Shown here: positions 1 through 64,000 of the stretch, piece after piece
Layout of the letters: each line of letters starts with the position of its first letter
How positions within the stretch are numbered: the stretch's first letter is position 1
Assembly (NCBI RefSeq): GCF_030253575.1
Contig: NC_080560.1
Coordinates: forward strand, 32,601,501 to 32,665,500
Length of the DNA stretch: 64,000 nt
Reading direction: 5' to 3'
Origin: Rhododendron vialii
Lineage: Eukaryota; Streptophyta; Magnoliopsida; Ericales; Ericaceae
Translations under genes and position numbers: made by a program
Notes under the pieces: generated by a model
What the model was told of the DNA's origin: nothing
Database searches by the model: none
Seen by the model: only the letters and a program-made list of their open reading frames with translations

Positions 1-442
1 AGTCAAGCAAATTCTCAGACCAAATTGAATATGTAACATTCACTACCAACATTATGAACAGGGAATTACCTGCAAAGTACATACATTTAGATATATCGAA
101 TATGCAACACAGGAAATGCGGGGCTCACAAAAAGGCATTTTATAAGAATGACAAAGATTGCTTTGATCCAATGATTGTGGTGGTAGTGCCTTTGGGGGCG
201 GATTATAACTACCATATATATGAAAATGTATTGCTGCAATGGAACCAAGTCACATCAGGAAGTACCAAGACCCATGAGCACAGACCTCTAAACTGCAGGC
301 AACTCATCCAATCAAACATAGAATATAGTCTATTGTAAAACAAAGTATCAGAACTTCAGTTGTATCAAAAGATGAACGAATTCAACAAATCTCTGAAAGC
401 AGAAATGTCAATACTTTGAGGTGTCTGAACCCAAGAATATAC

Positions 443-2842
443 CTTAATAGTAGCTGTCTCAGATTTCACTACTTGCCGATTGAGCATCTGCATAGAAGAA
501 CTCCATAAGTAAAGAACTTTAAAGATATTTTTTCCACAAAACTTCAGAAAAAAAAAAAATCAAGCCATTAGTAGGATGTGAGATCTGGATGAGCTTAGTT
601 GGAATGGGTGAGGCCGCCACTGTATCAGCAAAGAGCGCATAGCTATCTCCAATAAAAAACTTAAAGATGAGAGAAGACTCCACGAATGAAAAGTACAATC
701 ATGTACGGATAAAACTGCAATCTCACTATGGTTACAGACTTACCTTTTTCCATGTGACTTGAAATATAAACTCAAAATTGTCATTGTTTTTTTTTTATTA
801 AGAAAAATAGTCATTGTTTCCGCAAAGGTAAACAAAAAAACAAAAGAAAAAAAGTGCAAACATTCTTCTACAAACCAAAAGCTATAAAAACATGTAAATG
901 AAGTCAAATATAGTACATAACAACTAAACTCATGCACTTTCAAATTGAATAAAACTGGGCCAACATTCAGTCTTAACCTATAAGGAGAGTATCTTCAAGT
1001 AAGTACTTCAAATACAAAATAGGCAACTTTTCAGAAGCACCAAACCCATGAAGATGGACAAAACAACTAGGAATGAAGAAATTAAGTTGAACTTATCTGA
1101 TGAAGAAAGTCGGTTTTTGTGTTTTGATAGACAGCGACTGTTATAACTTAAGAAGGCATTCTTTTCATTCCAAACACAAAAAAATATTTCCACAGAAATG
1201 CGCATTCCACACGAGACAACCTTTCGATCACCTGATGGAAAGTGCAATTGGAAATGACATCCTCGGGGTTGGATCTCACCAGACTGCACTTCGTTGTTCC
1301 TACAAAAAGAGCAGGCACAAAATAAATTGATAGAGCAACTAACCTTACCACAATTAACATCCTCATGCCCATAGGTGTGTAGAATAGCTACCTCTCATTA
1401 CAATGTGGACACTCAAATGCTGATAGCAGAATCTGCAAGTAAAGATATTTTTTACAAGAGAGATAAGACCTTCGCAAAATATTACAACAATTCAATACAT
1501 GAAACCTTTCAAACGAAAATAAAATCAACTGTCACATGTCGTGAGCAATAGAAACGTCAACCCATCTGGATTGATTGCCAAAGCTTAGCCCTTCATAAAA
1601 CCATCTACCTTTGCAAATAATTTTACAACTAAGATACTAGTAGTGACAATCATAAAGACATCAAATCTCCCAACTGGACAATATCATAAAGTTCAAAAAA
1701 CTTACCTTTCTAAAGTATGGAATTGATGTTAATAAGAACCTTGTTATCCCCTGTTAACACCACCACGCCAGAAAAATTCAATCAATCACAATCCCTAGAA
1801 GAAAACTGAATGCATATACAAAAGCTATATTTTCACTTGAGCATCTCAACTCCGTAATGGTACATTTGTATTGCATATGTGCCCAGCAGATAACACAACA
1901 CTTAAAAAATACACCAAGCCCAGTTACGAAAACGTCAAAATGATAGCCAATACACAACCAACGTGCAACAATACATCTGAGGACATAGACAGAAAATGCA
2001 CCACAGAAAGAGAACATTACTGTTGAGTTTCACGCACACTATATTTCTATGATCTCCCTCTTGGCCTCTTCTAATATCACTAGACAAATGCATACTATGT
2101 AATGATGAATGGTCGTGTTTAGCAAAGTGCCCTAAACAAGGACAAACATTTTTTGTCAAATGACCAAACTACTCCAGTTCTTATAAACAAACAACATTGC
2201 AATTGGATGAGAATTAAACTAAACTAAAAATACAAATGTTCTACAAATTTCAGAATCAAACTGTTAAAAATTGGATAAAATGTCATTAACTAGAACGAAC
2301 AAAAAACGTTCCGTCAAATGCCAGAACCAAAACATTCACATCATGAATCGCAGTTGCATATACTTACGTCCGTTGTGGCGAAAACAGCTTCCCCACACAT
2401 ACAACTGAAAAAAAAATCACATCATGAACCGCACTTGCATATACGTACGTACGTTGTACCCGTCTTCGAGGAAAAACTCCTTGTATATATTTACACATAT
2501 ACAACTGAAAAAATCTCACCGGACAGCCACAAACCGGCTTCCCCAGTCCTCTCTCTCTCCCTCACTCTGGTTGTTTTGCATTCGCTGGCCATTTTCGCCG
2601 CAAATTAATTCGCCACAACAACCTGCGAATGCAAAACAACTTGCACGTTGCGGCAAAAACGGACGTAGCCTCTGACACTGGTCACATTAGAGAAGAGAAC
2701 AAGAGAGTATACGTACGTTTTCGCCGCAACGCATACAGAGGCTTTCCGCCTGGTAAAGAGGAGCATCACCGATGTCATCTGCGGATATAGCTTCCACGAC
2801 CGATCTCACGTCCACGACGGAGTCTTTATTCTTGGTTTCCAT
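443..2842 (-). CDS. ZPR1: ZPR1-type zinc-finger protein, 5' five exons (partial, runs off left edge)
   Basis: Five coding exons on the minus strand: 2842-2717, 1750-1706, 1432-1392, 1299-1221 and 487-443. Together they give 112 residues with phases that add up; the 3' part (beginning where the family has IPELDFEIP) lies beyond position 1. The first C4 zinc finger is visible as C36-x2-C39-x25-C65-x2-C68, in ESLCMRCGEN, GITRFLLTSIPYFRK and ILLSAFECPHCNER. It is followed by GEIQPRGC and the NRQVVKSETATIK block, all characteristic of ZPR1. Family knowledge: ZPR1 proteins bind eEF1A and move between cytoplasm and nucleus in growing cells. The start was chosen because it is the first ATG after a typical plant leader and opens METKNKD in frame with the zinc finger. 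The gene is transcribed away from MYB3R. Intron 1 (2716-1751) holds a small duplication. Confidence 0.93.
2337..2510. repeat. Imperfect tandem duplication in ZPR1 intron 1
   Basis: A unit beginning CACATCATGAA and ending ACAACTGAAAAAA occurs twice (from 2337 and from 2418), about 80-95 bp each, with scattered substitutions. It lies inside the first intron of the ZPR1 gene. No function is evident. Confidence 0.7.
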
Positions 2843-2940
2843 CTTTTGGAGCTTCACTGAGAACTGGCAAAGGGTAGGGGTTTAAGATTAGCTAGGGTTT
2901 ACCGATGGGTGACGAGAGGAGATGCGTGTGTATATGTAAT

Positions 2941-3119
2941 GAGAATAAATTCTTTGCTCACAGCCGACGTAAACATTTGTTTTTTTCAAATTAATTGCAT
3001 TGCGCTACGTCATTATGTTTTATCAATTGAGATCACTGTTTTGACACGTGTTGAGATACAATTGATTTGAAAGAAACAAATGTTTACGCTTACGCCGGCT
3101 TTATAAAAAATCTATTCTC
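2941..3119. mobile_element. Mutator-type miniature element next to the ZPR1 start
   Basis: The ends are inverted repeats: GAGAATAAATT near the left end, complementary to AATCTATTCTC at the right. An inner inverted pair is built on CGTAAACATTTGTTT. It is flanked by ATATGTAAT (2932-2940) and GTATGTAAT (3120-3128), a 9-bp duplication with one mismatch. It ends about 100 bp upstream of the ZPR1 ATG, so it lies in the leader or core promoter region. Confidence 0.7.
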
Positions 3120-3529
3120 GTATGTAATTATGTATGTATTGGTGTATGTAATGTATGTATCGTCCTCGTCCAGGAAGGAGAGAGAAACTTATTTCTCTGC
3201 AAACAGGGAGCGGCGTTCCGGCGAACAATCGTCCGAATTTTAAAATAACTATTTACACAAATAATTCTTTTAAAATTCAAACATTTTGAATGCTTGAGAT
3301 TGAACTCGTAAACATTTGACTGAAAACAAGATTTTCTCCGGGAAGAAAGGTGAAGTTTCGAGATGCCGCTGTGAATGCGCGAGAAGGGGGTGAAATCGGT
3401 CCGGTTGAACCGAAGGTCTATTTGGGGAACCAAACCGGGAATTCCGGTTTCAAGATAATTAATCCAAGCCCGACCATCTATTAAGAGACGGTTCAAAATA
3501 AAATACTAGATTCTAAAAAAAAAAATGAA

Positions 3530-3661
3530 GGGAAAATGACGGCTAATGATGTGTTTTGATAATTAATACTTGTCAATAACATACTAAGAACATTTGTTAA
3601 TGCTAAAAATATCCTTGACAGATATTAATTATTAAAACACGTCACGAGCGTTTATTTTCCC
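3530..3661. mobile_element. GGGAAAATGACGG miniature element, copy A
   Basis: A 132-bp hairpin element opening GGGAAAATGACGGC and closing with the complementary arm; both arms contain the TTTTGATAATTAATAC block. The 10-bp direct repeats AAAAAATGAA at both flanks are exact, which fits Mutator-type transposition (9-11 bp). Further copies are at 5968-6100, 40582-40713 and the interrupted 46465-46584/54987-54996. Confidence 0.85.
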
Positions 3662-4019
3662 AAAAAATGAAGAAGAGACTGCCCAAATGGAATAATAGAT
3701 TGTTACAAAATGAAGGAGGAAGCATTTAATAGATGGTCTGGCTTGGTTGTTGTGAAGTTTAAGTGGATAAAAGTTGGTATATATTTCATTTTGCTCCTAA
3801 AAGTAGATTTCATTTTAAAAAATTAGTGAATAAAAATATAATGATGATGTCTTCATAGAGGGTAAATAAGAAAATTGAAGGTAAAAATTAATGTGAACGG
3901 TGATAATGATGATGCATTCTTGATAAGTTGGGATTACGAAGTTGAACACTTAAAAAAGGACAGATTGTTTTTGTGTTTTTGTTTTCTTTGGAAACTAATT
4001 TTGGCCTCAAATCACTTAC

Positions 4020-4285
4020 TATTTTTTTTCCTTTATTCAACTTTTTTTGTATTTGCTAATTTTTCGTCGATTTTTTTAGGAATTATTAGTTCGTTAGGAA
4101 TCTAAAAAGTAACAAATTACAATCGAAACCCAATTTTTTTCAATAAAGACGAAAAAATTATTGGTTTGGTTTTTTGTTTATTTAAAAAAATTAAGTTTTG
4201 ATTATAATTTTTTACTTTTTAGATTCCTTCATGATGAAATATTAATCCACAAAAAAATTGTCAAAGGAGTAGTGAATACTATGAA
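4020..4285. repeat. AT-rich fold-back repeat family, copy 1
   Basis: Shares blocks with 6548-6765, 36290-36470, 39718-40070 and 40730-40910, including GACGAAAAAATT, TTTTTACTTTTTAGATTCCT and ACAAATACGAAAAAA. Most copies are partly palindromic around a centre in TTTTTGTCTTTATTC. Termini were not resolved, so the class is unknown. Confidence 0.65.
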
Positions 4286-4479
4286 AAAATACGAATAAAG
4301 ACAAAAAAAAAAAAAAAACCATTTGACCACCAAAATAGGCTTATGGTGGTATTTCGGTTTACCCCATTAAACAATAATAAGCACTTATTTCGGGGGTCTA
4401 ATTCTGAAAAGTTCAAAAAGTATAAGGAAAAAAGGAAATTTACCAAACAAAACCCTTGTTGCAATTAGAATATTTAAAA

Positions 4480-4803
4480 GGGCGCTGCTATTCGCAGCCC
4501 TCTATTTACTCCCATAGCCCGTTAAAAATTTCCAATTATACTCGACAGTTAGTTACCGAAATTGAGATATATTTTCAGCGTCCAATTACCGAAATATAAT
4601 ATTTTTTTCAACAGATGTTTACCGAAAATGCATGTTCGGCAGTTGTTTACCGAAAGTTGAACATATTTTCGACATGTAGTTATCGAAATATAATCTTGTT
4701 TTCAACAGCAATTTACCGAAATGTTATTTATGATTTTCAACAATCATTTACCAAAATTTAGTGGGCTACGGGAGTAAATAAAGGGATGCGAATAGCGGCG
4801 CCC
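4480..4803. mobile_element. Mutator-type miniature element with internal ACCGAAA repeats
   Basis: The left end GGGCGCTGCTATTCGC matches the complement of the right end GCGAATAGCGGCGCCC, and the inverted repeats extend over about 34 bp. The exact 9-bp duplication TATTTAAAA flanks it (4471-4479 and 4804-4812). The interior is built from several diverged units centred on TTACCGAAA spaced 25-35 bp, with no ORF. Confidence 0.88.
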
Positions 4804-4984
4804 TATTTAAAAAAAACAAAGTGAATATTTTGATACCCAAAAGAGATTGTCAAGATACTACAGTATTAGTTTGGGGGGTTTCCGAATGGAATGCTCATAT
4901 GAATTACACTGGAATATCTATCCTACAACATGCGCACATATTTTTACAAGTGTCTCCATTTATTTAGAACTGCAATGACGCCAT

Positions 4985-5112
4985 GCCCAAATTTGTGTTA
5001 GTGTTAGTATCTGTATCTGTATTTAGTGCTAGTGTTCGTATCCATATCTATATTAGTGTTAGTGGTTCATGTCTGTATTCATATTAGTGTTCATATCCGT
5101 ATCCCGTATCCG
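4985..5112. repeat. Low-complexity GTGTTAGT/ATCTGTATC tract
   Basis: Repeated short units of the type TAGTGTTAGTATC and CATATCCGTATC. A simple-sequence tract without other features. Confidence 0.6.
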
Positions 5113-5182
5113 TGCTTCTTAGGGTATGATTTGCGGCGTGGAGAATAGTTGTGTTTCTGTCTTCGCATGATGAATGAAAAAT

Positions 5183-5463
5183 GAAGGGAAATACTACAAT
5201 ACACATCCCTTATTTTGGTGTGTATCATATGCACCCCCCAAAATGTTATGAATTGTAGAGAAAATGTTACGAATCGTATTGCTAAAAAGTTACGAGATAC
5301 ACCAAAATGTTATGAATCATAATGAAAATGTTATGAATCGTATTGCTGAAAGGTTATGAATTATAGAATAAAAGTTACGAAACACATTAAAATGTTATGA
5401 ATGAATCATAAAATAGGTGCATATGGTACACCATTTTAAGGAGTGTGTATTGTAGACTTTCCC
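5183..5463. mobile_element. Miniature inverted-repeat element with internal TGTTATGAAT repeats
   Basis: The left arm GGGAAATACTACAATACAC pairs with the right arm ending GTGTATTGTAGACTTTCCC. Flanked by exact 9-bp repeats ATGAAAAAT (5174-5182 and 5464-5472). The interior has five or six copies of a unit like AAAATGTTATGAATCGTA. No coding capacity. Confidence 0.8.
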
Positions 5464-5498
5464 ATGAAAAATTACCAGTACTTTAAATGATATCTAGT

Positions 5499-5790
5499 GA
5501 GAACTGCTATATGTACCGATTGATTTGTAGGGAAATCGTACCGACCGGCGGCGCTGGGCCGTCTCCGGCCACCGGACGGCCGATCCGAGCCGTCCAAATT
5601 TTTTTTTAAAAAAAACCCGAGGGGACCGCGTAGGAATCAACGGCATCCGATGTGTGAAGGGTACTTGATCTAAACACCCTATTTTCGTGTATATGACGGC
5701 TCAGATCGGCCGTCCGGTGGCCGGAGACGGCCCAGCGCCGCCGGTCGGTACGATTTCCCTGCAAATCAATCGGTATACATATCATTTCTC
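5499..5790. mobile_element. GC-rich fold-back element, Mutator-type, near-perfect arms
   Basis: Arms of roughly 100 bp are almost exact inverted complements; the core from GGGAAATCGTACCGACCGG through GACGGCCGATC shows only two or three mismatches with its partner at 5690-5775. Flanked by exact 9-bp repeats ATATCTAGT (5490-5498 and 5791-5799). The arms are strongly GC-rich in an AT-rich setting and would form a very stable hairpin if transcribed. Confidence 0.88.
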
Positions 5791-5967
5791 ATATCTAGTT
5801 CTCCTTATTTTACTAGAACTACGAGTTACGAGCTTTTGAAAACCATGGCATGTCACCGGCCAAGGCATCACGGCGTGCCATCTATGGATTCGATTTTTTT
5901 GGCCATGGGCTGTTTAGAAAATAAAACCACATTTGATTATCCGATACGATAACTATCATAAGAGTGA

Positions 5968-6100
5968 GGGAAAATGACGGTCAATAACGTGTTTTGATAA
6001 TTAATACCCGTCGAAGACATGCTGAGAACATTTGTTAATGCTGAAAAATGTCATTGACGGGTATTAATTATCAAAACACGTCCCGAGCCGTCATTTTCTC
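5968..6100. mobile_element. GGGAAAATGACGG miniature element, copy B
   Basis: Same family as 3530-3661: starts GGGAAAATGACGG, has TTTTGATAATTAATACCCG and its complement, and ends near TCATTTTCTC. Flanks share AGAGTGA, a slightly decayed 9-bp duplication. Confidence 0.82.
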
Positions 6101-6547
6101 TGAGAGTGAAGATTGTTTACGGTTGACCTTTATAACCCACATCCAACAATTTATAGAAATTGCCTTGTTATCTTATTAGTTACTAATAATAGTAAATAAC
6201 AGCCGACAAAAATTTTCAGCAGCTTTCTAACCGATATATAAAATACACAAGAAGAAAACTCAAATTAACGGTCGGCATATATTTGAGTTCGTAGCCGTGC
6301 TCGATGCAACATCTCATATTCCCGTGTTGTCTTATTTGCTTGTTTTCCATAAATATCTAATTGACTGCATTCTCTCAGTTTACTTCACTGCAAATTTCTT
6401 TAATCTGGGAATTATGATTTCTAACTGTTCCTTCGTGTAAGCAATAGGTCCAATCTAGCACCGACGTACATGGACATGACACTAAAATTTCGATAGGCAA
6501 ATTTTCGGAACTTGGAAGACACTTTATGTTGGGGACATTTGCAAATG

Positions 6548-6765
6548 AAATATCTAAGACGAAAAAATTGGCTTATTGGCTTGTTTTTGTGTTTATTAAA
6601 AAAAATTAGGTTTCGATTGTAATTTTTTACTTTTTAGATTCCTCTTATCACAATGATGCAATAATCCTCAAAAAATTGATGAAATTCTAACAAATACGAA
6701 AAAAAATTAAATAAGGACAAAAAATAAGTCAGTTGGCTTATTTAGCCGAACGAGGCAATATAGCT
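6548..6765. repeat. AT-rich fold-back repeat family, copy 2
   Basis: Contains GACGAAAAAATTGGCTTATT followed by the ACTTTTTAGATTCCTC and ACAAATACGAAAAAAAATT blocks shared with 39718-40070. Confidence 0.65.
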
Positions 6766-7408
6766 AAGAAATAAAAGAGTATGAACCCTTTTTTTTTTTT
6801 ACTGACATTTTATATGGAAAAATACATTCTTCTTCTTCTTTTTTTAATCTTCTGGAAAAATACCTTTTCATACACCACTTTCTTACATATGCAATTCATA
6901 AAGTATCTTTTACTGTGTACTGAAAACTGTTATATGATGAGTACTTTGAAGCATTAAAAGACATTTTCATAAATAAAAAAAAGTGACATGTAATAATAAT
7001 TTTTGTATGATAATTTTTGACAGAAAATAAAGATGGTCGGTCATATTTAAGAAGTAAAATTCTTATCTACACAAAATGTGTGGACAAATTTTTTTTTCAC
7101 AAATGGTAAGAAGAACACAAGAAGAACATCCGATTACTATTAATTGATGGACCTACAAACCTAATGTGTTATGTGTTACATTAAATGTATGAATGAATGT
7201 GCTCTGACTCAAACCCATAACAACCTATAGGTTGCTATGCTGAATTTTTTGACAACTGATCTAGTACCCCTAAAGATACATAATCAACTTTTACGGTTAT
7301 TTTAAAAATATATATTTACATGGTTGCTATATTAAAAAAATAACCATACTTACAGAGAAATTGAGGTGGATGGCCCCTCAAAAAATGAGGTGGAAAGCTT
7401 GGGAGAAT

Positions 7409-7737
7409 AGAGAAAGTAATTATGTCTTCAAATCTTATATTCAATGAATCAATATCAATAGACATATTTTCAAAATAATGAAGTAATATTTTTTTCTAAT
7501 TAAAACTAACTAAATCTAACAGCGAGGGGAAATTGACACTTGACCGAAAATTGTGAGGGCTTAACAAGTGAAAGAGAAAGTAATTATGTCTTCAAATCTT
7601 ATATTCAATGAATCGATATCAATAGACATGTTTTCAAGATAATGGAGCAATAATATTTTCTTCTGACTAAAACTAACCAATCTAACAGCGAGGGGAAATT
7701 GACACTACCGGAAATGTGAGGGCTCAACAAGTGAAAA
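7409..7737. repeat. 164-bp tandem duplication upstream of MYB3R
   Basis: The segment starting AGAGAAAGTAATTATGTC at 7409 is repeated from 7573 with about 90 percent identity by eye. Both copies contain ATTCAATGAATC and AACAGCGAGGGGAAATTGAC. It lies 130-460 bp upstream of the likely MYB3R leader, so it may duplicate promoter sequence. Confidence 0.85.
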
Positions 7738-7869
7738 TGAAAGTATAAGGGGCAAAGTAACACTAGGTTTAATAAAGCAAAGGATGAAAAGTGTACTTTA
7801 GCCCTTTCTAACCCACCAACGCTAGGTTTAATAACGGCACCAAACGGACAAGTCGTTGGCCCTATTTCC

Positions 7870-8009
7870 ACCTTCCCCTTCCTCTCCAGCTCTCAACGGG
7901 AAGGTTTATTTCGAGCGAAAAGTTTCTCTCTCTAAGCGTTTCTTGGGCTTGAAGGAGCTGAAACTGCCGCGTACCCAACAACCTCGACTTCAACTTCCGC
8001 AAGCACAGG
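7870..8009 (+). other. Likely non-coding first exon (5' UTR) of MYB3R
   Basis: A pyrimidine-rich plant leader (TTTCTCTCTCTAAGCG) ends in a good donor, CACAG|GTAGTTTG, at 8009/8010. It contains no ORF joined to the gene. The matching acceptor is proposed at GTCCAG|GTGATG (8947/8948). The transcription start is inferred only. Confidence 0.55.
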
Positions 8010-8166
8010 TAGTTTGCTTTCGATTCCTTTGAAACAAAATCAATTCTCGTTCGTGCGTTTCTCATCTTATACCCTAACTGCTGCGCATAATTTAAATTCC
8101 TTATGTATGTATTGGGCAGTGCAAATTTAGAACTATTGTTTCGTAAAACTAGGGTTTTTGTTAGGA

Positions 8167-8795
8167 TAGTTGAATGTGTTGGATCTGGTAGTTAATTTCA
8201 GTGTGCGGGTTTGACTTTTTCAGTTGGTATCAATCACTGGAAAATAATTAGGTAATGGAAGGGTTAGGGTTAGGGTGGGTAATATGCTTCTTCTGGTGTT
8301 ATTTCTCCGGCCCGAGGCAAGTGTACTTTATTGTTGGAAGGTGATTATGTGAAAACTTTATATCCAACTCAAAACCAATTGGCAATGAGTGGAGAGGTCC
8401 CTCATGTTATTAAGTGATCACCCACTCCACTCCCAAGCAATGTCGGACTATATTGAAATCACCGTTGATGACGTGGAATCACCGTTGTGTTGAAATTTCT
8501 CTCGTTATACAGGTCCGTAATTCATTGGAACAGTGATATGACGCGTGGTGTCACCGTCCAATTATTAGCCACTGTGTACGCATTACCGAATCCCACAGTG
8601 CAAATGTTATGTTTTGTGGAAGGCATTGGATCGGGTAGTTAATTACTCAATTTCAGTTTTCGGACTTCAATTTTTGCTTGGTATCAATCACTAAGAATAA
8701 ATCAGTAACGGGAGGGTTGGTGTGGGTAATAATGCTTCATCTGGCGTTATTTTTCCGGCTCCAAGCAAGTGTACTTTATGATTGGAGGGTGATAA
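8167..8795. repeat. Duplicated segment inside the MYB3R leader intron
   Basis: 8167-8346 and 8622-8795 are diverged copies in the same order: TTGGATC, GTAGTTAATT, GGTATCAATCACT, GGGTGGGTAATA, GCTTC.TCTGG.GTTATTT and CAAGTGTACTTTAT. The first copy is followed by about 110 bp (8347-8460) with the AACTCAAAACCAATTGGCAA and CACTCCACTCCC type words seen in plant TRIM elements, absent from the second copy. Confidence 0.7.
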
Positions 8796-8950
8796 CACGT
8801 CTCAATGATGAGGTAGATTCACCGTGGTATTGAATTTGCACTTGGTATATTGGTTGGCCTTTGTTTATGGGATTGGTGAGGTGGTGCTTCTGATGAGATT
8901 CAGAAATTAGTTTTCAGCATCGAATGTTGATTAAGGTGATTGTCCAGGTG

Positions 8951-8977
8951 ATGTTAGAAAGGAGATGGCTGAGGTGA
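8951..8977 (+). promoter_or_regulatory. Upstream ORF overlapping the MYB3R start
   Basis: ATG at 8951 opens an 8-codon frame (MLERRWLR) that ends in TGA at 8975-8977, past the MYB3R ATG at 8965 and in a different frame. If the leader splice at 8947/8948 is right, this uORF is in the mRNA and would lower translation of the main frame. Confidence 0.4.
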
Positions 8978-11900
8978 GAATACAAGAGATTTGTCTCGAG
9001 AACAAACAATCAGAAGCTACACCAAGCTCTTCTGTTTCTGAAGGCAGTGGCAGTCCTATACTCAAGTCACCAGGGATATCCAGCCCCACCACTAGCTCGA
9101 CAGCTCATCGGTAATGTGATATACTCAAATAGCTCCTTTGCCTCTGCATTTTGAACTGTAGCTGCCTTTGGTATTGACTTTTAAGAATTGCATCTGAAAA
9201 AATTGCGGATACTGAATTGGATAGTTTGTACTGAATTCTTTTTCTTTTAGACTTATTGGTACACAAACATATAGAAATCTTTCTATCTCATTCAATGATG
9301 ATAGTGGCTACACATAATTTGCATGTGGTATGATTCATAGTCATCAAAAGTAAGGTTGGGAGTTGGAACTTGTTTCATTGTTACTGAGCTTGAAAGTTTT
9401 ATTAAACCTAATAATCTCTTAGGCTAAACATATGGTTGTTACGAGTTGTTCGCTAACCAAACCAAGCATTAAGTTCCAATCAATTGGGATCGGCAACATG
9501 AATTTGTTTTATCCATTGAACTTTCTTGAGAGCATTGTGTTCCGTGATATCTGAGAAACCTAGGTCTTTTTGACTACCCCTTAGTTAGGGCTGCAAACGA
9601 GCCAAGCCGCTCGCGAGTGGCTCATGGCTCGATTCGGTAAGAGCTCATTCAAGCTCGGTTCAGTACACTAACGAACAAGCTCAAGCCATAATATTTGGCT
9701 TGTTTTGTTAATGAGGTGAGCTCGAGCTGTAGAATGCTTGGGTCGAGCCGGCTCGTAAGCCTATATTTTATATATATATATATATAGGTTTATAAATATA
9801 TTATATGTTTATATTCATATAGCATTTAATATAAACTTGTTCCACGTGTCAACCATCGGCTGGGGCAGCACACATCGAAGGGATGTTGTGTCCATAGCTT
9901 AGCTTTATACAAAGGAATGCGTGGTTTGCTTCCCTTTAGTCCCTCATCGGGGATTCACCAAATTTAATAGTCATGGATGCTCTATGAAAAAGAACCCAGG
10001 CTCCCTCCTTTCAAAGTTCAAAGCTGAGGGTTCTTAGCCCATTGGATTGCCGAGCTTCACGAGCCGAGCTCAAGCTTGCACATTACTAAGTGAGCCGAGC
10101 TCGAGCCAAAAAATTCCAGCTCTAATCGAGCTCAAGCCCTTTAAAAATAGGGTGAGCCGAGCTCAAGCAATGTGAAGCTCGGCTCAACTCAGCTCGTTTG
10201 TAGCCCTACCCTTAGTGTTACCATCTACTGTAGCCATATCAGTCCTCCTAGCTACTACATTGACCGATCTACGGTAGACATGTCCAAATCACTTTAATCC
10301 ATTCTCTTTCATCTTAGCTTCCATAAGTACTACCCCTACCACCCCACGAAGGTTTTTGTTTCTAATTCCATCTCACAAAATCTTACCATATATCGTTCTT
10401 AATATTCTCTTTTCAGCTACACTCATTGTACTCGCATGCTGTTTCTTAGTAGCCCAACACTCCGTACTATATAACATGGCAAGTCTTAAAGCAGTCCTAG
10501 AATTTCCCCTTCAACTTTGTAAGTATCCTGTGGTCATGACACTCCCGAAGCAATCTTCCTCTTGACCCATCCACTTGTACTATATGCGTGACATCCTTTG
10601 TAATCTGTCCATCCGTACTAACTACTAACAGTTGAGCCAAGATACTTCAAAAGCTCTGTTCTTGGTAACTCTTGATATTAGAGGGTCACTCTGTCAACAC
10701 TCATACTTTTACTACCACTAAAATTGCATTCCACGTAGTCTGGTTTATTCATACTAATCCAAAATCCTTTTCATGGCAATGCTTCTCTCCAAGCTTCTAA
10801 TTTAGCATTAATTTCACTTGTAGTTTCATCTGCTAAGACAATATCATCCGCAAACAACATACACCATGGGTAGCATCTCGAATATGTCTAGTTAATTCAT
10901 AAATTACGAAGGCAAAGAGGTAAGGACACAAAGTGGACCCTTTGTGTAGTCCTACTGTGATTGGAATTCGCTTGTTTCTTCCATGTACTTAACCACATCA
11001 ATATACTCTATTGTCAAACCATTTGTTTTCAAGAACCACCTTAGAAATAACGTGCTAATTGGTATAGACACTGGTAACATAATTTATAAAAGATGGTACC
11101 TAGTGCAAAAGGCTCTTGGTTACAACAAGGCTACTGATTTGAAATCTGAAGATAAGTTAAGCCAAACCCTTGTGGGATACTCCCTCCATCCAATAGTCAT
11201 GTTCCTTTTCAGGAATTCCTTTCTAAAGGAGACATGTAGTTATTTTTGCTGTCCCAATTTATCCCCAGTTTTATAGCTTTCGAATGCATTTATAGCTAGT
11301 TTCAAAAAAGGATGCTTATAGCTATTCATCTTTAGTTCATCCAGCATTATGTCTTGATTCCCCTAGAGAAAAGCACAACAAGAATGAATTCTTGATGTTT
11401 CTTTCCCGTTTTGTATAAATAGTTAGATACTTGGATGACACCATTATTCAGTCTTAAGAAAATGGAAAAATTATTGGGAGTCCTTGTAGGGTAAATAATC
11501 GCCTTATTGTTTAAGACTTATGCAGATTACCTCCCTAACGTTTCAACGTGACCACCTAACCCCATGTAGTTTCTAGACTAAAATGCACTGTCACAATTTT
11601 TGGTCTAATTAACCGAATGTGCAGTGCACACAATTTTGTTTAGAATGGGCTTTGAGACTAAAACACCCTTGCTAATTCTTCAAAAGTACAAAAGTGATAT
11701 TTTCTCTTATTCTCTCTCTAGCATTCTCTTCACTTCTTCCCCTTCCCCCTTCCCCGCGCAGCATATGCATGAGCAGATGAGTAGTATCTAATTTCCTCCA
11801 ATTTTCTAGTTGTTTAGTATCATATAATATTTACTAAATTTGTAATCACGCATTCCACGCCATGCCTAGAAACCAAAAAAGTAAGAGGCTATTATCCTCC

Positions 11901-14900
11901 ATATTTATCAAATCTGTTCCTGACCATTAGGGAGTTGAAAACTAAATGGGGTCCATAAGGCAGTTGTGCCCACTTATGTCATATGGGGAGTGTAAGGTGT
12001 GAAATCTGATAAAGGATATCAACTCCATCTTGACGATCAAGCTAAGCTTCTGCCCATACTCTACATACTCATGGGTCACGGCATCCTCATCAAGCTTGTT
12101 GATTATAGCCACAGGACGACGATGGTTGCTTATTGGGTCCCAGTGAGGAAGTTCCAGTAGCCGAAAACTTTAACTAGTGGGGCCTAGACTCGGCCTCTAT
12201 ATATGTAGTATATGTCTACTTTGCATACTCGTCTAACAAGATGAAAGGGAAATCCTTCATACATAGTTCTATTGTTTTTCTGTTATTCTGGTGGTGGAGA
12301 GTGGTGGAGTAGGGAGTTGTAGGAAATGGGGCTGGACTCACCGGAGGCCATTACAGTGGCAAAGAAGAATTGAAGGTCATTTTCTTTAATCTGTCAACAA
12401 CGTGCTTTCTACATAAACTACATGGGGTTATGTGGTCATTGTCAGGGAGGTGATTCGCACAAGCCTCAAACCACATGTGGTAAAATGGACTTCACCCTCT
12501 TTAATTTAATACACAGAACATTTAGGGTGTGTTTGGACGGAATTATTCAGGATTATTGTCCCTTTCTTTTCGGTCATTCTTTTTTTTTCCCCCTAGATTC
12601 ACATCAATTTGTTTGAATCAATCATTTGTCTTAACGAACAAAATTTATAAAGTAAAAAATTATGACTAAAAGCCCCAAAAGTACACTAGTGAAGCGAACA
12701 AATAAAAAATTAATGACCGTTTTTCACTGTCTTAGGGTTGTATTATTTGGTCTTTTTCCAATTTTGGTCCATAATTTATGCTTTTCAGATTCCTCACGTC
12801 GAGACAAATGGTTTATCCCAAAGATTAAGACGAAAAGCTAAATAAAAAATATTAAACATTAATAATTTCCACTGATTTTAGAAAAATATAATTTGCCCAA
12901 TCAAATGTACATAAGCATGCACAATTGATCACAGGCAAGCCAATTAAGAAAAATAGTGAAGAGGGCCTCTTTTGGTTTATTGTCTAATTAGAAACATAAA
13001 GAGGATGAGTATGTTTTGAACAAGGGATATTAGGGATTTGATCTAGGAATGATGCGTAGCCAGGTAGGGACCTTGGGGCTGCATTCTTTAAGAACAGAAA
13101 TGTCCCTCACCATCAAGACAGTGAAAAACTTTGAAGAATTCTTCAGCGGGTCAAAATTGGAAAGTTATGGATTAGGAATAGTTATGCAACAAAATTTCAG
13201 CTCCCTTCCTGTTTTGGGAATCTTGTGGCATTTTTGTTTTCTTTTCACTTATCCATAAAGCCTTGTACTTCATTTTGCATGGTATAGATTCCTCTTGGGT
13301 TGGAAAATAATATAGAATGGTAAGTAGGTCATATGATCGTATTTAAGTTTTTTTTGCATATTCTTGTGATCAGTGTTCTAGCTATTAGCTTTAATAAAAT
13401 GAATCTACTTTGTAGGAGGAAAGGAGGACCTATTAGGCGGGCAAAGGGGGGTTGGACTCCAGAGGAGGTAAGCAGTTTATTTTAAGAATTTAGTTGCATT
13501 ACAAGCTGGAAGCCTATGGGTATTTGGATTCATTGTGTAGATTCTCACAAGCTCAGTAGGTCCAGATTAGATGTTTTGTCAGAAAACTGGAAAGTTATGC
13601 AACGATGTTGGTTTATGGAACATCTGGTTTTACCTTTGATGCATCATGCATCAAACTAAGTTTAGAGATACCACTCATTTTTTTAGGTTTCACTCACATT
13701 GGTGCTTTCTTTATCATTTCGTCTCTACAGTAGATGGTAATCGTGCTCTGTTTTTATCATTTCGTCTCCCTTGATATACTCATAAGCCGTTTAATTTCCA
13801 TAGGATGATACATTGAAAAGAGCTGTTGCAGTTTTCAAGGGGAGATCTTGGAAGAAAATAGGTTCCTCTCTTCTCTGTAGTTCCTCAAGTATCTGTTTAC
13901 TAATTTTCTAAATGTAATCCAGTGGCTAGCGTCGCATCACTCACCTCTACTGGATGGCCTGCTGTTGTGATTTTTAACACTCCTCTTTATGGACCTTTCG
14001 GTTAAAATTCCAAATTTTGCCGATAAAAATAGTTAGCAAGAATATGAATTTATGTTAAACAAATTCCATGTATTTTATTTTATTCGTGCAATAGGAAAAG
14101 AAGAGGTTTCGGAAATGTCATAAAAGGTTTGGATTCAATCCATGTTTAGCTGGTAAGTGGTAACAAATCCAAATTCCGGGATGGTCAAAACTTGCTTCAT
14201 GTTCCAGAATATATGTAAATAGAGGATACTAGTTTTAATAATCAATTCTGCTTTTACCGGTTTGTCTCTTACATCGTATCTTCCAACATTCAACTTCCTT
14301 GGGGGAGAGACAGTATCGGTTGGATGACATGTGGAGAACCTTTGGAATGCAAGGAATCTAAGCTTTGGTCTATTTTGTAAAATTCTATTACAAAGAACAC
14401 TTATATGTTAATGTTTTGGTGATGGGGCTATGATCCCTGTAACCTGTATGAACTATGAAGGATCCTTTTGGGTCACTGAAAATCTAGGGTATTGGGGCCA
14501 GTACATGTTGGGAAATTGGCCAAATCACAACACACACGTCATGTGAAGATCAGTCAAGTAAAGAATGTAAACATGAAAGACAGATTTTTACGTGGTTCCT
14601 CAATTGTGTAGTTGAATACTGGTTCACACGAGTTTTCACTATGCATTGAATGAAGAGAACACAAGAGTCACATTGGTTGCGACGTATAGAAAGTATTTAT
14701 GACCTAATGGCTAACAGTACAATGTTACCTAAGCGCAAACCAAACCAATCAGGCTTCACAAACCCAATAGTTCAATATTGAGATGTCAGGTTCTTAAGTT
14801 GAGAATGATGGTTGTGACTAGGCAACCACTTCGTGGAAGAAAATCTGAAGTTTATGCTGCTGTCCTGTGCGCAGCATTGGCAACAGCCACAACATATAAT

Positions 14901-17900
14901 GATCTAATAAGGGGGTTTTCAATATTTTTTATGTTGTCCAACCATTTCTTGATTACTAGTTCGAATGCTTCTTATTTTGTCTCGCCTTTGCGAATGTCAT
15001 ATCTCTGCCCACTTGGTCAGTATTCAATTTTGTCCTCTGGTTAGCTTATACACATCTAAAGTGCACTGCACAGGAACAAAGCTATATTAACCAGGTTTGG
15101 ATGCTCTTGTAATTGATATAGGTATCTACCCATCTCTCACCTTCTCATAAGTGGACATGGCTGCTACACTGGTACTCCTTAAGGACAGCAAAGCGTCCTC
15201 ATTCCAATACAACTCCTCATATCCTGATAGCTGTTGCATAGTATTGTCCCCTTTATGCCCTTAGGGTTCGTCCTATGGCGAGCCCATGCACCAAAATCAT
15301 GCTACATAGAAAGAGGGGGCAGATTTATATTAGCCAAAGTTCATGTATTTTCCTCACTATGTGCGACTCTATCCATCCCTCAGCTGCCCGTAAATAGACA
15401 CTACAGTAGCCTCTATCCTCTTTGAGTGCTGAGAATAAGCAGCAAAATAAGTAATAACCACAGGTCTCACCAAAAAGAGCTAGCCAAGGAGATGACAGTT
15501 GTTTGCAAAAGGGAAGAGGAAAAGAGAAAAAGATAAATTGAGTAATTGTACTCGGCTAATGCTAATTCCACCAAGGAGTTAGATGCTTAATTGATTTAGT
15601 TCAGTAATTGCAATAAAACCGTACGAAAGCTAGATATTTTCCTCTCTGGCATCCTATCAAATGAAACTGCATTGCATAGGCTCCGGCTTTTAAAATGCTT
15701 GGATGAAATTTTTTTCCATTCTTCTTCGCATTCTGAGGAAGCACCGTTTAGTGACTGTGAAACTTCCTGTATCACGAAAATAGCCCGTCCAAAAAAATTC
15801 AGATATTTTAAGTTTTAAGCTACATTAGGGTAAGTATTGGCTCAGCATTGCCAACAGCTTAAAAGAAGATATATAGAGCTTTAGGAATTACAAGAACTTT
15901 GCTTAGTTTACATGACGAGAAGGTTGATGCTATTAGATACAGTTTCAAGTTCCTAATATTTTATTTCCTTTAAACTTCAGCAAGTTACTTCCCTCATGAG
16001 CACCTATTCTCCTAGAACAATTGAATCATATTTTACTAATCTAGGGAGTTCCCTTGTGCACATGATCCTGGTAATTCATCACCCATCAATGTGCTGAGCA
16101 TTAGATCATTGTTTGCATAGTTTAAGATAATTCACGTTCTATCCTTGTAGAACTTAAACCTTACCATCCAGTACACCGTTTGCTGTCATAGAACCTTTGG
16201 CCACATCATTTTATCGTCCAAAAAATTTGAGGCTAATACGAAGAAACATGAATACACATTATTCTGTCGCATTTTACTTAATTACTTCATGATTGAACTG
16301 GAAGGTGGGCTAATTTCAGAAATTGATCTCTATACAGCTGAGTTCTTTCCTGATAGATCAGACGTGCAATGTCTCCATCGATGGCAGAAGGTTCTCCATC
16401 CTGAACTTGTCAAGGGGCCTTGGACACAGGAGGTTGGCAACCGGCTTCTTCCTCTCTTTACTAGTTTTGCATTTGTGAGTTAGAAACATTTTTTGTTGCG
16501 AGAATTGTAACGTGAAATTTGTTCTTACTGCTCCTTCTGGTCATAGGAGGATGATAAAATCATTGAACTGGTATCCGAGTTTGGACCTGCAAAATGGTCT
16601 CTCATAGCACAGTCTTTGCCAGGTCGTATAGGGAAACAATGCCGTGAGAGGTGATATTCTGGAACATTTATCAATTTTCTTTTGGTTTTGCACCGAACAG
16701 CCAATCATTGCACTTAATTGTAGCTTGATTATGGTGGCAGAACTCTTCTACATGTCTTTCCTGAATTATTTTAATGAGAAATTTGTACTATGTGTTTATA
16801 TAGTTTCTTTCTCAGTTTTCTGGTCCATTCAGACATCGACGGTTAGAATTGCTTTGATTTATTTATTGACCTTGGATGTTATCTTGAATATTTTTAGGTG
16901 GCACAATCATCTTAATCCAGATATAAAAAAAGATGCCTGGACCACGGAGGAGGAACTTGCTCTCATGAATGCCCAACGTGTGCATGGGAACAAATGGGCT
17001 GAAATAGCTAAGGATCTACCTGGAAGGTATTATTCATGTAAATATAGGCCTTGTTCGTTTTGGGGTCTTAAAACCCCTGGACACAGTCTCCAATAAATTT
17101 TCTCTATCTCTCTCTCTCTCCACTCATTACTCTAAAAAATCTCCGTCAAAACCCAAACCCAACAGGGCCATAATGTTTCTGGAAGGAAATGAAGGTTCTA
17201 ATTTAAGTAGACCAATATCGAATTCACCATCCGGAGACCTTGTAGAGAGATGTTTTGTTCTCGGTTTGGTAGCTTGCATCTTCTAGAGGATCTCTTGAAA
17301 ATGGGAAAAATGGGGCAAGGCATGTTAATGCGATTGAGATATAAAGACCTTCCTTGTCATGTCTACATATGCTTTATCACTACAGCCCTAACGTTATAGG
17401 GTGGTATTCAACCCTTCTTTGCATATAACAAATGAGGCTTGTTTCTAGCCATATAATGATAGTAGCCCTGCTAGAAATCTATGATATTTTGGTTTGTAAA
17501 GCCTTGAAAAGTGGTATGATAGACCTAGTATTATGTAATAATACTTGCTCATTTAAGTTTCATTTATGCAGGACTGATAATGCAATCAAGAATCATTGGT
17601 ATAGTTCCTTAAGGAAGAAGTTAGATTTCTACTTGGCTACTGGGGACCTTCCACCAGTTGCAAAAGATGGCATTCAAAATGGCATAAAAGACACGAACAG
17701 AACTGCTTCAACTAGCAAACTGTTTGAGCTTTCAAATAAGACATCGGCTTTAACTGCCAAAACTTCATCGGTAAATACAGATATATGTAGAATAGAAGAT
17801 GATAGGAAAAATTTAGAGTCTTCAACACCATTCCAACATGTTGGTCCTTCCTCAAGTTTTCCAGCAAATGAGTCTGTTGATTCTGTAGTTGTAAACTCCG

Positions 17901-18676
17901 ATCTGCAGTCATCTGATCGAAATCTTCAAAGTAGTTGTTCAAATATAGAGCTTGAGGTCTGTAGAACATATTGTGATTTTAGCCAAGAAAAAGTGATTGG
18001 AGTATTATCACAATTTGATATTCCAGTGTATGGTTCAGTGTACAGTGGGCCACCACAACTGAAGAGGTGTGTACCGTCAGATTCGGATCTTTTAGATATG
18101 TCATGGATGCAGAAAGAGTTCGACCCTAGTCCAAACACTTCACCTATGAACTTCTACACTCCACCTTGTGTCAAGGACTACGGCTTCTTTCGGCAAAGCC
18201 CAGAAGCAATATTAAAAACTGCTGCCAAGAGTTTTCCCAATACACCTTCCATATTAAGGAAGAGAAAAAAAGAATTTGCAGCACCTCTGCAGTCGAATAA
18301 GCTTGGGAAGGCCAATGGGGAAGCGGTCGAAAGCAGATTAAATACTTCTGATGAACAAGATAAGGCAACAGGTAATTCTGGGTTGAAAGATGGAAGTTTG
18401 TGTGGAACTACTTGTCTGGGTAATGGCAACATTGAGATATCGGATGGAAAGACTTTCGATTCATCTCCTTATCATTTGAGATCCAATAGAACAATTGTGT
18501 TCACTTATCAGAGAAGAAAAGGAACTGCTGTGGTCAAGTCTGTGGAAAAGCGACTGAACTTCAGTTTTGACAAAGAACCTCAAGCTGACGACTACAGAAA
18601 TGTAGCTTCCATCGTGAAAGTAAATCCTCCGATGACTGATGATTGTTCCAGTACATCAAAGATGTGCGTCACCTAG
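8965..18676 (+). CDS. MYB3R: Three-repeat MYB transcription factor (MYB3R-3/5-like)
   Basis: Seven coding exons: 8965-9110, 13416-13467, 13804-13861, 16338-16432, 16547-16650, 16898-17026, 17572-18676. They sum to 1689 nt, 562 residues, with consistent phases. R1 (about 60-107) has Trp62, 82 and 101; R2 (111-159) begins ELVKGPWTQEEDDK with Trp114, 134 and 153; R3 (163-210) has Trp166, 185 and 204, ending RTDNAIKNHWYSSLRKKL. The lead-in GGPIRRAKGGWTPEE and the trailing FYLATGDLPP match the plant MYB3R-3/5 branch. A conserved C-terminal block, SPEAILKTAAKSFPNTPSIL, is present near residue 410. Family knowledge: MYB3R proteins bind MSA elements and switch G2/M genes on or off in the nucleus; this branch is mostly linked to repression. 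The 4.3 kb intron after exon 1 carries nested transposons; a further intron probably lies in the 3' UTR. Confidence 0.95.
9430..11000 (-). mobile_element. Decayed RTE-like LINE, interrupted, in MYB3R intron
   Basis: Read on the minus strand, 10880-10790 gives WCMLFADDIVLADETT followed by NAKLEAWR, the catalytic region of a LINE reverse transcriptase (FADD box). 10450-10380 gives a degenerate MSVAEKRILRTIYGK block, 10320-10250 a degenerate FGHVYRRS, and 9520-9480 QIHVADPN, in the order seen at the 3' end of plant RTE-type ORFs. Stop codons and frameshifts break every frame, so it is dead. The stretch 9586-10208 is a later hAT-type insertion. Orientation is opposite to MYB3R. Confidence 0.8.
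9586..10208. mobile_element. Non-autonomous hAT-type element inserted in the LINE
   Basis: Terminal inverted repeats TAGGGCTGCAAACGAGC at the left and the complement of TAGGGCTACAAACGAGC at the right. The 8-bp duplication CCCTTAGT is exact (9578-9585 and 10209-10216), the length expected for hAT transposases. Subterminal regions are full of GAGCTC/GCTCG words. No transposase frame. Confidence 0.9.
11001..13415 (+). other. Rest of MYB3R first coding intron
   Basis: AT-rich intron sequence. 12600-12870 has weak similarity to the AT-rich fold-back family and 11490-11960 looks like old repeat debris; no clear termini. No exon evidence. Confidence 0.55.
14507..14775 (+). mobile_element. Probable solo or partial Copia-like LTR in MYB3R intron
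   Basis: Starts TGTTGGGAAATTGG, has TTTTTACGTGGTTCC (the ACGTGGTTC word common in plant Copia LTRs) and CAAACCAATCAGGC near the end. A target duplication and the right end were not resolved, so this is tentative. It lies in the intron between 13861 and 16338, where I see no other recognisable feature. Confidence 0.4.
17047..17169. mobile_element. Tourist-like miniature element in MYB3R intron 6
   Basis: The left end GGCCTTGTTCGTTTTGGGG matches the complement of the right end CCAAACCCAACAGGGCC. Three-base ATA repeats flank it. Same end family as 55705-55896 and 21468-21582. Confidence 0.75.
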
Positions 18677-21050
18677 AATGTAAAACGGTAAGTTCATTAT
18701 AGCCTAATTCTGGTTGGATTGGCTGGTTTTTATGCATTCTTCTGATTTTATTGTTTTTGTTTTGTCTTTTCAACATGGGTTGCATGACTGCATGAGGACT
18801 AAACTAGGTCAAAAATTGTCCTCTTTCTACTACAAAAATTACCAGTTCCATTTGCTGAGCCCGGTTACTTATTTATGATATTTACAATGTTTATTGACGA
18901 GTTAAATAAAGAGTCAGTGTTGTACTAACATTTTGGGCAGAACAAAATGTCTTGATTGACTCGTGTGTGTTTCAGAGGGTAATAAGTATGGACATGGATA
19001 GAAATTCGCTTATAGAAATTCGCTTATATGTGGGCAGAATTTCTTTAAAAGAGCATAGTTAGGTATCGTACTGATAAATAGAACTGCAAGATCACCTTTG
19101 ATGGTGCTGATGGAGACTTACAGATTATTCCCTTCCTTGTAGTTTAGAAAAAAAAAATTCACCATTATTTTTGTTATTGCCTTCTTTCTGGTTTAAGCAA
19201 GAGTAAAAACAAAGTGTCCTATGTAAATTAATCAATCTCACCCTGAGCAGTGGCAGAGGGAGCACCTGGGGGCACATGCCCCCTTTTTTTAATACTTCAA
19301 CTAATTTGCACCTCTAGTTAATTTGTACTTATGTCACTTTTCGAGTCTTAGAAATATTAGCTTTTCTTCTTCGAAGCGTATCAGGTTGGTAATCCAAGAG
19401 AAGCTACAATAATTGAGGGCTTGTGTGCTTATTATTTGTTCTTTGTCAATGTCTCAGATTCATAACTTTTCTCATTCTCTTCATCTCAGAAGTAAAAATA
19501 ATTTTTCTGAGCTAAATACGCAATAGAATCACTTAAGATGAGTTTTTATTCAACGACTAAATAAATTGACAAGAGAACAAAATGGTGATATTTGGTTTGT
19601 TCTTGATTGAGTGTAAATTTCTTTTCTCATCTTATTGTTTTCTATTGTGAATTTTTTAAATATAAGTTGCGTTCAATAATTGCCTCCACTAATGTTGATT
19701 TCTGGCTGCGCAGTTGAACTTGACCCTGAGGTTCAGTTTCACATCTATGCATAATGCATGTTACATATTCCTTTTTTCAGCCTTGACCCATCACTCCTTT
19801 ATGTTACAAGTCTTACGACACTAATAAAATCTTTCATGCATCATTTTTCTCCAAATTAATGTTCTACATTGATCTATCCTAAAATATTACTTAATTCACA
19901 CTTTGAAGGAACCTTTGTATGATACTATGATAATCATTTCTCGTAGCCTAGCAGCTTGGCTTGGTGTCAATGTAGATTTTGCTATGGTTTTGGCTTGACA
20001 TTTTTTGTCACAAATTTGAGGGGCCCTCTGCTGAAATATTTTGTACGAGTCAAATTGAGTCAGCTTGCTATTTCGCCAAGTTGGACGATGCTGTTTTCCT
20101 GAGATTGCATATATTCCAACGAGTTACACAATCTCAGGTGCACGATGGACATGTCTACAACGTGCCCTTCTTAATAGGACTGTCATACATTTAAGACATT
20201 CTCCCTTGCGGTAGAATCAACTACGTAGTAGAGGTACCAACCGATGTATACACAACCGGACTGCTATGGGAATAACCTTGATATTTGTTGCCTCTGCAGT
20301 GAACACCTGGGACGGCTTAGAAAATTTGAACAAAAGAATAGAATAACTTGGTTCAACAAATGCCTGAAAAAGCAATAATCTACTAATCTAGTGAATCCTT
20401 GTAGATTAATAATGGGTCAAAATACGTTGGGGTATTAGAGCTCAGAGGAGTTGGGGCGGATGTATAACTTTCGTATTTTATGGTGTGCATTTTTTAAGTT
20501 TGGCTCTTCGGTAGTAAACTATAGTAACCGCTCCATTTTGTGTACTGCTTTTGGTGTTAGGATTCTTGGAATTTGGATATCACCTTCTTCGTATTTGATG
20601 ACAGGATTGACGGGAACAGATCACGCATTCATTTATTTCCCCCCTGGGGATAGATCATGCTTTCATGTTTCCCATGAATGATTTATACATTTCATGCAAC
20701 CCAAAACATTACTGCAAATGGGAAAATCCATATGCTCTTACATTTTCATGTGTGGCCTACTATTACTATGTTATTGTTTGTTACTGGTATTTTGTCCTTG
20801 CTATCTAGTATTAGGCAAGAGAGATAATTGACTGCTTTTACTGATTAATGTTTCCATATTTATGCTTTGTTATTTTGATGTAGGTTGAGGATGTGGGATA
20901 CTTATACGGTTGGCTGGTTTGAAGCGGATTAATACATAGAGACTGTTCAAAATCCAGTGTGATTGGTGAATCAATTCTCTTGCAGATACGCGGTGAATCA
21001 GTTCATCCGCCAATTGCAATCTGTGCGCGGACTTCTTGACATTTTTACTA
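18677..21050 (+). other. MYB3R 3' UTR with probable intron
   Basis: Just after the stop, AACG|GTAAGTTC (18690) is a good donor, and TTTTGATGTAG|GTTGAGG (20883) a plausible acceptor, suggesting a 2.2 kb intron in the 3' UTR. Within it, 19253-19297 carries GGGGGCACATGCCCCC-type transposon-end sequence. No additional gene is seen. Confidence 0.4.
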
Positions 21051-21467
21051 CATGAAAAATTTCTGCGACGGGAGGTTCCTTTTCATCACTGTGAACAATG
21101 TGAACGATGAGCCCATATTCGGCTTGCGAAACGAAATCCAATCTACATGGGTTTGTTTGTACAAACACCCCGTAAGAGAAGGGGTTGATAGAACATCTCT
21201 GTTCAAAGTGTACTTGTTTTTCCAGTTCATTTCTTTTTTCTGTGTCTTCTAAACCAAGTTCATGATCACAATTTAACTGCTAATTTCAGACAAAGTTACT
21301 CACGAACCAACATACTTAGCATAGGCCCGTTCGATAAGGGTCAAAGCCATGGGATATAGCATAGGCCCAGATATAATTATTGAAAAAGAAATGAGAAACA
21401 TAACCCGTATGGCAATTTGGTCCACCCATAACCGGGGTTTGGTTGCATTCCCACGGCCCAGACATCA

Positions 21468-21582
21468 GGGGCTTGTTCGTTTTTGGCACCTGCATATGGT
21501 CCCCAATAAATTTTTTTCTATCTATTTCTTTTCACTTATTCCTCTTAAAAACATCCCTCAAAATCCAAAACAAACAAGGTCC
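21468..21582. mobile_element. Tourist-like miniature element
   Basis: GGGGCTTGTTCGTTTTTGG at the left pairs with CCAAAACAAACAAGGTCC at the right. The target duplication is not clear. Confidence 0.6.
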
Positions 21583-21740
21583 AGGAGACTTATAAATAGT
21601 CCCCTTTTTTTTATCCGCCTTTTACTTATGAAAATGCCATTATTAATTACGAAAATTCACTATTTTTTTCTTCAAAAATGTCATTATCCATCCATAGCAT
21701 TCTATTCCGAACAAATCTCTATACGGTCCCAATATAATAA

Positions 21741-21826
21741 GGCTCCGTTCCGCTAAGAGAAAATGACTTGTCTCGTAAAACGGAAAATAAGTTTTTTAAA
21801 AATAAGAACCTTAACGGAACGAGGCC
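21741..21826. mobile_element. Small PIF/Harbinger-like miniature element
   Basis: Ends GGCTCCGTTCCGCTAAG and CTTAACGGAACGAGGCC are inverted complements; TAA flanks both sides. Only 86 bp. Confidence 0.65.
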
Positions 21827-22684
21827 TAATTAGGGTGTGCTGCTGGGCGACCTGTGTAGCGTGCTGTTTAGGGTGGCACATGGACCGTCGATCTCGACAA
21901 TCAATGATTGAGATATGTTTTTAAACTTTGATCGGTAATAAATAACTTTGACCGATAATAATTTATTTTTAATCTGGACTGTTGATTGATGAGATTGACG
22001 TTTGGTTGACTCACATTTGATATGGAAGAGAAATGCATTGTCGCTCTTGTAATAAATATGCTTCGTTTGAATGAATACCTATGTCCGATAACCTTATTTT
22101 TATATTAAATATAAAAAACACATTCAAATGTTTAAAATAAACAACTTGGATCGTCAGAGGAAACGGTGATGAATATTGGTTGTACACATGAGATCATGAA
22201 AATGATCTTCCAACTTTCAAGGTGCGTGCTTTTGGTGAGTTATCTCTCATTTTCATTTAATCAAGATTCACTTAATGTCCCTTTTCTTTAAAGAATCAAT
22301 CATTATTTGCAGATAGCCTAAAACCAAGAAGGGTCAAATGTCGGAAAAAGATACTCCTATCAAACCACCACGAGAACAACCACATGGATAAGCCTTTTCT
22401 TTACGTAACATGATTAATTACTAGTATTGAAAGCGACCAAATGATTTTAGGAGTTCTACCACCTCACATCATCCGAATTTTTTTCTTGTTTTTTTAATAA
22501 TCGAATATCCGGGTCAATTTGGGTACACATTGACTAATTTTGGAGGCCAAAAGTTAAAGACCAGGCAAACCCTTCACTAACTCTGAAGTTCTAAATATTT
22601 TATCTCCGTGAAGTTCAAACATACAATAAATTAGCTACATATTCCTTTCTTCATATATTTAGATGAAGAGAGAGTTTGAAATAT

Positions 22685-22840
22685 CAAACATGCTACTCAC
22701 ACAACAATCTAAACACAACAACTTACACAACCTCTCACATATATGTGGGGCCCACACATAGTAATGTGTGTGGAGCCCACATGCATGTGAGAGGTTGTGT
22801 AAGTTGTTGTGTTTGGATTGTTATGTGAGTATCATTTTTG
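22685..22840. mobile_element. Mutator-type hairpin element with exact 9-bp duplication
   Basis: Arms CAAACATGCTACTCACACAA and the complement of its right partner (CAAAAATGATACTCACATAA) extend about 70 bp to a short loop with ATGTGGGGCCCACA. TTGAAATAT is repeated exactly at 22676-22684 and 22841-22849. Confidence 0.88.
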
Positions 22841-23108
22841 TTGAAATATTTGGCCTCCGTAAAATTTAGACATAAATTAGCACCACATTCATGAGTACTT
22901 CTTTTGTTCTATTTTGTTTGTCCATTTTTGGAGTTTGTGTCAATTTTCAATTGTTTATATCTTTCAATCTGGATAAATAAATAAAATATAAATTTTATTT
23001 AATAGTTGCCGATAATTCTATTATACAAAATTCTCATCATCATAAAAATCATCATAAATTAAAAAATATAAATAATTGAAAGAAATGACACGAATATAGG
23101 AAATGAAT

Positions 23109-23629
23109 GAGAAAATCTTAAAATGACACCTGAACTTTCACTCCAATGTCACCGAAACACCTGAACTTCATTTTATTTTAATTAAACACCTGAACTTTCA
23201 AAATCTCCAAATTGAGGCACTTGTCGTTTGTCTCCATCCATTTCCTTCACAAATCGGTTGATGTGGCTCATTTTTAGCGTTAAAGAGCCTCACTAAACAT
23301 GTTAGGAAGTGAGCTCAATGCACACAATCACAACCCATGCCAACCCTACTTCATTTTTAAAGTTTAGGTATGAATTAGTGTACCAGTTGGAATTAGCTAT
23401 TATTCATTGATTGTGTGCATTGAGTTCACTTCCTAACATGTATAGTGGGGCCCTTTAACGTCAGAAATGAGCTACATCAGTCGATTTGTGAAGGAAATGG
23501 ATGAAAGCTAACAGCAGGTGCCTCAATTTGGAAATTTTGAAAGTCCAAGCGTTTAATTAAAATAAAGTAAAGTTCAGATGTTTCAATAACATTAGAGTGA
23601 AAATTCAGGTGCCATTTTGAAATTTTCTC
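23109..23629. mobile_element. Large fold-back element upstream of the kinase gene
   Basis: Arms of about 200 bp: GAGAAAATCTTAAAATGACA at the left mirrors the complement of the right end (TGCCATTTTGAAATTTTCTC). The ACACCTGAACTTTCA and CAAATTGAGGCACTTG blocks also have partners in the right arm. The target duplication is not convincing. It ends about 260 bp before the likely kinase leader. Confidence 0.8.
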
Positions 23630-24222
23630 TAAATCAGTACTAGTAAAACAAAATGGCACGGGAAGCATCTTGTTACGCAGAAGAGACAAACCAATGAGCT
23701 AAGAAAGAAAAGAAAAGTCGTAGTACTGTATATGATTCTCGAAGGTCCAAAAAAGGCTTCTCTGCATAAAATCTTTATATGTAACCCAACAAACAACAAA
23801 GCCTGCTGTTTTCCCAACTTTTCCTTGATTTCCTCATCCAAAATCCCAAATACATAAAAAGTGAAGAACCAGATCATTACTCCGTGACGCTTCTCTCCTT
23901 TTTCCCAAGAATTTACCCGTCAAACCAAACTAGTTGCCATAGAAAGTTTTTGAAAAAGAGAGGAGGGGGCAGTTGGCGGCTGCCACCTAACTCTGGAGAG
24001 AGAAAAATCAGGGGTTTCACATTAGATCTGATTATTTTTCTCTTTCTGGGTTTTTTTTTTCCTCTTTCCTTTCACGGGTCTTGTTGGGTTGCATCGAAAG
24101 TTCCTTGAACCTGAGCAAGTTTTGTTTCTTCAAGTTGTTGGTTGAGGAACTGAGACTTTTCCATTTTCTTTATTCTTTGCTAAATTGTTGAGTGGTTTTT
24201 TGTGAGAGATTTTGAGGCTTCC

Positions 24223-27200
24223 ATGGGGGCTTGCTGGAGCAAGCGAATCAAGGCTGAGAGCCCATTTCATACAGGTATTCTTGCTTACATTTTGCCTGCG
24301 TTTATATTCATGTGTGTGTGTGGAGCTTTGGAGAATTCCTATGTAGCAGTGAACAAGGTAAATCTGGTATTAATGTGTCCTACTTTTGATTTCTTGATTT
24401 CTGGAATTCTTATCCCCTAGATCTTAGAGTTTCACCAATCCCACGACAGATACATGTTTTGTGCTAAAATGTACTCCAGTAGCTATCAGTTCCGGTTTGT
24501 TGTGATATCTGTTTGAGTTATCTAGCAGTTTCTTTGTAGATTGGAAAAGTAAAAGAATACATAAATCTACTGTGAATTTTGGATATCTGTAGTTTACAAT
24601 TTTAGTGAAAATCGAATAACGAACACTCAGCTTACTTTGCTGTAGAATTGTATTGATCCTAATTCAATATTGCTCTTCATTTGGATCCTCAATTAGAACT
24701 GCCAAACCGAAAAGGAAAGAATTAATTATTTGAGTGATTGCTAAATATTCATATGATTCCAATTTCCAAATCTGAGTTTATTTACCGGGATTTCCTTGAC
24801 TTGTAGAGTTTGAACTGATGCTTCTTCAAAGAGGTCGCTATTTAAAGCTTATTAATTATGGTTACTCTTGTGCAATTGTTATGTTTATGTCAATGTTTGA
24901 TGTTTCATATTTTTCCTAATTGGACTTTTACTTATTGGAATTTTCCTTGCTTGTGCAATTTCAAATTCATTTTTCTCTAAAGGGGGCTCTACTGAATATA
25001 CTCCAAGCTTAATACATAATGGGCTCTTTTGTGTGAAAACATTGTGATTATAGCCTTATTGGATGATTAATGGTGGAGATTTAAGTTTGCTTATGCTCAT
25101 CTTTGGAAACATGTGTTATTGTTTTTTGTAGGTGTGAATTCAGGGAATTCAAGTAGCAAGTCGTCTACTGTACCTGCAGCATGTCGGAGTGAGGGAGAGA
25201 TCTTGGAATCCTCCAACTTAAAGAGTTTCACTTTTAGCGAACTCAAAAACGCCACCAGAAACTTCCGTCCGGATAGTGTATTAGGAGAAGGCGGATTTGG
25301 TTCAGTTTTCAAGGGTTGGATCGATGAGCGTTCATTCATTGCTGCAAAGCCTGGGACTGGATTGGTGATTGCTGTGAAGAGGCTTAATCAAGAAGGTTTT
25401 CAAGGTCATAAGGAATGGTTGGTGAGTATAAATTTCACCTCGTCAGTAGTCTTTTTTCCAGTTGCCCTGAGGTATGATACTTTGAAGGCCATAATTATGA
25501 ACTTCTTGGTATAGGACGATTTAGATGTAGAAGGTACTTGTGGATTAGTTCCCATTTTTTCTTACTAAGCTAGACAGCAAGTCTATTACGATTGAAAATG
25601 AAGTGACTCGAGCTTGGGTTATGTTCAGCTTGTAAAAATTAATTATGTCACGACTGGCTCGTGAACATACCAAGCTTAAACACTTTTTGAATGTTATTAA
25701 TTCGTGAATGTGTGTCCTGATTGGCTGGATTGAAACTCATTTGAGATTGAATAGAAAAATAAACAAGCCAAGTTTGAACTATTTGGAGCTGAATTATTTT
25801 GTTTCGCCAAGCTTGAAAAACCCATTATTTAGCTCAACTCTGTCGTTTTCTTTGAGGGCCTTTGAAACCCTACCCCCTGTTTCCGTTGATCTATTTGTTG
25901 TTTTGGTGGGGGGAAAAAGAGAGAAAAAAATTGCAATACTCTGGTTTCCAATTTCTTCTTTGGATATGCAGGCAGAAATTAACTATCTTGGGCAGCTTCA
26001 TCACCCTAATCTTGTCAAGTTAATCGGATACTGTTTTGAGGATGATCAGAGGCTCTTGGTTTACGAGTTCATGCCCAAGGGAAGCATGGAAAACCACTTA
26101 TTCAGGAGTGAGTTCTTTACATAGTTCTTTTAACTGCCATTTCAAATTGCTATCGTGCTATGATGTCAATAACATAAGTTAAGCTTTCCTACGATAAAAT
26201 TTGTGTAATTAGCATAACCCCAATACCGTGGAAAACAGGGGGCTCTTATTTCCAACCACTTTCTTGGAGCATTCGTATGAAAGTCGCTCTTGGTGCGGCA
26301 AAGGGACTTGCTTTTCTTCACAATGCTGAGACAAAAGTAATATATAGGGATTTCAAGACGTCTAATATCTTGCTCGACTCGGTAATGTAACTGAGCATGC
26401 ATCACTTGACTTCATATAAGAAATATGGCAATTTTTGACTCGTTGCTGACTTAGTGACCATCCTTGTGCTATAATTTTGCAGGACTACACTGCAAAACTT
26501 TCTGATTTTGGGTTGGCCAGAGACGGGCCAACTGGTGATAAGAGCTATGTTTCCACTAGGGTCATGGGTACTTTTGGATATGCTGCACCAGAGTATCTAT
26601 CAACAGGTATATTCTCATCTGCTGTTTGTACAATATGTTACGTGGTAAATTCAACTCATTCGTTTACCCATCAAATTCCTCCAGCTGTCCTATTATCTCT
26701 CTCATCTTGTGGAAATTTGCATAGTCTACTTCGTAGTCACTTTCATTTTCCAGTTAAATGGTCCCTTTTGTATTATTGTATATCTCTGATCCAGATCAGA
26801 TTATTACGTTGTATATAAGAAAAAGTAGATGGCCATAGAGACGAATTAGCAATCCTACAAAGGATCGGAGTGATGATATGTAGAAGATCTCACTCCTCGG
26901 TGAAGATGCTATGTAGTTGGTTCAGTTTCTCATCCTCTAGAGATTAAGTAGTCTTTGGAAATGCTTGAGCTATCCATAAGATCGTCAATCAGTGTTATGG
27001 GATTTGTCACTTAAATAATCTTCTTTTCTACCTAAAACTATATTCCACCCTGGGAAAAATTACAAAATCTGTATTTACAATTGCTGTTTCAGTCCTCTAT
27101 TCAACCTGACCAGCCTTGAGCTATTGTTTAGTTGGTCTTCCGAATACCACCTTTCATGTTTCACATTCTCACTATCTGGATTCATCTAGGTTGTTTTTCG

Positions 27201-28244
27201 ACCTGATATTTATGGAGGCAATTTTGAGAGAAAAGGGAAGAAAATGAGTTTGTGAATCTATTTTTCCTATGTTCTTTTCTCCCTTTGCTTGTCTTTTCGC
27301 TCTGCAAATTCTTCCACAAATGTAATAGCCAGACATACCCCTTACGAACTTGGTAATCAATTGCAAGTCATTTCTGTATTATTCCCTCCTATTAGCAATG
27401 TGCCAATTCAACGACATTAAAGTAATACTCCCTCCGTCCCGCAAAGTTTGACACTTTTGGGAATTCCAACTTTTAAGAAAGGAAATTTGATGTACAATGG
27501 AAATTGAAACCTTCCAAAAATACCCGTGTACTATGACCAGTACTTGAATATTTGAAATTTGGTGGCCCAAATTTTGGCTCTGGCGCAAATGGTTTGGCGC
27601 TAAACAGCTTGCATCAGTCTGAGAAGTGTACTTTATCTATTTGAATTGGTTGTTTCACGTGCAAAAGGAAAGGGTAAAATGGGACATTCACCAAATTTTG
27701 CTATTGACTATTCAAAGTAGGCAAATTTTATGGGACAAGAAAAAGCACCAAAGTGCCTAACTTTTAGGGACGGAGGGAGTATGTCATTTTGTCTAATTAT
27801 TGACTGCATTTCTCTCCTTTGGAAGGTCATTTAACTGCCAAGAGCGATGTATTCAGCTTTGGAGTTGTCCTATTAGAAATGTTAACTGGTAAACGGGCAA
27901 TAGACAAGAACCGGCCATCCGGAGAGCACAACTTGGTGGAGTGGGCGAAACCGTATCTTACAAATAAGCGAAGAATTCTTCGAGTTATTGATGTCCGTCT
28001 AGAAGGTCACTATCCACTGGGCCAGGCCCTAAAGGCCGGTAACCTCGCACTTCAATGCCTATCTTCGGAGCCCAAGCTAAGGCCCAGAATGGATGAGGTG
28101 GTAACCTTTTTAGAGAAGCTTCAGGACACAGGGAAAGTTGCACAAAAAGAGCACGCTTCTAATCATGACAGCCATAGCACTGATGGAAAAGCCTCTGGAA
28201 GGATTGCCTATCCCAGACCTTCTGCTTCCCCTCTCTACGCATAG
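24223..28244 (+). CDS. PBL: Receptor-like cytoplasmic kinase, subfamily VII (PBL/APK1 type)
   Basis: Six exons: 24223-24274, 25132-25421, 25972-26107, 26239-26381, 26483-26606, 27826-28244; 1164 nt, 387 residues, all phases consistent. The N-terminus [13 protein letters not shown] has Gly2 and Cys4, the usual myristoylation/palmitoylation signal, so it should sit at the plasma membrane. Kinase landmarks: glycine loop GEGGFGSVF (69-77), Lys100 in IAVKRL, Glu116, catalytic YRDFKTSN (Asp197, Asn202), DFG (215-217), GTFGYAAPE (to 244). The KGWIDE and [11 protein letters not shown] insert is typical of RLCK-VII. Family knowledge: these Ser/Thr kinases relay signals from surface immune or growth receptors. 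All catalytic residues are present. Intron 5 contains a Stowaway element. Confidence 0.95.
27428..27779. mobile_element. Stowaway element in kinase intron 5
   Basis: Ends CTCCCTCCGTCCC and GGGACGGAGGGAG, flanked by TA on both sides; 352 bp. The right end stops 46 bp before the last exon's acceptor, so it now supplies sequence close to the branch-point region. Confidence 0.92.
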
Positions 28245-29624
28245 AAATTCTTATGTCATGATAATATTTATTCGTTCATATGTGTCTGGGTGAGGAGGGA
28301 GGGAGGGAATGCAGGAGAAGTCAGACTGTACCTGTGTTTTGTTAGAGCAGTGTATAGTTTTTTGTCATGTTTTCGTTTTTCTTTTTTTTTCCTCTTTGGT
28401 TGATGTACTTAATTTCTACTGTGTGGTAACCTTTGGAATGATGGAGCATTCGTGAATATTCAGTGACTTGGGAAATGTATATACTGCTTGAAAAGATGGA
28501 ATTTTGTTTCTACGTGCAGGCAAAGAATTGGGCTTTCTCGGTTATGTTTCTGCTTCTGGTTCAAACAAGCTAGAGTATTTAGAAAGGAGGCTATTGCCGA
28601 GTAGGTTTGGCTCTAGCCCCAAAACCGTGGAATAATAGTTATGTATTGTGGATTTTTCTCCAAGCAATACTTTGACAGCATGCAGGACTCTATAGTTGTC
28701 TCCAGAACTATCTGATGCGCATGAGCTCCTCGTTATTTTATAGGATCGGATATATTGGATGGTTTCTATATGCAGTATCGCTCAAAGGACAAGTAGGGAG
28801 TCCCTGCTGTTTGGAGCAACTTTCGAAGGTAATTATGTATGTCCTTTTCATCTTGAGAGTTTCTCTTTTCCATATTACTAAGACTTTGTGCCATGGTTTC
28901 TTGTTTTGTAGCTATGTTGCTCTTTAGGCACAAATGTTCTTTAGTATGGGGTGTTTGGCCGCCTCCGAATTTCATTCTGCATTGGGCAGAATAGCATTCT
29001 AGGTGCTTGGCGATGGATTTTAAAATGCATTATCAGAAATGAACCGGAGAATTTAGAATCCAAAAATTACAGATGGGGAAGCTTTTTGGCTTCTTATTAT
29101 ACTTTTCCTATCCAAACCAAATCTATTTTGCACGTTATCAGAACACTTTTGTAAATTTTCTCATGATAATTCCATGATCTACAATTCGCAATCCAAAATT
29201 TAAGCATCAATCCACCTTGGACATTCCTATAAAATAAACTCAACCACAACCAAGTTTGAACGCGGCCAAGTCCGGTACCACTACTCATGTTCTGAACATC
29301 ACTATAAATTTAACCCAACCACAACCAAGGTTGAACTTGGCCAAGTCCTGTACCGCTGCTCATGTTCTTTAATTTTGTCAATTGTTCAAGATTTGCAAAG
29401 CATATGATACGTAATCCTCCACTGTCTGTTTGTTCTTGAACGAAGTATTTGGGTGATTCAGCAACATTACCTCCACCCACCCCAACTTCACAACTATGGC
29501 TCCTTCTGTTTTTCATTATCAAAAGAAGCAAAGAATGTGATCAAGAATTGACACACCAGCAGCAGCAGCAAGGTGAAATTCACCCGAGCGGTAATTGTTT
29601 TGTGAAGGCGAGTCTAGCTTAATG

Positions 29625-29760
29625 TGAACATGAGTGGTAGCCTAGTCGGTAAGGGAGCCCATACTCCTCAGTCTATGAGGTGGTTGTTTCGGGCCCCACT
29701 TGCCCCTCCCCTTCCAATTAGGTTAGAGTAAAGAGTTTTCCAATGTAAAAAGAGAGAGGA
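29625..29760 (+). mobile_element. Possible tRNA-derived SINE
   Basis: GTGGTAGCCTAGTCGG resembles a pol III A box and GGTTGTTTCGGGCCCC a B box about 40 bp later, as in plant SINEs. No clean tail or target duplication found. Tentative. Confidence 0.35.
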
Positions 29761-29768
29761 GTATTTAG

Positions 29769-29988
29769 ATCCAGGGATCCTGCAGGGCGGATCCCAGCAG
29801 GGCTCCCTGTAGGGCAAATCTCAGCCATCCATTAGTGTTTTTAATAGTTCAGATTCAAATGAAACTTTTTCAGGGAAAAGTTTAACTTTTCTCCGGAAAA
29901 ATTTCATTTAAATCTAGACCGTTACAAACACTCATGGACGGTTATGATGCGCCCTACACGCTCTGTAATGCATCCTGCACTATAGGAT
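29769..29988. mobile_element. Imperfect fold-back element
   Basis: The left arm (ATCC, GGGCGGATCCCAGCAGGG, CCATCCATTAGTGTTT) pairs imperfectly with the right arm (AACACTCATGGACGG, CACTATAGGAT). The loop contains AAACTTTTTCAGG/CCGGAAAAATTTC. Termini are uncertain. Confidence 0.55.
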
Positions 29989-30534
29989 TTCCGGAAGATG
30001 ATTGGAAAGTTTTAAAAAAATCTGGCTCTCCAAATCTAGTATAAACCAATGGTTTCGCAACGCAAGTGGGAAGAAGGCAGTGAAAAGAAAAAGGCCACTG
30101 TATGGCAGACAAGGGCAATTGATAATGTGTTGAAGATCGTATATTTCGAATCTAGAGAGAGGATCATGATGCAATTGATTTGGGATAATTGCAGAGTTTT
30201 TTTCTTTTTTTGTTAAACTCTGGCTCTCCAAATCTTCTTACGTGCACTTTCATTGACGTTTGGAGATCAATCTCACCATTCACCAGGAGGATCTATTTAA
30301 GACCGTGGAACAAACGCCATATAAACTGGCCATAAAAAAATGAATAACATTTAAGACATTTTGGACCTACGACCTACGAGCGAACAATTCTTTTAAGTCC
30401 TAAAAGCTTGACTATCATGCTTACATGCCAATCGTTGAGGTTAATTGCAGGGGCATTTGATTTTGACCTTCTCTTAGAGGATTTTTTCTTTATTTCTTTG
30501 TCTCTACCCTATAATGAGTTTATTTCTTGTACTA

Positions 30535-30660
30535 GTATTGGTTGAGTTGTTGAGCTTGGTTGTCTCGTGAACTCTCATAAGTGATATAGTGTCCCAAGTT
30601 TGAACTGTGTACCTCATATTTGATGTAAAATGATCTCTTCTATCGATTGAAAAAAAAAAA
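30535..30660 (+). mobile_element. Possible SINE ending in an A tail
   Basis: Contains a TTGGTTGAGTTGTTGAG A-box-like word and CCCAAGTTTGAACTGTG B-box-like word, and ends in a run of ten A. Weak evidence. Confidence 0.3.
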
Positions 30661-32373
30661 CTAACTCCCAGAAGCATTTGCGTCATCTTTTGCCTTTCAA
30701 CTTGTTTTTTTCGTAAAAACAGGAGGCAAAAAAAAGAAAAAAAAAGAAAGCTAGTTGCATGAAGATATGGTGAAAAAAGCTATATAAACCTTTGTTGAAT
30801 CGTTATTCTCCATTAGTTTTTTTTAGGTGCTGGAGTGGTTTTACTTCCATATGTGATTGTTTAGTTACTTTTGCAAGTTTAGTGGGAGTAGCTTTTCTTG
30901 CTTCTGTTTTGCGCTAGTCATCTCCCCATAAGGTTTTCGTTCCTTGTACTTCATCTTTATTATCAATGAATTTCTTACTCTTTCAAAAAATAAAAAATAA
31001 ATAAACCTTTGTTGAAATCCTTAACCCACTATAGCCAAACAAAATATAATTGATTCCATTTTTTTTTCTCCTATAATTGAGATGTCTGGATCAGCTTACA
31101 CGCATCTCGACTATCAATTTCATGTTCCATAACTCACCTATAAAATCTTGCACCCAGACCCCTCAATTCCCCTCTTTTCTAATATGATATGATATGAAAT
31201 CCCATATCTGTACAAACCGACTTTTCTTGACTAAGATTTGAAGTAGTAAAAAATAGTTTTCAATATGGAGGATCCATTTTCTAATGCGTCAAACGAGGGA
31301 AAATATAGATCTCCAACTAATTAATAAAGATTGCTTAAATCACATGGTGGCCAACTCATACGTACATTCAGTTTATTCTGAAAATTTCATTGCAAGACAG
31401 AAAAATTAATGTGAAGCGTATAGGAATGGGAAGCAAAGAGATGCATCAAGCAATCTAATTAATGTCCGCAGTTTTATGCTTGTTTTGCGGTTGCACTCCA
31501 CAGTCACTCACCTAAAAAACGGAGCGATTTTACGTAGATATATTGTACGCGTGTGGTTGTAGTAAAATTGTTTCGGCAATCGTAACCGATCACTCATAAA
31601 AAAATTGTGCGGAGCGATTTTATGTAGTGATTGATCAAAGAAGTGGTGTCCGGACGATATCAACCTATCAAGAATGCCAAAATCCTCGCCACTGTCCCCT
31701 GTGCCAAATTAAATGCTAAATATTACATTCCTGGTATCAAATTTGGCAATTGCTAAATTTATTACATCATTTGATTAACATAAAATAAAAATTTGAAATT
31801 CATTTAATTCAATGATTTGGATTTGGGCAAAATGACACCCAACCGATGCAATTCCATTTCTACTTTTGACTTCTTGACATTATAGGGAGCTAAAAATGAC
31901 TTAGCAAAGTCATTTTGACATCCATGGTTTCACATCTCCAATCTTGGTTTCAAAAATGGGAATTTCAATTTTTTTTGAAAGGCTTATGTGATAATTTTGC
32001 ATGTGACATCCTCAAAAGCACACTCTAACCAATATGTCAAACCTATTTTTTCTATAAAGTTTTGGCCAAGATTGAGGGTTTCACTCAACAACGTAATACA
32101 AAAATTGAAATCATATGCCACACATTTAACATGAGATAGAAGTATCAAATGCCATCACTCACGCATTTGACATGCACCTCGGTCGGAATTGTATCACATG
32201 CCAATTCGTCCACTTAGCATGCCATGTCACATTTTACACATTTGGTTGGACACGAGGAGGAATGCATGTTAACATGCATGTCTTTACCCTTATCAAATAC
32301 TTGTTGTGAGATTAGACGGCTTTATTCTTTTGTCTTCCATGTCAAGCATATGAACCCAAGTTTGTTAATTTTA

Positions 32374-32614
32374 CTCCCTTCGTTCTTTAATAAATGTCCA
32401 TGTTATTATTCCAGACATTTAATTTTAAAAATCATTTATATCTTTCAAAGTATATTATTTTTTATATGCAATATGGATCTTATTTGACAGATCTCAATTA
32501 GTTTGTTAGACAAAGTTTTGAAAATTATGAACAACGGTATATATTGAAAGATATAATTAATTTAAGAATAATTTGAAAAAGTGAAACTGGACACTTATTT
32601 AAAGACAGTGGGAG
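32374..32614. mobile_element. Stowaway-like element upstream of the C2 gene
   Basis: Ends CTCCCTTCGTTCTTTAA and the diverged complement TTAAAGACAGTGGGAG, flanked by TA. Inner words AAATGTCCA and TGGACACTTATTT also pair. Confidence 0.8.
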
Positions 32615-33227
32615 TAAAATAAGTACATTCAAATTTTTTATATATGCCGCATGACTTCTTAAGAAACGTTAACATGGTCCATCATATCAGGTAGTTAAAT
32701 GGTCACAAGAAATTGTTTGCAATTTTTTGATAGGTCCAATTAGGGGATTGGATTAAGTGGCCGACCTAACATTATAGCTGATGACTCACCTCACCTGTGT
32801 CGTCATTTGATGTGGAAATCTATGGATGTTATTTTTTTTTAATCAACGAAAGTCAGTACGTATTAGTATAGTTAGATTAAGAAGAGGAGTTGATCAAACT
32901 CCCGACCTATTTTCTCCGGGCACTTAAATGCATTTCGGAACGCGTCGGGCCAAAGGCTCTTGGCTTCTTTTAACGGAAATTCAACGCAGACTTGCATGTG
33001 ATGTGGAAAAGACTAGGTTGCCCCTTGCTACAGCCCATAATTGGCAGCCTTGATAGACTTGAAAAGAGAGAAACATAGGGAATCCAAGCTCATTATTGTA
33101 CATGAATTATAAACAAGGCAACTTGCTACAGTTATGAAAGTATTCCCATGGATCTACCACCACTCACAATAAACTTTTCTTCAAATTATATAATAAGTAC
33201 ATACATTCGAGTCTTCTCCTCCTTAAC

Positions 33228-33228
<1 letters not shown>

Positions 33229-33270
<42 letters not shown>
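33229..33270. repeat. (GA)n tract in the 5' UTR directly before the C2-gene ATG
   Basis: About 20 GA units run without interruption up to the start codon at 33271. GA repeats are common in plant leaders and can bind GAGA-type BPC proteins; the length is likely polymorphic. Confidence 0.85.
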
Positions 33271-33277
<7 letters not shown>

Positions 33278-34415
33278 AAGGAAAGCTAGAGGTTTTGCTG
33301 GTTGATGCTCAAGGCATAAAAGACAGGGAAAGTCAATTTCTGGGTAGGTTTTCAAATTTATTTTCTTTATCTTTACAAACTAAATTCAAAGGTTTAATAA
33401 ATCATGGGAAAAAAAATCTCCATCTGATTTATAGAAACATATTTTTGCCAATATTTTCAATTCAGGTTGTTTATTTTGTCTTAATCCAAGCAATACAATT
33501 AAGATGTGTCCGTACGTTGTGATTCATTATGGAGACCAAGAATCTACCAGTCGTGTGGCGGATCATAAGAAAGGTAATGAAGTAATGCGAAATTTTGTAA
33601 AGGAGTTGTTCTTACGTACTAAATCGGACCTGAGGATGCTGCAAAGTAGCTTCCCGTAAAGTGCCTTGCAGGACGCATTCGAACCGTCCATCTCGACAAT
33701 CAAATATCCAGATTGAAAACAAACTCTTCTTAAATCTTCCCGTGGAGAGTTTGTTTTTAATCTGGACCGCTGAAAACACTTTTAGACGGTCAAGGTGCAC
33801 CCTGCATGAGCGCTTATCTACTGAGAGTTACCTTGCAGCATCTCCGGTTTAGAAACTAGCAATGATTGAGAAATTCTCGCATTCTACATTTGCATCTCTT
33901 GATATGGTCTTCGTGGTTAAATGCTGGATATATATATAGTGAATATTTATTTGTAGCTTTTATTTATATCGGAAATTTGGAAATGCAGGAGAGGAAAAGA
34001 AATTGGAATGGAATGAAACAATCACCTTCGATGTTGAGTATGATCCGGACGCTGAAGATCAACCATATAAGCTTGTTCTTCAGATCTTCGACAAGCACAA
34101 GATCTCCGAAGATAACCTGGTTGGCGAATCAACGTAAGAAGAATAACAACTAGCTAGCTAGTATTAATTCCATTACTAGTTTAGTAGTACAAGTTTATGT
34201 TTGTTGGCGGATGGTCTTATAAGCTCTGTTGTTGATATGGGGAACCTCTGCCTGCATGTGCGTTGTGCAGGATCTACGTAAAAGACGTTCTATCGTTAGG
34301 TGCGGAGAAGGGAAAGGAAGAACTTCGAGCTCAAAAATATAGGGTTGTTCTCCCGGATAACACCTACTCCGGCGAGATTTCCGTTGCTGTTACTTTCACT
34401 CTCAATGTCATGTAG
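33271..34415 (+). CDS. Small C2-domain protein, 16 kDa phloem-protein (PP16) like
   Basis: Four exons: 33271-33343, 33466-33573, 33989-34133, 34271-34415; 471 nt, 156 residues. Starts MAKGKLEVLLVDAQGIKD (beta-1 and 2 of a C2 fold), then CPYVVIHYGDQ, WNETITFDVEY, LVLQIFDKHKISEDNLVGE and a C-terminus VVLPDNTYSGEISVAVTF. The GEI.V.V.F ending and an IYVKDVLSLGAEKGKEE block match single-C2 PP16/SRC2-like proteins. The usual Asp of the DPYV motif is replaced (MCPYVV), and the second calcium loop reads DKHKISED, so calcium binding may be weak. Family members bind lipids or RNA, and some travel in phloem. The exon 2 acceptor (TTCAG|GTTG at 33465) was chosen on phase; it adds CLFCLNPSNT, so that junction is the least certain. 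Confidence 0.83.
33619..33852. mobile_element. Miniature inverted-repeat element in intron 2 of the C2 gene
   Basis: AAATCGGACCTGAGGATGCTG at the left pairs with CAGCATCTCCGGTTTA at the right; the inner block AATCCAGATTGAAAACAAA... is self-complementary (AATCTGGACC). Exact ends are unresolved. Confidence 0.65.
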
Positions 34416-35475
34416 ATATGTCTATTATATGGAATACTACAATGGAATTAAACAATCACGTACGTACAAGGTTTGGTTAGGGTTCATTTCTTTAGTGTTC
34501 ATGTTTTGGGGTATGTGTTTAAAGGTAAAAGTTACATGTATGATATTAGAGCCTTTTTGGAATTGTCACCGACACCGTACCAAACGTAAATTAATGAAGT
34601 GAGAGGTCTTATGTTCATTGCCCCCTTGCAACAACACTTTATAATCCCCATTTGCATAGAGATATAGTTTGTTGGTGATTGCAAGTATTTCGATCGCTAA
34701 TTTCATTCCGTATATATGGAGGCTAATTAATCAGGTCAATGTACCAATGAGTGTCTGACTGTCTGTACCTTTGTTCCCGTGCAATTTCAATCGCAGAAGT
34801 GCATAAAAGTATCTTCTGCACTTTTTTGGTACAAAAGATGACCTCATATGGAGGAGTCCAAATAACTCGGTTTCAAAAGAGTCCCTCGTAGCTCAATGAA
34901 AAGAACAAAAAAACATGAGGCCAACATATCTTTCACTCTCGTTTAGGATTGCAGTATCCACAAATGGTATTAATCTAGCTAGCATGCATCAGGCAAGTGA
35001 ACTTCGTGATAGGCTCCTCACTTCACCACCATCTCCACGAGGCCTAACTTAAAAGGATCGCTTATTTGACAGGACCAATAGTAAATTATTACTATAATTT
35101 GTAACTTCGTCAAATTAATATTAGTGCTCAGACTAATAATACTGCACACTTCATGCATGGTATTATATATCTCGGTGATGTATATCTTACGAACAAGAGT
35201 GTCTAGTAGCTCAAATGGGTCGGACAGTAACCCTCAGTTCACATCGAAAAGGATCCAATTCGTGGAGGAGTTAGATTTAATTTGAGCCAACCACCTAAAA
35301 AATGGGTGAACTTACTCACCTCCTTATTACTTAGGGGTAAATTGAGTAGGAGGACATACTATAAGGATTTTTGCCATGATAAGGATATAAATATTTTCCT
35401 CTAAAGTTTAAAGGACATTCTGTCCAAGATTTACAAATAACCCCTACCAAAGTTGACCGGCGTTGACCAAGGTTG

Positions 35476-35706
35476 ACCGGTGTTGAAAGTGCCTAAAACC
35501 CTAGGGTACCCTATGAAAGTGCCTAAAATCTTAGGGTACTCTATATATGAAAGTGCCTAAAACCCTAAGGTACCCTATGAAAGTGCCTAAACCGCTAAAA
35601 CCCTATAATAGGAAAATGAACCCTAAAACCCTATAAAAGTGCCTAAAACCTTAGGGTACCCTATAAAAGCGCCTAAAATCCTAGGGTATCTTATGAAAGT
35701 GCAACA
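35476..35706. repeat. Minisatellite AAAGTGCCTAAAACCCTAGGGTACCCTAT
   Basis: About seven diverged units of roughly 30 bp. Each has AAAGTGCCTAAA followed by a CCTAGGGTACCCTA palindrome. The AAACCCTA word equals the plant telo-box, present four or more times. Confidence 0.85.
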
Positions 35707-36289
35707 AGATCGAAAAACACGAAAAAGACATATTTTGTGTTAGCCAAACAAGGCCCTTGTCTCATTTAAGATCATTTAAATTAAAAAAGACATTTTTTGT
35801 GTTAGCCAAACAAGGCTCTTGTCTCATTAAAGGCAATTTGGTCTTTTCACAGACCTTAAACTCTAAAATATTTTCATTAATGGACTTTACACATCACTGA
35901 AACTTAAGCTGGACTAAATCTAGTTTGGGACCTCTTCTTTTGGACTTTAGACCAATTTGCTGTATTAGTTAATACTAATAAGTCATAAGCTTACTTTCTC
36001 TTAACTCTAATAAATGGTTATGTTTTAAAATAAAATCAAACTTACCTATTTACATTTGAGTCACTTCCCACTTACCTTTACTATTGACAGTACTAGTCAC
36101 TAGTAGTATGATGATTGAGGGTGTTCTCTTGTAAACTTTTTTGTCTATAATTTTTTTCGGTACTTTTTTATTTTTCGTAACTTTTTACCATAATTTTTGA
36201 AAGTAATCATGAAAGTATAAAAATGTGAGTTGATGTTTGAAAAAATTCATAGAAAACTACACTTTAGACAAAAAAAAAAAAAGAAGTTG

Positions 36290-36470
36290 TTTTGTATTTT
36301 TTTTCCGTCTTTAGTGAACTTTTTATTTTTATTTTTGGTCATAATTTTTTCTTTTTAGACTTTTCTCATCGAGACGGATGATTAATCCAAACAATATAAT
36401 GCAAATCTAACAAAAATTCAGAAATGTCGAATAAAACATACAAAACGAATAAGGAAAAAAAGTTAATAGG
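36290..36470. repeat. AT-rich fold-back repeat family, diverged copy
   Basis: Has TTCCGTCTTTAGTGAAC, TTTTTCTTTTTAGACTTTTCTC and a right part AATAAGGAAAAAAAGT similar to other copies, but poorly conserved. Confidence 0.45.
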
Positions 36471-36640
36471 AATGGAGCCTGAGTAATCATTTGGGGGTCT
36501 TGGGGCAACCACCGCCCCTCGGTGCCCCAACCATTTTTGCCAAACATTTCTATGGGGTCGATGTAGTAACTTTGCTCCAAACTCCCAAATAATTTTTCCT
36601 GATGAAGCACATTTTGTTTATTCAGAAAAGAAAAAACGAA

Positions 36641-37939
36641 AATGTCGCTCTATTTATATCCAATTAAGCAATCTAGGGTTTTCCATGTAATCAGCAGCAA
36701 TCAGGTATCCATCTCTCTCTCTCTCTCTCTGCCAAAGTTTAGGATAGTTCCATTGTTAGGAAAAGAAAACAGTACATCATGCGCCATCACAGAATCGCTA
36801 ATCATGAGTCGTTGTTAGTTGTTACTGTTATTTTGACGTGGCTGAAGAAAACAACTTTATTTTGTTTTTCATGATCACAGTAGTCTATTGTTTGTCTGTT
36901 TCATGAATACCCGTGCTTGATATTTACAGTTGATGAAGGAAATTCGTGATCACAATACTTGTGACATAATTAAGCTGCATCTTGATGGTTTGGAAGTTTT
37001 GTTACATCACGCTAGGGGTGAAAATATAACCAACAAAACCAAACCGACCGGAAAATTCGGGGTTTGGTCCGGTCGGTCTAGGGTTGGTCCCAGTCAGTTT
37101 CGGTTTTTGAAGAGTTAATTTTTAATTCAGTTTAGGCTCGAGTACCTGTTAGTACTAACGAACCGAACTGTAATATACATATAGGACCTATTGACGATGG
37201 GGGTTTCGATATTATAATACTAGTCTTAGATAGGGGTTATGATATTTTTTAGTAATCTTGCCTGGGGTTTTGATATTTTAGAAGTCTTCAAGCTCAACCA
37301 GAAAAAAACCAAAAAAAAAAAAAAACTGAACCACTCCAAACCGATTTCGCTCCGCCGAATATTTTGACCGGAATCGGTTTCCGTCATTTCTAGACTGAAC
37401 CGATCGGTTCGGTACGCCATGTTCGAAATCCCCGGCCGAGCCGAACCTATCTCATCCCTACGTGCTTGGGTGATTGTCCAACTTATCTAATCAGCTGCCA
37501 GTTTCCAAATTTTGCATGCCATGATCAACGAGCAGAGTTAATCCGGTACCGCCTTGTGTGTATGTAATTTTGAGATTTTTCAGTCATTGATTTCCTTTTC
37601 TCTGTTTTGGATAGAAACTATAGATGCCGTATGACTTTATTGAATGCAAAATTGCGTTTCGGATATTAAAAAAAAAAAAAAGAATTACTGCTTACGGAGT
37701 TATCTCGTTCGATGTTCTTTTCATGTGAATGTTCCTTTGCTGCAATCACTGGTTTTCAAAAGCATTGTTGTCTGGTGTGCTCACCTTGGCAAAGTGCAGC
37801 TGATGTAACCACGGACCACCCCTGCCTCTTTTCTAATGCTGTAGATCCATTTTTGTTGATATTTGGTGAATGTCAAGGGCTAAAGTCCGGGCCAGCATGG
37901 GTTTCGATAACTCTCGCATAGTTAACATTCAGTCTCTTC
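36641..37939 (+). other. Probable 5' UTR region and intron of the RING gene
   Basis: AGCAGCAATCAG|GTATCCATC (36703) followed by a CT tract looks like a leader donor. 37013-37460 carries a decayed hAT-like element (ends TAGGGGTGAAAA and TCATCCCTA, no clear duplication). An ATG in strong context at 37897 precedes the annotated CDS (see findings). Confidence 0.45.
37013..37460. mobile_element. Decayed hAT-like element
   Basis: The left end TAGGGGTGAAAATATAACC resembles the complement of the right end CCTATCTCATCCCTA; the interior is rich in ACCGACCGG and CGGTTCGG words. The 8-bp flanks do not match, so it is old or truncated. Confidence 0.5.
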
Positions 37940-38673
37940 ATGGGGAGTATTTGCCCTGTCTGTCGTCTACTTGTCTACCCGAACGAAGCGCTTCAGTCGC
38001 AGTGCACCCATCTATTTTGCAAACCTTGTTTGGCACATGTTGCGGGCACTTCCCGGGCCTGCCCCTATTGTGGATACTTGGTGACGGAAGCAGATTCGAA
38101 GGTTAACTTTTCGCATCATTGTTTTATCTTTGTATTCTGCTGTTACTTACCGGCGCTCTCTCTCTTTCTCTCCCTCTCTCTTTCCTTCCAGCCTCTCGTA
38201 GAATCAAACAAATCGCTGGCGGAAACAATAGGCAAAATAGCAGTTCAATGCCTCTATCACATGTCGGGATGCAAATGGCAGGGTCCTTTATCCGAGTGCA
38301 GTTCCCATTGTTCCGGGTGTGGGTTTGGAAATTCCCCGGTCGTATGCAACTGGTGTGATATCGATATCGTGCATCGTCAAGTCCGGGAGCATGCACAGAA
38401 CTGTCCCGTGAGTGCATTAAGGCCTGTCATTTCGTCTTTGCACAATGTGTTCAGTGTATTTTACTTTACTAATCAGTTCTCATTTGATTCTTTGAACCAC
38501 AGGGTGTGCATTCTCAAACACAACGGGCAGAGGGTGTTCGGGATGCTGCTGCAGCCCCAGCCGCATCATCGTCTAATCCTCAACAAACGCAGACGGCTAA
38601 TCAGCCCGGGGCATCAAATTCTCAGGCCCCGACTTCGCAAACCGCGGCTGCCATGAAGTTTTTGAGAATTTAG
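37940..38673 (+). CDS. RING/TRAF-type zinc-finger protein, apparently frameshifted at the 5' end and short at the C-terminus
   Basis: Three exons: 37940-38101, 38192-38407, 38503-38673, encoding 182 residues. RING-like C3HC4 cysteines: CPVC (5-8), QCTHLFCKPC (21-30), CPYC (41-44); then SECSSHC, CGFGNSPVVCNWCDID and HRQVREHAQNC, a TRAF-type finger. The TEADSKPLVESNK stretch is a hallmark of this plant family. Family members normally begin MGFDN..NIQSL.GEYFCPVCR (from memory). Here that N-terminus is encoded from an ATG at 37897 (MGFDNSRIVNIQSLHGEY) but is one base out of frame with the RING, so the CDS shown starts at a downstream ATG giving MGSICPVCR. The C-terminus stops at MKFLRI, without the long Gln/Tyr-rich tail I remember. 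It may be an E3 ligase-like protein, or a decaying copy. Confidence 0.7.
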
Positions 38674-39717
38674 ATTTAAGAGTTGGGGTGTGTTTATATT
38701 TTATCCAGTGGGTTAATGTGTTTCTTATCAAGTACTGCATTGCCTTCGTTAAGTGTCACTTGAATTTCTAAGTGGGGAAAAAAAAAAAAAGGGTTCTACA
38801 GACCTTTGTTATTTAGTTCGATTCTTCCTATTTGTTTCATAGTAGTAGTAATTTTTAAGCTAGCTCCTGAAGTTCTTTGATACTCTCAGATCCTTATTTT
38901 TTCGAACCTATACCTTTCATTCTTTTAGATTGAATGGACCTTATCGTTACGCTAATACTCAAAAAAATTGAAGAATGTAGGGGCAAGGACGGAGCTAGAT
39001 TTGTGTAGAGGTATAGAACTTAGAATTCCACGTATTCACATGGTCGTTAGATTTTTAAGTTTTCCTTGCATGTAGTTAGGAATTCAAGCATGATTTCTAC
39101 GGAATGATGTTCTTCAGGAAAAACCTTTATGATAATGTTTTGAAAAGTTTCATTCATAAAGGAAAGAAAAAGGTACAAAAAAAAAAAAAGAAAGTTTCTA
39201 GACATTTGAAAAGTTCAAAGGGACAAATGAAAAACATTGGAATAGGGGGGAAAAGGAATTTGAAGGGATTGGAGTAGAGGGTTAGATGGATTTATTAAAT
39301 TATTTATATTTTCTCTCCAAAAATGAGAAAATATTTGGTTCAAAGTTCCAAATATCAACACAAAAACTCTTTTAACATACAAATAATATGAATTCAAAGT
39401 TGATGTTATGAATTTACATGCAAATGTTGTAAAATTTTATGCAAAAGGCATGAACTCGATTTCAAGGTGATTAAGGAGGTGCATACCATGTTGGACTCAA
39501 GAATGGGTTCTTACTAATAAAAAAAAGGGAAAAAAATTGAAATAGTTTATGTAGTTAAGTATTTGTGTCAATTTGGTCCCTGTAATTTTAATTGACTCGA
39601 TTTACACTATGTACTTTTCATTTTGCTTCAATTTGGTCCAAATACTAACTTCCGTTAGTCCACCGTTAGTTCTTTAAACAACAAAATCATATGGCCCCTT
39701 TTTTTGGGGTTAAAATA

Positions 39718-40070
39718 GACTTGTTCGGCTAAATATATCCTTATTGAATTTTTTTTCGTATTTGTTAGATTTTCGTCAATTTTTTTTGGGGTTATTGCAT
39801 CGTCATGACGAGAGGAATCTAAAAAGTATAAAATTTTGATCGAAATCCAATTTTTTTTGAATAAAGACGAAAAAATTGGCTTATTGGCCTATTTTTGTCT
39901 TTATTCAAAAAAATTAGATTTCGATCGTAATCTTTTACTTTTTAGATTCCTCTTGTTATGACGATGCAATAATTTCCAAAAAAATGACGAAAAACTAACA
40001 AATACGAAAAAAAATTTGAATAAGGACAAAAAAATAGGCCAGTTGGCTTATTTAGCTGAATAGGGTTACT
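39718..40070. repeat. AT-rich fold-back repeat family, fullest copy
   Basis: Nearly palindromic about 39890: TTGTTCGGCTAAATA...TCGTATTTGTTAG on one side, ACAAATACGAAAAAAAATTT...GGCTTATTTAGCTGAA on the other. A half copy lies at 40730-40910. Confidence 0.75.
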
Positions 40071-40581
40071 CATTCCCCTCTTGCCCTAATATATCTCTGA
40101 ACCAAAACACAGCTCGTTCTTCTATTCTCCATTGATAAAGAGGCACTTGGGAAGAAATTTGGTTATAATTTTCTACAAAAAGTGGCCATCGAATTCAACA
40201 GTTTTATGATCAGCCATGAGGCATCATAACCACTGATATTGTCTACATGTTCAACTTGTGGACAAATACTGAGATGCCTTATTGTTCTGAATAGTACTGA
40301 AAATGCATATAGAACCATGTCCAAAAGTCACAACATGATATAGATCCAAAAGTCACAACATGCTAAATAACCATGTCCAAAAGTCAGAATATTATATAAA
40401 CTCAATTCCAAATTTACCATGTCATAACCTAATACATAGACATAACAAACCACTCAACTATGTTACAATAAACCTAACTTAACAGCCCAAGTAGTTACAA
40501 AAAATAGTGCCCTGTCATTCCATTCATTTTCCTACACTTGGCCCATGCATTGATTCCTGACTAGGAATGTTGAAAAATAAA

Positions 40582-40713
40582 GGGAAAATGACGGCCAATG
40601 ACGTGTTTTGATAATTAATACCAGCCAAAGACATTTTGTTCATTAACAAATGTTCTTAGCATGTCCTTGGCTGGGATTAATTATCAAATCACGACCTGGG
40701 CCGTCATTTTTCC
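40582..40713. mobile_element. GGGAAAATGACGG miniature element, copy C
   Basis: Same family as 3530-3661; exact 9-bp duplication AAAAATAAA at 40573-40581 and 40714-40722. Inserted within the loop of the large fold-back. Confidence 0.85.
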
Positions 40714-41498
40714 AAAAATAAATCTAAGCCAATTTTTTCGTCTTTATTCAAAAAAAAATGAATTTCAATAATAATTTTTTACTTTTTAGATTCTTCTCGT
40801 CATGACGATGCAATAACCTCCAAAAAATTGACGAAAAACTAACAAATACGAAAAAAAATTTGAATAAGGACAAAAAATAAAAAAGTTGACTTATTTAGTC
40901 GAACGGGTCTGTTTTAACCCCCAAAAAAAGGGCCATATGATTTTGCTATTTAAAGGACTGACGGCGGACTAACGGAAGTTAGTAATTGGACCGAATTGAA
41001 ACAAAATGGAAAGTACATAGTGTAAATCAAGCTAATTATAACTACATGGACCAAATTGACACGAACACTTAACTACAAGAACTATTACAGTTTTTTTCCC
41101 TAAAAAAAAGGTGCATAACACGTCCAAATGAAATTCGAAAGCTACTCTGTGCCCCTATCTCTAGAGGGCGAGGGTGGCGGCTTTGATATGGTGGAAGCCC
41201 CTCTAAGAAACCCGATAAACTCGGGCTTTGGGGGGCCTTTGCCTTCATTTCAACCACCACTACGGGCTACACTTTTTACATGCATTAGTAGAATGACAAA
41301 AATGACTACGTCATACACTATGAGCAGAAACTTTCCAAACCACATCGAGCCAAAGAATGAGGGATTACTACCATACAAGTGTCAATTTACAAAATCGAAT
41401 CAGAAATCCAGGAAAACAATGGATAACGTTTCTGCATACTCAGCCCTGTGACTTTATACATCAACTGACCTATAACAGCTCCATGAGATTTGTATTAG

Positions 41499-44400
41499 TT
41501 AGCTGCAAAGCTGAGTACATAAGCCCTGTATCTGAGAATTGGTTGCATTTGCCAATGTGTATGTGCTGTTTTTGCCATTGTTTGAGCATGTTAAGGTTAG
41601 CTGGTCACCCAGTTGATCGGACTGCAAGAATAAAATTGAATTCATGCACAGCAATTTCATGTGCATATAACAATATATATAGATTAAAAGGGGCCAAGGG
41701 GGCCTTCGCAATGTAAGAAAATTAGCGGGAAAACATAACTAAAGATTAGGTTTCCAATTGTTCCATTCTGAACAAACACAACTTGTCAAAACAGCACAAG
41801 TAAATCAGACTCCAGATAAGTGGAAGTGCCCAAAACAATACTTTCAGCCAGGTAATAGGCGTATATACCCTTCTTCTAATAAGAAAGGAAGGTACTAGTA
41901 TTACCCCTGTCCACTTTCTTTATCTTCCCATTTTTGTCAACTTTCTCTTTTCTTGAATAGTTAACATGTCATTGCTTGGATAGTTTGATTCAGACATATA
42001 GAGTCCGTGGTCACACAAGGCTCAAAAAACATGGTTTATCTTCTAAGATATCGATTAGGATTCACCGTATTGAAATGAACAGATAGGAAAATTGGAGGGA
42101 GACAAAGAAAGGGCAAGTGTTGCCACTACTTACCAGACAGGACAAAGGCTGCGTGTTGCAGCTCCACCTCGAAGTAGGAATGCAACTCAAATAATGGCAC
42201 CATGAACAGTGATCATTTGCATCAACCCCGCGGAAAAGCATAACCAGGCCGACTGTAAACCTGAAATTTGCATGACTCTGATAATTAGGCATATGTCACA
42301 ATTTAAAGGAGAGAGACCGTCTTAGACATTTAGTTATGCTTGATTTGCCGGACAACTAATGAGGCCATGTTAGGGATTACATATCTTGGATCATATAATC
42401 CCAGCGGAATGGTTGTCCAATTGATATGTTATTTCTACGCTAATTATTCCATTCCTGCAATGTGTTCCACAGCGTTCCTTGACTTGGTAGGATAAATATG
42501 GGCATGTGTCCAACAGGTGTTGAGAACTGTCTGATGAGTTTTGGGTCGTGTCAACAACACCACGATACACGCCACCTTCTTAGAAAAACGTGCTTCTAAG
42601 TGTCCTATTGTACCATTAAAAACAAGACGGATTCAGCAATAGCCTTTCCATGTGCTTCTCACTGTTATCATCTTTACTTAACCATTAACTTAATGCCCAT
42701 TAGCCAACCAAAAAAAACTTGATTGCTCATTAGTGTCGAAAAGAATTTCAAGACAAAAATTGGACGGGTTAGAGAGATTTCAACAGAGCCATGTCTCACA
42801 AACTACTGGACACACATGATGGATATGATTCATACGAACAATCAAACAAGATACAGGAATCACTGAGTGACGCAACTGACTGTTAAGCCCAGTACTTATC
42901 GACAGTAGACAGTCGTACACAATAAGTTCAGCTATTGTACAGGATTCAAGTAAAACAAAACAAGATGACGGGCACAAACAGGTTTCCAGGCTTACCCAAC
43001 AATCAGAAGGATCAGAGAAACAACCCACAATATGCACTGATACACCTTGAATTTAGGTGTACTTGTTGAAGCAGAGGGAGATCCACGAGGAGCATATCTT
43101 TGGCTAACCCATCCAAACTGGGGACGAATCAAAAACACAAACCCAAGGAGAACTCCAGAAAGAAATCCTCCAATATGAGCAAAGTTGTCAACATGTGGGA
43201 GGATTCCCACTGCTAGATTGATTGCAATGATGACCACAAGGGTCAACAATGCCGATACCTAGACATTCAAACAGGGAAGGGTAAGACGATAGGACCGAAC
43301 AAGGTTATAATTAACCAAACACACTATTCATACATAAGCCTATAGTTAACAGTAGACAGATAGAAACCTTATTTGCGTATATAGTCCAGTTAGTGATGAG
43401 TTCTGAAAGCATGCCTCCAAGTAATCCGAAAAGTGCACCAGAAGCACCAACAGAGATATTAGACTGGATAAAAAGAGACGACAACAAACTCCCACCGAGT
43501 CCAGAGATGAGATATAGCAATCCGATCCGCACTAAAAAAGGCCAAGAAATAATGAAGTTAAAAAGAATTATTGATGTAAAGTGCACAACTTCGATCATAG
43601 TTGGAGTTGGTGACAATATTTGAAAGAAGAACCCCGTTCCACTAAGGTTCTTATTTTCTAAGTACTTATTTTTCGCTTTACGAGATAGGTCATTCTCTCA
43701 CAATACATCACCTTTAATTCAATAAATAAGTAGTACTCATTTCCCTTAGCGGAGGGATATTATCCTGAGCCATGATGTGAAACAGAAAGAAAATTAGAAA
43801 CAACAGAAAGGGTGAATTCTGGCTCCTATAAATGACTTTTAGACTACCCCACAAAGATTGTGAAGAGATGAATGTGCATGGAAATACTAAAAGTTACATG
43901 AAGCTGATACATTGATACATACCAAAACCAAACTCTTGCTCAAGTCGAATGCCAATAACCAAAAGACTCAACATATTGGCCAGTAGATGAAAAACACCAC
44001 CATGTAGCCACATACAAGTGAAAAGGCGCCACCACTGGTGTTTGTGGACCACTTTACTCACATCTAATGCTCCCATCTTCTCTAGCCTGAAGAAAAAAAC
44101 ATTGAAAACTACTCAGATATCAAAGGAATCATTCTCTTCATCTCACTTACAAGTAAGGTCACATGTAGCACCTTACTTTACTTAAATATCATGCTCTTCA
44201 GTACAACACATTATTAGTAACCTATGTAAAACAGCTCAGCCGCATCCAAACCATTTGACAAGATGGAACAAGTAACTATATCCGTACACAAAATGTAATA
44301 TGAGAAAAAAACCTGTGCAACGATAACTCAAAATCACACAAAGAGTAATGTTGACTACAACACAGATTGACAACCACGGTAGAGAAGAGGTTGTGAGAAA

Positions 44401-46129
44401 ACTCAAAATAGCACGTAATTTAAGTGAAATTGTGAAAATAGAGGAACCAAAAAAACAAACAAACATGTCATATGGAATTGGTATAACAGTTAACTAGTGC
44501 AAATTTGTTCCATGTGGTGATTATCATTCTTCATTGTGACATTGTGAATGTTTCATTTTAGACAACCTTAGTTGCAGAAAAAATGGTACATTTGTGAAGA
44601 GGAAAAACAAAGAAAAGACCATGTTTCAGGTTACTTAATTCTAGCAGTGCTTTACGTTCCTCAACTAACATAGTAGAAAATGGATTCCACAAAGGAATCG
44701 ACTTCCGTCTCCTAGAACTATCAACCCCCAAACCTAGACCATTGAGCGGAGGCAGGGGTATGTCTATCATGCTAAGTGTGATGAATAAGGCTTCATACCA
44801 TCATGTGTCACATCTCGCTATCTAAATGTGCACAAAATCCATTCTTCCAGACACTCTACATTTGTGACCATGTCTTAGTGTCGCTCCAACCCCTACAGCA
44901 ATGCTAGCTTGAACTTAAATTCAAGTAAAAGCACATCAAAACTCCCTCCACTCCTTTTCATTTACAGAACTTGCTATCCAGCTAGCAACATTTATCAAAA
45001 CTTATCACTCCTCAGACTCCTCTCCTCTACTCCAACTCATAGACTCCACTCAAACCTGAAACTTACAAATCTTACTGAAATTCTGAGTTCCTCAATTACA
45101 GAGTTCCAAATGAAATAAAGCATTTTCACTCAAACTTCTGTGCAACTAACATGGAATTATAATTATAGCATCGAAGAAGGCCTTAACATTGTGAATGGCA
45201 AAGTCCCTTAACCAATTCTCCTTTCAAAACCACAGCATTGCTGCACTTAAAGCTAAAATGTGTAATTGAAGCCAAAACTTTTCCGTTAGTACAATTCACG
45301 CACACACACTTATACATACTAAAAGCCAGGCACACGTGGTGCATGTGCAAATCGTGTTATGCAAAAGATGAGAGAAAATCTTGGGTTGAGGTTAATCTAT
45401 GATAAAATCTGGAATGTAAACCTAGAATGGGGGTAGAAATTTCAGGATGGCAGTTTTTTTTCCGCAATTCCTTTAGGTAGTTAAAGGGGTACCTTGGGAA
45501 AAAAATGGTGAGACAGTACACCAAAAAAGGGGCCTCCGCTTCCCTTGAAAATAGTAATAGATTTTCTTTTCTAAAAACCTCATATATGTATCCAGACAAG
45601 CTTACTTGCACCTCTACTAATCCGGTAACCATTCCCATCGTCCACCCAATGTATGGACGGTCCCAGAGAGTTGATATTTCAAAACCTCATACCTCCAAGC
45701 AAACCTAAGCACAATAGTAAACAGTAATAGACGTATGGATGTATGTATATCAGAAGAGCAGGCTTACGTAGATGAAGAAGGCCCGAGGAGAGGATTCTCT
45801 TTAAACGGCTGAAACGAGAACCTCCCCAAAAACCCAGCGACGCACGAAACGGAGTTTTTAGGGCAGTCGTTGACGTACATGGTTATAATCAACATCACGA
45901 CGCAAGCCACGACGAAGGTGGGGATCAACCACGGGAACCACTTCTTGAAGTGCTTCACTTCTCTACTACACATAGCAGACGGACTCCGAGCCGTCGCGGC
46001 GGCGGCGGGTGGAGCCGGGGCGGGAGACGGCGGCGGCGGGGTTTCGACGTCTACTGGGTGGATCATGGATGTCTGATGGCGGGAGGGAACCCTGATGTGG
46101 ATGTCTGACGGGCGTTTTGGATCCGCCAT
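41499..46129 (-). CDS. RBL: Rhomboid-like intramembrane serine protease (plant RBL1/RBL2 group)
   Basis: Six exons on the minus strand: 46129-45768, 44086-43923, 43531-43368, 43258-42996, 42260-42134, 41621-41499; 1203 nt, 400 residues, phases consistent. The N-terminal cytosolic part is Pro/Ala-rich. The first membrane segment follows [10 protein letters not shown], then [27 protein letters not shown], and [21 protein letters not shown]. The catalytic serine is Ser206 in [13 protein letters not shown] (GxSG); the catalytic histidine is His258 in [11 protein letters not shown]. It is therefore predicted active. The C-terminus is cysteine-rich ([22 protein letters not shown]), as in plant RBLs. 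Family knowledge: Golgi or secretory-pathway proteases cleaving within transmembrane helices. Intron 1 is 1.68 kb. An LTR retrotransposon begins 456 bp upstream of the ATG. Confidence 0.95.
43632..43757. mobile_element. Possible small miniature element in RBL intron
   Basis: CCCGTTCCACTAAGGTTC resembles the left end at 21741 (CCGTTCCGCTAAG), and CCCTTAGCGGAGGG pairs with it at the right. Ends not resolved. Confidence 0.4.
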
Positions 46130-46150
46130 CGGTGGTTATAAATGTAGACT

Positions 46151-46163
46151 GTGTCTGTGTGTT

Positions 46164-46217
<54 letters not shown>
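46151..46217. repeat. Compound microsatellite (GT)n(GA)n in RBL 5' UTR
   Basis: Uninterrupted GT units then GA units. In the transcribed sense this is a CT then CA tract, 20-90 bases before the RBL ATG. Confidence 0.85.
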
Positions 46218-46222
<5 letters not shown>

Positions 46223-46464
46223 TAGATGAAAAGGAGAGGGGGTGGGGTTAAGGTCAAAGGAACAACTGATAACTGGTGAGCAACCACACCAAACACAGTG
46301 ACAGTGTGACGGCCCTCCAGTTGCCGGTGAATGGAAGCAAGATCATTTCTTTTGTTTATTACCTCAGGTGTCCGAGTCGGACTAAGGGCTCGTTTGGTGT
46401 GCTGTCTAATTTGTTTTTGGGAAAAAGAACGTTTGGATATGTTAAACCCTTTTTTTTTTTTTTT

Positions 46465-46584
46465 GGAAAATGACGGCTCAGAACGTGTTTTTATAATTAA
46501 TACCCGTTAAGAACATTTTCAGCATTAACAATATTCATTGCTTGTCTTTGGCGAGTATTAATTATCAAAACACGTCATTGGCCG
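46465..46584. mobile_element. GGGAAAATGACGG miniature element, copy D, left part (split by an LTR retrotransposon)
   Basis: Starts GGAAAATGACGGCTC and runs through TTATTAATTATCAAAACACGTCATTGGCCG, stopping exactly where the LTR begins. The missing end, GGCCGTCATTTTCCC, resumes at 54982 after 8.4 kb. GGCCG is present on both sides as the target duplication. Confidence 0.9.
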
Positions 46585-47261
46585 TGTCACGCCCTCGATT
46601 TTCAACATAATAAAGTAATACATTTCAATAAAAGAGAAACCTCGCATATCATATACGTTACCCAAATGAGTTTCCCACCTGTTTAATTTACAAACAAGTC
46701 CTTAAGTTTAGATAATTACAACTTTAGTCAAAAGAAAATTCAGTAATAATTAGTTACAAAACCACCTTTAACAAAATGAGATCTTCACAAAGATGACGAA
46801 ATAACCAGTGAAGTCAGCTTCCAAAAGTCTTTTACTGTCAAGCACACAATGCATGCAATAATTTGCCCGGCATCAGAACCTGAAAAGAAAGATTTGGTTG
46901 AGCTACACTAGCCCAGTAGAAAATTCTAAACTCAAGCTATATGTAATTTGAATGAACCATGCACCGAGAATGGATGAGTACTGACAGATACGCCTATACC
47001 ACAAATGACTACCAACAAGCTGCGAATTATCGCCTAAGAGTCCTAGACTTCACATCAATGTCACTAGCCGTTTACTTCTTTAACTAGTTACATTATTAAA
47101 CTCATGTCATCTCACACTTATCTATAATCAAATCAAAACATCTTATTATTCTCCGTATGATAGTACAATCTTTCTCGTGTCCACATTGATCTTCATTAAA
47201 TCCCTTAATTGCAAAACCTTTCTTTTCCTTTAATCCGGTATTTCCCATCAAATAATCACTA

Positions 47262-47490
47262 GGGTCACCTCGGGTCTAGTTCCCTCGAGCGCAGGGTCAC
47301 CCCGAGTCTTTTCCCTCAATAACAATAATCGGGTGAGGTCACCTTGGGTCTAGTTCCCTCGAGCGCAGGGTCACCCCAAGTCTTTTCCTCCAATAATATG
47401 AATCAGTTGGGTCACCTCGGGTCTAGTTCCCTCGAGCGCAGGGTCACCCCGAGTCTTTTCCCTCAATAACGACCACTTGGGTCACCTTTC
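47262..47490. repeat. About 72-bp tandem repeats within the LTR
   Basis: GGGTCACCTCGGGTCTAG, followed by TTCCCTCGAGCGCAGGGTC and GAGTCTTTTCCCTCAATAA, is repeated from about 47262, 47337 and 47409, with a partial fourth at 47478. The same array occurs at 53055-53283 in the other LTR. Confidence 0.9.
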
Positions 47491-48201
47491 ACACTTTTCA
47501 CAATCGACATCATTTCATAATCAATTTCATCATCCCTTTAACGGTTATACCACTGAATTTTAATTAGTCATTATGTGACTCCACAAATATACATGTTCAT
47601 GCCTCCTCTTTTGTTTACATACCCGCATCTTACATGACGTACTAAGCCCATACATAAATTCCTACAATACTCTGTCCATTAGTTATTCACTTTCATTCCG
47701 CTTCCCATTTCACAAACATCCATTCATTCAATTAAATCCAAAGACCATTTAATCAATCGCATGGTATTATAAGACCAACAATCTACCATATCGCATATAC
47801 TCAAATACACACGTCCTCACCGTACCCCTAAGTACACCCCCGTACCTTCGCATACCACATATCAACCCACGACTAGACTCTACGATGCCCGATTATCTAG
47901 TTTCTATACTCGGAGTCTGTAAAAGCATGCACTGTGGGAATCTAAGAATCTTACGAGTTAAGAGAGAAAACGGATTGCAAAACTACTCATCAAATCCCTA
48001 GACATGATCACTCTAGTCCATTGAATGCCACTCTAAGTGAGGAACGAGTAATACTCACCAAAACACTTGGAATGATGCGTAAACAAACTCATAAGAGTCA
48101 AAGAAAAGCTTCGACATACGAGTTGAAGGATATAGGGAAGCAGCTGAAAGATACTGCAGCAGCTCAAGAAAGCAGCTGAAAGCAGCTCAAACTCCTAATC
48201 T

Positions 48202-48602
48202 CCTACCGGTAGGCAGGCAAGTCCTACCGGTAGAACTTGAAAACAAAAGGGCCAACATCTGAACAAAGCCGCTTGACCTACCGGTAGGTAAAAAGTTCCT
48301 ACCGGTAGAAGCACTTGACCTACCGGTAGGTGAGAAGTTCCTACCGGTAGAAATTGGGAACAGAAAGGTCAACAGTTGAACGAAATAATTTTTGTACTTG
48401 ACCTACCGGTAGGTAAGGAATTCCTACCGGTAGGAATCGAATTCGTTGAGCAGCTTTTGAGCTGCTGCTGTACGTTTGAGCTGGTTACGAAGGAATTTCT
48501 CAATCGTTCTACCGGTAGGTGAAGAGTTCCTACCGGTAGGGAATCGATTTTCTGGTAAATTAACAACGTTCTACCGGTAGAAAGGACGGGCCTACCGGTA
48601 GG
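48202..48602. repeat. Array of 12 TACCGGTA palindromes in phased pairs (3' LTR copy)
   Basis: TACCGGTA starts at 48204/48225, 48279/48300, 48321/48342, 48404/48425, 48510/48531 and 48572/48593. Every pair is exactly 21 bp apart, and the second and third pairs form four sites at constant 21-bp steps. The extended core is usually CCTACCGGTAGG, a 12-bp perfect palindrome. Sequence between the sites is not conserved except short words such as AAGTTC. Confidence 0.95.
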
Positions 48603-49188
48603 AATCCAGGAAAAATAGACAATTCTGACAGCGACTACGAATTTTCAATCCAAACTTAAACACGACATTACAAGCACGATTCATGCACCAAATCACTCAT
48701 AAAACATATAAAGAGAGGTAGAATTCCCTACCTCAAGTGATTCGATCGAAACCCAAGCGATTGATCAAGCCCTAGACTCCGAAAACTTCAAAATCAACCG
48801 AATCTCCTCCTCCGAGCGAAACCCACGAAATTTCAAGCTCAACAACGTGAATGGATGAAGGTTTGGAGGTTATTTACCATGGGTTTTGAGTCCGGGTTGG
48901 AGAGGGAAAAAGAGAGTGTGTGTGTGTCGAGAGAGAGGGAGAGCCGAGAGAGAGACAGCCGAGAGAAAGAAGAAAAAAAAATGAAAAGGGGAAAGATGTT
49001 CCCTGGGAATAATAGAGGTGAGGGAAATAATCCCATGCCCTCACACCACACACTCACACATGCAACTCTCATCTATTTACCTTTATATCCTTCCACAAAT
49101 ACGCCATTCCATATATCCACACCGTTTATCTCGACAAGCCGTACAGTTATATAAAAAAAAATATAGGCCTAAAATACGGGTCTCTACA

Positions 49189-49202
49189 CCCTACCCTCCT
49201 TA
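49189..49202 (-). other. Polypurine tract of the retrotransposon
   Basis: On the minus strand AAGGAGGGTAGGG abuts the LTR start TGTAGAG. Typical second-strand primer. Confidence 0.85.
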
Positions 49203-49878
49203 AAAAAAAATTTCGTCCTCGAAATTAGATAAGGCAAGCCTAATCATGCCAAGCATCACATCAACATACTCCAACTGTAACACTATCCATTATACAACAA
49301 TTCAATTACCATCAAAGTCTATGTCTAGATTCACATCAAGCAAACCACAACAAACACGCGTATATCTTTCGAACTTCGTACCCCCATTTCCACGTAACCA
49401 TGCACTAACAACATCGGCTTACCTTTCAACAATGGACTACGCGAGTCTAAGGTACGCATCGGTTTCTCATCATAGGACACTTAAGCTCCTAATTCAATTT
49501 CGGACCTTTCTAACACATGCAAAGGATTTATTTCATACCTCCTCAATCTCCGTATACATAATGCGTCATATATTTTGAAAAAGTTAGGCGGCAACGTCAA
49601 ACGGTTCACAGTTTCTAAACTTTTCTTTATTATACAAATCCCATACACAATTATCTATCTCACCATTGAGATCTTACCTCCTAAGTATAACCAGATAATC
49701 CAATTGACTTCCCGAGACTTCCATCTAGAATGGGCGGTGATCAAGCGCCTCTTCCAAGTGGATTTCACCGGTTGTCGCCTGGGTATCCCCAAAACATGCA
49801 CATAGTGTCCGACACTTAAACTATCTTTCTTACGGTGAACGCTTCCTTTCTACCAGAACGAGACAAACCCCAACGCAA

Positions 49879-50739
49879 CTATGCTTTACGAAATTCATGA
49901 TTTCCCTTCTTCAAATAACATTGGGTGACGTTGACAGTCAACACAATCCTTTGGTCGGCCGTCCGCAGTGAGCAATCTCTGACGATCTTTACCTTTCTCT
50001 TTTCGATCATTCTCCCTCGAGCTTCCAAATATCGTTGGCGAATCGAATTAATTATTTTAGCGGGTCCATAATACAAGCCAATTCTTCTAAAAGCCGCACC
50101 AAATTTTCATTCTAGGTTGGGTGATTCTATATCATGAGAAGGATTCGATTTGTCATCTCAAACGAAACGAATAAGCTACAAAACTCAAGTAGTGTCAATC
50201 AAGAATTGGAAGAATGGTAACGAGGCATCCGAAATTCAAAGAACACGTACAATCTTCAGGGTGGTTTGGCAACAATTCAAAATACCTTTTTATGACAACC
50301 CAAGAAATTTGAAATGACTAATCATGACTTTCTTATTGCTTTTCGAGTCAACAGAGTCAGTGAATAACCTTTAGCAACTGAACGATGTCGATACTAAGGA
50401 TAAATACAAGAAGTGAAACAAATCTCTAGTAAGTTAACTGATACAAGATCAAAAATTTGTCCAATACCGGGAATGGTAAGACCTTCCAACAAGTTAAGGC
50501 TGAGTGTTACAGAATGAGTCATGTGCCTCCAAAGTCAAGGAACCACGACAGAGTAAAATAACACTTAAAGTAATTTCCACAATTGAATTTGTATTGAACG
50601 GTGTCAATGAATAGACATCAATAGGTATGTCACCACAAGATTGACTCCAACCATGGAAATTCGAACCAACCGAATAGGCAAGGGCAAACAAATAGATACA
50701 AAGCGGATGTGAGTTCAAATCATATGACTTCTTAGTCAT
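49879..50739 (-). pseudogene. Weak pol remnants in the retrotransposon interior
   Basis: 49879-50076 (minus) reads GPAKIINSIRQRYLEARGRM and then KIVRDCSL, which resembles the integrase zinc-binding region (G..K....I..RY....M....V..C), with the second Cys lost. 50494-50739 contains a LFALAYSVGSNFHG stretch that could be a decayed RNase H motif (VFALKIWRHYLYG). Order and spacing fit RNase H then integrase, but both matches are by eye and weak. Confidence 0.35.
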
Positions 50740-51591
50740 GGGACCAAAATGGATGATGGCCTAAGCAGGCAATAATGGGAACAAGGTCTAAATTTTGATA
50801 ATGCTAACAAATTTGTATTTCATACGGTACATAGCCAAAGGTTGGGTTCAATAGATTGATGTTGCAAATTAAATACTTATATGGAATAACGGTTACAAGC
50901 AAACGACGAAAATGGTAATCGCATCAAGGAAATCCAAACTGACCAATGAAAATTTATCTCAAGCAGGGTAATGTCAAAATAAGACCTTGAATAGGGAACG
51001 AGGAACATTTGTCAAATTTGATAGCAACAGTGTCATAAGATACTTCGCTACGAGAATTTAAATATGCCCAAGAAAAGTTAGGAAGGGATCGCATGACAAT
51101 TGACTCAAATACTGAGAATTATAACGGGTCATCCACCCACTGGATTTCATGGAAGAATAAATTACGATACAATTCTGGCAATATTCAGCTCGGCCAATGA
51201 AAGATGGTAATAAAAGAAACAACTCTTCTAAACTCACATTTGAGATGTCACCAATCATCATGGATACAAACAATCCCTGTCCAAATCAGACCAAATCTCG
51301 ATATAAGCAATTTAAAGAGGTCAAAGACAACACTTCAATACGGAATGATTAACCTCTAATCTCGGCAAATATGATCTATCGATATTTCTCAACACGCGTG
51401 GACTAAGATTTCTTATTTTCTATTCCAAACATGGACAAGAATAGGATTCTCAATGAGTGAAATGCTTCCAAATCAAAGGTATTGTAGAGAATGAGTAGCA
51501 CAACTAGGAATAAATGATACCTCAAACAAGTGACGCTTCTAAGAGCTAGAGAATAAGGGGGGGTGGTAGTTTAGCGGCGGAACTGCATCTG
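50740..51591. other. Retrotransposon interior without recognisable coding
   Basis: No reverse transcriptase or protease motif found on either strand; a 71-codon minus frame at 51058-51273 has no recognisable content. Confidence 0.6.
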
Positions 51592-52110
51592 TTACTGTTT
51601 CGACGTATGTGTTTCCTGCTGCATCGAGCTCGACTCACCATGTACTCCCAATTCCCGAAGACAATTCCTTGCCATGTGGCCACGTTCACCGCAAGTATAA
51701 CAAGATCCCCCACGCCATGGGCATTGAGAACGAATATGACCAAGCTGACGACATCGATAACACACAGTCTGACACTTGAGAAGAGCTCTTGGAGTCCCGA
51801 TATAAAAAGGTGGCTTAAAGCCCTGCTGGTCCTGAGTAAAGTGATTTAATACTCTAGGTTTCTGCCTTCCTGAACTCTCAACACTCTTAGAAGATGATTT
51901 TGTGCTAACGACTCGATGCCTAATTTCTCCCACATTCACACCACCTTGCGCACCTTCCAGTGTCTCGACACCTTTTCCGCACTCAGCAATCTCAGGAAAC
52001 ATCGCTTCATCCCTGGTACATTGACTCACTTCATTCTCCCCGTTTGCACTACAGCCCTGGTGCTCACGATCCCCAGTCTCACCACACCTATCTCCACGTC
52101 TCGAAGACAT
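51592..52110 (-). CDS. gag: Short Gag-like protein with two CCHC zinc knuckles
   Basis: 172 residues from an ATG about 270 bp inside the 5' LTR border. Two CX2CX4HX4C knuckles: C117-C130 (CYRCRQLGHIRSQC) and C137-C150 (CYTCGERGHMARNC), the nucleic-acid-binding part of Gag nucleocapsid. The N-terminal 110 residues are polar and low in hydrophobics and do not show the usual capsid (retrotransposon gag) domain, so the capsid appears deleted. A function in packaging by a helper element is conceivable. The short length suggests a nucleocapsid-only derivative. Confidence 0.8.
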   Translation of the reverse strand: MSSRRGDRCGETGDREHQGCSANGENEVSQCTRDEAMFPEIAECGKGVETLEGAQGGVNVGEIRHRVVSTKSSSKSVESSGRQKPRVLNHFTQDQQGFKPPFYIGTPRALLKCQTVCYRCRQLGHIRSQCPWRGGSCYTCGERGHMARNCLRELGVHGESSSMQQETHTSKQ

Positions 52111-52362
52111 CCTACTATGGAAGCATAAGAAATGAAATCATCAACATTAGCCACCTAATTATGTGCTACAGGTCTCCAACCTTTCCAACCGAAGTCAACA
52201 ACTTTGTGCCACTCTATGTGATATATATATGCAATGTCACATCGACATACTGACTCTTCATGCAAGCACACATGTGATTTTGTAAAAAGATGCAGCAATT
52301 TTTTTTTTTTGAACCCATGAGACCAAAAGTCTCCCCACGGTCTCAAGGTATTCTAAACTTAC

Positions 52363-52374
52363 GCTCTGATACCA
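52363..52374 (-). other. Primer-binding site for initiator tRNA-Met
   Basis: On the minus strand TGGTATCAGAGC, complementary to the 3' end of plant initiator tRNA-Met, three bases from the 5' LTR end. Confidence 0.93.
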
Positions 52375-52377
52375 AGT

Positions 52378-54981
52378 TGTCACGCCCTCGATTTTCAACA
52401 TAATAAAGTAATACATTTCAATAAAAGAGAAACCTCGCATATCATATACGTTACCCAAATGAGTTTCCCACCTGTTTAATTTACAAACAAGTCCTTAAGT
52501 TTAGATAATTACAACTTTAGTCAAAAGAAAATTCAGTAATAATTAGTTACAAAACCACCTTTAACAAAATGAGATCTTCACAAAGATGACGAAATAACCA
52601 GTGAAGTCAGCTTCCAAAAGTCTTTTACTGTCAAGCACACAATGCATGCAATAATTTGCCCGGCATCAGAACCTGAAAAGAAAGATTTGGTTGAGCTACA
52701 CTAGCCCAGTAGAAAATTCTAAACTCAAGCTATATGTAATTTGAATGAACCATGCACCGAGAATGGATGAGTACTGACAGATACGCCTATACCACAAATG
52801 ACTACCAACAAGCTGCGAATTATCGCCTAAGAGTCCTAGACTTCACATCAATGTCACTAGCCGTTTACTTCTTTAACTAGTTACATTATTAAACTCATGT
52901 CATCTCACACTTATCTATAATCAAATCAAAACATCTTATTATTCTCCGTATGATAGTACAATCTTTCTCGTGTCCACATTGATCTTCATTAAATCCCTTA
53001 ATTGCAAAACCTTTCTTTTCCTTTAATCCGGTATTTCCCATCAAATAATCACTAGGGTCACCTCGGGTCTAGTTCCCTCGAGCGCAGGGTCACCCCGAGT
53101 CTTTTCCCTCAATAACAATAATCGGGTGGGGTCACCTTGGGTCTAGTTCCCTCGAGCGCAGGGTCACCCCAAGTCTTTTCCTCCAATAATATGAATCAGT
53201 TGGGTCACCTCGGGTCTAGTTCCCTCGAGCGCAGGGTCACCCCGAGTCTTTTCCCTCAATAACGACCACTTGGGTCACCTTTCACACTTTTCACAATCGA
53301 CATCATTTCATAATCAATTTCATCATCCCTTTAACGGTTATACCACTGAATTTTAATTAGTCATTATGTGACTCCACAAATATACATGTTCATGCCTCCT
53401 CTTTTGTTTACATACCCGCATCTTACATGACGTACTAAGCCCATACATAAATTCCTACAATACTCTGTCCATTAGTTATTCACTTTCATTCCGCTTCCCA
53501 TTTCACAAACATCCATTCATTCAATTAAATCCAAAGACCATTTAATCAATCGCATGGTATTATAAGACCAACAATCTACCATATCGCATATACTCAAATA
53601 CACACGTCCTCACCGTACCCCTAAGTACACCCCCGTACCTTCGCATACCACATATCAACCCACGACTAGACTCTACGATGCCCGATTATCTAGTTTCTAT
53701 ACTCGGAGTCTGTAAAAGCATGCACTGTGGGAATCTAAGAATCTTACGAGTTAAGAGAGAAAACGGATTGCAAAACTACTCATCAAATCCCTAGACATGA
53801 TCACTCTAGTCCATTGAATGCCACTCTAAGTGAGGAACGAGTAATACTCACCAAAACACTTGGAATGATGCGTAAACAAACTCATAAGAGTCAAAGAAAA
53901 GCTTCGACATACGAGTTGAAGGATATAGGGAAGCAGCTGAAAGATACTGCAGCAGCTCAAGAAAGCAGCTGAAAGCAGCTCAAACTCCTAATCTCCTACC
54001 GGTAGGCAGGCAAGTCCTACCGGTAGAACTTGAAAACAAAAGGGCCAACATCTGAACAAAGCCGCTTGACCTACCGGTAGGTAAAAAGTTCCTACCGGTA
54101 GAAGCACTTGACCTACCGGTAGGTGAGAAGTTCCTACCGGTAGAAATTGGGAACAGAAAGGTCAACAGTTGAACGAAATAATTTTTGTACTTGACCTACC
54201 GGTAGGTAAGGAATTCCTACCGGTAGGAATCGAATTCGTTGAGCAGCTTTTGAGCTGCTGCTGTACGTTTGAGCTGGTTACGAAGGAATTTCTCAATCGT
54301 TCTACCGGTAGGTGAAGAGTTCCTACCGGTAGGGAATCGATTTTCTGGTAAATTAACAACGTTCTACCGGTAGAAAGGACGGGCCTACCGGTAGGAATCC
54401 AGGAAAAATAGACAATTCTGACAGCGACTACGAATTTTCAATCCAAACTTAAACACGACATTACAAGCACGATTCATGCACCAAATCACTCATAAAACAT
54501 ATAAAGAGAGGTAGAATTCCCTACCTCAAGTGATTCGATCGAAACCCAAGCGATTGATCAAGCCCTAGACTCCGAAAACTTCAAAATCAACCGAATCTCC
54601 TCCTCCGAGCGAAACCCACGAAATTTCAAGCTCAACAATGTGAATGGATGAAGGTTTGGAGGTTATTTACCATGGGTTTTGAGTCCGGGTTGGAGAGGGA
54701 AAAAGAGAGTGTGTGTGTGTCGAGAGAGAGGGAGAGCCGAGAGAGAGACAGCCGAGAGAAAGAAGAAAAAAAAATGAAAAGGGGAAAGATGTTCCCTGGG
54801 AATAATAGAGGTGAGGGAAATAATCCCATGCCCTCACACCACACACTCACACATGCAACTCTCATCTATTTACCTTTATATCCTTCCACAAATACGCCAT
54901 TCCATATATCCACACCGTTTATCTCGACAAGCCGTACAGTTATATAAAAAAAAATATAGGCCTAAAATACGGGTCTCTACA
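52378..54981 (-). repeat. 5' LTR (element sense) of the retrotransposon
   Basis: Same 2604-bp length as the partner. I noticed only two substitutions (near 53128 versus 47335, and 54639 versus 48846). Contains the likely promoter for the element. The palindrome array is at 53997-54393. Confidence 0.95.
53995..54395. repeat. Array of 12 TACCGGTA palindromes in phased pairs (5' LTR copy)
   Basis: Identical arrangement to 48202-48602, shifted by 5793 bp. In element sense it lies between about 590 and 990 bp into the 5' LTR, where it could act on element transcription. Confidence 0.95.
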
Positions 54982-54986
54982 GGCCG

Positions 54987-54996
54987 TCATTTTCCC
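54987..54996. mobile_element. GGGAAAATGACGG miniature element, copy D, right part
   Basis: TCATTTTCCC after the GGCCG duplication (54982-54986) completes the right end interrupted at 46584. Confidence 0.88.
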
Positions 54997-55429
54997 TTCT
55001 TTTTTTTTAGTGTGTGTGGGCCTGGGGGGACAGGATATATTGTCTTGGTCAGGGCCGCAAATGAGTCGAACAGATCCGAGTCTTAGAAATGCTCGGTCTT
55101 GTTTGTTAAGTTGTTAGCGAACACGGGTTCGAGCTCGAACTCAATAACAATTGACGAGCCGACCTGGCCTAGATTTGAGCCGAACTCGAATTTGTTCATA
55201 GCCTTAACAAGAAAAAAAATTCATATAATATACTGGCGTGTCTAGAGCCACAAGTAAAAATTTTATTATGCACATAAATAATGTCACGTATATAAAAATT
55301 ATTTCAATATATATATATATAACACTGCAAAATGGGATATATTTTCGATACTCAAAATTTTGTTCCAATAGAATGACTATAAATTTGGCCCGCATATGCA
55401 ATTAGACTCTAAACAACTAAAGTAACGTG

Positions 55430-55560
55430 GGCAACCACTAAGAAATTGGCTTAGTGGACATGAGAAAGTAATAAGAGTTTATCTTTTATGAAGTTGCACG
55501 TTCGAATCTCATGGAGGCCAAACATTCCAAAGGGTCACTGAAGGATTCATCCTATCGTTA
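55430..55560 (+). mobile_element. Possible tRNA-derived SINE
   Basis: TTGGCTTAGTGGACATGAG resembles an A box and CACGTTCGAATCTCATGG a B box, 55-60 bp apart. No clear tail. Confidence 0.45.
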
Positions 55561-55704
55561 ACTTCAGAATCCCAAAATTAATTGAAGTGCACTCAAGTTA
55601 TCCCGAATATGCAGTTTTATAGAAGTCCTAAAGTAATGTGGGCAATGGACACAATTTGCTCCCGAAAGAATGCAAAATGTGCGGAGCCAATTCCAAATTA
55701 CTTA

Positions 55705-55896
55705 GGCCTTGTTCGTTTAGCATATTTAGGTATTTTAGTTTTGGTAATAGGTGGAAAGAGAAATAGGGTAATGATTGGAGAGATGGGTAATGAGTGGAGA
55801 GAGATAGATAGAAAAATGAAATTAATAATTGAAGAAATAAGATAATGATTGAAAAACAAAATTAAAACAAAATAAATATGCTAAACGAACAAGGCC
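55705..55896. mobile_element. Tourist-like miniature element (TTA duplication)
   Basis: GGCCTTGTTCGTTTAGCATA at the left and its exact complement TATGCTAAACGAACAAGGCC at the right; TTA on both flanks (55702-55704, 55897-55899). 192 bp. Confidence 0.9.
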
Positions 55897-57299
55897 TTAG
55901 CTTTTTTTCTAATTGGTTACCCTATCTCTATCAACGTGTGGTAGGACTTCAACTTTTTTGAAAAAACAATGGGGATGGTTGCAACTAATCAACGGATTGC
56001 GGTTGACATTCCAGATGTTGGTTGTTTCTAGTTAAATCTGGTAACCGTTCTTCAAATCTATGAAACGTAGAGGATTACTATTACACATTGTTTTCGGGAT
56101 TTGTGTGGGTCGAGACTCAGGTTCGTCTTGCCTATCTCGGGGTAGACTTTGAGAAAAATAAAGGCAGTAATTTTGTCACACCTTTTTTTGATAATGCCAC
56201 ATCCTGCAAGTGTATTTTTTGATGCAAAAATACACTTATAGAGTATGACATTATCAAAAAATGGTGTAGCAAAATCATTTCTAAAAAATAAAAGAGAAAA
56301 TGTTATGAACGCGTTCAAATTTACATCTATTTATAAATCCTCTCTTGCAAGCGAAGTTTGTGGGTATTTCCATCATTAACAAAACTCGAGCGAGTGCTGT
56401 TTAGTAGATACATGAGTGTCATGGCACCTTGAGCCGTAGGTCTGCCGCTGCTTCCTGTGCTCTCTTTGTGATTATTCTTTTTCCTTTGGTTGGTCATGGG
56501 TTTTTTTTTTTTGGGGGGGGGGCAGGGGGGCGGCAAATTACCAGTGGCTGAAGCGAGCCTACCCATAGGGACAAAAATGTACAATATTCGACAACTCTTT
56601 GATTCTCTCTTTGGCCATCGCAACTGTGACCTTGGCAGTTGCAACCACTTCGAACACCAACTTGAGGTTGTCCCCCCTCCCTCCTTCTCCCTCTCCAATT
56701 TCTCTCGATGTTTTGTTAATTAGGATGTCATTTTGCCCGACTCTGTGTGTGTGTGTGTGTTTTTTTTTTTTTTTTGTATTTTTCCCTCTTTGGTAGGCTA
56801 AAGATATTACGTTTACGAAATTACCAATCGGTGGGAGTTTGTGGCAATATTCACCACTTCGATGGTGTGAAGTTCTGAAATTCCCAAAAATATTTCCAGC
56901 AAATACTCATTTCGTCCGAATTAATAGTATCCCGGGGGCGATTGTTTAGCTAAAAAAATTTGATACTGTACTACTCGTGCCGTCTGCCGACTAGCTGGCA
57001 CATGGTGTCAGCCGCCGCTACAGTTCCACGCTCTTCCTTAAACGCGTAGCACTTGCCTTTCCATACTAGTCAAGTCATATTTAGACAGACAGAGAGGGAG
57101 ACAGAAATTATACGGAGTAGTTGTTTTCTGACTTCAAACAAAAGAACCCGCCAACACGCCTCCTCCTCACATCCTCTCTCTATCTCTCTCTATCTCTCTC
57201 CAATTGTAACCATACGTCTCGCGTCGTAAATTCGGATCGTTTAAAGCTTTCCACAGAGTCGATTGAACGAGGGATTTTTGGGTTTAGGGTTTCAGAGAG

Positions 57300-60200
57300 A
57301 TGGCTCCCGAGGATAAAAAACAAGGAGGCGGTTTCTTCGCCTCGATCACTTCCAGCCTCTCCAATTTCGGCAAAACCGTCAATGGGTATGCATCGAATTC
57401 ATTCCTATCCTCCTACTTTTGTTCCCTTGTCGCCTAAGAGATAATTTTTGTTATCATTTTTTTTTCCCGGTTTTGAAATTGCAAATATACTTTTGTCATG
57501 TTTGATTGGTCGGAATTTGTCGCGGTTCGGGTGTATCGGTCGTAGCGTAACGGTATCCGGAGATGTGAATTTTTAAGAATTTCGCGTGACATATCACCGA
57601 TACGGCGATACCACCGTTACGTATTGGCCGTAATTTTGACCGAAACGGACCGATACCATTGTTACGTATCGAGTACCATTATGTAACACGATACATATGC
57701 GATTTTCCTTTACACTGCAATATCGGTCGTATTGGGACTCAGACGTACCGGTACTGATACATATCGGCATACACCAATACGGATACGTATCACCGATATT
57801 TCAAACCGTGTGTCTATACGATAATTAGGGATTAATAGTTGCATAACCATGACAACAGGTCAGTTTGCCCGGGAAATTTGTAACCGAAACCAACGGGTTT
57901 TCTATCACCTAAACCGATGGGTTTTCTATCACCTAGACCGTAACCATACTCGACTGTAACCACACAATTACAGGTTCGGTTTGGGTATGGTTCGGATTCA
58001 AAAACCGAGCCGTTTGTTTCAAATTAAAAATGAAAACCAAATCCTCAGTTCAAAAGTCGGATAAAAGTATTGTATATCTTATGTTTTGTGGTAGTCCAAG
58101 AAAGTTATCCCTCCTCTAGTTGTTACAATCAACGGTAGTTATACTGTGCCCCAGAATTTGTAGTGCAATCTAGTTCTATCCGGCCAATCAAATATGACCA
58201 CAAGCCCCTTGTGTATTTTGGTTTTATGGTAAAAGCCCTCTTCTATCCTTTAGGGCTCATGCATGATGCTGCAAATGTTAATCATTATCTTTTTTGTTCT
58301 ATTACCTCTATTAACACAAACAACGCAACAGCAATTTGTACGTGTACCTCCTGAGACCATTTAGTTGGAAATATAATCAACATATGCACAAGATGGGTAG
58401 CCTGGTTTAAGCAAAATGTTTACTTGAAGGTTATGTTTGATTGGCCGGAATGGTTGAGAATTCCATAGGACCAGTTAGCAATACCTCATCTTCGGAGGTA
58501 GTGGATATCCCAATTGTAGGATTTGTTGGTCAACAACTATGTAATCACCTCATAAATTATTGCATTCAAACAATGAAATGGCCTTATACGGGTTTTGTAA
58601 CCCCAAGTTTATCCTGGTAACAAAACAGGTCCAAAAAAAAGTAAAGGAAAAGCCATATTGGATCTAGTAGGTATCTATATTTCCAGTAAGTTCTGAAGGA
58701 AGGTTCATCAAATAGTTAAGTGAGTCAATGACTAGTTTGGGGTAGAGGGAGAGAGACTATAGTAAAAGGAACTCCTTTGACCAAACTAAGTATTGATACT
58801 TGACCTTCATTTAGGAGACAATAATATTTTACAATTTTGTTTCTGATGCTCTTTTCCAATTTTAGGAATGTTTTTGTGCTTGATGAAAGGTATGCATGAA
58901 TATTCATGTTCGTCGGTTCGAGTTTCACGCATAGTGCTAGTTGTTATGCTTATCATTCACTAGACAGATAAAAACATTAATTGAAGCCTCAGTGGTTTGA
59001 ATATTTTGTCATGATTGCCGTCGTCCTTTCGTTAAAGTAAATGCGTGTGATTAATGTGAAGCGAAATCCCACATTGCCTGGGTACCAATGTAATAATATA
59101 AGCGTGAGGGCATTCTCACTTCAATAGCTAACTTTTGAGGTTGAGTTCTACCCAAGAGTCAAGACCGTGTAAAATGGTATCAGAGCTAGATACCAGAGAT
59201 GGGTAGGATGTGTGTCCTTGCCCTGCACGTGGTAAGTGCTGCCCAGTGAGCACGCTGCGCGTGAGGGGGAGGGTGTGAAGCGAAGTCCCACATCGCCTGG
59301 GTACCAATACAATACAATATTACAATGTACGTAAGCATGATGACACCCTCACTTCAAGATAGCTTTTGGGGTTGAGTTCTATCCAAAACCGTGTAACATT
59401 AAATATTAAATGCTTGCCGAATATTCTATTTGTTGTGCGTGTAACTATGTCACAGTCTTATACCATCCGTCATCTGATGTTTCTTGCATATTGTCACATC
59501 AAATAGCAGCTTTTGTAGTGATATCTCGATCCGAAGTACATTACAATGCTAGATAGAATTTCATGAAATACTAGACAGTGACTTTTGACCTTCTTGGTAA
59601 AATTTGTAGTCATTGACCTCCAGCCCCTATTTTACCTCGTCACTTGCCTCAACAATATCTTCTTCTTTCTTGATGGTCGAGGCTGGAGTTCCATTGTCAT
59701 GGTTGGTCGATACTCGATACCATCGATTGATAGTGTTCAGGGTGTTTATTGTCCATTTAACTTTCATGTGCTGAAGAATCTGGTCCTAACTAAGTTACTA
59801 TCCTGTTGTGTTATTCTTGTCCAGTATGTTAGGTTATGAAGGCCTGGAAGTTGTAAATCCTGAAGGGGGAACTGAAGATGCTGAAGCCGAAGCACAAAGA
59901 GGAAGATGGAAACAAGAGGTGCATATATGTTTTTTTCCCAGCTTCTTTTTATTTTTTTGCATTCCATAATTTTTGGCTTCCTTTTTAGCCATGTCCTGGG
60001 GATTTTCTATTTGTGTAGTCTTATATTATATCAATTGAGAAGATTCAACAAGACCATTATGCATCTATTTTCTATTTGGTGAAGATCATTATGCATCTAC
60101 TGTAGAATGTACGGATTTATTAGGTCTCGGGTTCATGTTGCAATTCCATCTCCAACTGAGACCACTCGACCGATATCTTTCATGTGGTGCATGAGTCCAT

Positions 60201-61876
60201 GACACGGACAATTAATCATTTTTTTAAGGGGTACAAGGGTCAATTTCTTCCTTCTGTTTCGCCTCTCTTCTTTTGAACTCTCCACACCACAACTGCCATC
60301 TCACTGTAGCATTGCTCACATCTCTTTTACTCTCTTCTTCCTCTATTTCCCTCATTGTGGACCAACCACTATAAAAACCCACCACCGCATCCAATTCCAA
60401 ACCCACTGTTGCCCTCCCACCATCACATGCACCCACAACCGGACATCCAATCCACCACTTATCCCAACTCTGCCATTTTCAAAGAGAGAGGGGGCACCAT
60501 GGTGACCCCAAGATTCACCATTGCTGAACCTCAATATCAGTTTTAGTTAGTAATATGCACCCATTGCACACAGTATTGGTGGTGGATGCTATCCCACTTC
60601 TGTTTTGAGGTTTGAGTTATTGAGGCAAAGGTCAGGTCTTTGGTTTGTGGGAGGAGTTGAACGCGATGAGGAGAATAGAAGAGATCAATGTGTGGTTTCA
60701 GATTGCATGATCCACCACCCCAAACTCACCTTCAGTCTCCACGATTGTGGCTCATGGCCATAGTTATCGGAATCTTACAATCCTGATTCGATTTGCCATT
60801 CATGCATAAAATTGTTGTGAAGTTGTTAGTGATTCTAAGTGGCTAGGAATCGTACCATGGACCGTTTGGACTAGAGTGATTTCTGAAATTGTAAATCCCT
60901 TTTCATCTGTTGGTTGTGAAATTCCAAAATACATTATCAGGGATAAGCCCTGAACATCCTTCTCAGGAAAAAATAACTTTTAGCCATGCATAGTTTTTTT
61001 TATCTGTTATATTAGATAATAAAATGATCGAACCAGAACACATATTTTTTTATTTAACATAAATATACGTCTGCTCATGAATTTTGCCCTGCTATTTTGG
61101 CGTAGCAAATATCATAAAGTTGAGTTCACTCTGGTGGCACAACTTTTTTTCCCCATTGTAAGCTATTAATCACTGGATACACCTTTCAGCTTATTTTATG
61201 TTGATTAAAGGTTTCCCTCCCACATTTTTATTTTTTAAGAAATTGTATGGTTACATGAGGCGCACATGACCAATTTTTCCATCCAAAATGATGACAGTTG
61301 CAGTCAATTGGACCAAATTGGCACAAATGAAAATTATAGACAAAACTTGTGGCAAGTGGAACTTTTGCGATGAAATTGAAACAGGCTGTAAAGTATAGGG
61401 GATCACTGGTGTACTTCGCCCTTTTGTTGATAACTTGCGTGCTTCTTTTCTTTTTCGCTTTCCAAACTACTGAAGTTTTCATTAAACATGTGTGGAGTTA
61501 CTGGAATCTACTAACATTTAAGCTGTCTATTCTACATATTCTTCTTCCCTATTCAATCTCATTTTAGTTCTTGATTTTCTCAGGATCGGGACAGCTATTG
61601 GAAGATGATGCAGAAATATGTAGGCTCTGACATCACATCAATGGTCACACTCCCAGTTCTCATTTTTGAGCCAATGTCTATGCTTCAGAAAATGGCAGAG
61701 GTTTGTGGTATTTTAAACCTACTGATGCCTGTGTTACATTTAATGCTCTCTTGCTCCTTGAATCTCTAAATGCATAATGTTTGTAACAGTTGATGGAGTA
61801 CTCCTACCTTTTAGATTTAGCAGATGAATGTGAGGATCCCTATATGCGATTGGTGTATGCTTGTAAGTGTTCTTTG

Positions 61877-61939
<63 letters not shown>

Positions 61940-63328
61940 GCACTCATGGTTCGTCATTGCAGCATCTTTCTTCATATCAGTCTACTATGCCATCCAACGA
62001 ACCTGGAAACCATTTAATCCGATTCTTGGTGAAACTTATGAAATGGTCAATCATGGAGGCATTACGTTTATTGCAGAACAGGTGGGCTTGAGCAAATTCT
62101 CCACATGATTTATTTTTCTTGCTTTTCTATAGTTTGTTGGTATTTTGGTAAGGATCCTTTTTCTGCCTGTATTTTAGCCTAGTCTTTGGGGGATTGGGTC
62201 TCACTCACTTGGATAGGGTCTGGCTTGGTTTTTTGCCATTTGTTTTTTTTTGTTTTTTTTTTGTTTGTGCATCGTTCTACTGAGCTTATTGATTCATTCC
62301 TTCCTCAGGTTAGCCATCACCCTCCGGTGGGTGCTGGACATGCTGAAAATGACCATTTTGTATATGACATAACTTCAAAGGTGAAGACCAAATTATTAGG
62401 AAACTCAGTTGAAGTCTATCCTCTTGGAAGGTAATAAGTTATTCTTGGTTTGCTAGTCTTAGGTACCGTGCTGGCGTGCTTTTTTGTTCTTTAATATTGG
62501 GAATCTGCACCAGTTGGGGGATTTGTTGGGTTTTGGACTTCTCTCCGTACAACTTTGGTAACAACAAATAAGAGATGCTGATAAAAAAAAAAACAACAAA
62601 TAAGAGACATTAGCATCACCTCCTCCTTGTGTGCACAGACGCTTCACTTTTGGTGAAGTACCCGTGTCAACCCTGCAAGACTAGGGTCACTGGGCTGCCA
62701 TATGATATGGATCCACGTCTCCTGTTTAGAAACAGATGCTTCTGATTTTTCTGTTGCTATCGTTTAGGGGAAAAAAATACATTCGCACTTTTGCAGTAAA
62801 ATCATTGCAAATGTGTTGAAATGGGTGTAAGATCATTTGAGTTTTTCATATTTTCTATTGCGAAGATACTGTAATTTAACAAAATCGTTTTATACTATGC
62901 CTTACTATCATGGATAATCTAATAGTCAGCGGTGATTTGTCATACAGAACAAATGATGTTATCGGGTAATTATTTTTACATGTTTTATAAGGATAACTGG
63001 ATAAGTTCCAAAAGTCAGACAATGTCCAAATAGGAGGTCAAAATGTTCCAACTTTCACCTGGTTTGGACCTGAAATTTTTTGATCGGATTCTTTTGTTAA
63101 TCGGGTTTTGACCTGAAATTGCAGCTGACTTGTCTCCAAATACATGCGCAGGACACGAGTGACCCTTAAAAGGGATGGTGTAATCCTAGATTTGGTGCCT
63201 CCTCCCACAAAAGTTAGCAACCTGATATTTGGACGAACTTGGATTGATTCACCCGGTGAGATGATCTTGACAAACCTGACCACGGGGGACAAAGTAGTGA
63301 TGTATTTTCAACCTTGCGGCTGGTTTGG
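57300..63328 (+). CDS. ORP3: Oxysterol-binding-protein-related protein, ORP3-like (partial, runs off right edge)
   Basis: Seven exons: 57300-57385, 59825-59918, 61584-61700, 61790-61862, 61963-62081, 62309-62430, 63152-63328, giving 262 residues with consistent phases; the rest lies beyond 64000. Starts [20 protein letters not shown], then [67 protein letters not shown] and [17 protein letters not shown]. The family signature EQVSHHPP is at 162-169, followed by [12 protein letters not shown] and [12 protein letters not shown]. There is no PH domain, as in the short plant ORP3/ORP4 group. Family knowledge: these bind sterol or phosphoinositide in a beta-barrel and act at membrane contact sites such as ER-Golgi. 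All motifs seen are intact. Intron 1 (2.4 kb) contains transposons. Confidence 0.95.
57495..58200. mobile_element. Possible 0.7 kb terminal-inverted-repeat element in ORP intron 1
   Basis: GTCATGTTTGATTGGTCGGA near 57496 is the inverted complement of TCCGGCCAATCAAATATGAC near 58178. In between are many GATACG/CGTATC words (57580-57800) and a doubled GGGTTTTCTATCACCTA. A duplication at the flanks was not identified. Confidence 0.45.
59055..59398 (+). mobile_element. TRIM (miniature LTR retrotransposon) in ORP intron 1
   Basis: Two about 120-125-bp terminal repeats (59055-59174 and 59274-59398), both opening TGTGAAGCGAA.TCCCACAT and ending in CCGTGTAA. Between them are the primer site TGGTATCAGAGC (59175) and a polypurine tract GAGGGGGAGGG just before the second repeat. 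TTAA flanks both ends. Total 344 bp, no coding. Confidence 0.92.
61878..61934. repeat. (CT)n microsatellite filling ORP intron 4
   Basis: About 28 CT units between the donor at 61863 and the acceptor at 61962. Intron 4 is only 100 bp, so over half of it is repeat; length changes would alter the intron size and polypyrimidine content directly. Confidence 0.9.
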
Positions 63329-64000
63329 GTATGATGCTAGCTATTATTTTTGTGGTTATATTTGTTGTACTGTTTTATTTTTAACATACTGGGTTTCTGC
63401 TGTATTTCAATTGCATACATGTTTGCTGCTTTTAATGAATGCAACTGGTTGCATGGCATAGTATTTTGGTTTTTGGTGAGAGGTTGCAACACATAGCAGA
63501 ACTGCCAGAGCATCTGTTATTTATTTAGTTAGTCATCCAGTCTCCCAGTTCCCTTTTTAGGGTGGGTACGTGTGTTGTGCGTGCGTGTTCAAAAACTCGT
63601 TCAAACAACTTATTTGTGCCTGCTTCGACTCTGAGATAGGTTGTATTCAGATAAAGTTGGAGTTTTGTATCTGAACCGATAGTCAATCTAGACCAGGATG
63701 TACCCTTTAGCTTTCTAGTGCATTTCCTATCACTGCTACTAGTAGTAAATTTTTGGCGGTGCTTTTGGGGAGGACTATCTTGTGTCTTATGTTGGTGAAT
63801 GAGTAATAGGGAGTCAGGAAAAAGCAATATGTTTGAGTGGTATTGGTTACGAGTGCCAAAATTTGATGCTAGAAGGTGTAGTCTTCTTGGAGGGACTTTC
63901 AGCTCAGCTCAGAGTTGCTTTCTTAACTCTTTCAACACTGAAACTGTTAGTAAGAAGCGGTTGTTTTTACTGCAGTCAATATCAAGATTAATACTTGATA
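63329..64000 (+). other. ORP intron 7, incomplete
   Basis: Begins with donor GG|GTATGATG. I do not find the next expected exon (family SGRYEVDGYVY) before the window ends. Confidence 0.7.

Follow-up and report, generated by a model that had tools for sequence, protein, structure and literature searches.

Helically phased, paired palindromes in the LTRs of a very young Rhododendron vialii retrotransposon: a candidate binding array for a dimeric protein

Both long terminal repeats (LTRs) of a very young retrotransposon in Rhododendron vialii carry an array of twelve palindromic sites set in six pairs, each pair at exactly 21 bp. The array is probably a cis-regulatory LTR element, with its sites lined up for a candidate dimeric, sequence-specific protein whose copies would cooperate on one face of the DNA, and we give this reading a probability of about 0.68. 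The sites recur in related LTRs, their cores are conserved against diverging spacers, and the gaps between them keep a 10.5-bp register. From this architecture we infer protein binding and cooperation.

The palindromic octamer TACCGGTA occurs 25 times in the window, the whole 64-kb stretch of DNA that was analysed, against 0.24 expected and a largest count of 2 in 100 shuffles. Twelve copies lie at 48204-48600, twelve at 53997-54393, and one stands alone at 57746. The arrayed sites are located as follows:

48204..48232, no strand: TACCGGTA pair 1, 21 bp
48279..48307, no strand: TACCGGTA pair 2, 21 bp
48321..48349, no strand: TACCGGTA pair 3, 21 bp
48404..48432, no strand: TACCGGTA pair 4, 21 bp
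48510..48538, no strand: TACCGGTA pair 5, 21 bp
48572..48600, no strand: TACCGGTA pair 6, 21 bp
53997..54393, no strand: the array again, with 12 sites, in the 5' LTR

The first-pass annotation had described twelve palindromes in six pairs at exactly 21 bp within one LTR and a copy of the array in the other, and both descriptions are confirmed: the site positions of the second array give the same gap series and again six 21-bp pairs. The start-to-start gaps of the array at 48204-48600 are 21, 54, 21, 21, 21, 62, 21, 85, 21, 41 and 21 bp. As also annotated, the inter-pair gaps of 62, 85 and 41 bp each lie no more than 1 bp from a multiple of 21; the gap of 54 bp is no such multiple, yet it lies 1.5 bp from 52.5 bp, or five helical turns. 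For the four linkers between pairs in the window array alone, the helical register has a p value of 0.012. The annotated statement that the cores are "usually" a 12-bp palindrome was generously worded, with the 12-mer CCTACCGGTAGG present at 7 of the 12 array sites, and it holds in full for the 10-mer CTACCGGTAG, which is present at all 12. The rest of the window LTR contains no one-mismatch copy of TACCGGTA outside the sites.

CpG is undepleted in the window array (22 against 21.9 expected, with 12 of the 22 inside cores), and the CpG ratio outside the element in the same window is 0.64. This says little, because the copy is so young. AGCAGCT / AGCTGCT repeats lie beside the array at 48140-48200 and inside it at 48440-48475, and likewise in L064, L071 and L072, three of the related sequences described below. 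The lone TACCGGTA at 57746, outside the element, sits among several TACGTATCGG-like words at 57600-57780. Inverted repeats elsewhere in the window include a 0.5-kb self-complementary stretch (23109-23629, 79%) and a foldback-copy group at 39526-41101.

The element that carries the array is bounded by paired LTRs with TG..CA ends and a 5-bp target-site duplication, GGCCG. Its features are:

46580..46584, no strand: target-site duplication GGCCG, left
46585..49188, minus strand: 3' LTR, 2604 bp, TG..CA
49189..49201, minus strand: polypurine-rich tract adjoining the 3' LTR, identified by eye
51592..52110, minus strand: 172-aa gag-like ORF containing zinc knuckles (PF00098, E 6.5e-11)
52363..52374, minus strand: primer-binding site TGGTATCAGAGC, identified by eye
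52378..54981, minus strand: 5' LTR, 2604 bp
54982..54986, no strand: target-site duplication GGCCG, right

The two LTRs, 46585-49188 and 52378-54981, differ at 2 positions over 2604 bp each, which indicates a very young insertion. The positions of the polypurine tract and of the primer-binding site TGGTATCAGAGC, which we take to be of the initiator-Met type, place the element on the minus strand. Its internal region spans 3189 bp and contains no ORF of at least 120 aa besides the gag-like one, so this copy is probably non-autonomous. Both LTRs also contain a second tandem repeat (47254-47470 and 53047-53263), consisting of three 73-74-bp units with 86% matches.

L065, a related element that carries such an array, contains a single long ORF of 1627 aa, which was run against Pfam in four pieces. 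Retrotrans_gag, Ty3_capsid, RVP_2, RVT_1, RT_RNaseH, and Integrase_H2C2 domains scored above the Pfam cut-off, the integrase core rve (25.0 bits) fell below its 32.6-bit cut-off, and the chromodomain PF00385 (E 4.7e-5, 23.7 bits) fell below its 25.1-bit cut-off. Reverse transcriptase lies ahead of integrase in L065, which is the Ty3/gypsy order, and assignment of L065-type elements to the chromovirus branch is likely but not certain. L065 resembles the window copy at 72% over 253 bp of the LTR and at 90% over 71 bp at the start of the internal region. Judged by its structure and by this relative, the window carrier is a very young Ty3/gypsy-type LTR retrotransposon. In L066, another copy, the LTR start is overlapped by an ORF at 310-1515 whose product matches the KIB1-4 beta-propeller (PF03478, E 1.3e-30).

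In the host assembly (532,647,506 bases in 13 contigs), TACCGGTA occurs 12145 times and forms 2550 pairs at exactly 21 bp, a count that includes copies of the same elements and therefore non-independent events. The one control used, the reversed octamer, yields 0 such pairs from 9248 occurrences. Twenty arrays were listed, none beyond the first 6.1 Mb of contig 1, and all were fetched. They were picked through an exact 21-bp pair, which biases the sample toward intact cores and 21-bp pairs and leaves the longer gaps and the flanks free of that bias; many of the arrays are related, so their gaps and contexts are not independent. For the window element and six others (L064 and L065 to L069), the two LTRs were delimited and the array falls within them. 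The surroundings of L071 align with the full window LTR and those of L072, L070, and L075 with sections of it; a location within an LTR was established for none of L073, L074, L076, and L077.

No other palindromic octamer was similarly phased in 13 fetched stretches and the window: TA repeats aside, none formed three or more pairs of equal octamers at distances of up to 70 bp. A search of viral_contigs returned 7 single pairs, 5 of them in one common repeated context, and no array among these matches. A PPT-type pattern matched 1 viral stretch and 37 genome_contigs stretches with titles of bacteria, archaea, and MAGs, and a gag search of public collections returned no relative. Within the open-licence literature, no paper among the matches listed had LTR arrays of TACCGGTA as its topic by title.

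Spacing was analysed in 15 of the 20 arrays plus the window, the five omitted being second LTRs of elements already counted, and this set collapses to 11 distinct gap lists. With one-mismatch sites allowed, 52 of the 91 adjacent gaps in these lists are 20-21 bp; together with the 2550 exact pairs genome-wide, this shows that the spacing does not vary freely among other copies. Of the 35 gaps of at least 24 bp, 33 deviate by no more than 2 bp from a multiple of 10.5 bp, where the tolerance was picked after the gaps had been seen and the chance expectation is a little under half. These same gaps give an R of 0.79, with 10.5 bp the best period in a scan of 6-20 bp. Exact sites alone behave alike: 35 gaps of at least 25 bp give an R of 0.70 with best periods of 10.5-10.6 bp in the 6-20 bp scan, and the 19 unique gap values give an R of 0.57 (p 0.002). 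In a jitter null for exact sites, in which common gaps of related arrays, as grouped by the analyst, were shifted jointly, the observed mean cosine near 10.5 bp was reached in 0 of 5000 runs, and the best R over any period had a p value of 0.0004.

Fifteen of the 35 gaps fall at odd multiples of 10.5 bp (31-33 and 51-54 bp), which cannot be produced by adding 21-bp units. Exceptions to the register are gaps of 14, 16, and 18 bp in L057, 29 and 19 bp in L064, and 34 bp in L050. One pair-to-pair gap measures 125 bp in L071 (4764-4889) and 62 bp in the window (48342-48404), a 63-bp difference equal to six helical turns, and the extra 63 bp in L071 contains partial site copies, CCGGTAGG.

The divergence of cores and spacers can be compared within the window array, which contains two diverged copies of a pair-linker-pair module:

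48194..48438, no strand: two modules, compared as 48194-48313 and 48311-48438 with an approximate junction

The modules align over their full length with one 8-bp gap and differ at 0 of 32 core bases against 32 of 88 other aligned bases (Fisher 1e-5), or at 0 of 40 against 32 of 80 when a 10-bp core is used. Among the six window pairs, the cores are invariant, and comparisons at the inner 9 spacer positions show a difference in 52% of cases. The annotated impression that the sites rather than the units are conserved is borne out by these counts. Five comparisons between arrays of different LTRs gave the following changes:

Window and L071: cores 0/96; array outside cores 12/356
Window and L064: cores 0/96; array outside cores 55/369
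L067 and L065: cores 0/80; array outside cores 67/294
L067 and L070: cores 1/80; array outside cores 76/296
L067 and L069: cores 0/80; array outside cores 0/298

Between 0 and 26% of the non-core array bases differ in these comparisons. The window-L071 comparison is weak evidence because the array outside the cores is conserved too, against 212 of 2101 differing bases in the rest of the LTR, and the L067-L069 comparison says nothing, with no change either in the cores or outside them. Cores therefore do not decay as fast as spacers in three of the five comparisons, where the difference is clear, with one comparison weak and one silent.

The shape of the motif was derived from 81 distinct contexts of clustered sites, many of them related, which provide 162 half-sites. 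C precedes TACC in 151 of these; this flanking C/G played no part in picking the sites. The next outward base is C or T in 97% and the one after it is T in 62%, so that information fades outward, and the consensus is about (T)YCTACCGGTAGR(A). In the window, dyad symmetry extends beyond the invariant 10-mer (35 matches, where 24.4 would be expected; p 0.007). The larger set gives a mixed result for this extra symmetry: it holds at flank positions 3 and 5 (p 0.02 and 0.001) but not at 2 and 6 (p 0.21 and 0.054), and position 4 goes in the opposite direction.

Plain tandem-repeat expansion, which the first-pass annotation had named as the competing explanation, would hold that 21-, 42- or ~120-bp units were duplicated, that the spacing was inherited, and that the cores are alike merely from recency. 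Signs of such growth are present: Tandem Repeats Finder reports 21- and 42-bp units in the array, the alignment of linkers 1-2 and 3-4 scores 45.5 against a maximum of 26 over 500 shuffles and marks them as homologous, and the modules align over their whole length. Expansion does not explain why the unchanged cores of two modules stand among so many changed bases, why the LTR retains no one-mismatch core, or why gaps fall at odd multiples of 10.5 bp, and core conservation between LTRs, clear in three of five comparisons and weak or silent in the other two, also speaks against it. The equal divergence of cores and spacers expected of a neutral tandem repeat was found neither in the modules nor in those three comparisons. 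Expansion is largely refuted as a sufficient cause, and we consider it improbable as the whole explanation; it remains as the process by which the array grew, and to that extent the annotated alternative was right.

An element acting as RNA is likewise an unlikely explanation. Each pair could form a hairpin with a 12-bp stem and a 9-nt loop, the array could promote dimerisation of genomic RNA for packaging, or double-stranded RNA could attract silencing. For the minus-strand RNA, the predicted fold has an energy of -179 kcal/mol (z -12.3) and shows 4 of the 6 pairs as hairpins of their own, and the array possibly lies in a transcribed leader; palindromes, however, fold by construction, and hairpins would leave the whole-turn gaps between pairs unexplained. 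Complementarity at flank positions 2 to 8 separates the two readings, with 37 of 84 matches for the single-site dyad and 17 of 84 for the hairpin arms, which favours DNA. By position (n=12), the dyad and hairpin counts are 8 and 2 at position 3, 7 and 0 at position 5, 8 and 6 at position 2, and 2 and 2 at position 8. Since flank complementarity follows the single-site dyad, RNA hairpins are not favoured as the cause, and the dyad together with the helical register favours a DNA-bound protein over an RNA signal. CCTACC, present in 108 of the 162 half-sites, raises the distinct idea of an AC-I type MYB enhancer as in tobacco Tto1, in which CCTACC and its mirror image would be back-to-back MYB half-sites. 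A search of the open-licence literature for the 13-bp Tto1 motif returned no Tto1 paper by title; the excerpted text of PMC6762207 describes activation of Tto1 by NtMYB2. The full MYB AC-I word ACCTACC occurs in just 29 of 162 half-sites, T being commonest (62%) at the position of its first base, and the invariant part is centred on the dyad rather than on the AC-I element. MYB AC-I is accordingly rejected as a full explanation and is decidedly improbable. Nucleosome phasing, by which the 10.5-bp register would stem from how the DNA is rotationally set on the histone core and not from a specific protein, is very unlikely: it would fit the whole-turn register, but it does not require an exact 10-12-bp palindrome, and the linkers of 7 arrays show no clear 10-bp autocorrelation of AA/TT/TA, with small values throughout. 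Palindromes serving as insertion targets would not account for an array inside an LTR, and the excerpted text of PMC6911290 reports only a slight preference for palindromic targets.

The position of the array within the LTR bears on how it might act. Eight related LTR sequences were aligned; two of them cover the surroundings of the array without delimited LTR ends, and L067 is very similar to L069. Two splice-like signals are conserved in this alignment:

48730..48731, minus strand: putative 5' splice site GT (GAG/GTAGGG), with GAGGTAGG in 8/8 aligned LTR sequences; splice role inferred
46880..46881, minus strand: putative 3' splice site AG (TTTCTTTTCAG/GT), with TTTCAGGT in 7/8 aligned LTR sequences; splice role inferred

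In the sense of the element, GAGGTAGG lies upstream of the array, ~130 bp away in the window, and TTTCAGGT lies far downstream, so the array may be located inside a leader intron. Should the putative intron be real, transcription would start upstream of the array, which was counted against the regulatory reading. The array would then act from within transcribed DNA, in the manner of some plant first-intron enhancers. Copying of the spliced RNA would remove such an intron from a transcribed LTR.

The preferred reading remains that of a binding array for a dimeric protein on one DNA face, as the first-pass annotation had proposed; it is supported in that neither the spacing in other copies nor the relative decay of cores and spacers went against it. 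One dimer would bind each palindrome of about YCTACCGGTAGR, and dimers two turns apart, or at further whole-turn sites, would lie on the same helix face and bind cooperatively. LTR transcription might thereby be switched on, or the element kept unsilenced. The array grew via duplicated pair-plus-linker modules and would have been retained by selection in transposing lineages. To our knowledge, no plant protein binding this palindrome has been described. The reading predicts that an extra half turn between sites destroys function and that an extra full turn does not, and the paired site offers a ready bait for finding the protein.

A wider reading is possible and is put forward tentatively. Several related chromovirus-type LTR families may have a common operator array, read by one protein, host-encoded or supplied by another element, that polymerises along one DNA face and protects or activates the LTR. 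If so, selection would act on the spacing rule in all of these families, which would then be competing for, or hiding behind, the same protein. The array bears on how young LTR retrotransposons remain transcribed under silencing; the switches known to us in LTRs consist of a few scattered sites. Here, sequence alone yields a precise, testable architecture of site, dyad, and whole-turn spacing that is common to related families in one genome.

In phased operator arrays, palindromes are placed at whole helical turns and cooperative dimers occupy one face of the DNA; we do not know of such arrays as a common trait of plant LTR retrotransposon families. The Tto1 LTR enhancer is a plant LTR cis-element with a CCTACC-like core, and the present array is similar in both respects. 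Tto1 is a Ty1/copia element with a non-palindromic motif in few copies, and its AC-I word is not the conserved part here. Rider has a stress-responsive LTR promoter in which host transcription-factor sites are thought to drive the element, according to the excerpted text of PMC6762207. LTRs of the Rider type, as described there, contain several different single elements, in contrast to the long phased array of one palindrome in the window (PMC6762207). The VANC motifs of Arabidopsis VANDAL transposons are dense in non-coding transposon DNA, are tandemly duplicated, vary between related transposons, and are read by a sequence-specific protein that responds to motif density (PMC5735166, in excerpt). 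The word "spacing" is absent from the text of PMC5735166. As described there, the VANC motif YAGTATTAY is non-palindromic and lies in one orientation, whereas the present motif is a palindrome in an LTR retrotransposon (PMC5735166). VANDAL also encodes its own binding protein, whereas the long ORF of L065 contains gag-pol domains only and the window copy, among ORFs of at least 120 aa, shows gag only. Like the VANC targets of that excerpt, the window array is dense, lies in non-coding transposon DNA, and has grown by duplication.
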